In this document: piece by piece, positions 1 through 36,331 of the stretch
Numbering within the stretch: the first letter of the stretch is position 1
Layout: each line of letters opens with the position of its first letter
Assembly (NCBI GenBank): GCA_019695485.1
Contig: JAEUAF010000022.1
Coordinates: 1-36,331 of the forward strand
Origin: Sorangium sp.
GTDB taxonomy: Bacteria > Myxococcota_A > Polyangia > Polyangiales > Polyangiaceae
Direction: 5' to 3'
Length of the DNA: 36,331 nt
Position numbers and translations under genes: made by a program
The notes under the pieces: generated by a model
Database searches by the model: none
Told to the model about the DNA's origin: nothing
The model's input: only the letters and a program-made list of their open reading frames with translations

Positions 1-42
1 GGGCCCTTGCCGAAGCCCGTGCGGCGCGCGGAGGTTGCGTGA
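1..42 (+). CDS. 3' end of an unidentified upstream gene (partial)
   Basis: Frame 1 is open from the first base to a TGA at 40-42, giving a 13-residue tail (GPLPKPVRRAEVA). The stop overlaps the GTG at 39-41 of the next gene as GTGA, the same stop/start overlap used throughout this operon, which is the main reason to believe a real gene ends here. Nothing can be said about its product. It is cut by the window edge. Confidence 0.4.
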   Translation, partial: GPLPKPVRRAEVA

Positions 43-389
43 GGCGCATGAGCTTTGCGATGACCGAGCGGCAGTTGCTCGACGGGACCAAGACCGTCAC
101 GCGCCGGCTCGGTTGGCGGCACTTGAAAGCCGGCGACGGGCTCGTTGCGGTCGACAAGTGCATGGGGCTCCGCAAGGGCCAAAAGCAACGGGTCCTCGCC
201 ACGCTGCGCGTCGTGAGCGTCACCGAGGAACACCTGCAATTCTTGTCCACCGACGAGTGCCGGCGCGAGGGCTTCCCCGATCTCAGCCCGGGGCAGTTCG
301 TGGACATGTTCTGCCGCGCTCATGGCGGGCACCCGCGATGTCATCCGAACACGGTCGTGCGCCGCATCGAGTTCGAGGTGCTCCCATGA
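39..389 (+). CDS. ASCH-domain-like phage protein
   Basis: A 116-residue protein. The N-terminus (SFAMTERQLLDGTKTVTRR, then a W and LKAGD) matches a family of small ASCH-like proteins that I recognise from many phages and prophages. In that family the conserved TKTVTRRxGW motif is followed by a KCxGLxKGxK segment, a beta-rich core, and a C-terminal REGFPxxxPxxFVxMFC motif, all visible here. ASCH domains are PUA-related beta barrels thought to bind RNA or modified nucleotides, but the role in phages is not established. The GTG start at 39 overlaps the previous stop (GTGA); an ATG at 48 is a reasonable alternative. The stop overlaps the next start as ATGA, so the two are probably translationally coupled. 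Family assignment is by recall of motifs, not a search. Confidence 0.8.
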   Translation: MRRMSFAMTERQLLDGTKTVTRRLGWRHLKAGDGLVAVDKCMGLRKGQKQRVLATLRVVSVTEEHLQFLSTDECRREGFPDLSPGQFVDMFCRAHGGHPRCHPNTVVRRIEFEVLP

Positions 390-661
390 GCCAGCTCGGC
401 CTGTTCACAATCACGTGGCTCGTCCGCCCGCTCTCGATGACCCTCGCCGATCGCCACCTCGTCGAGGGGCGGCTACTCGACGCGGACACGCACGAGGAGG
501 CATGGGCCGAAGCTGAACGGCGCTGGGGGCCGTGTGAAACCGTCGTGCGCGCGGAGGACCCGCCGCTGTCACCGTTCGATACGCCCGCCGTCCCTCGGGT
601 GAAGAAAACGCGCCGCGAGCGCCAGAAACGCCCCGATTCGAACATCACCCCCAAGGGCTAA
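386..661 (+). CDS. small hypothetical protein
   Basis: A 91-residue protein not recognised. The ATG at 386 overlaps the preceding stop (ATGA), which fixes the start; the same frame is open further upstream but that stretch lies inside the ASCH-like gene. The N-terminal half has alternating hydrophobic residues (LFTITWLV) and an acidic helix rich in Glu/Ala/Trp. The C-terminal 25 residues are strongly basic (KKTRRERQKR), suggesting nucleic-acid or membrane-surface contact. It is the last gene before a roughly 50-base gap that carries a promoter-like palindrome. Confidence 0.65.
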   Translation: MSQLGLFTITWLVRPLSMTLADRHLVEGRLLDADTHEEAWAEAERRWGPCETVVRAEDPPLSPFDTPAVPRVKKTRRERQKRPDSNITPKG

Positions 662-697
662 TCCGCCCTGGTTACTTTCCCGGGCCGCGCCCGCTCA

Positions 698-714
698 TGG
701 TAGACTGTAGTCTA
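698..714 (+). promoter_or_regulatory. extended -10 promoter overlapped by a 14-bp palindromic operator
   Basis: TG-G-TAGACT at 698-706 fits an extended -10 (TGN followed by a hexamer matching TATAAT at 4 of 6). The sequence TAGACTGTAGTCTA (701-714) is a 6-bp inverted repeat around a central GT and ends on the A of the ATG at 714. No good -35 is seen at 17 bp. Transcription would start at about 713-714, giving a leaderless message. A palindrome over the -10 and start codon is the classical position for a repressor site. The cognate protein is unknown; the two small DNA-binding proteins at 35.4-36.1 kb are candidates. Confidence 0.5.
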
Positions 715-884
715 TGGCTCGACCCTCCGCCGTCATGCGCGCCGTGACCCAACTGTCTGAGAAAACCAACCCCGCGCTCGCGCTCCGGGCGTGGCGTATC
801 GAGATGGCGAGAGCGACCTTGCGGCTCCGGGCGAAAGGCGCAGCACGGTTGCAAGTGGACACCTCGAAAGGCACGACCAAATGA
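714..884 (+). CDS. small basic hypothetical protein (56 aa)
   Basis: A 56-residue ORF starting at ATG 714 and ending at TGA 882-884. Its stop overlaps the ATG of the next gene (ATGA at 881-884), and the start sits directly behind a -10/palindrome element, both supporting a real gene. The protein begins MARPSAVMRAV and is rich in Arg, Ala and Leu with a predicted long amphipathic helix (residues about 20-45); it has no cysteine pairs and no membrane segment. Its position as first gene of a leaderless transcript and its basic helical character would suit a small nucleic-acid-binding or regulatory protein, but that is inference only. Confidence 0.55.
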   Translation: MARPSAVMRAVTQLSEKTNPALALRAWRIEMARATLRLRAKGAARLQVDTSKGTTK

Positions 885-1252
885 AACCGCTCCGTCAAGC
901 GCTCACGCGCCCGCTGTCGCAACTCGAACGCGCCAAAGCCATCGATGGCTTGCGCGTGTCGCTCGCGGTCGATCACGCCGTCAGTAAAGGCCAGCGCGAC
1001 GGGCGCAAGTTCGTGAGCGACCTCGCGCGCGACCCGGATTACGGCACCTTGGAAGTGCTCTTGCGGCTGGAGACGGCCGTGCCCGCGTGGGACGAGGAGG
1101 CGCGCGCCCTCGACGCGGCCTCGAAAGCCAACGTCAAGCCCGAGTACGCCGAGACCTACTACGAGGCGTTTCGCATCGGCGCGCGCGACATGGCGGCGGG
1201 GTACGACTTGGCGCGCGAGGCCGGGGCCGAGCGGGATGGGGAGGAGCGATGA
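881..1252 (+). CDS. hypothetical protein
   Basis: A 123-residue protein that I do not recognise. The start at ATG 881 is fixed by the ATGA overlap with the preceding gene; longer in-frame extension exists but would swallow that gene. It is mostly helical and charged, with a Glu/Ala-rich C-terminal half (YAETYYEAFRIGARDMAAGYDL) and no membrane segment or metal-binding motif. The stop overlaps the next start (ATGA at 1249-1252). It belongs to a run of six small early-type genes with stop/start overlaps, suggesting one coupled transcript. Confidence 0.65.
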   Translation: MKPLRQALTRPLSQLERAKAIDGLRVSLAVDHAVSKGQRDGRKFVSDLARDPDYGTLEVLLRLETAVPAWDEEARALDAASKANVKPEYAETYYEAFRIGARDMAAGYDLAREAGAERDGEER

Positions 1253-1596
1253 CACGCGCACTCGACTGGTCGCTGGTTTCACGCGAGGCGTTGGAAAAGC
1301 TGGCCCAAGCGATGATGGCGCACTCCTTAGAGTCGGGCGCTTTCGAGTATCACACGGCCGCGGCAGACCAATACAACGCGGCCGTGGCTGCGCTGCGCGA
1401 GGCGGCGCACGAGGCTACACCCAGGCGCACCCGCGCTGAGGTGGATGCCGAACTCGGCGAGCTACTGCGCGCCTACTATCGCCATGTGACGCGCCCCGGA
1501 TGGAAGGCGCAGGCGGACTGGGACTCCCTCGGTGCCGGGGTAAAGCAAGACCTGAATCGTCTCTGCTCTGAACCGATCAAGGATGGCGACCCATGA
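1249..1596 (+). CDS. hypothetical protein
   Basis: A 115-residue, predicted helical protein with no recognised domain. The ATG at 1249 overlaps the previous stop, and its own TGA (1594-1596) overlaps the next ATG at 1593. The sequence is rich in Ala, Arg and Tyr/Trp with two likely helical hairpins (EALEKLAQAMMAHSLESGAF and the following AAVAALREAAHEA). Nothing suggests an enzyme. The context (small coupled genes upstream of an exonuclease) points to an early accessory role, but the function is unknown. Confidence 0.6.
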   Translation: MTRALDWSLVSREALEKLAQAMMAHSLESGAFEYHTAAADQYNAAVAALREAAHEATPRRTRAEVDAELGELLRAYYRHVTRPGWKAQADWDSLGAGVKQDLNRLCSEPIKDGDP

Positions 1597-1820
1597 AGCG
1601 GGAGCCGAAGCCGCTCGAACGTGACTACAAGGTCTCGCTCATCCGCCAGCCCGGGCTCGGCGGCATCGATGGGTTCATCTATGACGTATCCCTCGGTGGG
1701 CTCGCCATCGTCTCGGGCTGGACGGCGTCGACCCGGCACACGGCGCGGAAAGAGGCCATCGCGCACGCCGACGAGCGGCTCGCTACGCTCACCCGCGCCA
1801 AGGCACCGGTGCCCGCATGA
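1593..1820 (+). CDS. small hypothetical protein
   Basis: A 75-residue protein starting at ATG 1593 within the previous stop and ending at TGA 1818-1820, overlapping the next ATG at 1817. It opens with a basic segment, then has a Gly-rich beta-like part (YKVSLIRQPGLGGIDGFIYDVSLGG) and a helical C-terminus containing HADERL. I recognise no family. The overlaps on both sides are the best evidence that it is translated. Confidence 0.6.
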   Translation: MKREPKPLERDYKVSLIRQPGLGGIDGFIYDVSLGGLAIVSGWTASTRHTARKEAIAHADERLATLTRAKAPVPA

Positions 1821-2068
1821 GCTCGCGGCAATTCCTCGCCCACGACATCCGGCGCCGGCTCGAACGCGCGCTCGACCTGTTCGAACTAGAGCTTCGCCTC
1901 GGCACGGCACGGCGTCATATCGACGTCAATGCCGACCTCTGCACGGCGCTCGTCGAGCGGCTCGAATCGCTCCTCGCCCCGACGGTCGAGACCCATGCGT
2001 TTCGTGACCGGATCGATACGTTGCTGGCGAGGTTGCGCGAGCGACCGAGCCTGCGTTTGGTAAAGTGA
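1817..2068 (+). CDS. small helical hypothetical protein
   Basis: An 83-residue, strongly Arg/Leu-rich protein, probably two or three helices with heptad-like leucines (RRRLERALDLFELELRLG), consistent with a small dimeric coiled coil. The start at ATG 1817 overlaps the preceding stop. It ends the first overlapping gene cluster: it is followed by a 34-base gap that carries a promoter-like hexamer and a strong ribosome-binding site for the next gene. Function unknown. Confidence 0.6.
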   Translation: MSSRQFLAHDIRRRLERALDLFELELRLGTARRHIDVNADLCTALVERLESLLAPTVETHAFRDRIDTLLARLRERPSLRLVK

Positions 2069-2095
2069 GAGCCGGCAATTCAGCCTCGGGAGGAG
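2058..2095 (+). promoter_or_regulatory. possible internal extended -10 promoter and strong Shine-Dalgarno
   Basis: TGG-TAAAGT at 2058-2066 has the extended -10 form, and TAAAGT is the same -10 hexamer used by the clearer promoter at 16659-16664. No -35 at standard spacing is seen, so this is tentative. The GGGAGGAG at 2088-2095 is a near-perfect Shine-Dalgarno 7 bases before ATG 2103 and is the strongest ribosome-binding site of the + strand genes, suggesting higher expression of the recombination pair that follows. Confidence 0.35.
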
Positions 2096-2102
2096 ACAGC
2101 AC

Positions 2103-2645
2103 ATGGCCAAGTTCGAGCCCACGGAAGAGCGCCCGGACGCGGACGATTACCGCGCCTATTTCGACAGTAACTGCCTGCGCGTGTGGCACTTGCACGGCAA
2201 GCCGCTCACGGTGCGCATCGTGGACGTCACCGCGATCACGGGCGAGATGTTCACGAACGGCAAGGGGCAGATCGTGCGCCAGCCGAAGCTGACCTTAAAG
2301 GGCCGCGACGGTGTGCTTCCGTTGCCGCTCCTCCTGAACAAGACGAACGCGAAGACGATCGCGCGCCTCTACGGCAAGGCACCGCGCGGCTGGATCGGGC
2401 ACCTCATCACGCTCTATTGCACGACGACGGAGCGCAATGGCGAGACGGTCGATTGCATCCGGATCCGCCCCGAGGAGCCAAAGGCGGAACGGCGCGCAAA
2501 CCAAGCCGCGATCGCGCCGGCCGTGACGGAACGGGGCAGTGAACCGAGCGACGCGGACGACTCGCCCGGCATGAGCGCGCTCCTCCCGGGCGACGAGAGC
2601 GAGCCGCCGTTTGGCGCGCTAGAATCAGACGCGGTCATTCAATGA
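2103..2645 (+). CDS. phage protein of a recombination-associated family (possible ssDNA-binding)
   Basis: A 180-residue protein. The core (LTLKGRDGVLPLPLLLNKTNAKTIARLYG, then W-IGHLITLY and a GETVDCIRIRP ending) matches a very common phage protein that I recognise by its LNKTNAKTIAxLYG and GxxVxCIRIRP signatures. It is usually encoded beside an exonuclease or recombinase, as here. The beta-rich core would suit an OB-like fold and single-stranded DNA binding, but I know of no demonstrated activity. The C-terminal 45 residues are acidic and low in complexity (SDADDSPG, DESEPP), as in many SSB tails; this is an inference. A strong ribosome-binding site precedes the start, and the stop overlaps the next gene. 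Confidence 0.75.
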   Translation: MAKFEPTEERPDADDYRAYFDSNCLRVWHLHGKPLTVRIVDVTAITGEMFTNGKGQIVRQPKLTLKGRDGVLPLPLLLNKTNAKTIARLYGKAPRGWIGHLITLYCTTTERNGETVDCIRIRPEEPKAERRANQAAIAPAVTERGSEPSDADDSPGMSALLPGDESEPPFGALESDAVIQ

Positions 2646-2818
2646 CGGACCAGGATCGATATCTCGCGATGCTGACCCTCGCCCGCATCGAGTGGACCAA
2701 GGGCACGGACCAGGACGGCAACACAGTGGTCACTGTCTACGGCGGTTACCAAGGTTTCTTTTGCGAGCATAGGTTCGCCCCCACGGGCGAGTTGAAAGAG
2801 GTCGGCGCGTATGAATAA
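2642..2818 (+). CDS. small hypothetical protein (58 aa)
   Basis: A 58-residue ORF from ATG 2642 (inside the previous gene's final codons, ATGA) to TAA 2816-2818, overlapping the ATG of the exonuclease gene at 2811 by 8 bases. The sequence begins MTDQDRYLAML and is compact with many aromatic and beta-type residues (VVTVYGGYQGFFCEH). Its position between the putative ssDNA-binding protein and the PDDEXK exonuclease suggests an accessory of the same recombination unit, but no family is recognised. Confidence 0.6.
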   Translation: MTDQDRYLAMLTLARIEWTKGTDQDGNTVVTVYGGYQGFFCEHRFAPTGELKEVGAYE

Positions 2819-3584
2819 TCTCGACCCGCTCCGTTTCAGCCGGCTCCGTCTCTTCGGCAAGAGCGCGGCCCACTACCAAGCGAACGCGGGCGGTGAAACG
2901 GCCGCGATGCGGAAGGGCACGGCCCTGCACGCGTACCTACTCGGCCAGAAAGACCGCATCGTGGTCTACGAGGGCGGCAAGCGCGACGAGCGGTCGAAAG
3001 CGTGGCAAGAGTTCAAGGCCGAGCACGCGGACAAGGACATCCTCATCCCGAGCGAGGCCTCGGTCGCGCAGGCGATGCGGGACAGCATCGAGCGGCACCC
3101 GCGCGCGCTCGAGCTCCTAGAAGGCCAGCAAGAGCAGACCATCGAGTGGGACCTCGGCGGGCGCCGGTGCAAGGGCACCCCGGACGTGGCGCGGCAATTT
3201 ACGGACCGGATTCGGCTGGTCGAGTTGAAATCGAGCCGGACAGCGCAGCCCGACCTCTTGAAATGGCACGCGCGCAAACTCGCCTACCACAGTCAAGTCG
3301 ACTGGTACGCGAACGGCCTCGGGTTGACGATGAGCTACCCGCGCCTACCGGTGGAGGAGGTCTTTATCATCGCCGTCGAGTCTGCGCCGCCCTACCCGGT
3401 GACGGTCTTGCGCGTGTGCGAGTCGATGCGGGAGGCGGGGCGGAAGCAGTGGCGTGCGTGGTTCGAGCAACTGCGCGTGTGTGAAGCGACCGGGCAATAC
3501 CCCGAGTACGTCCAGTGTGACGTGGACTGGGAAGACGAGGACCGCGACGTCGAGCTCGACTGGGAGGACGACGAGGCGGCGTGA
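2811..3584 (+). CDS. PDDEXK-family exonuclease (RecE/DUF3799-like)
   Basis: A 257-residue protein with the hallmarks of the phage PDDEXK exonuclease family: RKGTALH near residues 34-40, then GTPD at 122-125, an E-x-K pair in LVELKSS (E138, K140), and a following Q in YHSQVDWY (Q162). D125, E138 and K140 would form the metal-dependent nuclease site. Such enzymes chew one strand of linear dsDNA for single-strand annealing recombination. The C-terminus is very acidic (WEDEDRDVELDWEDDEAA). The usual partner annealase (RecT, Erf or Bet) is not in the window. It is the last gene of the + strand operon; its stop lies 4 bases from the stop of the opposing tail gene. Confidence 0.85.
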   Translation: MNNLDPLRFSRLRLFGKSAAHYQANAGGETAAMRKGTALHAYLLGQKDRIVVYEGGKRDERSKAWQEFKAEHADKDILIPSEASVAQAMRDSIERHPRALELLEGQQEQTIEWDLGGRRCKGTPDVARQFTDRIRLVELKSSRTAQPDLLKWHARKLAYHSQVDWYANGLGLTMSYPRLPVEEVFIIAVESAPPYPVTVLRVCESMREAGRKQWRAWFEQLRVCEATGQYPEYVQCDVDWEDEDRDVELDWEDDEAA

Positions 3585-3588
3585 GCGG

Positions 3589-4437
3589 CTAGGTGGGTTT
3601 CTGGAAGTTCATCAAGTTGCCGCGCGCCGTCGACGTCAAGAGCCCGCTCGTGACGCCCGCCATGGGCGCGTTGAAGGCCATGATGTAGGGACCGAGGAGG
3701 CCGTTGAGGGGATTCGCTGGCGATGCGCTGTCATTTGTGTTGCCAATTAGAATATTGCCGGTCGCGGCGAAGAGGGCGCCGAGCGTCGCGGTGCCCGTGA
3801 TGCTGGCAATCACCGCTCCGTCGACGGAGAGCAGGAGCTTGGCGGCATCGGTCGCGCCGTCTTTGTTGTATTCCGCCGTGAGGAAATGCCACGCCGTATC
3901 GAGGAGATTGCCGGAGGTATTGCTCTTGGTTGTCGTGCCATCCGGAGAGGCGGCGGCGGTCGCTGTCGCGCCTACCGACGAAATGGCCAGCTTGACGCCG
4001 TTTGCGCCACCCGTTCCAGTGCTGATGCGGACCAAGCGTTGGGTTCCGCTCGCCGCGTCCAGCTTCACCCAAAACGCCCACCCGGCATAGTTCGTGCCGC
4101 ATGACTGGCTCGTGATCGGCCAGCTGAGGACGTCATTGGTCGCGAACTGCAAACACGGTAGGTTGTTGTTCGACATCACCAGTGTCGGGCGGCGCGCGGC
4201 TACCGTCTGAACGGCGGGGTTCGTGTTCAAGAGGTCGGGCACGACCGACGCATCTCCCGAGACGAGCGTGGCACTCGCGACGTCGAGCCAGGCACTCAGG
4301 CTGCCCGCGAGGTCGACGGTCGGCAGAAAGCCGAGGCTCCCGCCGCTCGGTGCGGCGGCCATCTCCCACGCCGCGCGCTGATTGCCGCCCAATGGCACGA
4401 GCGCCCGATGGGACACCGCCCGCTGTAACCCGCTCAT
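3589..4437 (-). CDS. LamG/concanavalin-like virion protein, probable fibre or receptor-binding
   Basis: A 282-residue protein. The middle (about residues 75-260) has the pattern of a LamG/concanavalin A-like jelly roll: PCLQFATNDVLSW, a GWAFWVKLD strand, LVRISTG, WHFLTAEYN and LLLSVDGAVIASITGT, ending in a LIGNTNDSASPANPLNGLLGPYI segment, all typical of LamG sandwiches that bind glycans. The Trp/Phe and Asn/Asp placement fits, although no binding site can be proved. The start ATG overlaps the upstream gene's stop by one base (TAATG). Being the last gene of the late operon, next to another surface-type protein, it is a good candidate for a fibre tip or receptor-binding protein. Confidence 0.65.
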   Translation of the reverse strand: MSGLQRAVSHRALVPLGGNQRAAWEMAAAPSGGSLGFLPTVDLAGSLSAWLDVASATLVSGDASVVPDLLNTNPAVQTVAARRPTLVMSNNNLPCLQFATNDVLSWPITSQSCGTNYAGWAFWVKLDAASGTQRLVRISTGTGGANGVKLAISSVGATATAAASPDGTTTKSNTSGNLLDTAWHFLTAEYNKDGATDAAKLLLSVDGAVIASITGTATLGALFAATGNILIGNTNDSASPANPLNGLLGPYIMAFNAPMAGVTSGLLTSTARGNLMNFQKPT

Positions 4438-5045
4438 TAGAGCCGATACCCGTCCACGGCCACGAACAGGTTGCCGACCCCGCTCGCACCCATCAGGATG
4501 TGATTGTTGACGACAATGCCGGTGTTCTTGGTGAGGACCATCGGGAGGATGCCTTGCCCGGGCAGATAGTCGTCATAGACGCCCGGGAGGACCGAACCGG
4601 CGCCGACCGCGAACTGTTCAGGCTCGTCGGTGTCCTCGCCCGTATAGGTCGAGCCGGTGATGGCGCCCGTCGCCGAGATGTAAGCGGACAACTCCGTGAG
4701 CGGGATGCGGTCGCCGACCGCGGGCGCACTCCCATCCGCCTTGCTCGCGACGCCGCCTTGAAAGAGATAGTGCGCCTGCACCGCCGTCCCGCCCGTCGTA
4801 TGAATGGCCGTGAAGCCATAGACCTTGTTCACGCGAAACGCGAGCGCCTGCGCGGATGCAAAGGCCGTCGTCGTCACCCAGCGCAGCCGGATGCCGGTGA
4901 TCAAGGCAGGGCGGTCAATGAGGTTCACGAAGCCGAACACGTCGCCGCCGGCCGCGACCGCGGTCACGAGGCCCGAGACCGCGCCGCACACGAACCCTTC
5001 GGCGTCGCGCAGGTTGATCGAATCGTTTAAAAAATTGCGCCTCAT
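4437..5045 (-). CDS. virion structural protein, beta-rich, probably surface or tail associated
   Basis: A 202-residue, beta-rich protein with very few charged residues in the core and a C-terminus (GIVVNNHILMGASGVGNLFVAVDGYRL) of a kind I have seen in phage structural proteins of unknown role. It is not enzyme-like. The first 40 bases of the gene are A+T-rich compared with its neighbours (TTTAAAAAATTG and a run of six T), which keeps the ribosome-binding site open; AAGGA lies about 10 bases before the ATG at 5045. It sits between the ejection proteins and the LamG protein. Confidence 0.6.
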   Translation of the reverse strand: MRRNFLNDSINLRDAEGFVCGAVSGLVTAVAAGGDVFGFVNLIDRPALITGIRLRWVTTTAFASAQALAFRVNKVYGFTAIHTTGGTAVQAHYLFQGGVASKADGSAPAVGDRIPLTELSAYISATGAITGSTYTGEDTDEPEQFAVGAGSVLPGVYDDYLPGQGILPMVLTKNTGIVVNNHILMGASGVGNLFVAVDGYRL

Positions 5046-5048
5046 TTT

Positions 5049-8000
5049 TTAATGTCCTTGGTCGTCGTGTAAAGACCCGAGCGAGGACGACGCGATCCTC
5101 GACGGCGCTTGGGATTGCATAGGGCTGGGCGGCGCGGGCGGTTTCTGTTGCTGCGCTTGGCTGGCCGTGGCTTGTTGAATGAGCGCCGCCATCTCGCCCG
5201 AGAGCGCGGGTTCGCCAGCGCCGTTCAGGCTCAAGGCGCTGTCGATCTGTTGCAAGGCCTGGAGCGGGATCGGGCCGCGCCGTTGCGAGAGCTGGTAGAT
5301 GCTCGAAAGCGCGTTCTGCCGAAACATCTCGTAGGCCTCGGGATGGTTCGCCTGCACGGCGTCCATCTGTTCGGGCATCAAGTCATTGGCCGCGAGGTCG
5401 TCCAAGGTATCGAGCGGGTGCAGGGTCCCGACCCACTTGGCCGCAAATGAATTGATGTCCTCGGTCGGCGGCGGGTACCCGTTCGGCACGAGCGCGGTCT
5501 TGCCGGACGGCGCCGGCAAGGCGTCGTGCAGGTATTCGACCTGCTGCATCGTTTGGGAGACCATCTTGGCGAACACCTCGGGGTGCAACCGGGGCAGATC
5601 GCCGAGGTTCGAGGCCATCGCGTTCGCGAGTTGCGTCGGGTCGTTCACGACCCGGGAGAGCAGCTGGCTTTTTTCGCGCCAGGCCTGCGCCGGGTCGTCC
5701 ACGTTCTTGCCCATGAAGCGCGCGACGGCACGCGGCACGCCGAGGTCTTGCGCGCGCGTCGATACCTCCCGAGCCGCCGCCGACTGGTAGCGCGGGGGCG
5801 CGTCCGGGTTCTTCGCGACCGTGAACAGATCGGACACGGCCGCTTGCGTGCGCTGCTCGACGCTCTTGCCGATGCGGGCGAGGGCCTCGGCCGTCCGGGT
5901 GCTCGCCGCCTGCTCGTCCGGGGTGAGGCCTTGAAGGCTGGCGGTGAGGGCTTGGCGCGCCGCGGCTTGCTTCGGTAAGAGCGTTTGACCGTCGGGGCCG
6001 ACCGCGGGCGGCGGGGGTGCGCCGTCGAGCGTGGCCGCCGAGGCCGTGCCGGGCGCTAGGAGGGCCGCGCCGCCCCCCAAGGCAGCGATGCCCGCGACCT
6101 TGCCCGCGACGTCATTGGCGGGGCTGCCCGGGGCGCCGGGAGCCGCGGCGGGGGGAGTGCCGGTCTGCCCGCCCCCGGGACCGCCCCCGGGCATGACGGG
6201 CGGCGCCGCGGGGCGGTGCGCCTCGTCCAGGAACTTGGACAAGCCCTCGGGCATCAAGGCGCGGTGAGTCGGGTCCTCGAGCAGCTCGCTCCCTTTCACG
6301 CGCGCCGCGTACCGGTCGAGGATCTGCCGCGTCGCCGTGCCGCGCTCGGCCATCTCGTTCCCGAAGCCGAAGGCCTCGCGCGCCCGGTCGATGCCGCGCG
6401 CGATTTTCCCCATCGCGCCCGACGAGCGCACGACTTGGCCGAGCGGGAAACCCACGGCCCGACCGCCATACTCGGCGAGATGCACGGCCGCGTTGGCGCC
6501 GAGCGCGGCGCCCGTCGACGCGCCCGCCGTTCCGTGCGCCGCCGTGCCCGCCTTGGCCTCGGCGACGTGCAGCACCTGTGCCGTGTTCATGTCGTCCCGG
6601 ATGGCCTGGAGCTCCTTGATGAGTTGCGGGAGGCCTTCGGTGTGGGACAGCCCCACCTCTTGACGGTTACGCGCGAGGGTTTCAGCGAGGTCGAGCGACT
6701 GCGCAAGATCGGCCTTGAACAGTTTCCCGCCGAGGTGCGGGTCCTCGAACAGCTTCCGGAACGCGTCCGGATCGGCGCGGCGCTCGATGGCACCCACCCC
6801 CGTCTCGCCGAAGGTGCGCCCGGTGACCTCGTAGAGCTTCTTTTGAATGCGCCCGAGGGGCTTGATGAGCTCGGTGATGGGCTCGTTGTGGGCGGCTTGG
6901 ATTTCCGCGTTGCGCCCGAAGAGCTCCGGATCGACGAGGCCCTCGCGCAGGCGGTTCGAGACCCCGAGGAGCTTTTGCATCAAGGCCGATCGTGTCTCTT
7001 GGTCGACGGCCGAGTTCGCGGCGTTGCCGAGACGGCCGACGAGGCCATCGATGCCGCGCTTCATGTTGTCGAGGGCGACGTTCCGCCCCGCGCTCCCGCG
7101 GAGGGTGGCATCCGGGGCGCCTTCGGCCCCGCTCGGGGTGAAGTCCACGTCTGAGAGTCGTGAGAGGCCTTTCTCGATTTCGGCGCTCCCGGCCTTGCCG
7201 AGGCCACCCGCGTGCTCGGTCTGCGCGAGGTCCGCGGCCGCGGCTTTCGCTTCCGCCCGGACGCCGTCGACCCATTTATTCTGCTTTTCGATGAGCTCCG
7301 GAGACCAGTCGGCTGCGCCGGGCTCGAAATCGGAGTGTTTCACCCCGAGGCCCGCGTCGTCATAGATGAACTTGTCGACCGCGTCGGCGGAGCGCGCTGC
7401 CTCGACGCTCAATTGCTCGCGGATCGCCGGGGCTGCCCCGGCAATCTTGCCCGCGTCCACGCCGTTGCCGTTCTTGATCTCGTCGATGGCTTTCGCCTCG
7501 GGGAGGGCGTCGAAATCCGCCGCCGCCGCGCCGCCGCTCATCGCGCGGCCTCCGCCTGCTCGCGTCCCGGTCGCTTCCGGGACTTCCCCCGGGTCGAGCT
7601 CGTTCAGGAAATTCCGCGCCCCCGGGGTGCCCTCGCCGCCCGGTCTCGCGGCGCCTCCGATCGCTTCCGCCCCCTCGCGCCCGAGGAGGCCGCCCACGAT
7701 GCGGCCGCCGCCCATCATGACCGCGCCGAGGGCCATGTTCGTGAGGCCCTTCATGCCGGCGGCTTTGACGGAGAAGTCCCGGTTGTCGGTGACCGCGTCG
7801 ACGGCCTCTTGGGAGAGGCCCATGCCGGCGCTCTCGGCGGCGAGCCCCGCGCCGGCACCGAGGAGCGGGCTCACCCCCGCGGCGGCTGCTGCTGCCTCGC
7901 CGATGCCGCCCGTCGCGGCACCGAGGATGCCGTAGGGCACGGCCTGGCCCGCGAGGGCCGCGGCAGGGTGCGCTTGGGACGCGTACTTGGTCGCGTCAAA

Positions 8001-8261
8001 GAACGGCTGGAGCGAGGCCTCGTTCGCCGCGTGCTGCTCGGCGCTCACCGACGGGTCGAGGCGCTCGAGCTGTCCGCCCGCGGCCAGTAACGGAGCCGCA
8101 AAGTTGCGCGCCGCCGTGCCTAGGGCGCCCTCCTCCTCGCCGGCTTTGCGCTTGGCATATTCTTCGGGCGTAACGAGGCCGTACTCGCTCGGGTCGAATC
8201 CCGCGGGCGGATGGCTGGCGTCGTACTGGTCGCCAGTGCGGGGGTCGACGAGGACGGGCAT
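5049..8261 (-). CDS. large internal virion / DNA-ejection protein candidate
   Basis: A 1070-residue protein. Residues about 95-200 are Ala/Gly-rich and hydrophobic with several possible membrane-spanning or glycine-zipper stretches (AALAGQAVPYGILGAATGG, GVSPLLGAGAGLAAESAGMG, NMALGAVMMGGGRIVGGLLG). The centre is long and helical, a Pro/Gly-rich linker follows near residues 680-770, and the tail is helical and Gln/Pro-rich. Large proteins of this composition downstream of a nozzle gene are the ejection proteins of podoviruses (as T7 gp15/gp16 or P22 gp7/gp16/gp20), forming the channel across the cell envelope. I see no clear lysozyme or transglycosylase motif. It lies 3 bases after the upstream stop. 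Confidence 0.7.
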   Translation of the reverse strand: MPVLVDPRTGDQYDASHPPAGFDPSEYGLVTPEEYAKRKAGEEEGALGTAARNFAAPLLAAGGQLERLDPSVSAEQHAANEASLQPFFDATKYASQAHPAAALAGQAVPYGILGAATGGIGEAAAAAAGVSPLLGAGAGLAAESAGMGLSQEAVDAVTDNRDFSVKAAGMKGLTNMALGAVMMGGGRIVGGLLGREGAEAIGGAARPGGEGTPGARNFLNELDPGEVPEATGTRAGGGRAMSGGAAAADFDALPEAKAIDEIKNGNGVDAGKIAGAAPAIREQLSVEAARSADAVDKFIYDDAGLGVKHSDFEPGAADWSPELIEKQNKWVDGVRAEAKAAAADLAQTEHAGGLGKAGSAEIEKGLSRLSDVDFTPSGAEGAPDATLRGSAGRNVALDNMKRGIDGLVGRLGNAANSAVDQETRSALMQKLLGVSNRLREGLVDPELFGRNAEIQAAHNEPITELIKPLGRIQKKLYEVTGRTFGETGVGAIERRADPDAFRKLFEDPHLGGKLFKADLAQSLDLAETLARNRQEVGLSHTEGLPQLIKELQAIRDDMNTAQVLHVAEAKAGTAAHGTAGASTGAALGANAAVHLAEYGGRAVGFPLGQVVRSSGAMGKIARGIDRAREAFGFGNEMAERGTATRQILDRYAARVKGSELLEDPTHRALMPEGLSKFLDEAHRPAAPPVMPGGGPGGGQTGTPPAAAPGAPGSPANDVAGKVAGIAALGGGAALLAPGTASAATLDGAPPPPAVGPDGQTLLPKQAAARQALTASLQGLTPDEQAASTRTAEALARIGKSVEQRTQAAVSDLFTVAKNPDAPPRYQSAAAREVSTRAQDLGVPRAVARFMGKNVDDPAQAWREKSQLLSRVVNDPTQLANAMASNLGDLPRLHPEVFAKMVSQTMQQVEYLHDALPAPSGKTALVPNGYPPPTEDINSFAAKWVGTLHPLDTLDDLAANDLMPEQMDAVQANHPEAYEMFRQNALSSIYQLSQRRGPIPLQALQQIDSALSLNGAGEPALSGEMAALIQQATASQAQQQKPPAPPSPMQSQAPSRIASSSLGSLHDDQGH

Positions 8262-8264
8262 CGG

Positions 8265-10088
8265 TTACGGGCTCACTCGCGGGAGCGGGATGGCGCGGCT
8301 CTTTTGGCGATCGGCATGGGTCATGCGTTCCCGGATCGGGCCCTCGTGCGCGTTCAGGGCCGACATCGCGTCCTCGGGCGAGCGCACGCTGGCGAGCCAG
8401 TTCGGTTTCCAAAAGGAGCCGCTGTCGCCCGGCATCTGCGCGGCTTGTTCCGCCGCGTCCGGCTTGTAGCCGCTCTCGGTGAGCGCGGCGACATAGGCAT
8501 CGTGCGCCGCTTTCTTCTCCGCATCGGTGCCTTGCTTGGCCTCGGGCCCGCCCGGCACCCAATTACCGTCTTTGTCGCGCTGCCCGCCAAAGGCCTTACC
8601 AAGCCGATCGCCCGCGGCAATGACCGCCGCCGCCTTGCCTTGGTCGGTGTCGCGCTTGTCGGCATCTACGCCCGTGGCCTTCGGGTTCTGGCGCACGTCG
8701 CTCGCCTCGGTCCCGTTCCGTCGTTCCGTCGCCAGCGAGCCTTGGGACGTAACCGTGCCGGCTTGCTGGGTAGCGATCGTGCCGTGGTAGGCCTTCAAGG
8801 CGTCCGAGAGCTTTTGGGTCTTCTCCAGGTCGAGCTTGTTGATGAGATCGGTGCCGTTCGTGCGCACCGCCTGGCTCTTCTCATCGCCCATCATCCCCTC
8901 GATGCGGAGCTTGATGGCGTCGTTCATGCGCGCTTCGTAGACGGGCACGGCCGCGTCGAGGCTGCCTAGTTCACGCTCGAGGCCGCGGAGCTCGCTATCG
9001 CGGTCATCGAGCTGTTTCTTGATGGCTTGCTGCTTTTGGGTTTCGATCGACTCGAGCGCCGTGTTCGGTCCGCCCCGGCGCGTCGCGTAGAGGCTCCCCA
9101 TGGCGACGCCAATCCCGCCGAGCAAGGTCCCGAGCGCGCCCTTGTCTTTCCAGATCTGGTTGACGTCGGTCTTGCGCGACGAGACCTCTTTGATTTTCTG
9201 AGTGGCGACCGCCGCGCGCTGGTCGCGCTGTGCAATGGCGGCCGCGGCCGCGGCCTCGCGTGCCTTGGCGTCTTGCTGGAGCGCGAGCGCGTGGACTTGC
9301 ATCTGGTGCGCTTGCTGGTCATAGGCCGAGGCGGAGGAGCCTTGCGCTCGGTCGTACGCGCCCGCCGTCGCGCCTTGCGTTGCCGCGAACTCTTCGGGCG
9401 AGAGTGCTTGCCCCGAGCGCGAGACGGAGCCCGTCACACTCTTCGAGTGCCCCTCCGTCTGATTCGAGCTGTCCGAGGTTGTTTGGGCGCGCTTGTTTTC
9501 GAACTCGGGCAGCGCGCTCGAGGCCGCGGGCGGGGTCGGCGCCGCGGGCGGGCCCATGGGAGCTGGCGCCGTCACGGGCCCGGGTGCAGGCAAAGGCGCA
9601 GCGACGGCGAGCTTGTTCGAGGCGTCGGCTTTCGCGCCTAGCTTTTTCAGCTCTTCCGGCGAGGCGGTGAGCTTCGCTTTCTCTTCCGGCGAGACTTGCC
9701 CCGTCGCCGCCGATCCGGTCGCGCCCTCGTTCGCGGCGACGGCGTTCGCGTAGGGCGAGTCGGTGTCGCCCGCGTAGCTCAATCTAGTTCCGGGCTCCGC
9801 CGGGGGCTCTTGCGCGTCCTGCGCCGCGGGGTTGTCTGGGGCATCGGCGGGAGCGGCCTCGGGCTGCGCGGCGTCGACGGGGGCCGCCGTGCCTTGGCCC
9901 GGTTGCGCGGGCGTCGTCTTGCCCGCGGCGGACAGCTTGCCCGCCGAGTCGGGGTCGCTCGCGTACTTGCGCGTCCCGTCCGCGTAGGTGAAATAACCAT
10001 CGCCGAAATCGTCCGAGTCCGGGTCTTGCTGAAACCCGACGGGCTCGTTTTTCTCGTCCTCGTCGAAATCGTAGACCGGTGCCGCCAT
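8265..10088 (-). CDS. internal virion protein candidate (coiled coil)
   Basis: A 607-residue protein. It begins with an acidic segment (DFDEDEKNEP), then a long Ala/Pro/Gln low-complexity part up to about residue 210, a helical charged part with alanines, a short hydrophobic glycine-rich segment (GALGTLLGGIGVAMGSLYATRRGG), and a strongly heptad-like coiled coil (QQAIKKQLDDRDSELRGLERELGSL). The composition and its place between two other large Gln/Ala-rich proteins behind the nozzle gene fit an ejection protein. A short GAAAGG ribosome-binding site lies 6 bases before ATG 10088. No enzymatic motif is visible. Confidence 0.65.
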   Translation of the reverse strand: MAAPVYDFDEDEKNEPVGFQQDPDSDDFGDGYFTYADGTRKYASDPDSAGKLSAAGKTTPAQPGQGTAAPVDAAQPEAAPADAPDNPAAQDAQEPPAEPGTRLSYAGDTDSPYANAVAANEGATGSAATGQVSPEEKAKLTASPEELKKLGAKADASNKLAVAAPLPAPGPVTAPAPMGPPAAPTPPAASSALPEFENKRAQTTSDSSNQTEGHSKSVTGSVSRSGQALSPEEFAATQGATAGAYDRAQGSSASAYDQQAHQMQVHALALQQDAKAREAAAAAAIAQRDQRAAVATQKIKEVSSRKTDVNQIWKDKGALGTLLGGIGVAMGSLYATRRGGPNTALESIETQKQQAIKKQLDDRDSELRGLERELGSLDAAVPVYEARMNDAIKLRIEGMMGDEKSQAVRTNGTDLINKLDLEKTQKLSDALKAYHGTIATQQAGTVTSQGSLATERRNGTEASDVRQNPKATGVDADKRDTDQGKAAAVIAAGDRLGKAFGGQRDKDGNWVPGGPEAKQGTDAEKKAAHDAYVAALTESGYKPDAAEQAAQMPGDSGSFWKPNWLASVRSPEDAMSALNAHEGPIRERMTHADRQKSRAIPLPRVSP

Positions 10089-10103
10089 GGTGCCTTTCGC
10101 CGC

Positions 10104-11735
10104 TCACAAGAGCGGCAGGATGTCCTTGCCGAGCCCGAGGATGGTGTCGAGCGTCGTCGCGGGCTTGTGCCCCATCTGCGCCTCGGCCAGCTGCTGTTGC
10201 GGTGTCAGACTAAACGCGTCGCTGTGGTTCACACCCTCGATGGCGGGAATCGTCTTGAGCGCGTCACCCGTGAGCGTCGCGCCGGTCTGCTGCGCGGCGG
10301 TGTCATAGCCGAGCGACTGGCCCCGCTCCGTCGTGTTGCCGCTCCGGATCTGGTTGGCGACGTCGCTCGATTGCCCGAGGGCGGTCAATTTACTCTGGTC
10401 GAGCCCCGCCGCGAGCGCGTTGCCTTGGCCAAGCGCCGTGAGCTTACTCTGGTCGACCCCGCCCGCGAGCGTGCCCTGTTGCCCGAGGGCCTGGAGCTGC
10501 TGCGCGCGAAAGGCTTGGTCCTCGCTCGCCTTCAACGTCGCCGCGTTCCGGGCCGCGTCCACGTTCGTGCCCGCGTTTTCCGCGGTCGCAACTTGAGTCG
10601 CCCGCGCTTGGCTGCCCGCGTCGCGCGCGCGGCCGCTCCGCGCGACCGAGAGCGCGTCGCTCATGGCCGCTTGGTTGCCTTGCTGGAGCTGCGTTTGCGC
10701 GGCCGACGGCCCTTGCGGTTGCGCCGTGAACGCATCGAGCTTGCCCATCACGCCGCTTTGCGCGGTCGGGTTGTAGGCTTGGGTGGCGGCGAGCTGGCTC
10801 TGTTGCGCCGTCGGATTGAACGCGAGCAGCCGGTCGAGGGCGTCCTGTTGCCCCTGCGCTCCCTGTCCGCCCGGAGCGACCTGTCCCGAGAGCACTTGCC
10901 CGCCGCGGGCGGAGGCGTTGCCCGCAAGGGCGTTGGCGTTATTGATTTGGGCGGCATCGTCGATGCCGGGGATTTTGCTCGAGCCGCGGTCGGCGCCGGT
11001 GGTGTCGAACGTCGTGCTCGACCCATCGAGGGGCTTGTTCAGGGTCGCGCCGATGTTGCTCGCCGCGCCCGCGGCATTGTTGACGTCGTTTTTGATGTTC
11101 CCATAGGCCTGCGCGACGTTGCCGTTGCCGGGCAAGAGGTCGACCCCGCCGGTAATGCCGAGCGAGCCTTGAGACGGGCTCCCCATGACGGTCTTGCGTC
11201 CGTAGCCGAGGGGGTCGGCGATGGCCTGAACGGCGTCGGGGGCGCCGATCTTTTGCAGCCCCGTCGCGACGGGGGCGTTGATGGCGTTGCCGATGTCGTC
11301 GATCGTGTTCGTGACCTTGCCGGGGAGCACCGCCTTCGCGAGTTGCGTCCCGCCATAGATCGGGTCGACGATACTGCGCGCGAGCTTCACGGGTGTCGAG
11401 TTCACCACGCTTGACCAGGTGTCCTTACTCGCCCCGCCGTTCGTCGCATGCGTCGCGTCCTCCGCGGTCCGCGTCGCGTCGTTGCCGGCGTTGTACGCGC
11501 CCGCGGCCCCGCCGATGTTCCCGCCCTGGCTCGCGCGCAAGGCCGCCAAAGGGTCGCCCGTTGCGCCGCCGGATACACTCGTCGGCCCGATGAAACCAGA
11601 TACCCCGGACCGACCTTGGCCCGAATTCACGAGCGTCGCCGGGTCGACATCGAACGGCGCCAGGGCTTGCGGGTTTTGGAGCGAGCCCGACGAGGACCCG
11701 CCGCCTAGGAAATCGAGTGTGTTTGCGTTCGCCAT
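10104..11735 (-). CDS. internal virion protein candidate with short internal repeats
   Basis: A 543-residue Ala/Gly/Gln/Asn-rich, low-charge protein, first of three consecutive ejection-type genes. It contains an 18-residue repeat (LAGGVDQSKLTALGQGNA then LAAGLDQSKLTALGQSSD, near residues 420-455) and a second pair of NPTAQ-containing segments (FNPTAQQSQ and YNPTAQSG). The C-terminus is hydrophobic (LDTILGLGKDILPLL), a feature that could insert into membrane or bind the portal. GAGG lies 7 bases before ATG 11735. The role is inferred from composition and order only; a scaffold-like or tail-needle role is less likely. Confidence 0.65.
   Translation of the reverse strand: MANANTLDFLGGGSSSGSLQNPQALAPFDVDPATLVNSGQGRSGVSGFIGPTSVSGGATGDPLAALRASQGGNIGGAAGAYNAGNDATRTAEDATHATNGGASKDTWSSVVNSTPVKLARSIVDPIYGGTQLAKAVLPGKVTNTIDDIGNAINAPVATGLQKIGAPDAVQAIADPLGYGRKTVMGSPSQGSLGITGGVDLLPGNGNVAQAYGNIKNDVNNAAGAASNIGATLNKPLDGSSTTFDTTGADRGSSKIPGIDDAAQINNANALAGNASARGGQVLSGQVAPGGQGAQGQQDALDRLLAFNPTAQQSQLAATQAYNPTAQSGVMGKLDAFTAQPQGPSAAQTQLQQGNQAAMSDALSVARSGRARDAGSQARATQVATAENAGTNVDAARNAATLKASEDQAFRAQQLQALGQQGTLAGGVDQSKLTALGQGNALAAGLDQSKLTALGQSSDVANQIRSGNTTERGQSLGYDTAAQQTGATLTGDALKTIPAIEGVNHSDAFSLTPQQQLAEAQMGHKPATTLDTILGLGKDILPLL
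10373..10480 (-). repeat. 54-nt tandem repeat in the ejection-protein gene
   Basis: Two adjacent, imperfect 54-nt units, both containing TTACTCTGGTCGA on the + strand, encode the 18-residue VDQSKLTALGQ repeats described for the surrounding gene. The differences between copies are mostly at third codon positions, so the protein repeat has been kept under selection after duplication. Confidence 0.7.
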
Positions 11736-11751
11736 CGGTCAACCTCGCTCT

Positions 11752-14745
11752 TTAACCACGCTGCGCCGCTGGGGAACGGCTCGTGCCGCGCTCGGGGATG
11801 GCGGCGATCCAATATTTGTTGAACACGAACCCTTCGCTCGCGCTCCCGGCGGTGATGGCCTCGAACACGAGCTCGAGATACTCGGCCTTGCGCCGCAAGG
11901 GCGACCACTCGCGATGAATGGTGTCGCCGACCGAGAGCCCGCCGGACGCGAGCAGCGGGAACGAGTGCAGCGTCGTGAACGATTGCGACTGGTCGTACGC
12001 GACCCGGCATCGGAGATTGCAATCCCCGCGGTACTCGCCGACGAGACCCAAGGTCGCGAACTTGCGCCACCCGGCGCCGCCGAGACTGATGGGCCCCGTC
12101 GTGAGGGCGTGCTCGATGAACGCGCTCGGGGTGAGCGACGTGCGCTCGGTGTAGACGATGCCGCCCGAGACCATCGCGAGGCGCCCCTGGTAGCTCGTCG
12201 CCGCCGCGATCGGTGTCGACGTCGCGAACTCGTCCACGATCCACGTCTTCGCGCGTAGATCATAATGCACGAGCCGGCTGTCGGTGAGCCCGGTATTGTT
12301 GCAGGTGAAGCTGACCAGTTGCTCGTCGGTGACCAGCGTTGCCGAGGTCACGACCGGATACGCAACGAGAGTGTCGCGCACGGGCTGCCCGATCCAAGCC
12401 GGCGGCGAGCCGTCGCGCGGCAAGACCCACAGTTGCCCGTTCGAGCCTTGGAAAAAGAGCCCGATCGGCGTCTCGACGAGACTGCGCCAGTCGCCGAGGC
12501 CCGTCGAGCCCGGCACCACCGTGGGCTCGCTGTAACCGCCCTCCCCGTTCGCGTTTGGGCCGTCGCCCGCGAACTGGAAGATGCGCTCGCCCGTGAACAA
12601 GAGCCCGCGCGCGTCGAGCGCGGCGACGCCTGTGATCTGCTCGGGTAAGACCGGCAAGAGAAAGCCCGCCGAGCCGCTCCAGTTGACGGGCTCGCCCGGG
12701 AAGATTTCCTTACTGACCTGCGCTTGATAGCGGTTCGAGCCGCCCGCCGTCAGCAGCCTCGACCCGAAGGGCCAGATGTAATCGGCATCGAGCGGGGCCT
12801 CGTGCTCGAGCGTGCCGCTCAATTCGCCGCGCGCGGCTTGGGTATAAATGACCCCGTTGACGCGCACGGCGGCATCGGCGGCGACCATCGTGATGGTCAC
12901 CGGCTGCGCGAATTCGCCCGCCGTCGCATAGGGCAGCACTTGCGCGCTCTCGGCGCGGCGGAGCTGGTTGACCCCTGCAATCGACCGATAGAGGACGACG
13001 GTGACCGTGCCGCCGGTGAGGGCCGCCGAGATGTTGTTCCGGAGCGAATGTGGCGCCGTCACGACGACGGTGATCGTGTCATCGGACGCGCCCATCGTGA
13101 CCGTAGTAACGGGCGAGACCGCACTTTGGCAGAGAGCGTCTTGGGAGTTGCGCCACTCCCACGTCGCGGCGACGAGCAGCGGGGTCGAGCTCGGTAAGCC
13201 GCCCGCGCCGTTGCTCGGGGTCGCGCTGATGATTTCGGGCTTTTCGAGAAAGCCGGCCTCGACCAGTTGCCGGCCGTCATAGACCTCGACTTGCCCGCCC
13301 GCGATGTAGAGTAGCCCCGCGAGCGCCGCCGTCTGTCGCCGTGCGGTCGAGCAGTAGCTGAACTCGGTCGCCACGGGCAAAAGGCGCCCGTCGCCATCGT
13401 CGATGAGGTTCGGCCAATACGAGAGCGCGGTTGAGGTGTCGTACGCGACCCGCGGCAGATGAGCCGCCGAGATGAGGCCCGCCGCGAACTTGTCCTTGTA
13501 GGCGAGCCAGATCTGATTGCTCGCTTGCATCATCCCGTTGGAATAGCTCCCGTCGCCCTCCTTTTGAATGAGCCCGCTCGCGAGGAAGCCGAACCCGGCG
13601 CTCGTTGGCACCGTAAAAGGCTTGGTCCCAAGGAGGAGATTGTCATGAATGAACTCCCCGCCGAGAGTGTGGTCGCTGCTCTTGACCGAGCGGGCGTGGA
13701 CCCCATGGGGCGTGCTGTCGTCCTCGATGAACACGGTAACGAAATCAGTGAACCCTCCGCTCGCGACGGTCACGACGCCCGGCTGTTTATGCGTCGTCGT
13801 CGCGCCAAACACCGTGTGCGGCGAGGCCGGGTTCAGCGTCCCGGCGAGGTAAGAATAGATGCTGATGAGGTGAGAGGCCGTCGGTATGGCAACGAGCACG
13901 AGGCGGGCGCTCGACTCCGCCACCGTCACATAGTCGAACGCCGTCGCGGGCCCGGTCACGGCCGAACCGGCGGCGCCCGTGCCATCGACGGGGATGATGG
14001 CGGTCGTCGGTGTGCTCCGATGCACGGCGAGCCAGAAACCGTCGCCCGCGTAGTTCGGCGCCACGTCGACGTGCGTGATGGCCGCTCCCGTGGATAGGTC
14101 CGTCAACGCGTGCAAGGTCACGTCGACGGCCGGGTCGAACCGCCACGCTTTCACCGTCGTGCCACTCAGGCCGACCACGAAAAACTTGGTCCCGACGGTC
14201 ACCACCCGCGGGTGTGAGATGCCGGTCAACGCCTCGTAGTCGAGCGTCGTGTCCGTCGCCGTCTTGAACACGTGGACTTGCGTGTCCGATCCCGAGCCGT
14301 AGACGAGACAGCAGATGCCGCCCGCCGCGGCCACGTCGAGCAGGGAAACGCTCGCGGTCTGCGACGGGGGCCGTCCGAGGTCGCGAAAGCCGCGCGCCAA
14401 TTGCAGGCGCGCGCCGTTGCCGGTTTGAGTGCTCGCGCGCCATGTGCGTTGCGCCGTGCCGGTGAGCGCGAATAGGTCACCCGGGGGGCTCGTGCCGCCT
14501 TGCCCCTGCCCGATCGCGAGCAGCCCGCCGTTGAAACCGACGACGTCGCTGGTCACGAGGGCAGCGTTCGTTTGCGCGCCCGTACCCAAGGCGTCGTAGT
14601 CGGCGCGCACCCCAAAGCGCCCGTCCTTGCGGAGCCGCACGTTCTTGGCGCGGGTGAGGAACCCGTCGGGGAGCACCCGCGGATCGGCCTCCCCGTGCTC
14701 GCCCTCGGTAAAGGCGAATTCTCGAACGACGACTCGGCGCGGCAT
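11752..14745 (-). CDS. tail nozzle / stabilisation-like protein
   Basis: A 997-residue protein from ATG 14745. The N-terminus (HGEADPRVLPDGFLTRAKNVRLRKDGRFGVRADYDALG) has the arrangement typical of podovirus tail tubular/nozzle or stabilisation proteins: a beta-propeller-type protein opening with residues that list parameters followed by RxGYxxL. The rest is beta-rich with repeated blade-like segments such as VVGLSGTTVKAWRFDPAVD and SRLVHYDLRAKTWIVDE, consistent with propeller blades. The frame is open 177 bases further upstream but that part overlaps the small gene at 14750-15037 and is arginine-rich, so the later ATG is preferred. Probably forms the tail tube end. The family call is by pattern, not search. 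Confidence 0.7.
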   Translation of the reverse strand: MPRRVVVREFAFTEGEHGEADPRVLPDGFLTRAKNVRLRKDGRFGVRADYDALGTGAQTNAALVTSDVVGFNGGLLAIGQGQGGTSPPGDLFALTGTAQRTWRASTQTGNGARLQLARGFRDLGRPPSQTASVSLLDVAAAGGICCLVYGSGSDTQVHVFKTATDTTLDYEALTGISHPRVVTVGTKFFVVGLSGTTVKAWRFDPAVDVTLHALTDLSTGAAITHVDVAPNYAGDGFWLAVHRSTPTTAIIPVDGTGAAGSAVTGPATAFDYVTVAESSARLVLVAIPTASHLISIYSYLAGTLNPASPHTVFGATTTHKQPGVVTVASGGFTDFVTVFIEDDSTPHGVHARSVKSSDHTLGGEFIHDNLLLGTKPFTVPTSAGFGFLASGLIQKEGDGSYSNGMMQASNQIWLAYKDKFAAGLISAAHLPRVAYDTSTALSYWPNLIDDGDGRLLPVATEFSYCSTARRQTAALAGLLYIAGGQVEVYDGRQLVEAGFLEKPEIISATPSNGAGGLPSSTPLLVAATWEWRNSQDALCQSAVSPVTTVTMGASDDTITVVVTAPHSLRNNISAALTGGTVTVVLYRSIAGVNQLRRAESAQVLPYATAGEFAQPVTITMVAADAAVRVNGVIYTQAARGELSGTLEHEAPLDADYIWPFGSRLLTAGGSNRYQAQVSKEIFPGEPVNWSGSAGFLLPVLPEQITGVAALDARGLLFTGERIFQFAGDGPNANGEGGYSEPTVVPGSTGLGDWRSLVETPIGLFFQGSNGQLWVLPRDGSPPAWIGQPVRDTLVAYPVVTSATLVTDEQLVSFTCNNTGLTDSRLVHYDLRAKTWIVDEFATSTPIAAATSYQGRLAMVSGGIVYTERTSLTPSAFIEHALTTGPISLGGAGWRKFATLGLVGEYRGDCNLRCRVAYDQSQSFTTLHSFPLLASGGLSVGDTIHREWSPLRRKAEYLELVFEAITAGSASEGFVFNKYWIAAIPERGTSRSPAAQRG

Positions 14746-14749
14746 CGGG

Positions 14750-15037
14750 CTAGTTCCGGCCCGGGGTGGGCGGAGGCGGCAGAATGGTGCGCGAGCGCGC
14801 AGTGTCAGGGGTGCGGCTCGGCGTCGGGCCCGTGACGGTGCCTTTGCTCGTCGCGGCCCGCATCTGCTCGCGTTGGTTTTCCACGTCCTTGAACGACAGT
14901 TGCCCCGGCGCGGGCGCGGCATCCTTAGGCGGGCTCACGGCGCGCCAAATCTTGCGCGCGCGGTCGTAGACTTTCGCCCCCTGCTCGACGGCGGACAGCC
15001 CGAGGTCGATGGCGCCGAAGAGCAGCGGCAAGATCAC
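14750..15037 (-). CDS. small hypothetical protein with hydrophobic N-terminus
   Basis: A 95-residue protein. The GTG at 15037 is chosen because it overlaps the amidase stop (GTGA), although an in-frame ATG exists at 15064. It starts with a hydrophobic stretch (ILPLLFGAIDLGLSAVEQG) and ends in a Pro/Thr/Arg-rich tail. It may be a short membrane-associated lysis or tail accessory protein, but the hydrophobic segment is only marginal for a membrane span. It lies between the amidase and the nozzle gene. Confidence 0.55.
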   Translation of the reverse strand: MILPLLFGAIDLGLSAVEQGAKVYDRARKIWRAVSPPKDAAPAPGQLSFKDVENQREQMRAATSKGTVTGPTPSRTPDTARSRTILPPPPTPGRN

Positions 15038-15612
15038 GCGTTCGCTCCCGCGTCGAGCGCGCACTTGGCAAGGAGGCGCAGGTAGTCGCCCATCGGAAAG
15101 CCCTTGCCCGGGTCGGTGTGGTCGCTCTTTTTCCAGGCCCGGGTCACCTCCGCGTGGGTCGTGATCCCGATCGCGCTTTGCCCCTGCACCGTCAACTCTT
15201 GCCAGTCGAGAAAGTCGACGGGGATTCGAAAACGCGCGCAGAGTTCAGCGACGAGCCAGGCCGACAAGTCCAGCATGGCGGTCGAGTACGGGTCTTGCCA
15301 CTCCGCGACGGCTTGCCGCCCGTAGCCGGCGTGTTCGATGCCGATACCGTATTGGTTCGCCCCGGGCGCGTGCCACGCGACTTGGTCCCACGGCACACAC
15401 TGCACGATGCTGTCGCTGTCCACGCACGCGTGCGCGGAGGCCTTCGGCGCGGGCCCTTCCAGCCCGGCAAAGTAGCGCGAGCACCACTCCGCGCTGTTGG
15501 GCTTCTCCGGATACTCCATGCAATGGATCACAATCAGCCGCTTTTTGACGGGCGCGCACCGCGTCCAGTTCGCGGCCTCGCGATAGGGCAGCGCCGAGAG
15601 TTGCCGGTTCAT
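15034..15612 (-). CDS. N-acetylmuramoyl-L-alanine amidase (Amidase_2 / PGRP fold), endolysin
   Basis: A 192-residue enzyme expected to cut the amide between N-acetylmuramic acid and L-alanine of peptidoglycan. Zinc ligands are visible as H30 in LIVIHCMEY, H153 in GITTHAEV, and D167 in SDHTDPGKGFP. The AWHAPGAN and GIGIEHAG motifs flank the active site, and the DPG motif closes it as in T7-type and PGRP-type amidases. There is no signal peptide or separate cell-wall-binding domain, so export depends on a holin-type partner. It overlaps its neighbours on both sides (ATGA at 15609-15612, GTGA at 15034-15037), forming a coupled lysis cassette. Confidence 0.9.
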   Translation of the reverse strand: MNRQLSALPYREAANWTRCAPVKKRLIVIHCMEYPEKPNSAEWCSRYFAGLEGPAPKASAHACVDSDSIVQCVPWDQVAWHAPGANQYGIGIEHAGYGRQAVAEWQDPYSTAMLDLSAWLVAELCARFRIPVDFLDWQELTVQGQSAIGITTHAEVTRAWKKSDHTDPGKGFPMGDYLRLLAKCALDAGANA

Positions 15613-15986
15613 GCGACGGCCTCGCGCAGCGCTTGGCGCACTTTCTCGAGCGCGCACCGCTCGATGAGCTTCACGCCGTTCACCGACAGCCCGAGGACGG
15701 CGGCAATCTCGGCGATGGTCATCATGTCGCCGCGCGCGGCGAGCAATTCGAGCGGCACGGTCGCGTGTTCGCGCGCATGCTGCGCCCGCGGATCGCGCGC
15801 GCGCCGCCCTCGGCCGAGGCCTTGGTTCGCCAGGCGCCGCTGGCGCTCGAGCGTCTCGCGGCGCCGGGCCGCAAGTTGGTTCACTACCTTGGGGCCGAGG
15901 CACTCGTCGCAGAGTTTCGCGCGCCCGCCCCGGGGCTGTCCCGTCCCGCATCTCTCACACGCGCGCACGCTCACACGACCGCTCAT
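15609..15986 (-). CDS. zinc-finger plus sigma-70 region-4-like DNA-binding protein
   Basis: A 125-residue protein in two parts. Residues 10-29 contain two CxxC pairs (C10/C13 in ACERCG and C26/C29 in LCDECL), a likely zinc ribbon. Residues 89-121 (MTIAEIAAVLGLSVNGVKLIER, then LEKVRQAL) follow the pattern of sigma-70 region 4, with a T-x-x-E-I-A-x-x-L-G-x-S helix-turn-helix and a terminal IEx...LxKxRxxL helix. A basic arginine-rich linker joins the two. It lacks the other sigma regions. It sits between a membrane protein and the amidase, coupled to both by stop/start overlaps. It could steer host RNA polymerase or be a late regulator; function inferred. Confidence 0.7.
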   Translation of the reverse strand: MSGRVSVRACERCGTGQPRGGRAKLCDECLGPKVVNQLAARRRETLERQRRLANQGLGRGRRARDPRAQHAREHATVPLELLAARGDMMTIAEIAAVLGLSVNGVKLIERCALEKVRQALREAVA

Positions 15987-16411
15987 GGTGCGGCCACCTG
16001 TTGCAAGAGCCGCAAGACGGTCTCGAGCGGACCGACGAGGCCCGGCTTGAAGTAGCTCGCCGCCTGCACCGCCACCCCGAGGGCGCCGATCGCGACGAGC
16101 AGCCACTTGGCGCCCGTCACCGCGTGTTGCGCCACGGCGCCGGGCAGAGACGGGCTCGGCGGTGACGGCATCGTGTCCGAGGTGTCGTTTGGCGCCGGCT
16201 GCTGTCGGAGTAGCGCGAGCTCTTGGTGAAAGACGTCGAGCCGGTCGCCGTGTTCGTTCAGCTTCCGGAGGACGACCTTGGCGAGCTCGGTGACCTGCGC
16301 GGCGCTGGCAACGCTCGGGGCGGGCGCGTAGGGCTCGCGCGGTGTCGGCACGGAGAGCGGTAACGGCGGCGGGAGCGGCCCACGCGGCGTCTTCGGCCCC
16401 GGCTCGGTCAC
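15983..16411 (-). CDS. one-TM membrane protein, holin or spanin-like candidate
   Basis: A 142-residue protein starting at GTG 16411, which overlaps the lipoprotein stop (GTGA). The N-terminal 35 residues are proline-rich (LPPPLPLSVPTPREP), then a charged helix (residues 38-72, with ELAKVVLRKLNEHGDRLDVF), another Pro/Ser linker, and one clear membrane span (residues 102-121, AKWLLVAIGALGVAVQAASY). A single C-terminal span next to an amidase and a lipoprotein suggests a lysis function: holin-type pore or an unusual inner-membrane partner. Canonical i-spanins have the span at the N-terminus, so that assignment is not firm. Alternative: membrane-anchored virion accessory. Confidence 0.6.
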   Translation of the reverse strand: MTEPGPKTPRGPLPPPLPLSVPTPREPYAPAPSVASAAQVTELAKVVLRKLNEHGDRLDVFHQELALLRQQPAPNDTSDTMPSPPSPSLPGAVAQHAVTGAKWLLVAIGALGVAVQAASYFKPGLVGPLETVLRLLQQVAAP

Positions 16412-16653
16412 GGGGGCGCCCCGCCATCGGGGCCCGTGCTCGGAGCCACCTGGAGCGCCTTGCACGCTTGGATCTCCCGCACGACGGTGACGACATCCCC
16501 GAGGGAAATCTTGGTCTCGTCCTCGGGGAGCGACCGGATCGCGTCGATCCGGCACTGGGTAACGACGGGGTTCCCGCACCCGAGACAAGTCCCGAGGGCA
16601 AACCCGGCGGCAACGGCGAGCAGAAAGCGGAGCGACACATTCTGGCGCAGCAT
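16408..16653 (-). CDS. small lipoprotein-like secreted protein, lysis cassette
   Basis: An 81-residue protein with a typical signal sequence (RFLLAVAAGFALG after N-terminal Arg) running into TCLGCGN; C26 of CLGC is the best lipidation site, though the lipobox is imperfect, and C23 is an alternative. The remaining 55 residues are Asp/Glu/Pro-rich with extra cysteines (C34, C64). An outer-membrane lipoprotein beside a membrane protein and an amidase is the position of an o-spanin, but the low proline content in the centre and the odd partner topology leave this open. It appears to be the first gene of the transcript beginning at the promoter just upstream, with the ATG only 5 bases from the -10 (leaderless). 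Confidence 0.6.
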   Translation of the reverse strand: MLRQNVSLRFLLAVAAGFALGTCLGCGNPVVTQCRIDAIRSLPEDETKISLGDVVTVVREIQACKALQVAPSTGPDGGAPP

Positions 16654-16658
16654 GTGCC

Positions 16659-16687
16659 ACTTTAAGCTGAACGCGCGACCGGGTCAA
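16659..16687 (-). promoter_or_regulatory. sigma-70-type promoter of the lysis/tail operon
   Basis: On the minus strand TTGACC (-35, 16682-16687) is followed by exactly 17 bp and then TAAAGT (-10, 16659-16664), which match the consensus at 5 of 6 and 4 of 6 positions. The ATG of the lipoprotein gene begins 5 bases after the -10, so the message would start at or next to its first codon: a leaderless transcript. This is the best sigma-70-like promoter in the window. Confidence 0.65.
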
Positions 16688-16691
16688 TTCG

Positions 16692-16705
16692 GCGGTTGGC
16701 ACGGT
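16692..16705 (+). repeat. copy 1 of an intergenic 14-nt repeat
   Basis: GCGGTTGGCACGGT occurs here on the + strand and again, reversed, at 33857-33870. Both copies lie in divergent intergenic regions and not in genes. It overlaps nothing else known and may be an operator or promoter element for the nearby genes. Confidence 0.5.
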
Positions 16706-16785
16706 TTGGGCCAGTCCCGGATTGTATAGGGCGCTCCCGGCGAAAACCCTCAAGCCTCGCCGCGAACCGCCGATCACACGGGCAA

Positions 16786-17193
16786 ATGACCCGCATCGCC
16801 CTCCTCGCGCTCGCCCTGGCCGCCTCGACCCTCGCCTCGACCGTTCGCGCCGAGGACTGCACTGGCACAAAACCTTGCACGTTCGATTGTTTCGACACCG
16901 AGACGTGGCGGCACCCGGTGTCCGGCGCGATCACGTCGACGTACTCGACCAAGCTGCCCGACGTCGCCCCGGGTCAATTCGCGTGGGCCAAAGGCGCGTT
17001 CGAGAAGAACGCGGCGGGCCATGACGCGGACTTCCGCGCCGCTAGCCACCGGTACGACAGCTGCAAGAGCCTCGCTTCGCCGTGCAGCGCCGAGGCCTTC
17101 AATGCGGCGCTCGCGGCTTTCGTGGCGCGCGAAGCGAGTCTCCACTGTGCTCAGGCCGTGGCCGACGTACTCGCCCGCACCTCCTCCAAGTGA
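16786..17193 (+). CDS. secreted six-cysteine protein, moron candidate
   Basis: A 135-residue protein starting at ATG 16786. It has a clear signal peptide (TRIALLALALAASTLASTVRA) with likely cleavage after Ala22 just before EDC. The mature part has six cysteines (25, 31, 35, 93, 100, 121), enough for three disulfides, and no known domain; it is small, helical and soluble, so periplasmic or secreted. It is the only + strand gene in 28 kb of minus-strand late genes, sits beside the lysis cassette, and has a separate intergenic control region, all signs of an inserted moron. It may alter the envelope, exclude other phages or delay lysis (compare periplasmic antiholins), but this is speculation. 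Confidence 0.7.
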   Translation: MTRIALLALALAASTLASTVRAEDCTGTKPCTFDCFDTETWRHPVSGAITSTYSTKLPDVAPGQFAWAKGAFEKNAAGHDADFRAASHRYDSCKSLASPCSAEAFNAALAAFVAREASLHCAQAVADVLARTSSK

Positions 17194-17211
17194 GCCCTAC
17201 TCGCTCGCGAG

Positions 17212-17240
17212 CCGCTCGAGCGGGATGAGAAGGTTTTCTC
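17212..17240. terminator. inverted repeats between convergent genes
   Basis: A perfect 12-bp palindrome CCGCTCGAGCGG (17212-17223) and a 5-bp stem GAGAA/TTCTC with 4-base loop (17227-17240) lie between the secreted-protein gene and the small membrane-protein gene on the opposite strand. The GGTT-TTCTC sequence gives a modest T-rich stretch. A bidirectional terminator is plausible, not proven. Confidence 0.35.
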
Positions 17241-17276
17241 GTTCCTGCTCGAGTCGGCTTTTTCGGAGCACGCCGC

Positions 17277-17543
17277 TTATGGCGTCACCTTGAACGCGCG
17301 CTCGGTGTCGTTCGCCAGCGAGGCGAGCGTGGGACTCGGCTCGCTCAAAAAGGCTCGCAAGAGCCTCGTCTGTGTCTCGTTGGCTCGCTTCAAGGCGCGC
17401 TCTTGTTCGCGGCGTGCGAGCTCGTTCGCGTAGCACAGCATCGTCCAGAGTCTCCAGATAACGCCGAGTAGGCCAAAGTCGATACAGGTACGCCAGTGCC
17501 CGGCTACCCATTCGCGTACGAAAAGATCGACCAGTTGTTCCAT
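17277..17543 (-). CDS. small membrane protein
   Basis: An 88-residue protein with one likely membrane span (residues about 20-40: CIDFGLLGVIWRLWTMLCYA) followed by a charged helix (NELARREQERALKRANETQTRLLRA). N-terminal anchor plus charged helix is the i-spanin layout, but the helix is shorter than usual. AGGA lies 9 bases before the ATG at 17543. An overlapping ORF (ATG at 17553 to 17197) is in another frame; this one has better GC3 usage and a membrane segment, so it is preferred. It lies after the LamG fibre and is cut off from the lysis cassette by the + strand secreted protein. Confidence 0.55.
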   Translation of the reverse strand: MEQLVDLFVREWVAGHWRTCIDFGLLGVIWRLWTMLCYANELARREQERALKRANETQTRLLRAFLSEPSPTLASLANDTERAFKVTP

Positions 17544-17582
17544 TAGTGCTCATCCTACGGTTCCTTCGTTCGGGGTCCATTG

Positions 17583-19157
17583 CTACCGGGCCGGCGCGCC
17601 GCGCAGCCACAACAGGTCGAGGTCGAGCGTTTGGGCGGTCGTCGCCCTCGCGGTGATCTCCATGTAGGGCGTCAGCGCCACGCCGCTCGGCAGGTGGGTC
17701 GTGTGGTCGGTCCCGACCTGCGCGCCATCGATGAAAAACTGCACCCGGCTCGGGGTAATGCGGAGTTCGTAGACGTGAAAAAGGGCGACGGTTGGAAGCG
17801 TGACTAGGTCTTGCGCCGTGCCGCCACCGGTCGTCGTGTTCAGCTGCAAGCTACCGCTCACGGCGGTGTCGTGCAGGAATTCGACGGTGCTCGCGAGGCT
17901 CGCAATGCAGAGGGCGAGCCGCATGCGAATGTCCGAGGACGAGGACTGGCGGGCGACCCATTTGATACTCGTGACGTCGCCGAAGACGATGACATCGCCC
18001 ACGTTGGCGCTGCCCGCGAGCCAGCCGAGACCGGCGCCACTGAGGCTCGTGACCGCATTGACCACGCCGGCCGCGGTATTGAGCCGCGCTATCCCCGGGT
18101 GACCCGCCTCGCCCGGGAGCGAAACGAGCGCGAGCGTCGCCACCGTCGTCGCGCGCAGCACCCACTCGTGATCGCCCAAATTGACCAACGCCTCGATGTT
18201 CACGGTCGGGGTGAAGCCGTCGGCGCTGATGAACGCGAAATCCTCCTTGAGCTCGAACAGAGCTTGAAAATCGGTGCCGTCCGTCGCGCCCGCGACACTC
18301 GTCGCGACACAGCGCAACCGGCTATTGAAATAGCGGAATTTGGCCGAGTCGCCCGGGTGCAGGTCGAGATTGACGTTATTGGGGGTCCGTAGCCGCTTGT
18401 TCGCGGCCGCGCTCCCGAAGTCGTAAACGAACGTGACGACGGTGCCCGCGTTGTCGTTGACGTGAAAGACGACCTCTTGCCCGTCCTCGAGGGCCGTGCA
18501 GCTTTGAATGGTGATCGTGGCGCCGACGCCGTTCTTGAATTCTACGGTGGTCGTAGCGCTCGTGAGCGGATAGGTCGCGATCGTGCCGGTGGACGTCGTG
18601 TCACTGATGAGCGTCGCGAAGCGGGCGATCTCGCCCACCTGCGCGCCCGTCAGCGCGACGACGTCGCCGGGCGAGGTGGCGCCGATCGGGAGGCCGAGTA
18701 CGGCAGGCGCCGTCACCTGCGCGAGCTTGTCGAGCGTCACCGAATGCGCCGCGATGACCGACTGGCTCCAGGCGAACCACCCGTCGGGCGTGAGCGTGAA
18801 CTCGATGGCGCCGACGCCCGGGAGGAACGGCAACGTCGCCGCCCCGTTCACGGTCGTGTCCACAGCCTCGGCCGTGAGCGCGCCCATATCGGCAACGAGG
18901 ACGACCGTCACCCGGTCGTTCTGTCGCGCGAGGTTCACGGGCGGCAGGATGAGCCGCGCGCCGGCGACGGGCGGCGCCATCCGCACGACGTCGCTGTAGC
19001 GGGCCGCGTAGTCGCCGAGTTGCACCGCGGTGACATGGGCTTTCTGCCCGAGGGTCGTCAGATCGCTCGCGATCTCCTTTTGGACCTCGTTCAGCTGACG
19101 GCGGATCTCGTCGAGCGAGGCATCGTTCCGGAGCTCGCGCGGCTTGAAACGCGCCAT
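17583..19157 (-). CDS. tail fibre or head-decorating protein with C-terminal LamG-like domain
   Basis: A 524-residue protein. Residues 1-35 are a charged helix (FKPRELRNDASLDEIRRQLNEVQKEI), probably a virion-attachment coiled coil. The middle is beta-rich with a FYDFGSAAANKRLRTP-type segment common in phage fibres (FHVNDNAGTVVTFVYDFG). The last 200 residues (from about 320) form a LamG/concanavalin-like sandwich with SIKWVARQSSSSDIRMRL, ELRITPSRVQFFIDGAQVG and MEITARATTAQTLDLDLLWL, which is typical for lectin-type domains. It follows the adaptor-like gene, so it is likely part of the tail or a tailspike-like fibre. The sugar specificity cannot be told. Confidence 0.7.
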   Translation of the reverse strand: MARFKPRELRNDASLDEIRRQLNEVQKEIASDLTTLGQKAHVTAVQLGDYAARYSDVVRMAPPVAGARLILPPVNLARQNDRVTVVLVADMGALTAEAVDTTVNGAATLPFLPGVGAIEFTLTPDGWFAWSQSVIAAHSVTLDKLAQVTAPAVLGLPIGATSPGDVVALTGAQVGEIARFATLISDTTSTGTIATYPLTSATTTVEFKNGVGATITIQSCTALEDGQEVVFHVNDNAGTVVTFVYDFGSAAANKRLRTPNNVNLDLHPGDSAKFRYFNSRLRCVATSVAGATDGTDFQALFELKEDFAFISADGFTPTVNIEALVNLGDHEWVLRATTVATLALVSLPGEAGHPGIARLNTAAGVVNAVTSLSGAGLGWLAGSANVGDVIVFGDVTSIKWVARQSSSSDIRMRLALCIASLASTVEFLHDTAVSGSLQLNTTTGGGTAQDLVTLPTVALFHVYELRITPSRVQFFIDGAQVGTDHTTHLPSGVALTPYMEITARATTAQTLDLDLLWLRGAPAR

Positions 19158-19158
19158 C

Positions 19159-19893
19159 TCAGGACCCCCAGCGCCCGCGCGTTCTACGGTTCCGGCGCAC
19201 GCGCGGGATGAGTTCCGCGGCGTTCATCATCTGCACCGATTGCTTGATTTCAGCCCAAATCTCGGTCTGTTGCCGAATGGCCTCTTCCAACGTGTTCTGC
19301 GCGTCGTCGTCTTTCTGCGCGACGCGACGCACGACGGCTTGGATGAGCCAGGAAAACCAAATGTCGTGCCCGTAGAACGCGTAGGTCTGGTCGGTGATGT
19401 CGACCCACACGGGCAAGTACCAAATCCGATAGTTGAACCCGCCCGTCGCCAACGGGAAGAGCCCGATCTTGCCGGCGGTGATGGTCGTCGTCGACTCGCT
19501 CGGCAAGGTGATCGGGAGCCAGTACGCGGGCGCGCTCTCGGTCGCGCCCCGGTCTTGAAAGTCGCTCCGCATCGCGAACGACATGGGCTTGAGCGGTATC
19601 CACTTGTTGCCGAGCAACACGTCTACGCCGTAGACCCCGACGGCGCCGTCGGGCCAATTGACCTCGATGTAGCGTTCCGTCGCGACCGGCGGCGTCGTCG
19701 GTAAGGCGGCGATGGTCGTCGGGATGGTCATGCCCGGCATCCCGACGTGGACGACCTTGGTGCGGAAGCGCCGCCATTCCAAGTTGATCCACTTGATGAG
19801 GGTCGCGTCCGGGTGCCGATCGGTCAGGCCCTCGATGTCCGCGGCCTCGCGCACGTCGGCGATCAACACCGATAAAAGCCGTGCGTTCGACAT
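19159..19893 (-). CDS. head-tail adaptor-like protein
   Basis: A 244-residue protein resembling podovirus adaptor proteins of about 200-250 residues. The N-terminal half has a helical start (LLSVLIADVREAADIEGL) and HPDATLIKWINLEWRRFRTKV, a pattern of helices used in adaptors that bind the portal ring; the rest is beta-rich with many Trp/Tyr (WPDGAVGVYGVDVLL, FYGHDIWFSWLIQAV) and ends in a very basic tail (RVRRNRRTRGRWG). The location between capsid accessory genes and the fibre fits. The family call rests on length, order and this pattern and could be confused with other neck proteins. It overlaps nothing; the fibre start lies 1 base after its stop. Confidence 0.6.
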   Translation of the reverse strand: MSNARLLSVLIADVREAADIEGLTDRHPDATLIKWINLEWRRFRTKVVHVGMPGMTIPTTIAALPTTPPVATERYIEVNWPDGAVGVYGVDVLLGNKWIPLKPMSFAMRSDFQDRGATESAPAYWLPITLPSESTTTITAGKIGLFPLATGGFNYRIWYLPVWVDITDQTYAFYGHDIWFSWLIQAVVRRVAQKDDDAQNTLEEAIRQQTEIWAEIKQSVQMMNAAELIPRVRRNRRTRGRWGS

Positions 19894-19953
19894 GCTGTCT
19901 CAGGGAGGTATCTTCGGGAGCCCGGCGGGCGCGAGACAGCGAGCACGCGCCGG

Positions 19954-19970
19954 GCCCCGAAGGCGGGGGC
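19954..19970 (-). terminator. GC-rich hairpin between two structural genes
   Basis: In the 84-base gap before the adaptor gene a stem CCCCG/CGGGG closes a 4-base loop (19955-19968), with further GC pairs around it. There is no T-run, so it is an attenuator or mRNA-stability hairpin as much as a terminator. Confidence 0.35.
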
Positions 19971-19977
19971 TACCGGG

Positions 19978-20817
19978 TCAATCCGGTGCGAGGTTGTGGA
20001 CGGCGGCGCGACCGATGAATACCTCGATGTCGTGGTAGACGTTGTCGGTCGCGTTGAAGCCGGCGGTGACGGTCACGTTGTTCGTCGCCATCGCGAGCTG
20101 CACGCTCGGGGGCGGCAGGATGTAGAAGTCCACGCTCAAGTCGCTCGGCGCCGGGCTCGCGGCGGTCGGCGTCGCGAGGTCGGTTACGAACAGCGAAAAC
20201 GTCGTCGCCGTGGCAGACACACCGGCCACATGCCGCGCGCCGGACGCGGTCGCGCTCGCGGGGCAATTGTTGATGCCCGTGATGCGCTTGGAGGTGGTGC
20301 GCGCATTCGGGTGCGTGAGCGTGATCGTATTGGTCGAGTTATTGCCGAGGCTCGACCCGGCGCTCGACGCCGCGGTGTCATTCGTCACGGTGTCGGTGCT
20401 ATAGGTGCCGCGCACCGAACAGAACCCGTAGTCGCCGACCGTGCCGTTGATTTGGCCGCGCGCGAAGATGAGCCGAGGATTACCGATCAAGAGCGGCGTG
20501 GTGCCGTCGTTGCCGTAGACGAGCTGGTCCCATTCCTGCACCCAGCTGTCGGTGCCGTTCACCGCCGTCGAGAGGAACTTGATGCGCCGATAGCTCTTGG
20601 CGGGCATCGTGAGCCCGGCCGCCGTCAAGTCGAGGACCGAGCTCGCCGCGGTGTTGTCGGTCGTCTTCGCCCGGACGATGAACTGGGGCTTACCGCTATA
20701 GAGCGCGACGGCCGCGAGGTTGCCCTTGATCGCCGCCGACTGTAGGAGCCAGTCGTCGACGTCTTGAATCGTCGCGTCAAAGCCTTGCGAGTTCGAATAG
20801 AGGACGCTCAAAGCCAT
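19978..20817 (-). CDS. virion structural protein of unknown role
   Basis: A 279-residue protein, beta-rich and low in charge. The N-terminal part (SVLYSNSQGFDATIQDVDDWLLQSAAIKGNLAA) is helical, the rest is Thr/Ser/Ala-rich beta structure, including GRHVAGVSATATTFSLFVTDL-type strands and the FYILPPPSVQLAMATNNVTVTAGFNATDNVYHDI segment. It has no enzyme motif. Its position between a small acidic protein and the adaptor-like protein suggests a head-completion, decoration or minor tail role. Confidence 0.55.
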   Translation of the reverse strand: MALSVLYSNSQGFDATIQDVDDWLLQSAAIKGNLAAVALYSGKPQFIVRAKTTDNTAASSVLDLTAAGLTMPAKSYRRIKFLSTAVNGTDSWVQEWDQLVYGNDGTTPLLIGNPRLIFARGQINGTVGDYGFCSVRGTYSTDTVTNDTAASSAGSSLGNNSTNTITLTHPNARTTSKRITGINNCPASATASGARHVAGVSATATTFSLFVTDLATPTAASPAPSDLSVDFYILPPPSVQLAMATNNVTVTAGFNATDNVYHDIEVFIGRAAVHNLAPD

Positions 20818-20820
20818 GGC

Positions 20821-21237
20821 TTAGTAACCGCTGCTTTCTGGGGGCGGAGGGCTGAGGGACGCGCTCGACGCGTCCGAGCCCGTGGGGCCGCCCGGGCCCG
20901 TCACGAGCTGAATCAAGTCAATGAGAGCCTGTTGCTGGTGCGGCTGGTGAAAGCCGAGGCGCGTCGCGAGCGCGGCCACCTCGGGGTCAACCGTGCCGGC
21001 ATCGCCCGTGTCCGCATCGGAGCTCGAGTCCGGGCCGTTGTCGTCCGGGAGGTCCTCGCCGCTCTCCTCGTCCGGCATCATGTCGTCGAGGTCCGAGAGG
21101 TCGTCCTCGGGGTCGTCGCCCTCGTCGGGCGGCTTCACCGCGGCGTCATTCGGACGCTTCGGGGGCATGCCTTTCGGGTCCTTGCTCGCGTCGAGCAAGA
21201 GGGCAAAGCCGCCGCGCTTTTTCGGGGGCGGCTTCAT
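20821..21237 (-). CDS. acidic low-complexity protein (138 aa)
   Basis: A 138-residue protein from ATG 21237, overlapping the decoration-type gene's stop (ATGA). It is Pro/Lys-rich for 40 residues, then has an extreme acidic run (GDDPEDDLSDLDDMMPDEES), a helical part (VAALATRLGFHQPHQQQAL) and a Pro/Ser tail. The same frame extends upstream but that part lies in the preceding gene, so the overlap start is preferred. The composition resembles small capsid-assembly chaperones or scaffold-like factors; no family recognised. Confidence 0.6.
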   Translation of the reverse strand: MKPPPKKRGGFALLLDASKDPKGMPPKRPNDAAVKPPDEGDDPEDDLSDLDDMMPDEESGEDLPDDNGPDSSSDADTGDAGTVDPEVAALATRLGFHQPHQQQALIDLIQLVTGPGGPTGSDASSASLSPPPPESSGY

Positions 21238-21629
21238 CAGTCGCCCGTGATGAGGTTCAGGCGCAAGATGCCTGTCGCAATGGTGTGGCTCGTATCCGTC
21301 GTGCCGTCGCTGTCCTTGACCAGATAGACGGCGGCCGTGCCCGCGGCGTAATTGACGGTGCGGACTTTGAGCGATCGCGTGTTCGCGGGGCTCGCGTCGG
21401 CCAGGTCGTGCTCGCCCCAGCCCGAGAGATAGGAGATCCACTTCGGGAACGTGAGCGTCGCGATGCCACTCGTGAAGCTCGAAAGGCTGAACTCCCGGTT
21501 CGGCTCGCCCGAGGCCACGAAGACGCCAGTGCTCGTCGTGAACGTGCCGGCGATCGCGACCGCGCAGGGCCCGGCGGCGATGGCGCCCGCGCCGAACGCG
21601 GGCTTCGCTCCGATCGGCAGGGTGGCCAT
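21237..21629 (-). CDS. small beta-rich protein after the capsid gene, decoration-protein candidate
   Basis: A 130-residue, nearly uncharged, Ala/Thr/Gly-rich beta protein (GPCAVAIAGTFTTSTGVFVASG, and GTAAVYLVKDSDGTTDTSHTIATG) directly after the major capsid gene, with only 3 bases between stop and start. Small beta-rich proteins in this position are usually head decoration or stabilising proteins. The family is not recognised. It ends in LNLITGD and overlaps the next start. Confidence 0.6.
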   Translation of the reverse strand: MATLPIGAKPAFGAGAIAAGPCAVAIAGTFTTSTGVFVASGEPNREFSLSSFTSGIATLTFPKWISYLSGWGEHDLADASPANTRSLKVRTVNYAAGTAAVYLVKDSDGTTDTSHTIATGILRLNLITGD

Positions 21630-21632
21630 GGC

Positions 21633-23003
21633 TTAGAGCGCCACCGGGAAGGGCGCGCGGCCCGTGTTCGTGATCATCGCGTCTTTCTTGAGCTTGAAAG
21701 ACGGGTTGGCGGTCCACCGCATCTCGTAATCGTCCTCGGTGGTCTTCCGAAGCATGTCGACGCCGTCGTCGTCGATGAGGTGCGGGAAGCCGTCGTAGTG
21801 CACGATCTCCCAGTCGCCCGTGCTCGTCGCGAGCACGTAATCGGCGGGCATATCGACCTCGTCGATGATTTCGTACGCGCCGGACTGATGGTTCAAGGTG
21901 ATCGTCGCGTAGCTGAACGTCGCGCCCGAGCTCGCGTATCGGCTGTCGCCGCCTTCCTTCCGCGAGGAGGTGTAGCGCGACCCGTCCGCGGTCCGCATGC
22001 GGCGGGACTCGAGGTGGCGCGACAGTTGGCGGAAACGCGCCGTCGAGACGAACATCTCCTTGTCGCCATCCCAGTCCGCGCGCTCACGGCCGATGTCGAA
22101 TAGGTGCTCGAATACTTCTTCCACGCCGTCGTTCGTCACGTCGGTGGTGATGAGCTTTACGCCGCTCATGCGAGGATCGCGCGAGCGGTCGACGGCCTTA
22201 TAGGTGTCGGTCGCGTCAGTGTCGGTAACCCAGGCCTGAATGCTGTCGATGCGGTGCCCGAATTTCGAGCCCGTATCGATGCCGCCCTTGAAGTCGCCGC
22301 GGAAGTAAAAGTAGATCGTCGTCGACTCGGTCCACCCGGAGGGCGTCGCGGCCGTGCCGCCAAAGGACGTCGAGACGGTCACCGTCGGCGCGGTGCCGAA
22401 GCGGCCGGTCAGCGACACGCAAAAGCCTACGGACCCGGACCCGTAGAGAGTGTGGCTCGTGCTCGAGCCGTCGTCGGCGGAGGCCTGGAGCTGGTCGGCG
22501 CGGACCTCGACATAGGCGATGCGGTTCGCGTCGCGGGAATCGATGGTGATGACACCGTTCAGAATGGTGCCGCGGAAGAGCCACATGCCCTTCGGACCGA
22601 GGATGCCGCGGTTGACGCGAGACCCGAAGGTCTGAAGCATGTTGTCGGTCTTGACCTGGAGCGTCTTCGCGTACGCCCCCATCTTCTCCTTGTCGTTGCC
22701 CGTGGCCGCGATTTCATCGTGCAGGATGAGGAGGTTGCCCTTGATTTTCCCGACGTAGGAAACCCAGTCGAACGGCGCTAGGTTGCTCTCGTTGTCGTTC
22801 GAGATCGCCTGCGCTGCGCTACGGCTGTCGGCCCACGCGCGACCGCCGTGCAAGAGCGCCGGCTGTCGGAAGTTTTCGCCCGAGTCTTGGCGGGTCGAGA
22901 TCTTGTCGAGAAATACGGTCTTCCGCTTCGACATGGCCTCGATGCGGCCCGGTTGTTCGAACTGATCCTTCAACCACTCGTTGAGGATGGTTAATGCAGC
23001 CAT
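21633..23003 (-). CDS. major capsid protein
   Basis: A 456-residue protein from ATG 23003 with AGGTG about 9 bases upstream; the in-frame extension to 23102 lies in a leader full of hairpins, so I use the later start. The sequence begins with a helix (ALTILNEWLKDQFEQPGRIEAMSKRKTVFL), has a beta core with WVTDTDATDTYK and MFVSTARFRQLSRHLES, and a C-terminal beta segment ending in APFPVAL. It is in the usual size range, directly follows TerL, precedes decoration-type genes and is preceded by a long leader, all expected of the coat gene. The fold (HK97-like) is assumed, not shown. No cleavage site is obvious. Confidence 0.75.
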   Translation of the reverse strand: MAALTILNEWLKDQFEQPGRIEAMSKRKTVFLDKISTRQDSGENFRQPALLHGGRAWADSRSAAQAISNDNESNLAPFDWVSYVGKIKGNLLILHDEIAATGNDKEKMGAYAKTLQVKTDNMLQTFGSRVNRGILGPKGMWLFRGTILNGVITIDSRDANRIAYVEVRADQLQASADDGSSTSHTLYGSGSVGFCVSLTGRFGTAPTVTVSTSFGGTAATPSGWTESTTIYFYFRGDFKGGIDTGSKFGHRIDSIQAWVTDTDATDTYKAVDRSRDPRMSGVKLITTDVTNDGVEEVFEHLFDIGRERADWDGDKEMFVSTARFRQLSRHLESRRMRTADGSRYTSSRKEGGDSRYASSGATFSYATITLNHQSGAYEIIDEVDMPADYVLATSTGDWEIVHYDGFPHLIDDDGVDMLRKTTEDDYEMRWTANPSFKLKKDAMITNTGRAPFPVAL

Positions 23004-23228
23004 GAGAGAAACACCTCGATGGGCGCTGTTCCAGCGCTCGGGAATGTTCGCGGTCTCACGCTCGTTTCGAGCGGCGCAGCCGATAACGCTCGGCCGGGGC
23101 ACACCCGGTTGCCCGGGGCAGCTACCTAGTTTTGGGACCCGGTAGGGAGTCGGTCACTCGCCGAAGCGAGGCAGGCAAGACCGAGGCCTTGCACGAAACA
23201 GGGTGACGGGCGCGTTTCGAAATGTCAA
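23004..23228 (-). promoter_or_regulatory. capsid-gene leader with five consecutive hairpins and a -35-like element
   Basis: No gene is supported in the 412 bases between TerL and capsid. Reading toward the capsid gene, five hairpins follow one another: 23122-23145 (CTACC/GGTAG, 14-base loop), 23104-23117 (CCCGG-GCAA-CCGGG, a GNRA loop), 23079-23094 (GCCGA/TCGGC), 23059-23073 (CGCTCG-AAA-CGAGCG) and 23023-23037 (GCGCTG-GAA-CAGCGC). A perfect TTGACA lies upstream (23223-23228), with a weak CACCCT at 17 bp. Together this looks like a dedicated capsid promoter with a leader that stabilises or regulates the mRNA. Confidence 0.55.
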
Positions 23229-23382
23229 TTGCGATTTGCAAGCGGGGCGGGCAAGATGGGGTTGCGCGCTGACAAGAAACGGCTCTGCACGGGTAATGCC
23301 GCACACCGTAGCCGGCGCGCGCTGGCCTATCGAGCGCCATCACCCGACTGGAAAGCGGAAGCCGACCCGGGCCAAGTTCGAA

Positions 23383-23409
23383 GCGGGACCCATCTTCGGA
23401 TGGGCCCGC
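23383..23409 (-). terminator. strong hairpin just after TerL
   Basis: An 11-bp stem (GCGGG-CCCATC paired with GATGGG-T-CCCGC, one bulged base) closed by a 4-base loop lies 6 bases beyond the TerL stop. On the + strand the loop is a C(TTCG)G tetraloop. There is no long T-run, so termination may be factor-assisted; an mRNA-processing or stabilising role is equally possible. It separates TerL from the capsid gene's own promoter region. Confidence 0.55.
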
Positions 23410-23415
23410 GCTCCA

Positions 23416-24942
23416 CTACAGCCGCGTCCTCCTCCCCTTCGCGGGCCGCGCCCGGTGGGTCGGGTTCGATAGCCGCGTGAGCCGCTCCGCACGGCGCACG
23501 GCGGCGAGGTTTTCGAGCTTCTCTTGGAGCGCTTCCCACTCCTCGGCATTGAGCGCGGGCTTTTTGGCGGGCTTGACCAATGCGAGCTTTCGGAGCTCGA
23601 ACACGGCCCATAAGGACGCGTCGATCACCTCGTCGGGAATGCCGTCCTGATGGCTGTCACCGTCCTCGTTCCAGGTCATCGCTTTCAATTCGACGATGAG
23701 CTCCCGGCACCGGGTCGGGTGGAGCTTGGCCTTGCCGCTCCGGAGCACGGCCTTCAAGTCCTTGATGAGGGGCAGCTTGCGGTGATTGTTTTCGGCGGGC
23801 TCGGCGGGGATGCCGTAGTTCAAGAGCGACTTGCAAATGGTCGTCGCGCCGTGGCCTTTCGAGTCCACCCTCACATTGTGCGAGCGCCACCGAATCATGA
23901 GCTTCCGGATCTCGGCCGCAAGCTCGTCGGTGTCGAGGTTGACGGCCGCGTACGCTTCCACGCACCGGAGCTCGTCCGAGTCCCACCGTTTCTGCCAGAC
24001 CGCAAAGCCGCACCCGTCGCGGTCGCCGAGGTCGACACCAATAAAGGTACGTAGGGCGCCCTGCCGGTCCCACTCCGTCGTCTCGTCGTAGAGGTTCTTG
24101 GCCGGCGAAAATCGGTAAATGAAAGCCGAGTCGTCCCGGACCCAACGCCCGAGGTACTCGATGATGAATTCCGGGTCGCTCTCGTCGCAGCCGAGTTCCG
24201 CGAGCTGGTCGGCGAAATACTGCCGCGCCCCGCCCGCGTATTGGATGAACGGGTTGTCGAGCGCATTGAAGCGATGAACGCTCCAGCTCCGGGCTGCCAG
24301 GGCCGCGGCGCTCTCGTCGTCGTTGTCGTTGGCGGGGTCGCCCGTGATCTCGTACCAAAGCCCGGCGAGAGCCCGGCGCGGCGTGCCCATCAGCATGAGC
24401 TTGCCGCCGAAGTCCATCAGCGTCGGTTTCAACGCCGAGCGGATGAAGTATCGCAAGAGCGGGTCTTCGAAGAGCTCGGCCTCGTCGATGACGACTTTCA
24501 CGAAGCGCTTGCCGCGCGCGACGCGGTTCGCTTGTTTCTTGTTCTCGCACCCGGTGACGAGAATGGTGTAGCCGTTCGGGAAGCGCGCCTCGAGTCGGCT
24601 CTCGTTGAACTCGATGCCGATCGCGAATTTCTCGTCGAAATCGTGCAGGCGGTCCCAAATGATTTCCCGCGCGCTCCCTATCGTGGACGCAACGTAGAGG
24701 CTGCGCTTGCCCGGGTGGGCGCGCCAGTCCTTGCCGAGCCAGTAGATGCATCCTTCGGTCTTGCCCGCGCGCCGACCGGCGAGGACGGCGATGTTGCTCG
24801 CCTGGTCGTTGGCAACGGCCGCCTGCTTTTCGTGCAGGAACTCGAGCCACTGCGCCCACTCCGGATCGGGCGGCTTGAAGCCGAAGAGCAACCCGACCTG
24901 CGCGAGCGCCTCGCACGGGTCGAGCAGGTCGAGCGCGTTCAC
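23416..24942 (-). CDS. terL: terminase large subunit (packaging ATPase/nuclease)
   Basis: A 508-residue motor protein that pumps DNA into the prohead and cuts it. Walker A is AGRRAGKT (residues 55-62), Walker B is VKVVIDEAE (about 148-156) with D and E as metal/catalytic residues, and coupling motif III is LMLMGTPR (182-189). The nuclease half has IGVDLGDRDG (around 290), VDSKGHG and the closing PDEVIDASLWAVFE, giving the three acidic residues of an RNase H-like site. The start is GTG 24942 with no convincing Shine-Dalgarno. It follows TerS by several small genes and is followed by a strong hairpin. Confidence 0.93.
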   Translation of the reverse strand: MNALDLLDPCEALAQVGLLFGFKPPDPEWAQWLEFLHEKQAAVANDQASNIAVLAGRRAGKTEGCIYWLGKDWRAHPGKRSLYVASTIGSAREIIWDRLHDFDEKFAIGIEFNESRLEARFPNGYTILVTGCENKKQANRVARGKRFVKVVIDEAELFEDPLLRYFIRSALKPTLMDFGGKLMLMGTPRRALAGLWYEITGDPANDNDDESAAALAARSWSVHRFNALDNPFIQYAGGARQYFADQLAELGCDESDPEFIIEYLGRWVRDDSAFIYRFSPAKNLYDETTEWDRQGALRTFIGVDLGDRDGCGFAVWQKRWDSDELRCVEAYAAVNLDTDELAAEIRKLMIRWRSHNVRVDSKGHGATTICKSLLNYGIPAEPAENNHRKLPLIKDLKAVLRSGKAKLHPTRCRELIVELKAMTWNEDGDSHQDGIPDEVIDASLWAVFELRKLALVKPAKKPALNAEEWEALQEKLENLAAVRRAERLTRLSNPTHRARPAKGRRTRL

Positions 24943-24958
24943 ATGCTAAGTGTGGCGG

Positions 24959-25069
24959 CTATTTGAGCGCGTTGTGCACGGCCGCGATTCCGCAACTCAC
25001 CCAAAAGCACGCGACCGCGAAAGCCATCGCCCACTGCACGAGGTCGTCGGGCTTGAACTTGCGCACCAC
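24959..25069 (-). CDS. 36-residue single-span membrane protein
   Basis: A short ORF from GTG 25069 to TAG 24959. The peptide begins MVRKFKPDDL and continues with a membrane-span-like stretch (WAMAFAVACFWVSCGIAAV) and a polar end. It lies 3 bases after the stop of the previous gene and 16 bases before TerL. A basic N-terminus followed by one span is typical of micro-membrane proteins, including small phage toxins and lysis regulators. No homologue is recognised; translation is unproven. Confidence 0.4.
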   Translation of the reverse strand: MVRKFKPDDLVQWAMAFAVACFWVSCGIAAVHNALK

Positions 25070-25072
25070 GCT

Positions 25073-25258
25073 TCAATCCCGCGCCTCGTCGATGAGCCGC
25101 TCGCGGTCGCGGTAGATGTCGTCCGGCTCACAGAGGTTGATGGGCGTACACGTGCCGTCGCGGCCGAGTCGGAACGCGCCCGGAGTCGGGCCTCCGCGCG
25201 ACGTCATGCGCTCCATCCATTCGAGGACGCCCTCCCACGTACCGTCCTCCTCGCTCAC
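25073..25258 (-). CDS. small hypothetical protein (61 aa)
   Basis: A 61-residue acidic protein from GTG 25258, which overlaps the preceding stop (GTGA). It is Glu/Asp/Arg-rich (SEEDGTWEGVLEWMERM, and PDDIYRDRERLIDEARD) with one Cys pair (TCTPINLCEP). The frame is open further upstream, but that segment is arginine-rich and lies inside the coiled-coil gene. The role is unknown; it lies between the coiled-coil protein and TerL in the packaging block. Confidence 0.5.
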   Translation of the reverse strand: MSEEDGTWEGVLEWMERMTSRGGPTPGAFRLGRDGTCTPINLCEPDDIYRDRERLIDEARD

Positions 25259-25839
25259 GCCGCCCCCCCATGCCGGCGCCGCTCTTTCGCCTCGTGCGCC
25301 TCGTCCCGTTCCTTGTCGAGCCGCGCGCTCTCGCGTTGCCCGGCGCGTTCGGCATCGTCGCGGGTCTCCCATGCAATGGGCTTCGCTTTCGGCAACGCCT
25401 CGAACTTGCGATCGATGTGGGCGCGGGTGGTTTTGATGTCGCCCTCGAGCAAGGCAATCTGGCGCTGTAACGGCTTGATCACCTCATACGGGTCGGCCTG
25501 CACCTCGCGCAGCTCGTCGAGCACGCGCATGTGGTCGGTCATCTTGCGCGCAATCTCGCCCGCGGCCCGCACCTGCTCGGCCCCGTCCCGGTGGGCCTGG
25601 CCGAGGTCGCGCGCGCGCCGATCGATGTCGCCCATGGCCTTGTCGAGCTTGGTCGCAAGCGCGCTCACGCGCACGTCGAGGCGCGCCAAGGCCTCCTTGC
25701 ACTCACTCACGTCCCGGACGCTGGCTTTCCGGTTCTCCTCTACGACGGTCCGGAGCTCGACGAGTCGCGCGGCGAGGCCCTGGTTTTCGTCGGTCGCGGC
25801 GGTGCGGTCGGATGCCGTCGCGGTCTTGTCACGCGCCAT
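25255..25839 (-). CDS. coiled-coil protein in the packaging block
   Basis: A 194-residue, very charged protein predicted to be almost all helix. Heptad-like repeats run from about residue 20 to 165 (AARLVELRTVVEENRKASVRDV, RLDVRVSALATKLDKAM, LQRQIALLEGDIKTTRAHI) and the end is basic (DKERDEAHEAKERRRHGG). It overlaps TerS by 11 bases. The shape suggests an oligomeric rod-like factor. It could help DNA packaging or head assembly; no family is recognised. Confidence 0.65.
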   Translation of the reverse strand: MARDKTATASDRTAATDENQGLAARLVELRTVVEENRKASVRDVSECKEALARLDVRVSALATKLDKAMGDIDRRARDLGQAHRDGAEQVRAAGEIARKMTDHMRVLDELREVQADPYEVIKPLQRQIALLEGDIKTTRAHIDRKFEALPKAKPIAWETRDDAERAGQRESARLDKERDEAHEAKERRRHGGAA

Positions 25840-26443
25840 GATTCGCCTCGCTCATCTGTTGCCACCCTTTCGCCGCGAAGATTGCCCGGAGCGCGGGCGG
25901 CATGTTCTCGGCCAGCTGCGTCACGATAGCGACGGCCGCCTCCATGGTGAACGCGGTCGCGGCCGGTTGCAAGATGTCGACGACGTCGCCCTCGTCCTCG
26001 CGCCGGACCCAGTCGTTGCGCCACTGGTGAAAGCGGCGCTCGAGGTACCATTGAATGCCGCTCGTGCGGCGGGTCGTCACGGTCTTGCCCGTCGGCTTGC
26101 CCTCGTCGAACACGGTCTCTTCGAACGAGGCTTGGGTGTCCCGGAGCTCTTTCACGCACTCGGCCCGGATCGTGCCCTCGATGGCCATGAATTCGACGAA
26201 CAAGCGCGCGTACAGGTCCTTGCCCTCGCTCGCCGCGCCTTGCTTGAGCCACCGGGAAAGCATCTTCGGATGCACCCCACATCTCGCGGCGGTGATGTTC
26301 CGAAAGTCGCCGGCCTCGTGCGTTTCGCAGAGTTGCTTCAAGAGCGGCTCGGTGAGGGCGGAACGCAGCCGACCGAGCTCGTCGCGTTCGGTCTTGGCGC
26401 GAGAAGGGGAGCGGCCCATCGGGGAGCGTTTCTTGCCGGGCAT
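25829..26443 (-). CDS. terminase small subunit candidate
   Basis: A 204-residue protein with a basic start (PGKKRSPMGRSPSRAKTERDEL), a helix-turn-helix in ITAARCGVHPKMLSRWLKQG (about residues 49-68) and a long helical oligomerisation part. TerS proteins recognise the packaging site with such an N-terminal HTH and pass DNA to TerL. The pattern and its proximity (one coiled-coil and two small genes upstream of TerL) make this the best TerS candidate. A general HTH regulator cannot be excluded. The start ATG directly follows the previous stop (TAGATG). Confidence 0.7.
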   Translation of the reverse strand: MPGKKRSPMGRSPSRAKTERDELGRLRSALTEPLLKQLCETHEAGDFRNITAARCGVHPKMLSRWLKQGAASEGKDLYARLFVEFMAIEGTIRAECVKELRDTQASFEETVFDEGKPTGKTVTTRRTSGIQWYLERRFHQWRNDWVRREDEGDVVDILQPAATAFTMEAAVAIVTQLAENMPPALRAIFAAKGWQQMSEANHGA

Positions 26444-26710
26444 CTAGCAGTCCGAGGGCTTGGCGTCCCAAAAGGCGCGAGCCCAGTTCCAGGAATCCTC
26501 GAGGCTACCTTGGCAGCGCTCGACATAGACGCGCATCGCGAGCTCTCGAATGAACGCGCGCCGCTCATCGAGCGCGATGGGCGCGAACGTCCCAAGGGGC
26601 GGCATCGCGAACGGTTGCCAGCCCGCGGGCGGCTGCGCGCTGCACGACGGGCACCCGGTCGCGGTGAGTTCGCGTTCGCAGATGTGACACCGAGCGAAGG
26701 GCATCGTCAT
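26444..26710 (-). CDS. small zinc-ribbon protein
   Basis: An 88-residue protein with CHICE at the N-terminus and GCPSC shortly after (C8, C11, C20, C23), a compact CxxC...CxxC zinc ribbon. The rest is a Pro-rich linker and an amphipathic helix with Trp/Arg (FIRELAMRVYVERC). The ATG at 26710 overlaps the upstream stop (ATGA). Zinc ribbons of this sort bind nucleic acid or proteins; nothing more specific can be said. It is next to TerS. Confidence 0.6.
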   Translation of the reverse strand: MTMPFARCHICERELTATGCPSCSAQPPAGWQPFAMPPLGTFAPIALDERRAFIRELAMRVYVERCQGSLEDSWNWARAFWDAKPSDC

Positions 26711-26883
26711 ATCGCCTCGGTGGGAGGCGGCTTGTCCGCCTCGATTTCGTACTCGATGAGGACGTGATCGTGACGAAAGAAAGTCTCGGCGCGATAGTCG
26801 CCGTTCGGCAAATAGCGATGGCCGACCTCGTCCGTGAGTATGGCCGCGGCCTCTCGGAGAGTGAGCTTAAACGCGCGTTTCAT
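26707..26883 (-). CDS. small hypothetical protein (58 aa)
   Basis: A 58-residue protein from ATG 26883, which overlaps the stop of the co-chaperonin gene (ATGA). It begins MKRAFKLTLREAAAIL, then has GHRYLPNGDYRAETFFRHDH and ends with acidic residues. The frame is open further upstream, but that lies inside the tandem GroES gene. It has alternating beta residues and no metal motif. Function unknown; translated with the co-chaperonin if the coupling is real. Confidence 0.55.
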   Translation of the reverse strand: MKRAFKLTLREAAAILTDEVGHRYLPNGDYRAETFFRHDHVLIEYEIEADKPPPTEAI

Positions 26884-27677
26884 ATCGCCCGATCCAAGAT
26901 GCCCGCGACGGCATGATCGAACTCGAACAGCGTGAACTTGCGCCCGGCGAGTGTGATCTCGACGGGACGGGCAATGTCCGTGAACACGACCAGATCGCCC
27001 GGCTTGCAATCGGGCGTTTCCCAATAGGGATCGCTTTCGAGCACCCACGGCGGCTCGCACCGATCGTCCGCTCCCTCGCGCACGCGTTGCCGATACCCGC
27101 CAAACTTGCCGGGCCCGACGGCAACGACCTCCTCGATACGGGTCTTGTTGCACCCGACGTCGTCGGCCTCCTCGCCCTTCTTGTCGAGCCCCATCGTTTT
27201 ACCGATGTGAAAGGGCAAGTCGCCCATGACCGCCACCCGCGCGCGTTCGTCGACCTCGCGGGTCATCACGAACTGCCCGGCGGGGCGGAGTCGAACGTTG
27301 TCGCGGTCGAGGGTCGCTAGGATGCCGTCCATGGGGATGTAGAAATGGTTCTGCTTTCGAAGGTGCAGGCGGAACGGGATGGTCCGCTCTTTCACGTAGC
27401 AGAGGTCGCCCGTCGCTACCTCGGCTGGCTGTCGACCGCCCGGCACCCATCGGCCCGGGCCGCACGCGGTGACCTCCACGAGGCGGACCTTGTTGCGCTT
27501 GCCGTCGAGCTTGATGCCCGGATCGGGGGTGGCGATGGTCGCGCTGTGCAGGTTCTCTGCGATGTCGCCGCGTTCGATGACCGAACAGAAATGGTGGTAC
27601 GGCGCGGTCATGATGCGCGGGCGCTCGCCCCATTGGATCGGGGTCGGGACGGGGTCGGGAACGACGCGGAGGGTCAC
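26880..27677 (-). CDS. tandem GroES-like co-chaperonin
   Basis: A 265-residue protein built of two GroES-like units. Unit 1 (about residues 24-124) has VIER, a GIKL segment where the mobile loop would be, VTACGPGRW, VATGDLCYV and the end YIPMDGILATLD. Unit 2 (about 127-265) has VRLRPAGQFVMTREV, EEVVAVGPGKF, CKPGDLVVFTD, VEITLAGRKFTLFEFDHAVAGILD. These match GroES: NIRPLxDRVIVKR, GEVLAVGNG, VKVGDIVIF and a hydrophobic DILA(I/V) end. A GTG start at 27677 has GGGGAGG 6 bases upstream and overlaps the previous stop, so the ATG in the middle of the frame is not needed. It would cap host GroEL during folding of virion proteins. Two-unit co-chaperonins are best known from plastid Cpn20; this case is inferred. 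Confidence 0.8.
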   Translation of the reverse strand: MTLRVVPDPVPTPIQWGERPRIMTAPYHHFCSVIERGDIAENLHSATIATPDPGIKLDGKRNKVRLVEVTACGPGRWVPGGRQPAEVATGDLCYVKERTIPFRLHLRKQNHFYIPMDGILATLDRDNVRLRPAGQFVMTREVDERARVAVMGDLPFHIGKTMGLDKKGEEADDVGCNKTRIEEVVAVGPGKFGGYRQRVREGADDRCEPPWVLESDPYWETPDCKPGDLVVFTDIARPVEITLAGRKFTLFEFDHAVAGILDRAI

Positions 27678-27907
27678 TTGGCACCTCCCCACGCGCAGTC
27701 TTTGCAATACACGCTCTCACGATGGCGCGCCGGCCACCGACCGACGCGCGGGCACTTCAGTTGATGACATTCCACGCACTCCCCGTAACGCCACCACACG
27801 GGGATATACTGGGCGAGAGCTTTGGCTAATGTCCAGAAAGCCTGCACGGCGAGGACATAGAGGATTGCCCAAAGGAGGCACCCGATGCCGTAGAAGGCCG
27901 CGCTCAT
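27674..27907 (-). CDS. small membrane protein with zinc-type cysteines
   Basis: A 77-residue protein with a membrane span near the N-terminus (residues 5-27: FYGIGCLLWAILYVLAVQAFW), a second hydrophobic aromatic part, then CVECHQLKC (C44, C47, C52) and YCKDCAW (C68, C71), which look like a zinc ribbon. It overlaps both neighbours (scaffold start region and co-chaperonin start). A membrane anchor with a cytoplasmic zinc ribbon could place virion assembly factors at the membrane, but the function is unknown. Confidence 0.55.
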   Translation of the reverse strand: MSAAFYGIGCLLWAILYVLAVQAFWTLAKALAQYIPVWWRYGECVECHQLKCPRVGRWPARHRESVYCKDCAWGGAK

Positions 27908-29325
27908 CGCCGCTTCCCTCCCGAGTTGTGCTTCTCGAAAATGCGATCGAACCGCGCTTCCGCACTCTCCTCGCGCACGCCGTTCGCGGTCCGCTCCCCG
28001 CGCGGCACGGTGCGCGAGCCCGTCTTGGCCAACGCCGCCGGCTCGGTCACGTCCTCGCCATCGGTGTCGAGCGCGCCTTTCAATTCCCGGAGCCGTTTCT
28101 TCTCGTGCGCCACGATGCGGTCCGCGGCCTGCTCGAACGAGTATTTCGGCGCCTTTAGGGTCTTGTCGGCGGTCTTGATCAAGTACGCCAGCACGCGTTC
28201 TTTCCCGCGCGGGAGTTTTAGAACCGGGTGCCCGTCGAGGTCGCTCTCGATTTGGTCGAGGTAGTGCTCGCGGTGCTCGGTGACCTGCGCTTGCCGTTGC
28301 GACTCGGTCTGTTGCACCTTGTCGGCCTCGGCCTTCTCGGCAAGCTGGCGTTGCAAGGCCTGGAGTTGCTGCTTGACCTCTTGGGTCTCGCGCTGCGCGG
28401 TCTCGGCCAATTGCCGCGCGGCTCGCCCATCGGGGGACATCTTGACCCCGCGCACGAACAACTTCATCGCCTCGTCATGGGGCTTGCCACTCGCGCGACT
28501 GACGATCTCGCTCAAGGCGGTAAAGTCGCCATTCTCGATATCGCGCAGGGCCTTCATCGTATCGATGGCGCGGTCGACGATGGGCCAGGTCAGCTTCTCG
28601 CCGAGCCCGGCCTGGAGCTTCCGCATGACTTGCGAGGATGGCTCGAGCACGCGCACGGCTTCCGCTATGCGGTCCTCGTTCTTTTTCGCGACGGCCGCGA
28701 GCTCGTCTTTCGCCTTGCGCCGCTCTTGTCGGATCGCCCCGTAGTTGCGATCGTCGAACTCGGGCGGGAGCTTGCCGAACGCCTCCCGCATCGCGCTTTT
28801 ATAGAGCCGGCGCGCCTCGGCAGGGTCCTCCGCGGCTTCGGCCTCGGCGTAGAGCTTGCGGGCCTTGCTGGTCGATACCGAGCCCGAGGCGCCCTCCTCA
28901 GCGGCTGTTTCCTCGGGCTCGGACTCGTCTTGCACCTTGCCCTTCGGCGCGGCCTTGTCGGCTGCTTTCGCGTCGGGCTTGGCTTTGGTCTTGTCCGCCT
29001 TGTCGTCGTGGACGGCCGCGGCCTTCGGTTTCTTCTCCGGCTCGGCCGCTTTCGCGTCGGCTTTCGGCTTCGGCTCGCTCTTGCCCTCGGCCTTGTCGTC
29101 CTTGGCCTTCGGCTTCGGCTTGTCCGCGGCCGCGTTCTTGGCGTCGGCCTTCTCGCGCGTTTCGGTGCGATGCTTGGCGACCGCGTCCTTGCCGAAATGC
29201 TTGTTGAATATCTCCTCGTCTTTCACCCCGATGGGCTTGGAGAATTCTTTCCCGTACTCGCCTTTTGGAGCACTAGGCGCGGAGGAGGAATCGCCCGAGG
29301 GCGTTGCGGCGGCTGTCTCGGCCAT
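27904..29325 (-). CDS. scaffolding protein candidate
   Basis: A 473-residue protein, very rich in Lys, Ala, Glu and Pro in the first 180 residues, with long charged helical regions in the rest (EDRIAEAVRVLEPSSQVMRKLQAGLGEKLTWP, and ETAQRETQEVKQQLQALQRQLAEKAEAD). A conserved-looking GEYGKEFSKPIGVKDEEIFNKHFGKDAVAKHR segment lies near the N-terminus. Extended, charged helical proteins placed between portal and capsid genes are classical scaffolding proteins that guide capsid assembly and are then removed. No protease motif is seen. The start ATG 29325 has no convincing Shine-Dalgarno. Confidence 0.65.
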   Translation of the reverse strand: MAETAAATPSGDSSSAPSAPKGEYGKEFSKPIGVKDEEIFNKHFGKDAVAKHRTETREKADAKNAAADKPKPKAKDDKAEGKSEPKPKADAKAAEPEKKPKAAAVHDDKADKTKAKPDAKAADKAAPKGKVQDESEPEETAAEEGASGSVSTSKARKLYAEAEAAEDPAEARRLYKSAMREAFGKLPPEFDDRNYGAIRQERRKAKDELAAVAKKNEDRIAEAVRVLEPSSQVMRKLQAGLGEKLTWPIVDRAIDTMKALRDIENGDFTALSEIVSRASGKPHDEAMKLFVRGVKMSPDGRAARQLAETAQRETQEVKQQLQALQRQLAEKAEADKVQQTESQRQAQVTEHREHYLDQIESDLDGHPVLKLPRGKERVLAYLIKTADKTLKAPKYSFEQAADRIVAHEKKRLRELKGALDTDGEDVTEPAALAKTGSRTVPRGERTANGVREESAEARFDRIFEKHNSGGKRR

Positions 29326-29331
29326 GGGAGG

Positions 29332-29649
29332 TTAGGCGGCGGGCGTGGCGGGTTCGGGCGCCGACGTGGCGAGTTCCCAGTCCTCGGCAAGCAAGTCCGT
29401 TTGGGAGCAAAGCCACGGCACGAACGCGCCGTCGACCGTGCGCATCATGACGTAAGGCAGGAACTTGCACACGGTGCCCTGCTCGATGCCGGTCGCTTGC
29501 GCGGTGTTCGCGTTGATCGGGATGCCGTCCGGGTAGCCCTTTTGAAAGACCAGGAACATGCCCTTGCCGTTCCAACCGGTGCGGCGGACCTTGCCGCCGT
29601 GGTAGCGCATCTCGAGCACCGCCCAACCGATGCCGTGTAACTCACCCAT
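29332..29649 (-). CDS. Tad2 / DUF2829-family protein (anti-Thoeris candidate)
   Basis: A 105-residue protein with the DUF2829/Tad2 signature: WAVLEMRYHGGKVRRTGWNGKGMFL near residues 9-33 and FLPYVMMRTVDGAFVPWLCSQTDLLAEDWEL near 63-92 (the family's usual form is KxGKKVxRxGWNGKGMxL and PxIxMKxxDGxxVPWxxSQTDLLAEDW). Tad2 proteins are known to bind the cyclic ADP-ribose-type signal made by Thoeris ThsB and so block the defence. Whether this one does is inference. It has a good Shine-Dalgarno (AGGAGA, 9 bases before ATG 29649) and lies between portal and scaffold, unusual for a counter-defence gene. Confidence in family is high, in activity moderate. Confidence 0.85.
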   Translation of the reverse strand: MGELHGIGWAVLEMRYHGGKVRRTGWNGKGMFLVFQKGYPDGIPINANTAQATGIEQGTVCKFLPYVMMRTVDGAFVPWLCSQTDLLAEDWELATSAPEPATPAA

Positions 29650-29675
29650 GCTGTCTGTCTCCTAACGGTTGCTGT

Positions 29676-31664
29676 CTAGGCTGCGATCTTAGCCGCCACT
29701 TGCGGCGCAATGGGAGCGGGCGCGCCCTCGGGTCCACCGAGCGCCGTAGCGGCCGCGGCAGTGCCACCGGCGGCGCCCAAGGTCTGGGCTTGCTGGCTCT
29801 GCTGCTCGTCGGCGAATTGCTTCAATTGCCCGAGGTAGCGGGCGAAATACTGGAGCCGCAGATCGTCGACGTCGTCCGCCTGCGCGTTCAGGTAGGCGCG
29901 GTTGACCTGAATGATGGCCGCGAAGATGTCCATGGTGCGGACCGGGCCGCGGTAGAACGTGCGGCCCCGCATCTCGCGCGGATCGGCCATGAGCCATTTG
30001 TCGAGCTGCAATCCAATGAGACGCTCTTGCGCGTCGTTGTTCGATTTTGCGCCCTGTAGAGCGTCGTAGTATTTGAGCGTGTTCAGGTACGCGTCGCCCG
30101 TCACCATGCCGACCGAGAGCAGCTCTTGCGACAAGGCCAGCTGGCTCTCGGGCGTGTTCTTGGTCTCGCTCACGCTGTATTGGCCGACGTCGTATTTGTA
30201 CTCGTCGAGGATCGAAAGCACCTTGCTGTCGATTTGCTTCATGAACCCGTTGCCCTTCCAGGTCGCGGCAAAGTTCGGATCGTCCTCGGCGAGCTCTTTC
30301 GCGCAGCGGATGATTTGCTTGCTGGCCTCGATGGTCGAGGCCTGCACGTACGCGCGTTGGATCGTCGCGAACCGCTCGTTGATGAGCTGCTTGCGAATGC
30401 GTAGCGCAGCGCCGGACCATTCGCCCGAGGTGTCGCCCGCCGCGTGCATCTCGCTGATGCCCGGGAGGTTGTAGCACTGCTCGATGTAGAATTTCACCAA
30501 GTCGAGCGCGAGCGGGTGGAAGGGCGCGGGGGTCTCGTAGATCGGTTTGCCCTTCATGCCGGACAGGCCCGGGATCGGGATGCACTCGTGATCGTCGCCG
30601 ACCGCGAGCATTTCTTTCGTGATCTCCTCGGGGTCGTAGAAGATCACACCCTTCGGGGTGAGCCGCTCGCTTCGGTCGATGCTGGAGAGAATCTCGTTCA
30701 CGCGCAGGATCGGCGCGACGATGGGCTTGGTGAGCGTGCGGTGCCAGAACGAGGTCAGCGAGCGCTGTCCGCCCACGAACACAAACGGCGGGTCCTCGTG
30801 CGCGTACGGCTCCCATTCGAGGGCTTCTTTCGCGCCCGGGAATGACATGGCGTAGACCCCGTTGGTCTCGCCTTGCTTGAACCGCCACCCTTCGGTCACG
30901 GGCACCCGGTCGAGGTCCTCGCGCAGGTAGTCGCGGTCGTCGTTTAGGAGCTCGAGGCCGAGGCTGCGGCGCGGGTGGGTGCAGGCCTTGCGGATATCGT
31001 CGGCCAACCCGGGCAGCCCGGATCGATACTTGTTGCCATAGATGTCGATGAGCCGGTCCGGGTCCCACCACGTGGTCTGTCCCATCGCGCTCGGGTAGTC
31101 GTAGACCGCGCCCGGGGTGTCGACCCACATGCTGAGCGTGTCGTGGACCTCGGCGCAGACTTTCTTGCTCTTGCGGTTCGCGTAGAACTTCACGGCCGCC
31201 GTGCGCGTCGAGGCGAGGGCCAGGCGCAGCGCGAACCGGAACACGTCCCACAGATCGAAAAACCGCCCCTGCCGCTCGTAGTACTGGCCCTCGATGAAGC
31301 GGTCGGCGAGGCGAGCTCGGCGCCGCACGTCCCACGATGCCTCCGTCGTCACGATCTGCGGCTTGGTGTTTTCGAGCCCGGCGATCTTCGCGTCGAGGGT
31401 GTCGACGAGGCTTTGGGCCAGATTGAGGGTGATGTCGACGGCCTCGCCTTGAATGCGGGCCTCGTCGGAGGTGTTGTCGCTCGTGCCAAGCCCACGGTCG
31501 AAACCCGTGATGGTCTCGCCCTCGTAGAGGCGCATGAGCTTGACCGCGTCGTTCTTGCGGCGTTGCTGGCGGCCCTCGTAGTTGCGGGCGAGGTCGCACA
31601 AGGTCTTGTGCCCGTCGGCCTCGGGCTGGCGATACCAGACGCGTTGACGGGCGCTGTCCGCCAT
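29676..31664 (-). CDS. portal protein
   Basis: A 662-residue protein in the size range of podovirus portals (T7 gp8 is about 540, P22 gp1 725). The N-terminal half has the typical helical and beta mix with RKNDAVKLMRLYEGE, RARLADRFIEGQYYERQGRFFDLWDVFRFALRL and the beta-rich GWRFKQGETNGVYAMSFPGAKEALEWEPYAHEDPPFV; the helical barrel end has RLQYFARYLGQLKQFADEQQSQQAQTLG. The portal ring is the gate for DNA entry and exit. It is the first large gene of the late operon, with start ATG 31664 directly after the previous stop (TAGATG). Confidence 0.8.
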   Translation of the reverse strand: MADSARQRVWYRQPEADGHKTLCDLARNYEGRQQRRKNDAVKLMRLYEGETITGFDRGLGTSDNTSDEARIQGEAVDITLNLAQSLVDTLDAKIAGLENTKPQIVTTEASWDVRRRARLADRFIEGQYYERQGRFFDLWDVFRFALRLALASTRTAAVKFYANRKSKKVCAEVHDTLSMWVDTPGAVYDYPSAMGQTTWWDPDRLIDIYGNKYRSGLPGLADDIRKACTHPRRSLGLELLNDDRDYLREDLDRVPVTEGWRFKQGETNGVYAMSFPGAKEALEWEPYAHEDPPFVFVGGQRSLTSFWHRTLTKPIVAPILRVNEILSSIDRSERLTPKGVIFYDPEEITKEMLAVGDDHECIPIPGLSGMKGKPIYETPAPFHPLALDLVKFYIEQCYNLPGISEMHAAGDTSGEWSGAALRIRKQLINERFATIQRAYVQASTIEASKQIIRCAKELAEDDPNFAATWKGNGFMKQIDSKVLSILDEYKYDVGQYSVSETKNTPESQLALSQELLSVGMVTGDAYLNTLKYYDALQGAKSNNDAQERLIGLQLDKWLMADPREMRGRTFYRGPVRTMDIFAAIIQVNRAYLNAQADDVDDLRLQYFARYLGQLKQFADEQQSQQAQTLGAAGGTAAAATALGGPEGAPAPIAPQVAAKIAA

Positions 31665-31856
31665 CTAGCGCAGGCTCCGGACACGTTTCGGCGCCCGCGG
31701 ATCCGGGCGCGTGCCGAACGTCGCGAGCATGGCTCGCATTTCGGCCTCGTACGCCCGGCGTTGGTCACGTAGGGCGCAGCGCGGGCACTGGTCGGGCGCG
31801 TCCTCGCACTCGCACCGCCCCGGCGCCCCGCTGTCTACGGATCGCAAGCTGTCCAC
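31665..31856 (-). CDS. small cysteine-rich protein, first gene of the late operon
   Basis: A 63-residue protein from GTG 31856. It has CECEDAPDQCPRC (four Cys in 13 residues, a zinc-type cluster) and an Arg-rich tail (YEAEMRAMLATFG...RAPKRVRSLR). The longer in-frame ATG 31958 would read through the promoter. A -10 lies 6 bases before the GTG, so this start would make a leaderless message. The portal ATG follows at once. Possibly a small regulator or packaging helper; unknown. Confidence 0.55.
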   Translation of the reverse strand: MDSLRSVDSGAPGRCECEDAPDQCPRCALRDQRRAYEAEMRAMLATFGTRPDPRAPKRVRSLR

Positions 31857-31862
31857 GCGCGC

Positions 31863-31891
31863 AGTCTGTGCCACTTTGGGCCGACTGTCAA
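31863..31891 (-). promoter_or_regulatory. promoter of the morphogenesis operon
   Basis: On the minus strand a perfect TTGACA (-35, 31886-31891), 17-bp spacer, and CAGACT (-10, 31863-31868, matching TATAAT at 3 of 6 including the key A2 and T6). The GTG of the following gene begins 6 bases after the -10, a leaderless layout. Upstream lie two 9-base repeats, possibly for an activator. Confidence 0.6.
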
Positions 31892-31934
31892 GCCGGGTGG
31901 CGCAGGGTGTGCCTTGGGAATGGCTCAGTCTGGC

Positions 31935-31954
31935 GCCGGTGTGCCGCCGGTGTG
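31935..31954. repeat. two 9-base direct repeats with 11-bp period
   Basis: GCCGGTGTG occurs at 31935-31943 and again at 31946-31954, and a shorter GGTGTGCC is present near 31905. The 11-bp period puts the copies on one face of the helix. At about 80-100 bases upstream of the morphogenesis-operon start this is a reasonable activator-binding site. Confidence 0.45.
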
Positions 31955-32042
31955 TCACGGCACTGGACTGGAAACGCTCCCGGACGCTATTCTCGAAAAC
32001 CGTGCGCCTTGGGAGCGCGTCGCTCGAGGGCGGGAACGCGAG

Positions 32043-32411
32043 TCATTCTTTACCCGGGTGGGACAGGCCGTGGTCCGCAAGCCACTCCTCATGGCGAGTC
32101 ACTTCCGCCGCGATCATGTCCGTCCGCGCGGTCATCTCGTCGAGCATGACCTGTTGCCGGTCGCTAAAATAGAACGAGCCGGCGATCCCGAGCCAACCCG
32201 CGACCTCGAGCGGCCAAAACCAATACGTGTGGACGAACGGCATCGCGCCCGCATAGAGGGCAATGCCGAGCCACCAGGAAACGCGCCGATAGCGCCGCAC
32301 GCGGTCCCACCGCCGATCGAATGCCGCGGACCATGCGTACTCGGCGGCGAGCCATTCCGAGCGGCGGCCGAGTTCGGCGCCGATGGCGCTCGCGGTGGGC
32401 TCGGCGTTCAC
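32043..32411 (-). CDS. membrane protein with two spans
   Basis: A 122-residue protein from GTG 32411, overlapping the preceding stop (GTGA). It has a charged N-terminal helix (RRSEWLAAEYAWSAAFDRRWDRVRRYRR), two hydrophobic spans (SWWLGIALYAGAMPFVHTYW and PLEVAGWLGIAGSFYF) and a cytoplasmic-type helix (RQQVMLDEMTARTDMIAAEVTRHEEWLAD). No family is recognised. It is the last gene of a four-gene minus-strand operon starting at 33608. Confidence 0.6.
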   Translation of the reverse strand: MNAEPTASAIGAELGRRSEWLAAEYAWSAAFDRRWDRVRRYRRVSWWLGIALYAGAMPFVHTYWFWPLEVAGWLGIAGSFYFSDRQQVMLDEMTARTDMIAAEVTRHEEWLADHGLSHPGKE

Positions 32412-32548
32412 TCGCTCCCGACCCCCCGAAACGGCTCGACCCCGGCCCACTCGACGACGCCCGCCATCCAACCGCAGAGGCAAAGCAGCGAGAGCCAGGC
32501 GGGACCGTGGGGCCCGAGTTCGAGGCGAGGGAGGAGGGGGCGGGTCAT
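32408..32548 (-). CDS. small membrane protein (46 aa)
   Basis: A 46-residue ORF from ATG 32548, overlapping the stops/starts of both neighbours (ATGA at 32545-32548, GTGA at 32408-32411). The peptide begins MTRPLLPRLEL and has one hydrophobic span (AWLSLLCLCGWMAGVVEWAG). The double coupling argues for real translation. No homologue is known to me. Confidence 0.5.
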   Translation of the reverse strand: MTRPLLPRLELGPHGPAWLSLLCLCGWMAGVVEWAGVEPFRGVGSE

Positions 32549-32871
32549 GCGCCGCGCCGGTTCCGGGCGGTCCTCGCCCAAGCGATGCCCGTCGGGAGCG
32601 TCTGTATGACGCCGATCGCATATTGCTCCTCGAGGCGTTGCCATTGGTCCGGCGAGGCCGTTTCAAGTGTCTCGCCTGCGCCGGTCGCGACTCGGTGAGC
32701 GAACGCGAAAAAGGCGTGACCAGTGAGGAGCGTCGCGAGCGAGCAGAGGTCGGCCGCGTTCAGGTCGCGGTTCGCCTCGATGATGGCATCGGCGATCTCG
32801 ATGAGCCGCCCGCGCGGGATATGCCCACCCGGGCAGTGAGGATCAGAGCAGGCGTGACAGGGCTCGCTCAT
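32545..32871 (-). CDS. hypothetical protein with N-terminal Cys/His cluster
   Basis: A 108-residue protein from ATG 32871, overlapping the previous stop. The first 16 residues (SEPCHACSDPHCPGGH) hold a C/H zinc-like cluster. Then come helices IEIADAIIEANRDLNAADLCSLATLLTGHAFFAFAHRVATG and a tail with tryptophan. The remainder has no enzyme motif. In-frame upstream sequence lies in the preceding gene. Role unknown. Confidence 0.6.
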   Translation of the reverse strand: MSEPCHACSDPHCPGGHIPRGRLIEIADAIIEANRDLNAADLCSLATLLTGHAFFAFAHRVATGAGETLETASPDQWQRLEEQYAIGVIQTLPTGIAWARTARNRRGA

Positions 32872-33608
32872 GTCTCGGGCTCCTCGCGCGCAGGCGGGGG
32901 CGAGGGGAGCGGGGGAATTCTCGCCGCAAAGCACCCATACTCCTTGCACCCTACGAGCGGACACAATGCCCCGTGCATCTTCGGCACGAGCTCGGGGCTT
33001 TCGAGGGCGCGTCGAGCGAGCGCTCCCATCGCGCCAAATGTGTTGCCCGAGTGCTCGCTGTACTTGAGTTGCGGGGCTTGCCGTTTCTGCTCGTCGTAGG
33101 ACGCGGCCGCGAACGCGCGCATTGCTTCCGGCGTTTGCAGGTGCTGCGCGAGTTCGGCCGCTTCCTCGCACACGAACAGCTCGTAGCCCTCATGGTCGCG
33201 ACGCCAGTCGGGGCGTGCCGCGATGAAGCCCTCGATGCGTTCGCGAAAGGGCGCCGGGAGCTTGGCGCGTCGCGCGTCCCGATCGGCGAGCTCGGTGTCG
33301 AGCTTGGCTTGCCGCTTGGCCTCCTCGTCGCGGCACCATTGGGCGTGACGGGCCGCCTCTTGCTCCTCGGTCAAGTACCGGTAGACCCGCGCGTTGATGA
33401 CGATGCCGCGGACTTGGTACCCGAAGCCCTTGCCGTAGAGTCGCGCAGTCTCGCCCGGCACGGGGGCTTGCTTGCACTCGCTGTCGGGGCAACCAATGCC
33501 CCCGCCGTCCTCGAGCGAGAGCGTCCACCCGTACCCCTCGTTCGGCTCAACGCTCTCGATGCGGTACTCGATGAACTCCGCGTCCCGCTCCCAATTCGCC
33601 TCACCCAT
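32868..33608 (-). CDS. phage hypothetical protein of a recurrent family
   Basis: A 246-residue protein from ATG 33608 with GGAGGG at a good distance. The N-terminal beta domain (IESVEPNEGYGWTLSLEDGGGIGC, then PGETARLYGKGFGYQVRGIVINARVYRYLTEEQEAARH) and the following charged helix (AKRQAKLDTELADRDARRAKLPAPFRERIEGF) match a recurrent phage protein that I remember by the pattern (G-x-G-W-x-L ... GxxVxxYGxGxGYxVRGI ... PxFRxRIxxF ... WExYELFxCEQA). No function is known for this family as far as I can say. It is the first gene after a long structured leader. Confidence 0.7.
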   Translation of the reverse strand: MGEANWERDAEFIEYRIESVEPNEGYGWTLSLEDGGGIGCPDSECKQAPVPGETARLYGKGFGYQVRGIVINARVYRYLTEEQEAARHAQWCRDEEAKRQAKLDTELADRDARRAKLPAPFRERIEGFIAARPDWRRDHEGYELFVCEEAAELAQHLQTPEAMRAFAAASYDEQKRQAPQLKYSEHSGNTFGAMGALARRALESPELVPKMHGALCPLVGCKEYGCFAARIPPLPSPPPAREEPET

Positions 33609-33629
33609 GTCGCCCTCCGAGTAGGTATC

Positions 33630-33706
33630 CGTGGGGCCCGCGCAGACATGCCAACGAGGCGCTCGGGGGGAAAGCGCCCGACAGCGGCACACCCCGGGGC
33701 CCCACG
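33630..33706 (-). other. structured RNA-like element in the leader
   Basis: The 343 bases from 33609 to 33951 hold no gene that I can support. A 10-bp perfect inverted repeat (CGTGGGGCCC at 33630-33639 and GGGCCCCACG at 33697-33706) encloses further pairing: GGCGCT/AGCGCC (33658-33663 with 33673-33678) and, on the minus strand, GUGUGCC with GGCAUGU. This makes a long, internally looped hairpin of 77 nt. It lies 22 bases before the start of the minus-strand gene and its 5' edge is about where the promoter at 33716-33745 would start transcription. It may be a riboswitch-like, ribozyme-like or RNA-stability element; no known class is recognised. Confidence 0.55.
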
Positions 33707-33715
33707 AATGCGATG

Positions 33716-33745
33716 ACTGTGACAGAGTGCGACGGGAACCGTCAA
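33716..33745 (-). promoter_or_regulatory. promoter for the structured-leader operon
   Basis: On the minus strand TTGACG (-35, 33740-33745) with an 18-bp gap to CACAGT (-10, 33716-33721; matches A2, A4 and T6). Transcription would begin near 33709, three bases from the outer stem of the structured element, which is the main reason to take this weak -10 seriously. Confidence 0.45.
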
Positions 33746-33856
33746 GAGAGTCTGCTTGGCCCTCGGCTGCGCGCCGCTTTTTCACTTGGAGCCACGGAGT
33801 GCAAGACTCGTCCCCAGCGTGTTCGGCGCGCAGCCCCAAGCCGCGCCGAGTGTGCC

Positions 33857-33870
33857 ACCGTGCCAACCGC
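33857..33870 (-). repeat. copy 2 of the 14-nt repeat
   Basis: The reverse complement of this site is GCGGTTGGCACGGT, identical to the site at 16692-16705. It lies in the divergent region between the structured-leader operon and the + strand gene at 33952. Followed on the minus strand by another GGTGGCAC, a partial second copy. Confidence 0.5.
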
Positions 33871-33951
33871 GGACGCAAGCCCCCGCGCGGGGTGATAGCC
33901 GAGGTGGGACAGTGCGCCCTATCGGGAGCGAGGACGAGGCATGATCGGGGT

Positions 33952-34284
33952 GTGATCCGCACTCAACACATCAACGTGAACCTATCCGTCGCCGTGCCCG
34001 AGGACGGCGAGGAGCATGAAGCGATGGCGCACATGCTCCAGTCGGAATGCGTCGACCAATTCCCGGCCGATCGCAACGGCACGCGCCGGTTCAGCATGAC
34101 GCTGTTCTGGACGGTCGCGCTCTTGGCCCCGCCGCGTCGGCGCCCGCTTGGGTCGGGCTCGATTGACTGGTTACAGCGCGAGTTCGACGAGGCCGTCGGA
34201 TGGTATCGGCGCGAGCCGGGCATCGACACCATCGCGGCCGTCACCCTGGCGATGCGGAACTTGGAGGATGGTCGGGAGGGCTAG
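33952..34284 (+). CDS. hypothetical protein
   Basis: A 110-residue protein starting at GTG 33952 (weak evidence: the ORF extends further upstream but that part is low-complexity and contains no plausible start; GGGG lies just before). It has beta-type residues at the N-terminus (QHINVNLSVAVPEDGEEHEAMAHML) and a helical C-terminus (DWLQREFDEAVGWYRREP). It is on the + strand in a minus-strand area, so it has its own promoter or is transcribed divergently. The last 44 bases overlap the opposing gene at 34241-34444. Not recognised. Confidence 0.5.
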   Translation: MIRTQHINVNLSVAVPEDGEEHEAMAHMLQSECVDQFPADRNGTRRFSMTLFWTVALLAPPRRRPLGSGSIDWLQREFDEAVGWYRREPGIDTIAAVTLAMRNLEDGREG

Positions 34285-34444
34285 GCTCGACCGCGACGCG
34301 GTCGCAATAACGACGGAGCGCAGCTCGGACCTCGGGGTCGAGCGCGATGGCGGGCTCGCTGTCGTGCGACCCCGTCCGTAGCCACACGTGGAAGCCGTCC
34401 CATGACGCATAGACCCCGTCGCCGAGATACTCATGCTGGCTCAC
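34241..34444 (-). CDS. small phage protein of the YLGDGVYAS family
   Basis: A 67-residue protein from GTG 34444, which overlaps the stop of the upstream gene (GTGA). The start SQHEYLGDGVYASWDGFHVWLRTG followed by AIALDPEVRAALRRY is a pattern I have seen in many phage genomes (YLGDGVYxxxDGxxIxLxT...IxLxPxVxxAL), function unknown. The N-terminal motif is well conserved in appearance. Its 3' end overlaps the + strand gene on the other strand. Confidence 0.7.
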   Translation of the reverse strand: MSQHEYLGDGVYASWDGFHVWLRTGSHDSEPAIALDPEVRAALRRYCDRVAVEPSPPDHPPSSASPG

Positions 34445-34701
34445 GACGGCACCACCCACGGCTCGACGCGGCCCGGCGTGTCATCGCGCTCGATGCTGTC
34501 CGCCAGGCACCGAAGCCGATCGATGAGATGGCCCCGCATCTGCTCGCGCGTGCCGCCGCGAGGCATAGCGCGCTCCGCTCGGCATGCGCCGTGGCCGTAC
34601 GGTCCGTTCAGGACCACGACGACGACGGCGTCCGCGTCGAGCCGCTCCGTGAGCACGCGCGCGAGGTCATCGTACTTGCTCGGCCCGGGGTCATCGCTCA
34701 C
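34441..34701 (-). CDS. small hypothetical protein
   Basis: An 86-residue protein from ATG 34701, overlapping both neighbours by 4 bases (ATGA on the left of the upstream gene, GTGA into the next). It has a helical start (DDLARVLTERLDADAVVVVVL), a Cys/Gly-rich centre (GPYGHGACRAERA) and an Arg/Asp-rich end. No family is recognised. Coupled with its neighbours in a small accessory operon. Confidence 0.6.
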   Translation of the reverse strand: MSDDPGPSKYDDLARVLTERLDADAVVVVVLNGPYGHGACRAERAMPRGGTREQMRGHLIDRLRCLADSIERDDTPGRVEPWVVPS

Positions 34702-34922
34702 GGCGCTTTCCCTCGCGTCAACGCCCGCCTCGCCGCGACCTTGGCTCGCGCCTCCATGGCCTCGGCGGCTTGGTCGAGCGAGAGTTCATTGGCCACGACC
34801 TTGCTGGCCAAGGCGCGGATCCATTCTTGGTCCGCCCGCGCCTCTACCTCGTCGATTAGATCGTTCGCGACGAGCTCCGCCAAGGCCGGGTCGAGCTCGG
34901 GGTTGCGTTCAGTCGCCGGCAT
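34698..34922 (-). CDS. small helical hypothetical protein
   Basis: A 74-residue protein from ATG 34922, sharing 14 bases with the end of the upstream gene. It is all helix by appearance with alternating charged and hydrophobic residues (LAELVANDLIDEVEARADQEWIRALASKVVANELSLDQAAEAMEARAKVAARR). It may dimerise. The longer frame would cover the neighbouring gene and is rejected. Function unknown. Confidence 0.6.
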   Translation of the reverse strand: MPATERNPELDPALAELVANDLIDEVEARADQEWIRALASKVVANELSLDQAAEAMEARAKVAARRALTRGKAP

Positions 34923-35472
34923 GGGGTTCGGCTCCTTTGCGGTCGGAATTCCGCGCCGCGAATGCTTGCCGGGCCAGGCTCTCGGTCTCGCCTCGCACGT
35001 AATAGAGGTCGCGGTAGGTGTCGTAGCCCTCGACGCGCGGGATGCCGCGCTGGGCAAAGTAATTCTCGAACGCCGGGCTCCGATCGTACGCGTGCGCGCA
35101 ATCGAAGCCGAGCCACCACACGTGCTCGGCCTCGCCCGGGCGCGCGACGTGGCAGATGTTCCCGCTGCACTCGTTCGCATAGCTGAGGCCGCCGTGAACG
35201 TTCACGGCCTCGTCGACGGCGGAGTGAGCTTGCCCGTGCCAGGGATGACCCTCGGGGAGGCCGACGTAGCCGCACAGCGACCCGGATGGGCCCCGCACGA
35301 TGAGGCATGGGTACTCGCTCTCGGGCGCTCGCCATTCGACAATGTCGGGCTCGGTGTCCCACGGCCCCGTTGGCCACGTCGTGCGCGGCGGCCAGCCGGG
35401 TCTCGGGGCTAGGCGATCCATGCTCTCGGCGCGCAACGCCCATTCTGGTTTCTCGAAAGTGACGGCCATCAC
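34909..35472 (-). CDS. phage hypothetical protein (RGPSG...GYVG family)
   Basis: A 187-residue protein. Either GTG 35472 (GTGA overlap with the upstream stop) or ATG 35469 may be used. The centre (PCLIVRGPSGSLCGYVGLPEGHPWHGQ, then VHGGLSYA and HVWWLGFDCAHAYDRSPAF) is typical of a widespread phage family that I recognise by these motifs; its role is unknown. It ends with a basic part and overlaps the next gene. The cysteines and histidines in CSGNICHVARPGEAEHVWW might bind metal. Confidence 0.75.
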   Translation of the reverse strand: MMAVTFEKPEWALRAESMDRLAPRPGWPPRTTWPTGPWDTEPDIVEWRAPESEYPCLIVRGPSGSLCGYVGLPEGHPWHGQAHSAVDEAVNVHGGLSYANECSGNICHVARPGEAEHVWWLGFDCAHAYDRSPAFENYFAQRGIPRVEGYDTYRDLYYVRGETESLARQAFAARNSDRKGAEPHAGD

Positions 35473-35810
35473 TGCCCCCCAAACACCGTGCGGAACGCGA
35501 CCCGCATCGCGCGCACGCTCACGAGGGATGTTTCGAGTTGTTTCTCGATGGTGTCGAGCCCGCCCGCGGTAACTTGAATGTGCCCGTTCGCGGCCTTGCT
35601 CGCGGCTTTCTTTTTCGCTTTCTTCGCTGGCCTCGATGCCGGCGCTGCCTTGGTGCCGTTCATGCCCGCCGCTTTCTTCCAGGCATAGATCGTCTGGTCG
35701 GTGACCCCGAGCGCGCTCGCCACCTCCGAGGCCGTCTCTTGGCCGAGTCGAGCGAGTGCTTTCGCTTTCTCGTCCACCGACCAGCGCTTGACTGCTTTCT
35801 TTCCCGCCAT
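35469..35810 (-). CDS. HTH DNA-binding protein with basic linker
   Basis: A 113-residue protein from ATG 35810. Residues 10-47 (WSVDEKAKALARLGQETASEVASALGVTDQTIYAWKK) are a helix-turn-helix of the transposase/homeodomain-like type. A Lys/Ala tract follows (KKAKKKAASKAANG, residues 63-76), then a C-terminal helix with heptads (DTIEKQLETSLVSVRAMR). This would suit a DNA-binding repressor or nucleoid-like protein. There is no transposase catalytic domain. It lies 5 bases after the LexA-like gene and is probably co-transcribed. Confidence 0.75.
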   Translation of the reverse strand: MAGKKAVKRWSVDEKAKALARLGQETASEVASALGVTDQTIYAWKKAAGMNGTKAAPASRPAKKAKKKAASKAANGHIQVTAGGLDTIEKQLETSLVSVRAMRVAFRTVFGGQ

Positions 35811-35815
35811 CTCTC

Positions 35816-36076
35816 TTACCCTCGTTCCTCTTGCGCGAGCCAACGGAGCCCCGCCGCGCTCACCCGTTTGGCCCGCACCGTGACTTGTTTTTGACCGAGG
35901 AGCATCCCCCGCTCGATGAGCTTGGAAAGCGCCCGATGCACGTAATGCGGTTTCGCGTACCCCATCGCCTCCCCGAGCTCCCTCACTGACGGAGGCCGCC
36001 CGAGGTCGTCGCACATTTTCACGAACGCTCGCAAGACCGCTTTGCGGGCCGCGAGGGAGGTCTTCATACCGGGCAT
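35816..36076 (-). CDS. small winged-helix regulator, LexA N-domain-like
   Basis: An 86-residue protein from ATG 36076 (ATG 36067 is possible and would give 83 residues). The segment LRAFVKMCDDLGRPPSVRELGEAMGYAKPHYVHRALSKLIERGMLLG is the pattern of a LexA N-terminal winged helix, with RPPSxRELxxAxG and xxxVxxxLxxLxxxGxL. The catalytic S24 part is missing and the C-terminus is basic, so it is not a self-cleaving LexA. An inverted repeat GACAG-A-CTGTC touches its start codon, which would allow autoregulation. This is a candidate repressor for the phage. Confidence 0.75.
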   Translation of the reverse strand: MPGMKTSLAARKAVLRAFVKMCDDLGRPPSVRELGEAMGYAKPHYVHRALSKLIERGMLLGQKQVTVRAKRVSAAGLRWLAQEERG

Positions 36077-36115
36077 GACAGACTGTCGATTACGCGATAG
36101 CCTCCGCCCATGCAA
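36077..36115 (-). promoter_or_regulatory. promoter and operator of the winged-helix gene
   Basis: On the minus strand TTGCAT (36110-36115), a 17-bp spacer and TAATCG (36087-36092) form a weak promoter. The perfect inverted repeat GACAG-A-CTGTC (36077-36087) overlaps the end of the -10 and reaches the ATG at 36076. The leader would be only a few bases. A repressor binding here would block its own gene. Confidence 0.5.
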
Positions 36116-36219
36116 TCCGTTTTTACCACCCTCGTGCCACCCCCTGGCAATCACCCCAGCGGATGGGCGGGCATGTCACACCTCCCCTTGCCCTTCCCTC
36201 CTTTGCCACACCAAAGTTT

Positions 36220-36250
36220 CAGAACGGGGCATTACGCAATTGTCAGAACG
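36220..36250 (+). promoter_or_regulatory. two CAGAACG direct repeats before the last gene
   Basis: CAGAACG occurs at 36220-36226 and 36244-36250, each preceded by T, 24 bases apart (TTTCAGAACG and TTGTCAGAACG). The second copy ends at the base before ATG 36251. They may be operator half-sites. There is no Shine-Dalgarno in this stretch. Confidence 0.3.
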
Positions 36251-36331
36251 ATGTCTAGTCGGTATTCCCATCGGTCTCTCGACGCGCTGAAGTTTGGGCG
36301 GGGCTACTGGGGGCTCCGGGTACGCGTCGGG
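36251..36331 (+). CDS. 5' end of an unidentified + strand gene (partial)
   Basis: An ORF from ATG 36251 open to the window end (27 codons: begins MSSRYSHRSLDALKFGRGYW). It is divergent from the winged-helix gene, which makes a shared control region with that regulator plausible. The peptide is too short to identify. The 174 bases between the two divergent starts hold the promoter, inverted repeat and CAGAACG repeats noted separately. Confidence 0.35.
   Translation, partial: MSSRYSHRSLDALKFGRGYWGLRVRVG

Follow-up and report, generated by a model that had tools for sequence, protein, structure and literature searches.

Double co-chaperonin lids are known mainly from plant chloroplasts. Cpn20, like GroES concatamers of six to eight domains, works with seven-fold chaperonins, and the Cpn20 of Plasmodium substitutes for GroES in E. 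coli (PMC5780408). Among phages, gp31 of T4 replaces GroES in the folding of the capsid protein gp23, for which it is needed, and its loop is longer than that of GroES (22 versus 16 residues) (PMC6318259). Co-chaperonins of the gp31 type showed that viruses can retune the host folding chamber for their own capsid. Here we describe a gene from the window, which is the whole 36,331-nucleotide stretch of DNA that was analyzed, and compare its 265-residue product, in which two GroES-like units appear to be joined, with these systems.

The gene and its head-gene neighborhood

The minus strand of the window contains an open reading frame that starts with GTG at position 27677 and ends with a stop codon at 26880–26882; the encoded protein of 265 residues has a mass of 29.6 kDa. 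The start of the gene overlaps the stop codon of the upstream gene for a 77-residue protein, and such overlaps between neighboring genes are usual within operons. The ribosome-binding site GGGGAGG is strong, as the first-pass annotation had noted, but it does not stand out as the strongest among the minus-strand genes, the GGGAGGG of the 77-residue gene being equal in quality. Three orthologues were identified on contigs of uncultured phages, with 61–67% identity to the window protein across nearly the full length by BLAST. Codon comparison of the orthologues reveals changes mostly at third codon positions and dN/dS ratios of 0.21–0.40, with synonymous sites near saturation. Given these values, the third-position changes and the presence of the three orthologues in the same operon position, the open reading frame is a real gene.

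The gene order is common to all four contigs and runs from the portal candidate through the scaffold-like gene, the tandem Cpn10 gene, the terminase small subunit (TerS), a coiled-coil gene and the terminase large subunit (TerL) to the capsid candidate. The placement between scaffold and TerS that had been read from the window is therefore the same in the three orthologue contigs, the scaffold being named by position and composition. The scaffold-like protein is 40–53% identical among all four phages, and the orthologues of the portal candidate and the capsid candidate show 73–76% and 80–82% identity, respectively. Between the portal candidate and the scaffold-like gene lies a gene for a 105-residue Tad2-like protein, for which no BLAST relative was found at the corresponding place in L003 or L006. 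An 88-residue protein with a zinc-ribbon-like start (CHICERELTATGCPSC) is encoded between the co-chaperonin and TerS. The positions of these features are listed in Table 1.

Table 1. Positions of the co-chaperonin gene, its parts and neighbors, its orthologues, and two further probable double co-chaperonins
Feature	Sequence	Position	Strand	Size	Basis or remark
Tandem Cpn10 (double GroES-like) co-chaperonin gene, putative	window	26880..27677	-	265 aa	GTG start; stop included
Unit 1, residues 1–126, Cpn10 domain	window	27300..27677	-	126 aa	hhalign to Cpn10; PF00166 cut-off passed here by L006 and L039
Unit 2, residues 127–265, Cpn10 domain	window	26883..27299	-	139 aa	hhalign to Cpn10; AF2 model
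Unit 1 mobile-loop tip GIKLDGK, residues 54–60	window	27498..27518	-	7 aa	GIKLDG invariant in four sequences
Ribosome-binding site GGGGAGG	window	27684..27690	-		six bases ahead of the co-chaperonin GTG (sequence)
Membrane-type protein	window	27674..27907	-	77 aa	open reading frame list; overlaps co-chaperonin gene start
Scaffold-like protein	window	27904..29325	-	473 aa	named from position and composition only; no family match
Tad2-like gene	window	29332-29649	-	105 aa	PF11195 (Thoeris anti-defence 2-like) E 3.2e-21; phrog_1048 E 1.3e-26
Portal candidate	window	29676..31664	-	662 aa	named from size and position only; no family match
Protein with zinc-ribbon-like start	window	26444-26710	-	88 aa	weak DZR match, E 0.059
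Terminase small subunit	window	25829..26443	-		phrog_4102 E 1.4e-7
Terminase large subunit	window	23416..24942	-		phrog_2 E 5.7e-34; PF17289 E 3.5e-8
Major capsid protein candidate	window	21633..23003	-	456 aa, 50.5 kDa	weak SU10_MCP match, E 0.1
Orthologue L003	IMG/VR 3300048896_000254	5503-6342		280 aa	
Orthologue L006	IMG/VR 3300043313_001143	5947-6720		258 aa	
Orthologue L039	IMG/VR 3300044983_000249	4993-5760		256 aa	
Cellulophaga phage phi18:3 gp096 (PHROG_13932)	NC_021794 (L084)	41458-42060		200 aa	annotated 'co-chaperonin GroES'
Podovirus ctfjg026 UOF82516, gp096 relative	MW202828 (L085)	3896-4459		187 aa	annotated 'hypothetical protein'

The protein encoded at 19159–19893 matches the SU10 adaptor family (PF24175) just above the cut-off (E 4.9e-6). 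Together with the weak SU10_MCP match of the capsid candidate, this match makes an SU10-like short-tailed phage likely; SU10 itself combines a prolate head with a short tail (PMC9509320). The large late genes on the minus strand between 3589 and 23102, which encode proteins of 1070, 607, 543, 1056 and 524 residues as well as the capsid candidate, gave no PHROG or Pfam match. When the window protein, the portal candidate and the capsid candidate were compared with GenBank phages by tblastn, no relatives were found, and a search of the same phages with TerL returned distant relatives only. No capsid relatives were detected in the GenBank phage collection or in the species genomes, and pattern scans with the co-chaperonin and capsid alignments found none in 84,980 species genomes. 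The 379 genomes of the same phylum gave a single match besides the window's own copy, and this match (E 4.1e-4 for one genome) proved to be a cellular GroES. A further match (E 6.6e-4, G090) covers 88 residues on a contig with no visible phage genes and was treated as chance. The phage thus looks like a member of a divergent short-tailed group with no relative found in GenBank. On the 36 kb contig, neither tRNA genes nor the terminal repeats that would mark a complete genome were found.

Cpn10 matches in the two halves and their differences

The window protein alone gave no Pfam match and no PHROG match. The NCBIfam GroES model NF001530 aligned to it in two stretches with an E value of 2.2e-4, which is below the naming cut-off of the model, and to the orthologues with E values of 2.3e-6 to 1.2e-7. 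The gathering score of Pfam PF00166 was exceeded by two orthologues, in unit 1, and PHROG_3188 (co-chaperonin GroES) matched L003 (1.8e-5) and L039 (2.8e-6).

To compare each half with the Cpn10 family, hhalign was used with a set of 29 cellular Cpn10 sequences, which gave E values of 1.5e-5 for unit 1 and 5.6e-7 for unit 2; the two units matched each other with an E value of 7.5e-5. The scores were 34.3 for unit 1, 42.3 for unit 2 and 32.2 for unit against unit, compared with maxima of 18.2, 21.4 and 23.6, respectively, in 100 column shuffles for each comparison. Against 69 cellular and viral Cpn10 rows, a few of them duplicated, the E values were 1.1e-6 and 9.3e-10. As a negative control, ten other window proteins were compared with Cpn10, and all gave E values above 0.05. 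T4 gp31, submitted to the same test as a single sequence, reached 0.024–0.07, which is worse than either unit, so that hhalign places both units closer to GroES than it places gp31. When a four-sequence profile was searched against all PDB sequences, places 1–9 were all occupied by GroES or Cpn10 (best E 0.0022), and stretches from both units aligned in register with them. DnaJ and CsoS4A, which were at the top of a single-sequence PDB search (E 0.13–0.16), were gone with the four-sequence profile.

The two successive GroES-like units of the 265-residue frame had been proposed in the first-pass annotation by motif reading. They are now borne out by profile statistics with shuffle controls, the match to the GroES family being significant in each half, and we regard the presence of two Cpn10 domains as almost certain. 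It is hardly credible that one half is a true Cpn10 domain and the other an unrelated beta domain. Such a reading could draw on the weak HMMER scores of single halves for individual sequences and on the unusable full-length AF2 model (three sequences, pLDDT 33), which was discarded, but it conflicts with hhalign E values below 2e-5 for both halves, with shuffles far lower, and with the match between the halves. In addition, scans with unit 2 alone gave GroES families as the best or only match in most orthologues.

A structure of unit 2 alone was modeled with AF2, using an alignment of unit 2, its orthologues and 20 viral Cpn10 sequences. The model has a pLDDT of 77, with a core near 90. Solved GroES chains were at the top by both Foldseek and VIA-align 2, with Z scores of about 10, and the solved gp31 structures followed with 7.7–7.8. 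Medium-chain dehydrogenases also came up in the fold comparison of unit 2, with Z scores no higher than 5.3 (GroES, about 10), and were rejected. Because Cpn10 rows were included in its alignment, the model is supportive and not independent, and it indicates compatibility with the GroES beta-barrel fold. Residues 30–50 of the model, which form the loop, have pLDDT values mostly below 50 and are flanked by confident barrel on either side, as for a mobile loop.

In unit 1, the loop tip precedes the GPG turn by 19 residues; the corresponding distance in the host GroES, from GGII to VGNG, is 20 residues. The middle residue of its GIKL is charged, and the corresponding sequence in host GroES is GIII. 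For the first strand, the motif RPxxxxVxxR had been assigned to unit 1, but this assignment is weak, as the proline alone is kept. From the alignment, the counterpart of GroES strand 1 appears better placed at HHFCSVIER (residues 28–36). With this placement, the leg connecting strand 1 and the tip would exceed that of GroES by about 8 residues. In its roof segment, unit 1 has the usual length (17 versus 18 residues).

Unit 2 opens with a good P.G..V..RE strand, and EEVVAVGPG and K.GDL..F are kept without exception. The aspartate of GDL, which had been ascribed to both units, is invariant in unit 2, but unit 1 has GQ or GA in the orthologues. The loop of unit 2 is longer, and its sole GroES-like tip, KT.G[LV][DE], contains no clear hydrophobic triplet. 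At 39 residues, its roof segment exceeds that of GroES by about 21 residues; it was modeled as a beta hairpin. The pI is 8.9 for unit 1 and 5.1 for unit 2. In the L003 orthologue there is an 11-residue insertion past the first strand of unit 2 as well as a longer roof segment; the loop and roof of unit 2 therefore tolerate length changes, while the core length of unit 1 is constant. The invariant GIKL of unit 1, the unclear hydrophobic tip of unit 2 and its longer roof hairpin suggest that the roles of the two units have probably diverged. The earlier proposal of divergence, with the loop tip kept in unit 1 and unclear in unit 2, agrees with all four sequences.

Proposed role in capsid folding

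Based on homology and genomic context, the protein is probably a fused co-chaperonin that caps the host GroEL to fold the capsid protein. It would be made alongside the head proteins of a phage that resembles SU10 and probably has a short tail, and several copies would assemble into a GroES-like ring. The odd place in the ring would perhaps be filled by host GroES, as in plastid Cpn10/Cpn20 mixtures. By capping host GroEL, the ring would enclose a folding chamber for the phage capsid protein in the manner of T4 gp31, and the capsid candidate is the presumed client. GroEL and GroES genes are present in the genome binned with the contig. In this genome, the one GroES gene lies next to a GroEL gene, and a further GroEL gene is on a different contig (G000:C623 9431–11308; G000:C70 430–1926).

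Within such a ring, unit 1 is probably the main GroEL contact through its invariant GIKL tip, and unit 2, whose loop is longer and less hydrophobic and whose roof hairpin is extended, probably gives shape to the ring or chamber. In a more specific and rather doubtful version, unit 1 alone docks on GroEL through GIKL and unit 2 enlarges the roof or chamber. The ring would then alternate between docking and non-docking units, with a symmetry unlike the seven-fold symmetry of GroEL, and would serve one large capsid client.

Because the tip of unit 1 is charged in the middle and unit 2 has no hydrophobic triplet, GroEL binding could be weak or lost. We consider it unlikely that the protein, though derived from Cpn10, no longer binds GroEL and serves in head assembly or as a structural protein, with its barrels acting as a scaffold adaptor, decoration or packaging accessory. 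The GIKL tip that falls short of a full hydrophobic triplet, the unclear tip and large roof insertion of unit 2, and the position of the gene adjoining the scaffold-like gene and TerS would all fit a structural protein. On the other hand, GIKLDG is invariant amid variable surroundings, as expected of a docking site, and single-domain phage GroES proteins, which are common near terminase and portal genes, are taken as co-chaperonins.

The operon is not purely structural, since the Tad2-like gene belongs to an anti-defence family. This neighbor could be taken to favor an interference protein, a poor lid on host GroEL that diverts the chamber from host clients and contributes little to capsid folding directly; with its fused layout and unequal loops, the lid could bind but cycle badly. 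Expression with the head genes and joint conservation with the capsid and terminase genes in four phages fit a head role better. A phage whose capsid depended on GroEL would also need GroEL for itself. Interference is considered very improbable.

If the protein is indeed a fused co-chaperonin, its unequal double lid would be well suited to asking how many docking contacts are required by GroEL and could show whether roof size decides the choice of client. The puzzle of even-numbered lids on a seven-fold ring, which has been discussed for Cpn20, could also be probed with it.

Comparison with other co-chaperonins

Single-domain phage GroES proteins (PHROG_3188), such as those of Phage DSL-LC05, Xanthomonas phage PBR31 and Pelagibacter phage HTVC023P, have the Cpn10 family in common with the window protein. 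In DSL-LC05 and PBR31, the gene is near terminase and portal, like the window gene. These proteins differ from the window protein in having one domain and 82–146 residues, as did every recognizable viral Cpn10 in the 38 records checked (16 GenBank phage records and 22 IMG/VR contigs). A survey of close GroES relatives for further double viral Cpn10s found single-domain ones only, and no description of a double phage co-chaperonin was found in the open-access literature.

A fold library listing 200-residue viral entries yielded gp096 of Cellulophaga phage phi18:3. Its C-terminal half matches Cpn10 with an E value of 2.7e-8, and its N-terminal half has the Cpn10 motif order with a GLEL tip. As a two-sequence profile together with the ctfjg026 relative, the N-terminal half gave an E value of 0.0035 and a score of 22.0, compared with a shuffle maximum of 16.2. 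Both proteins are therefore probable double co-chaperonins, and the double layout in phages is probably not unique to the window protein. The statement in the first-pass annotation that known phage co-chaperonins are single-domain is thus nearly right, gp096 and its relative being the apparent exceptions. The gp096 and ctfjg026 genes are directly upstream of TerL and portal, and the window gene is likewise in a head and packaging operon. In contrast to the window protein, gp096 is shorter and has no unit 2 insertions, and phi18:3 carries a separate single GroES gene besides. The halves of gp096 did not match those of the window protein (E 0.06–0.13), although the alignments are shallow and a common origin is conceivable. 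Double co-chaperonins may have had more than one origin in phages. Since Pfam and PHROGs give nothing for the window protein itself, such proteins may have been missed by standard annotation or overlooked as plain 'GroES'.

T4 gp31 and CocO of RB49 are phage-encoded co-chaperonins of the Cpn10 fold that, like the window protein, are expected to serve capsid folding. The window family appears to lie outside the gp31 sequence family: gp31 matched the units by hhalign with E values of 0.12–0.22, and phrog_931 (head morphogenesis), which we take from its name and length to be the family holding gp31, did not appear among the PHROG matches (E ≤ 10) of any of the four proteins. Both gp31 and the window protein have a loop leg longer than that of GroES, but gp31 consists of one domain of 111 residues and the window protein of two. 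Moreover, gp31 has no roof loops (PMC6318259), whereas the roof segment of window unit 2 is enlarged.

Plastid Cpn20/Cpn21 (structure solved in PDB 7ekq, where chain Q has 212 residues and chain R has 194) resembles the window protein in layout. No transit-type extension was aligned in the orthologues, and the PDB profile search did not return the 7ekq Cpn20 chains; the window protein works at most like Cpn20, and no descent from the plastid protein is assigned. Cpn20 belongs to a eukaryotic organelle, has a mass of about 20 kDa after import and two domains close to GroES, whereas the window protein is phage-encoded, larger and very divergent, and the loop and roof insertions of unit 2 are its own. 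The likeness to plastid Cpn20 drawn in the first-pass annotation is fair as a layout, with two Cpn10 domains head to tail in one chain, identified in the window protein by hhalign, and both proteins share the problem of placing an even number of domains on a seven-fold chaperonin (PMC5780408).
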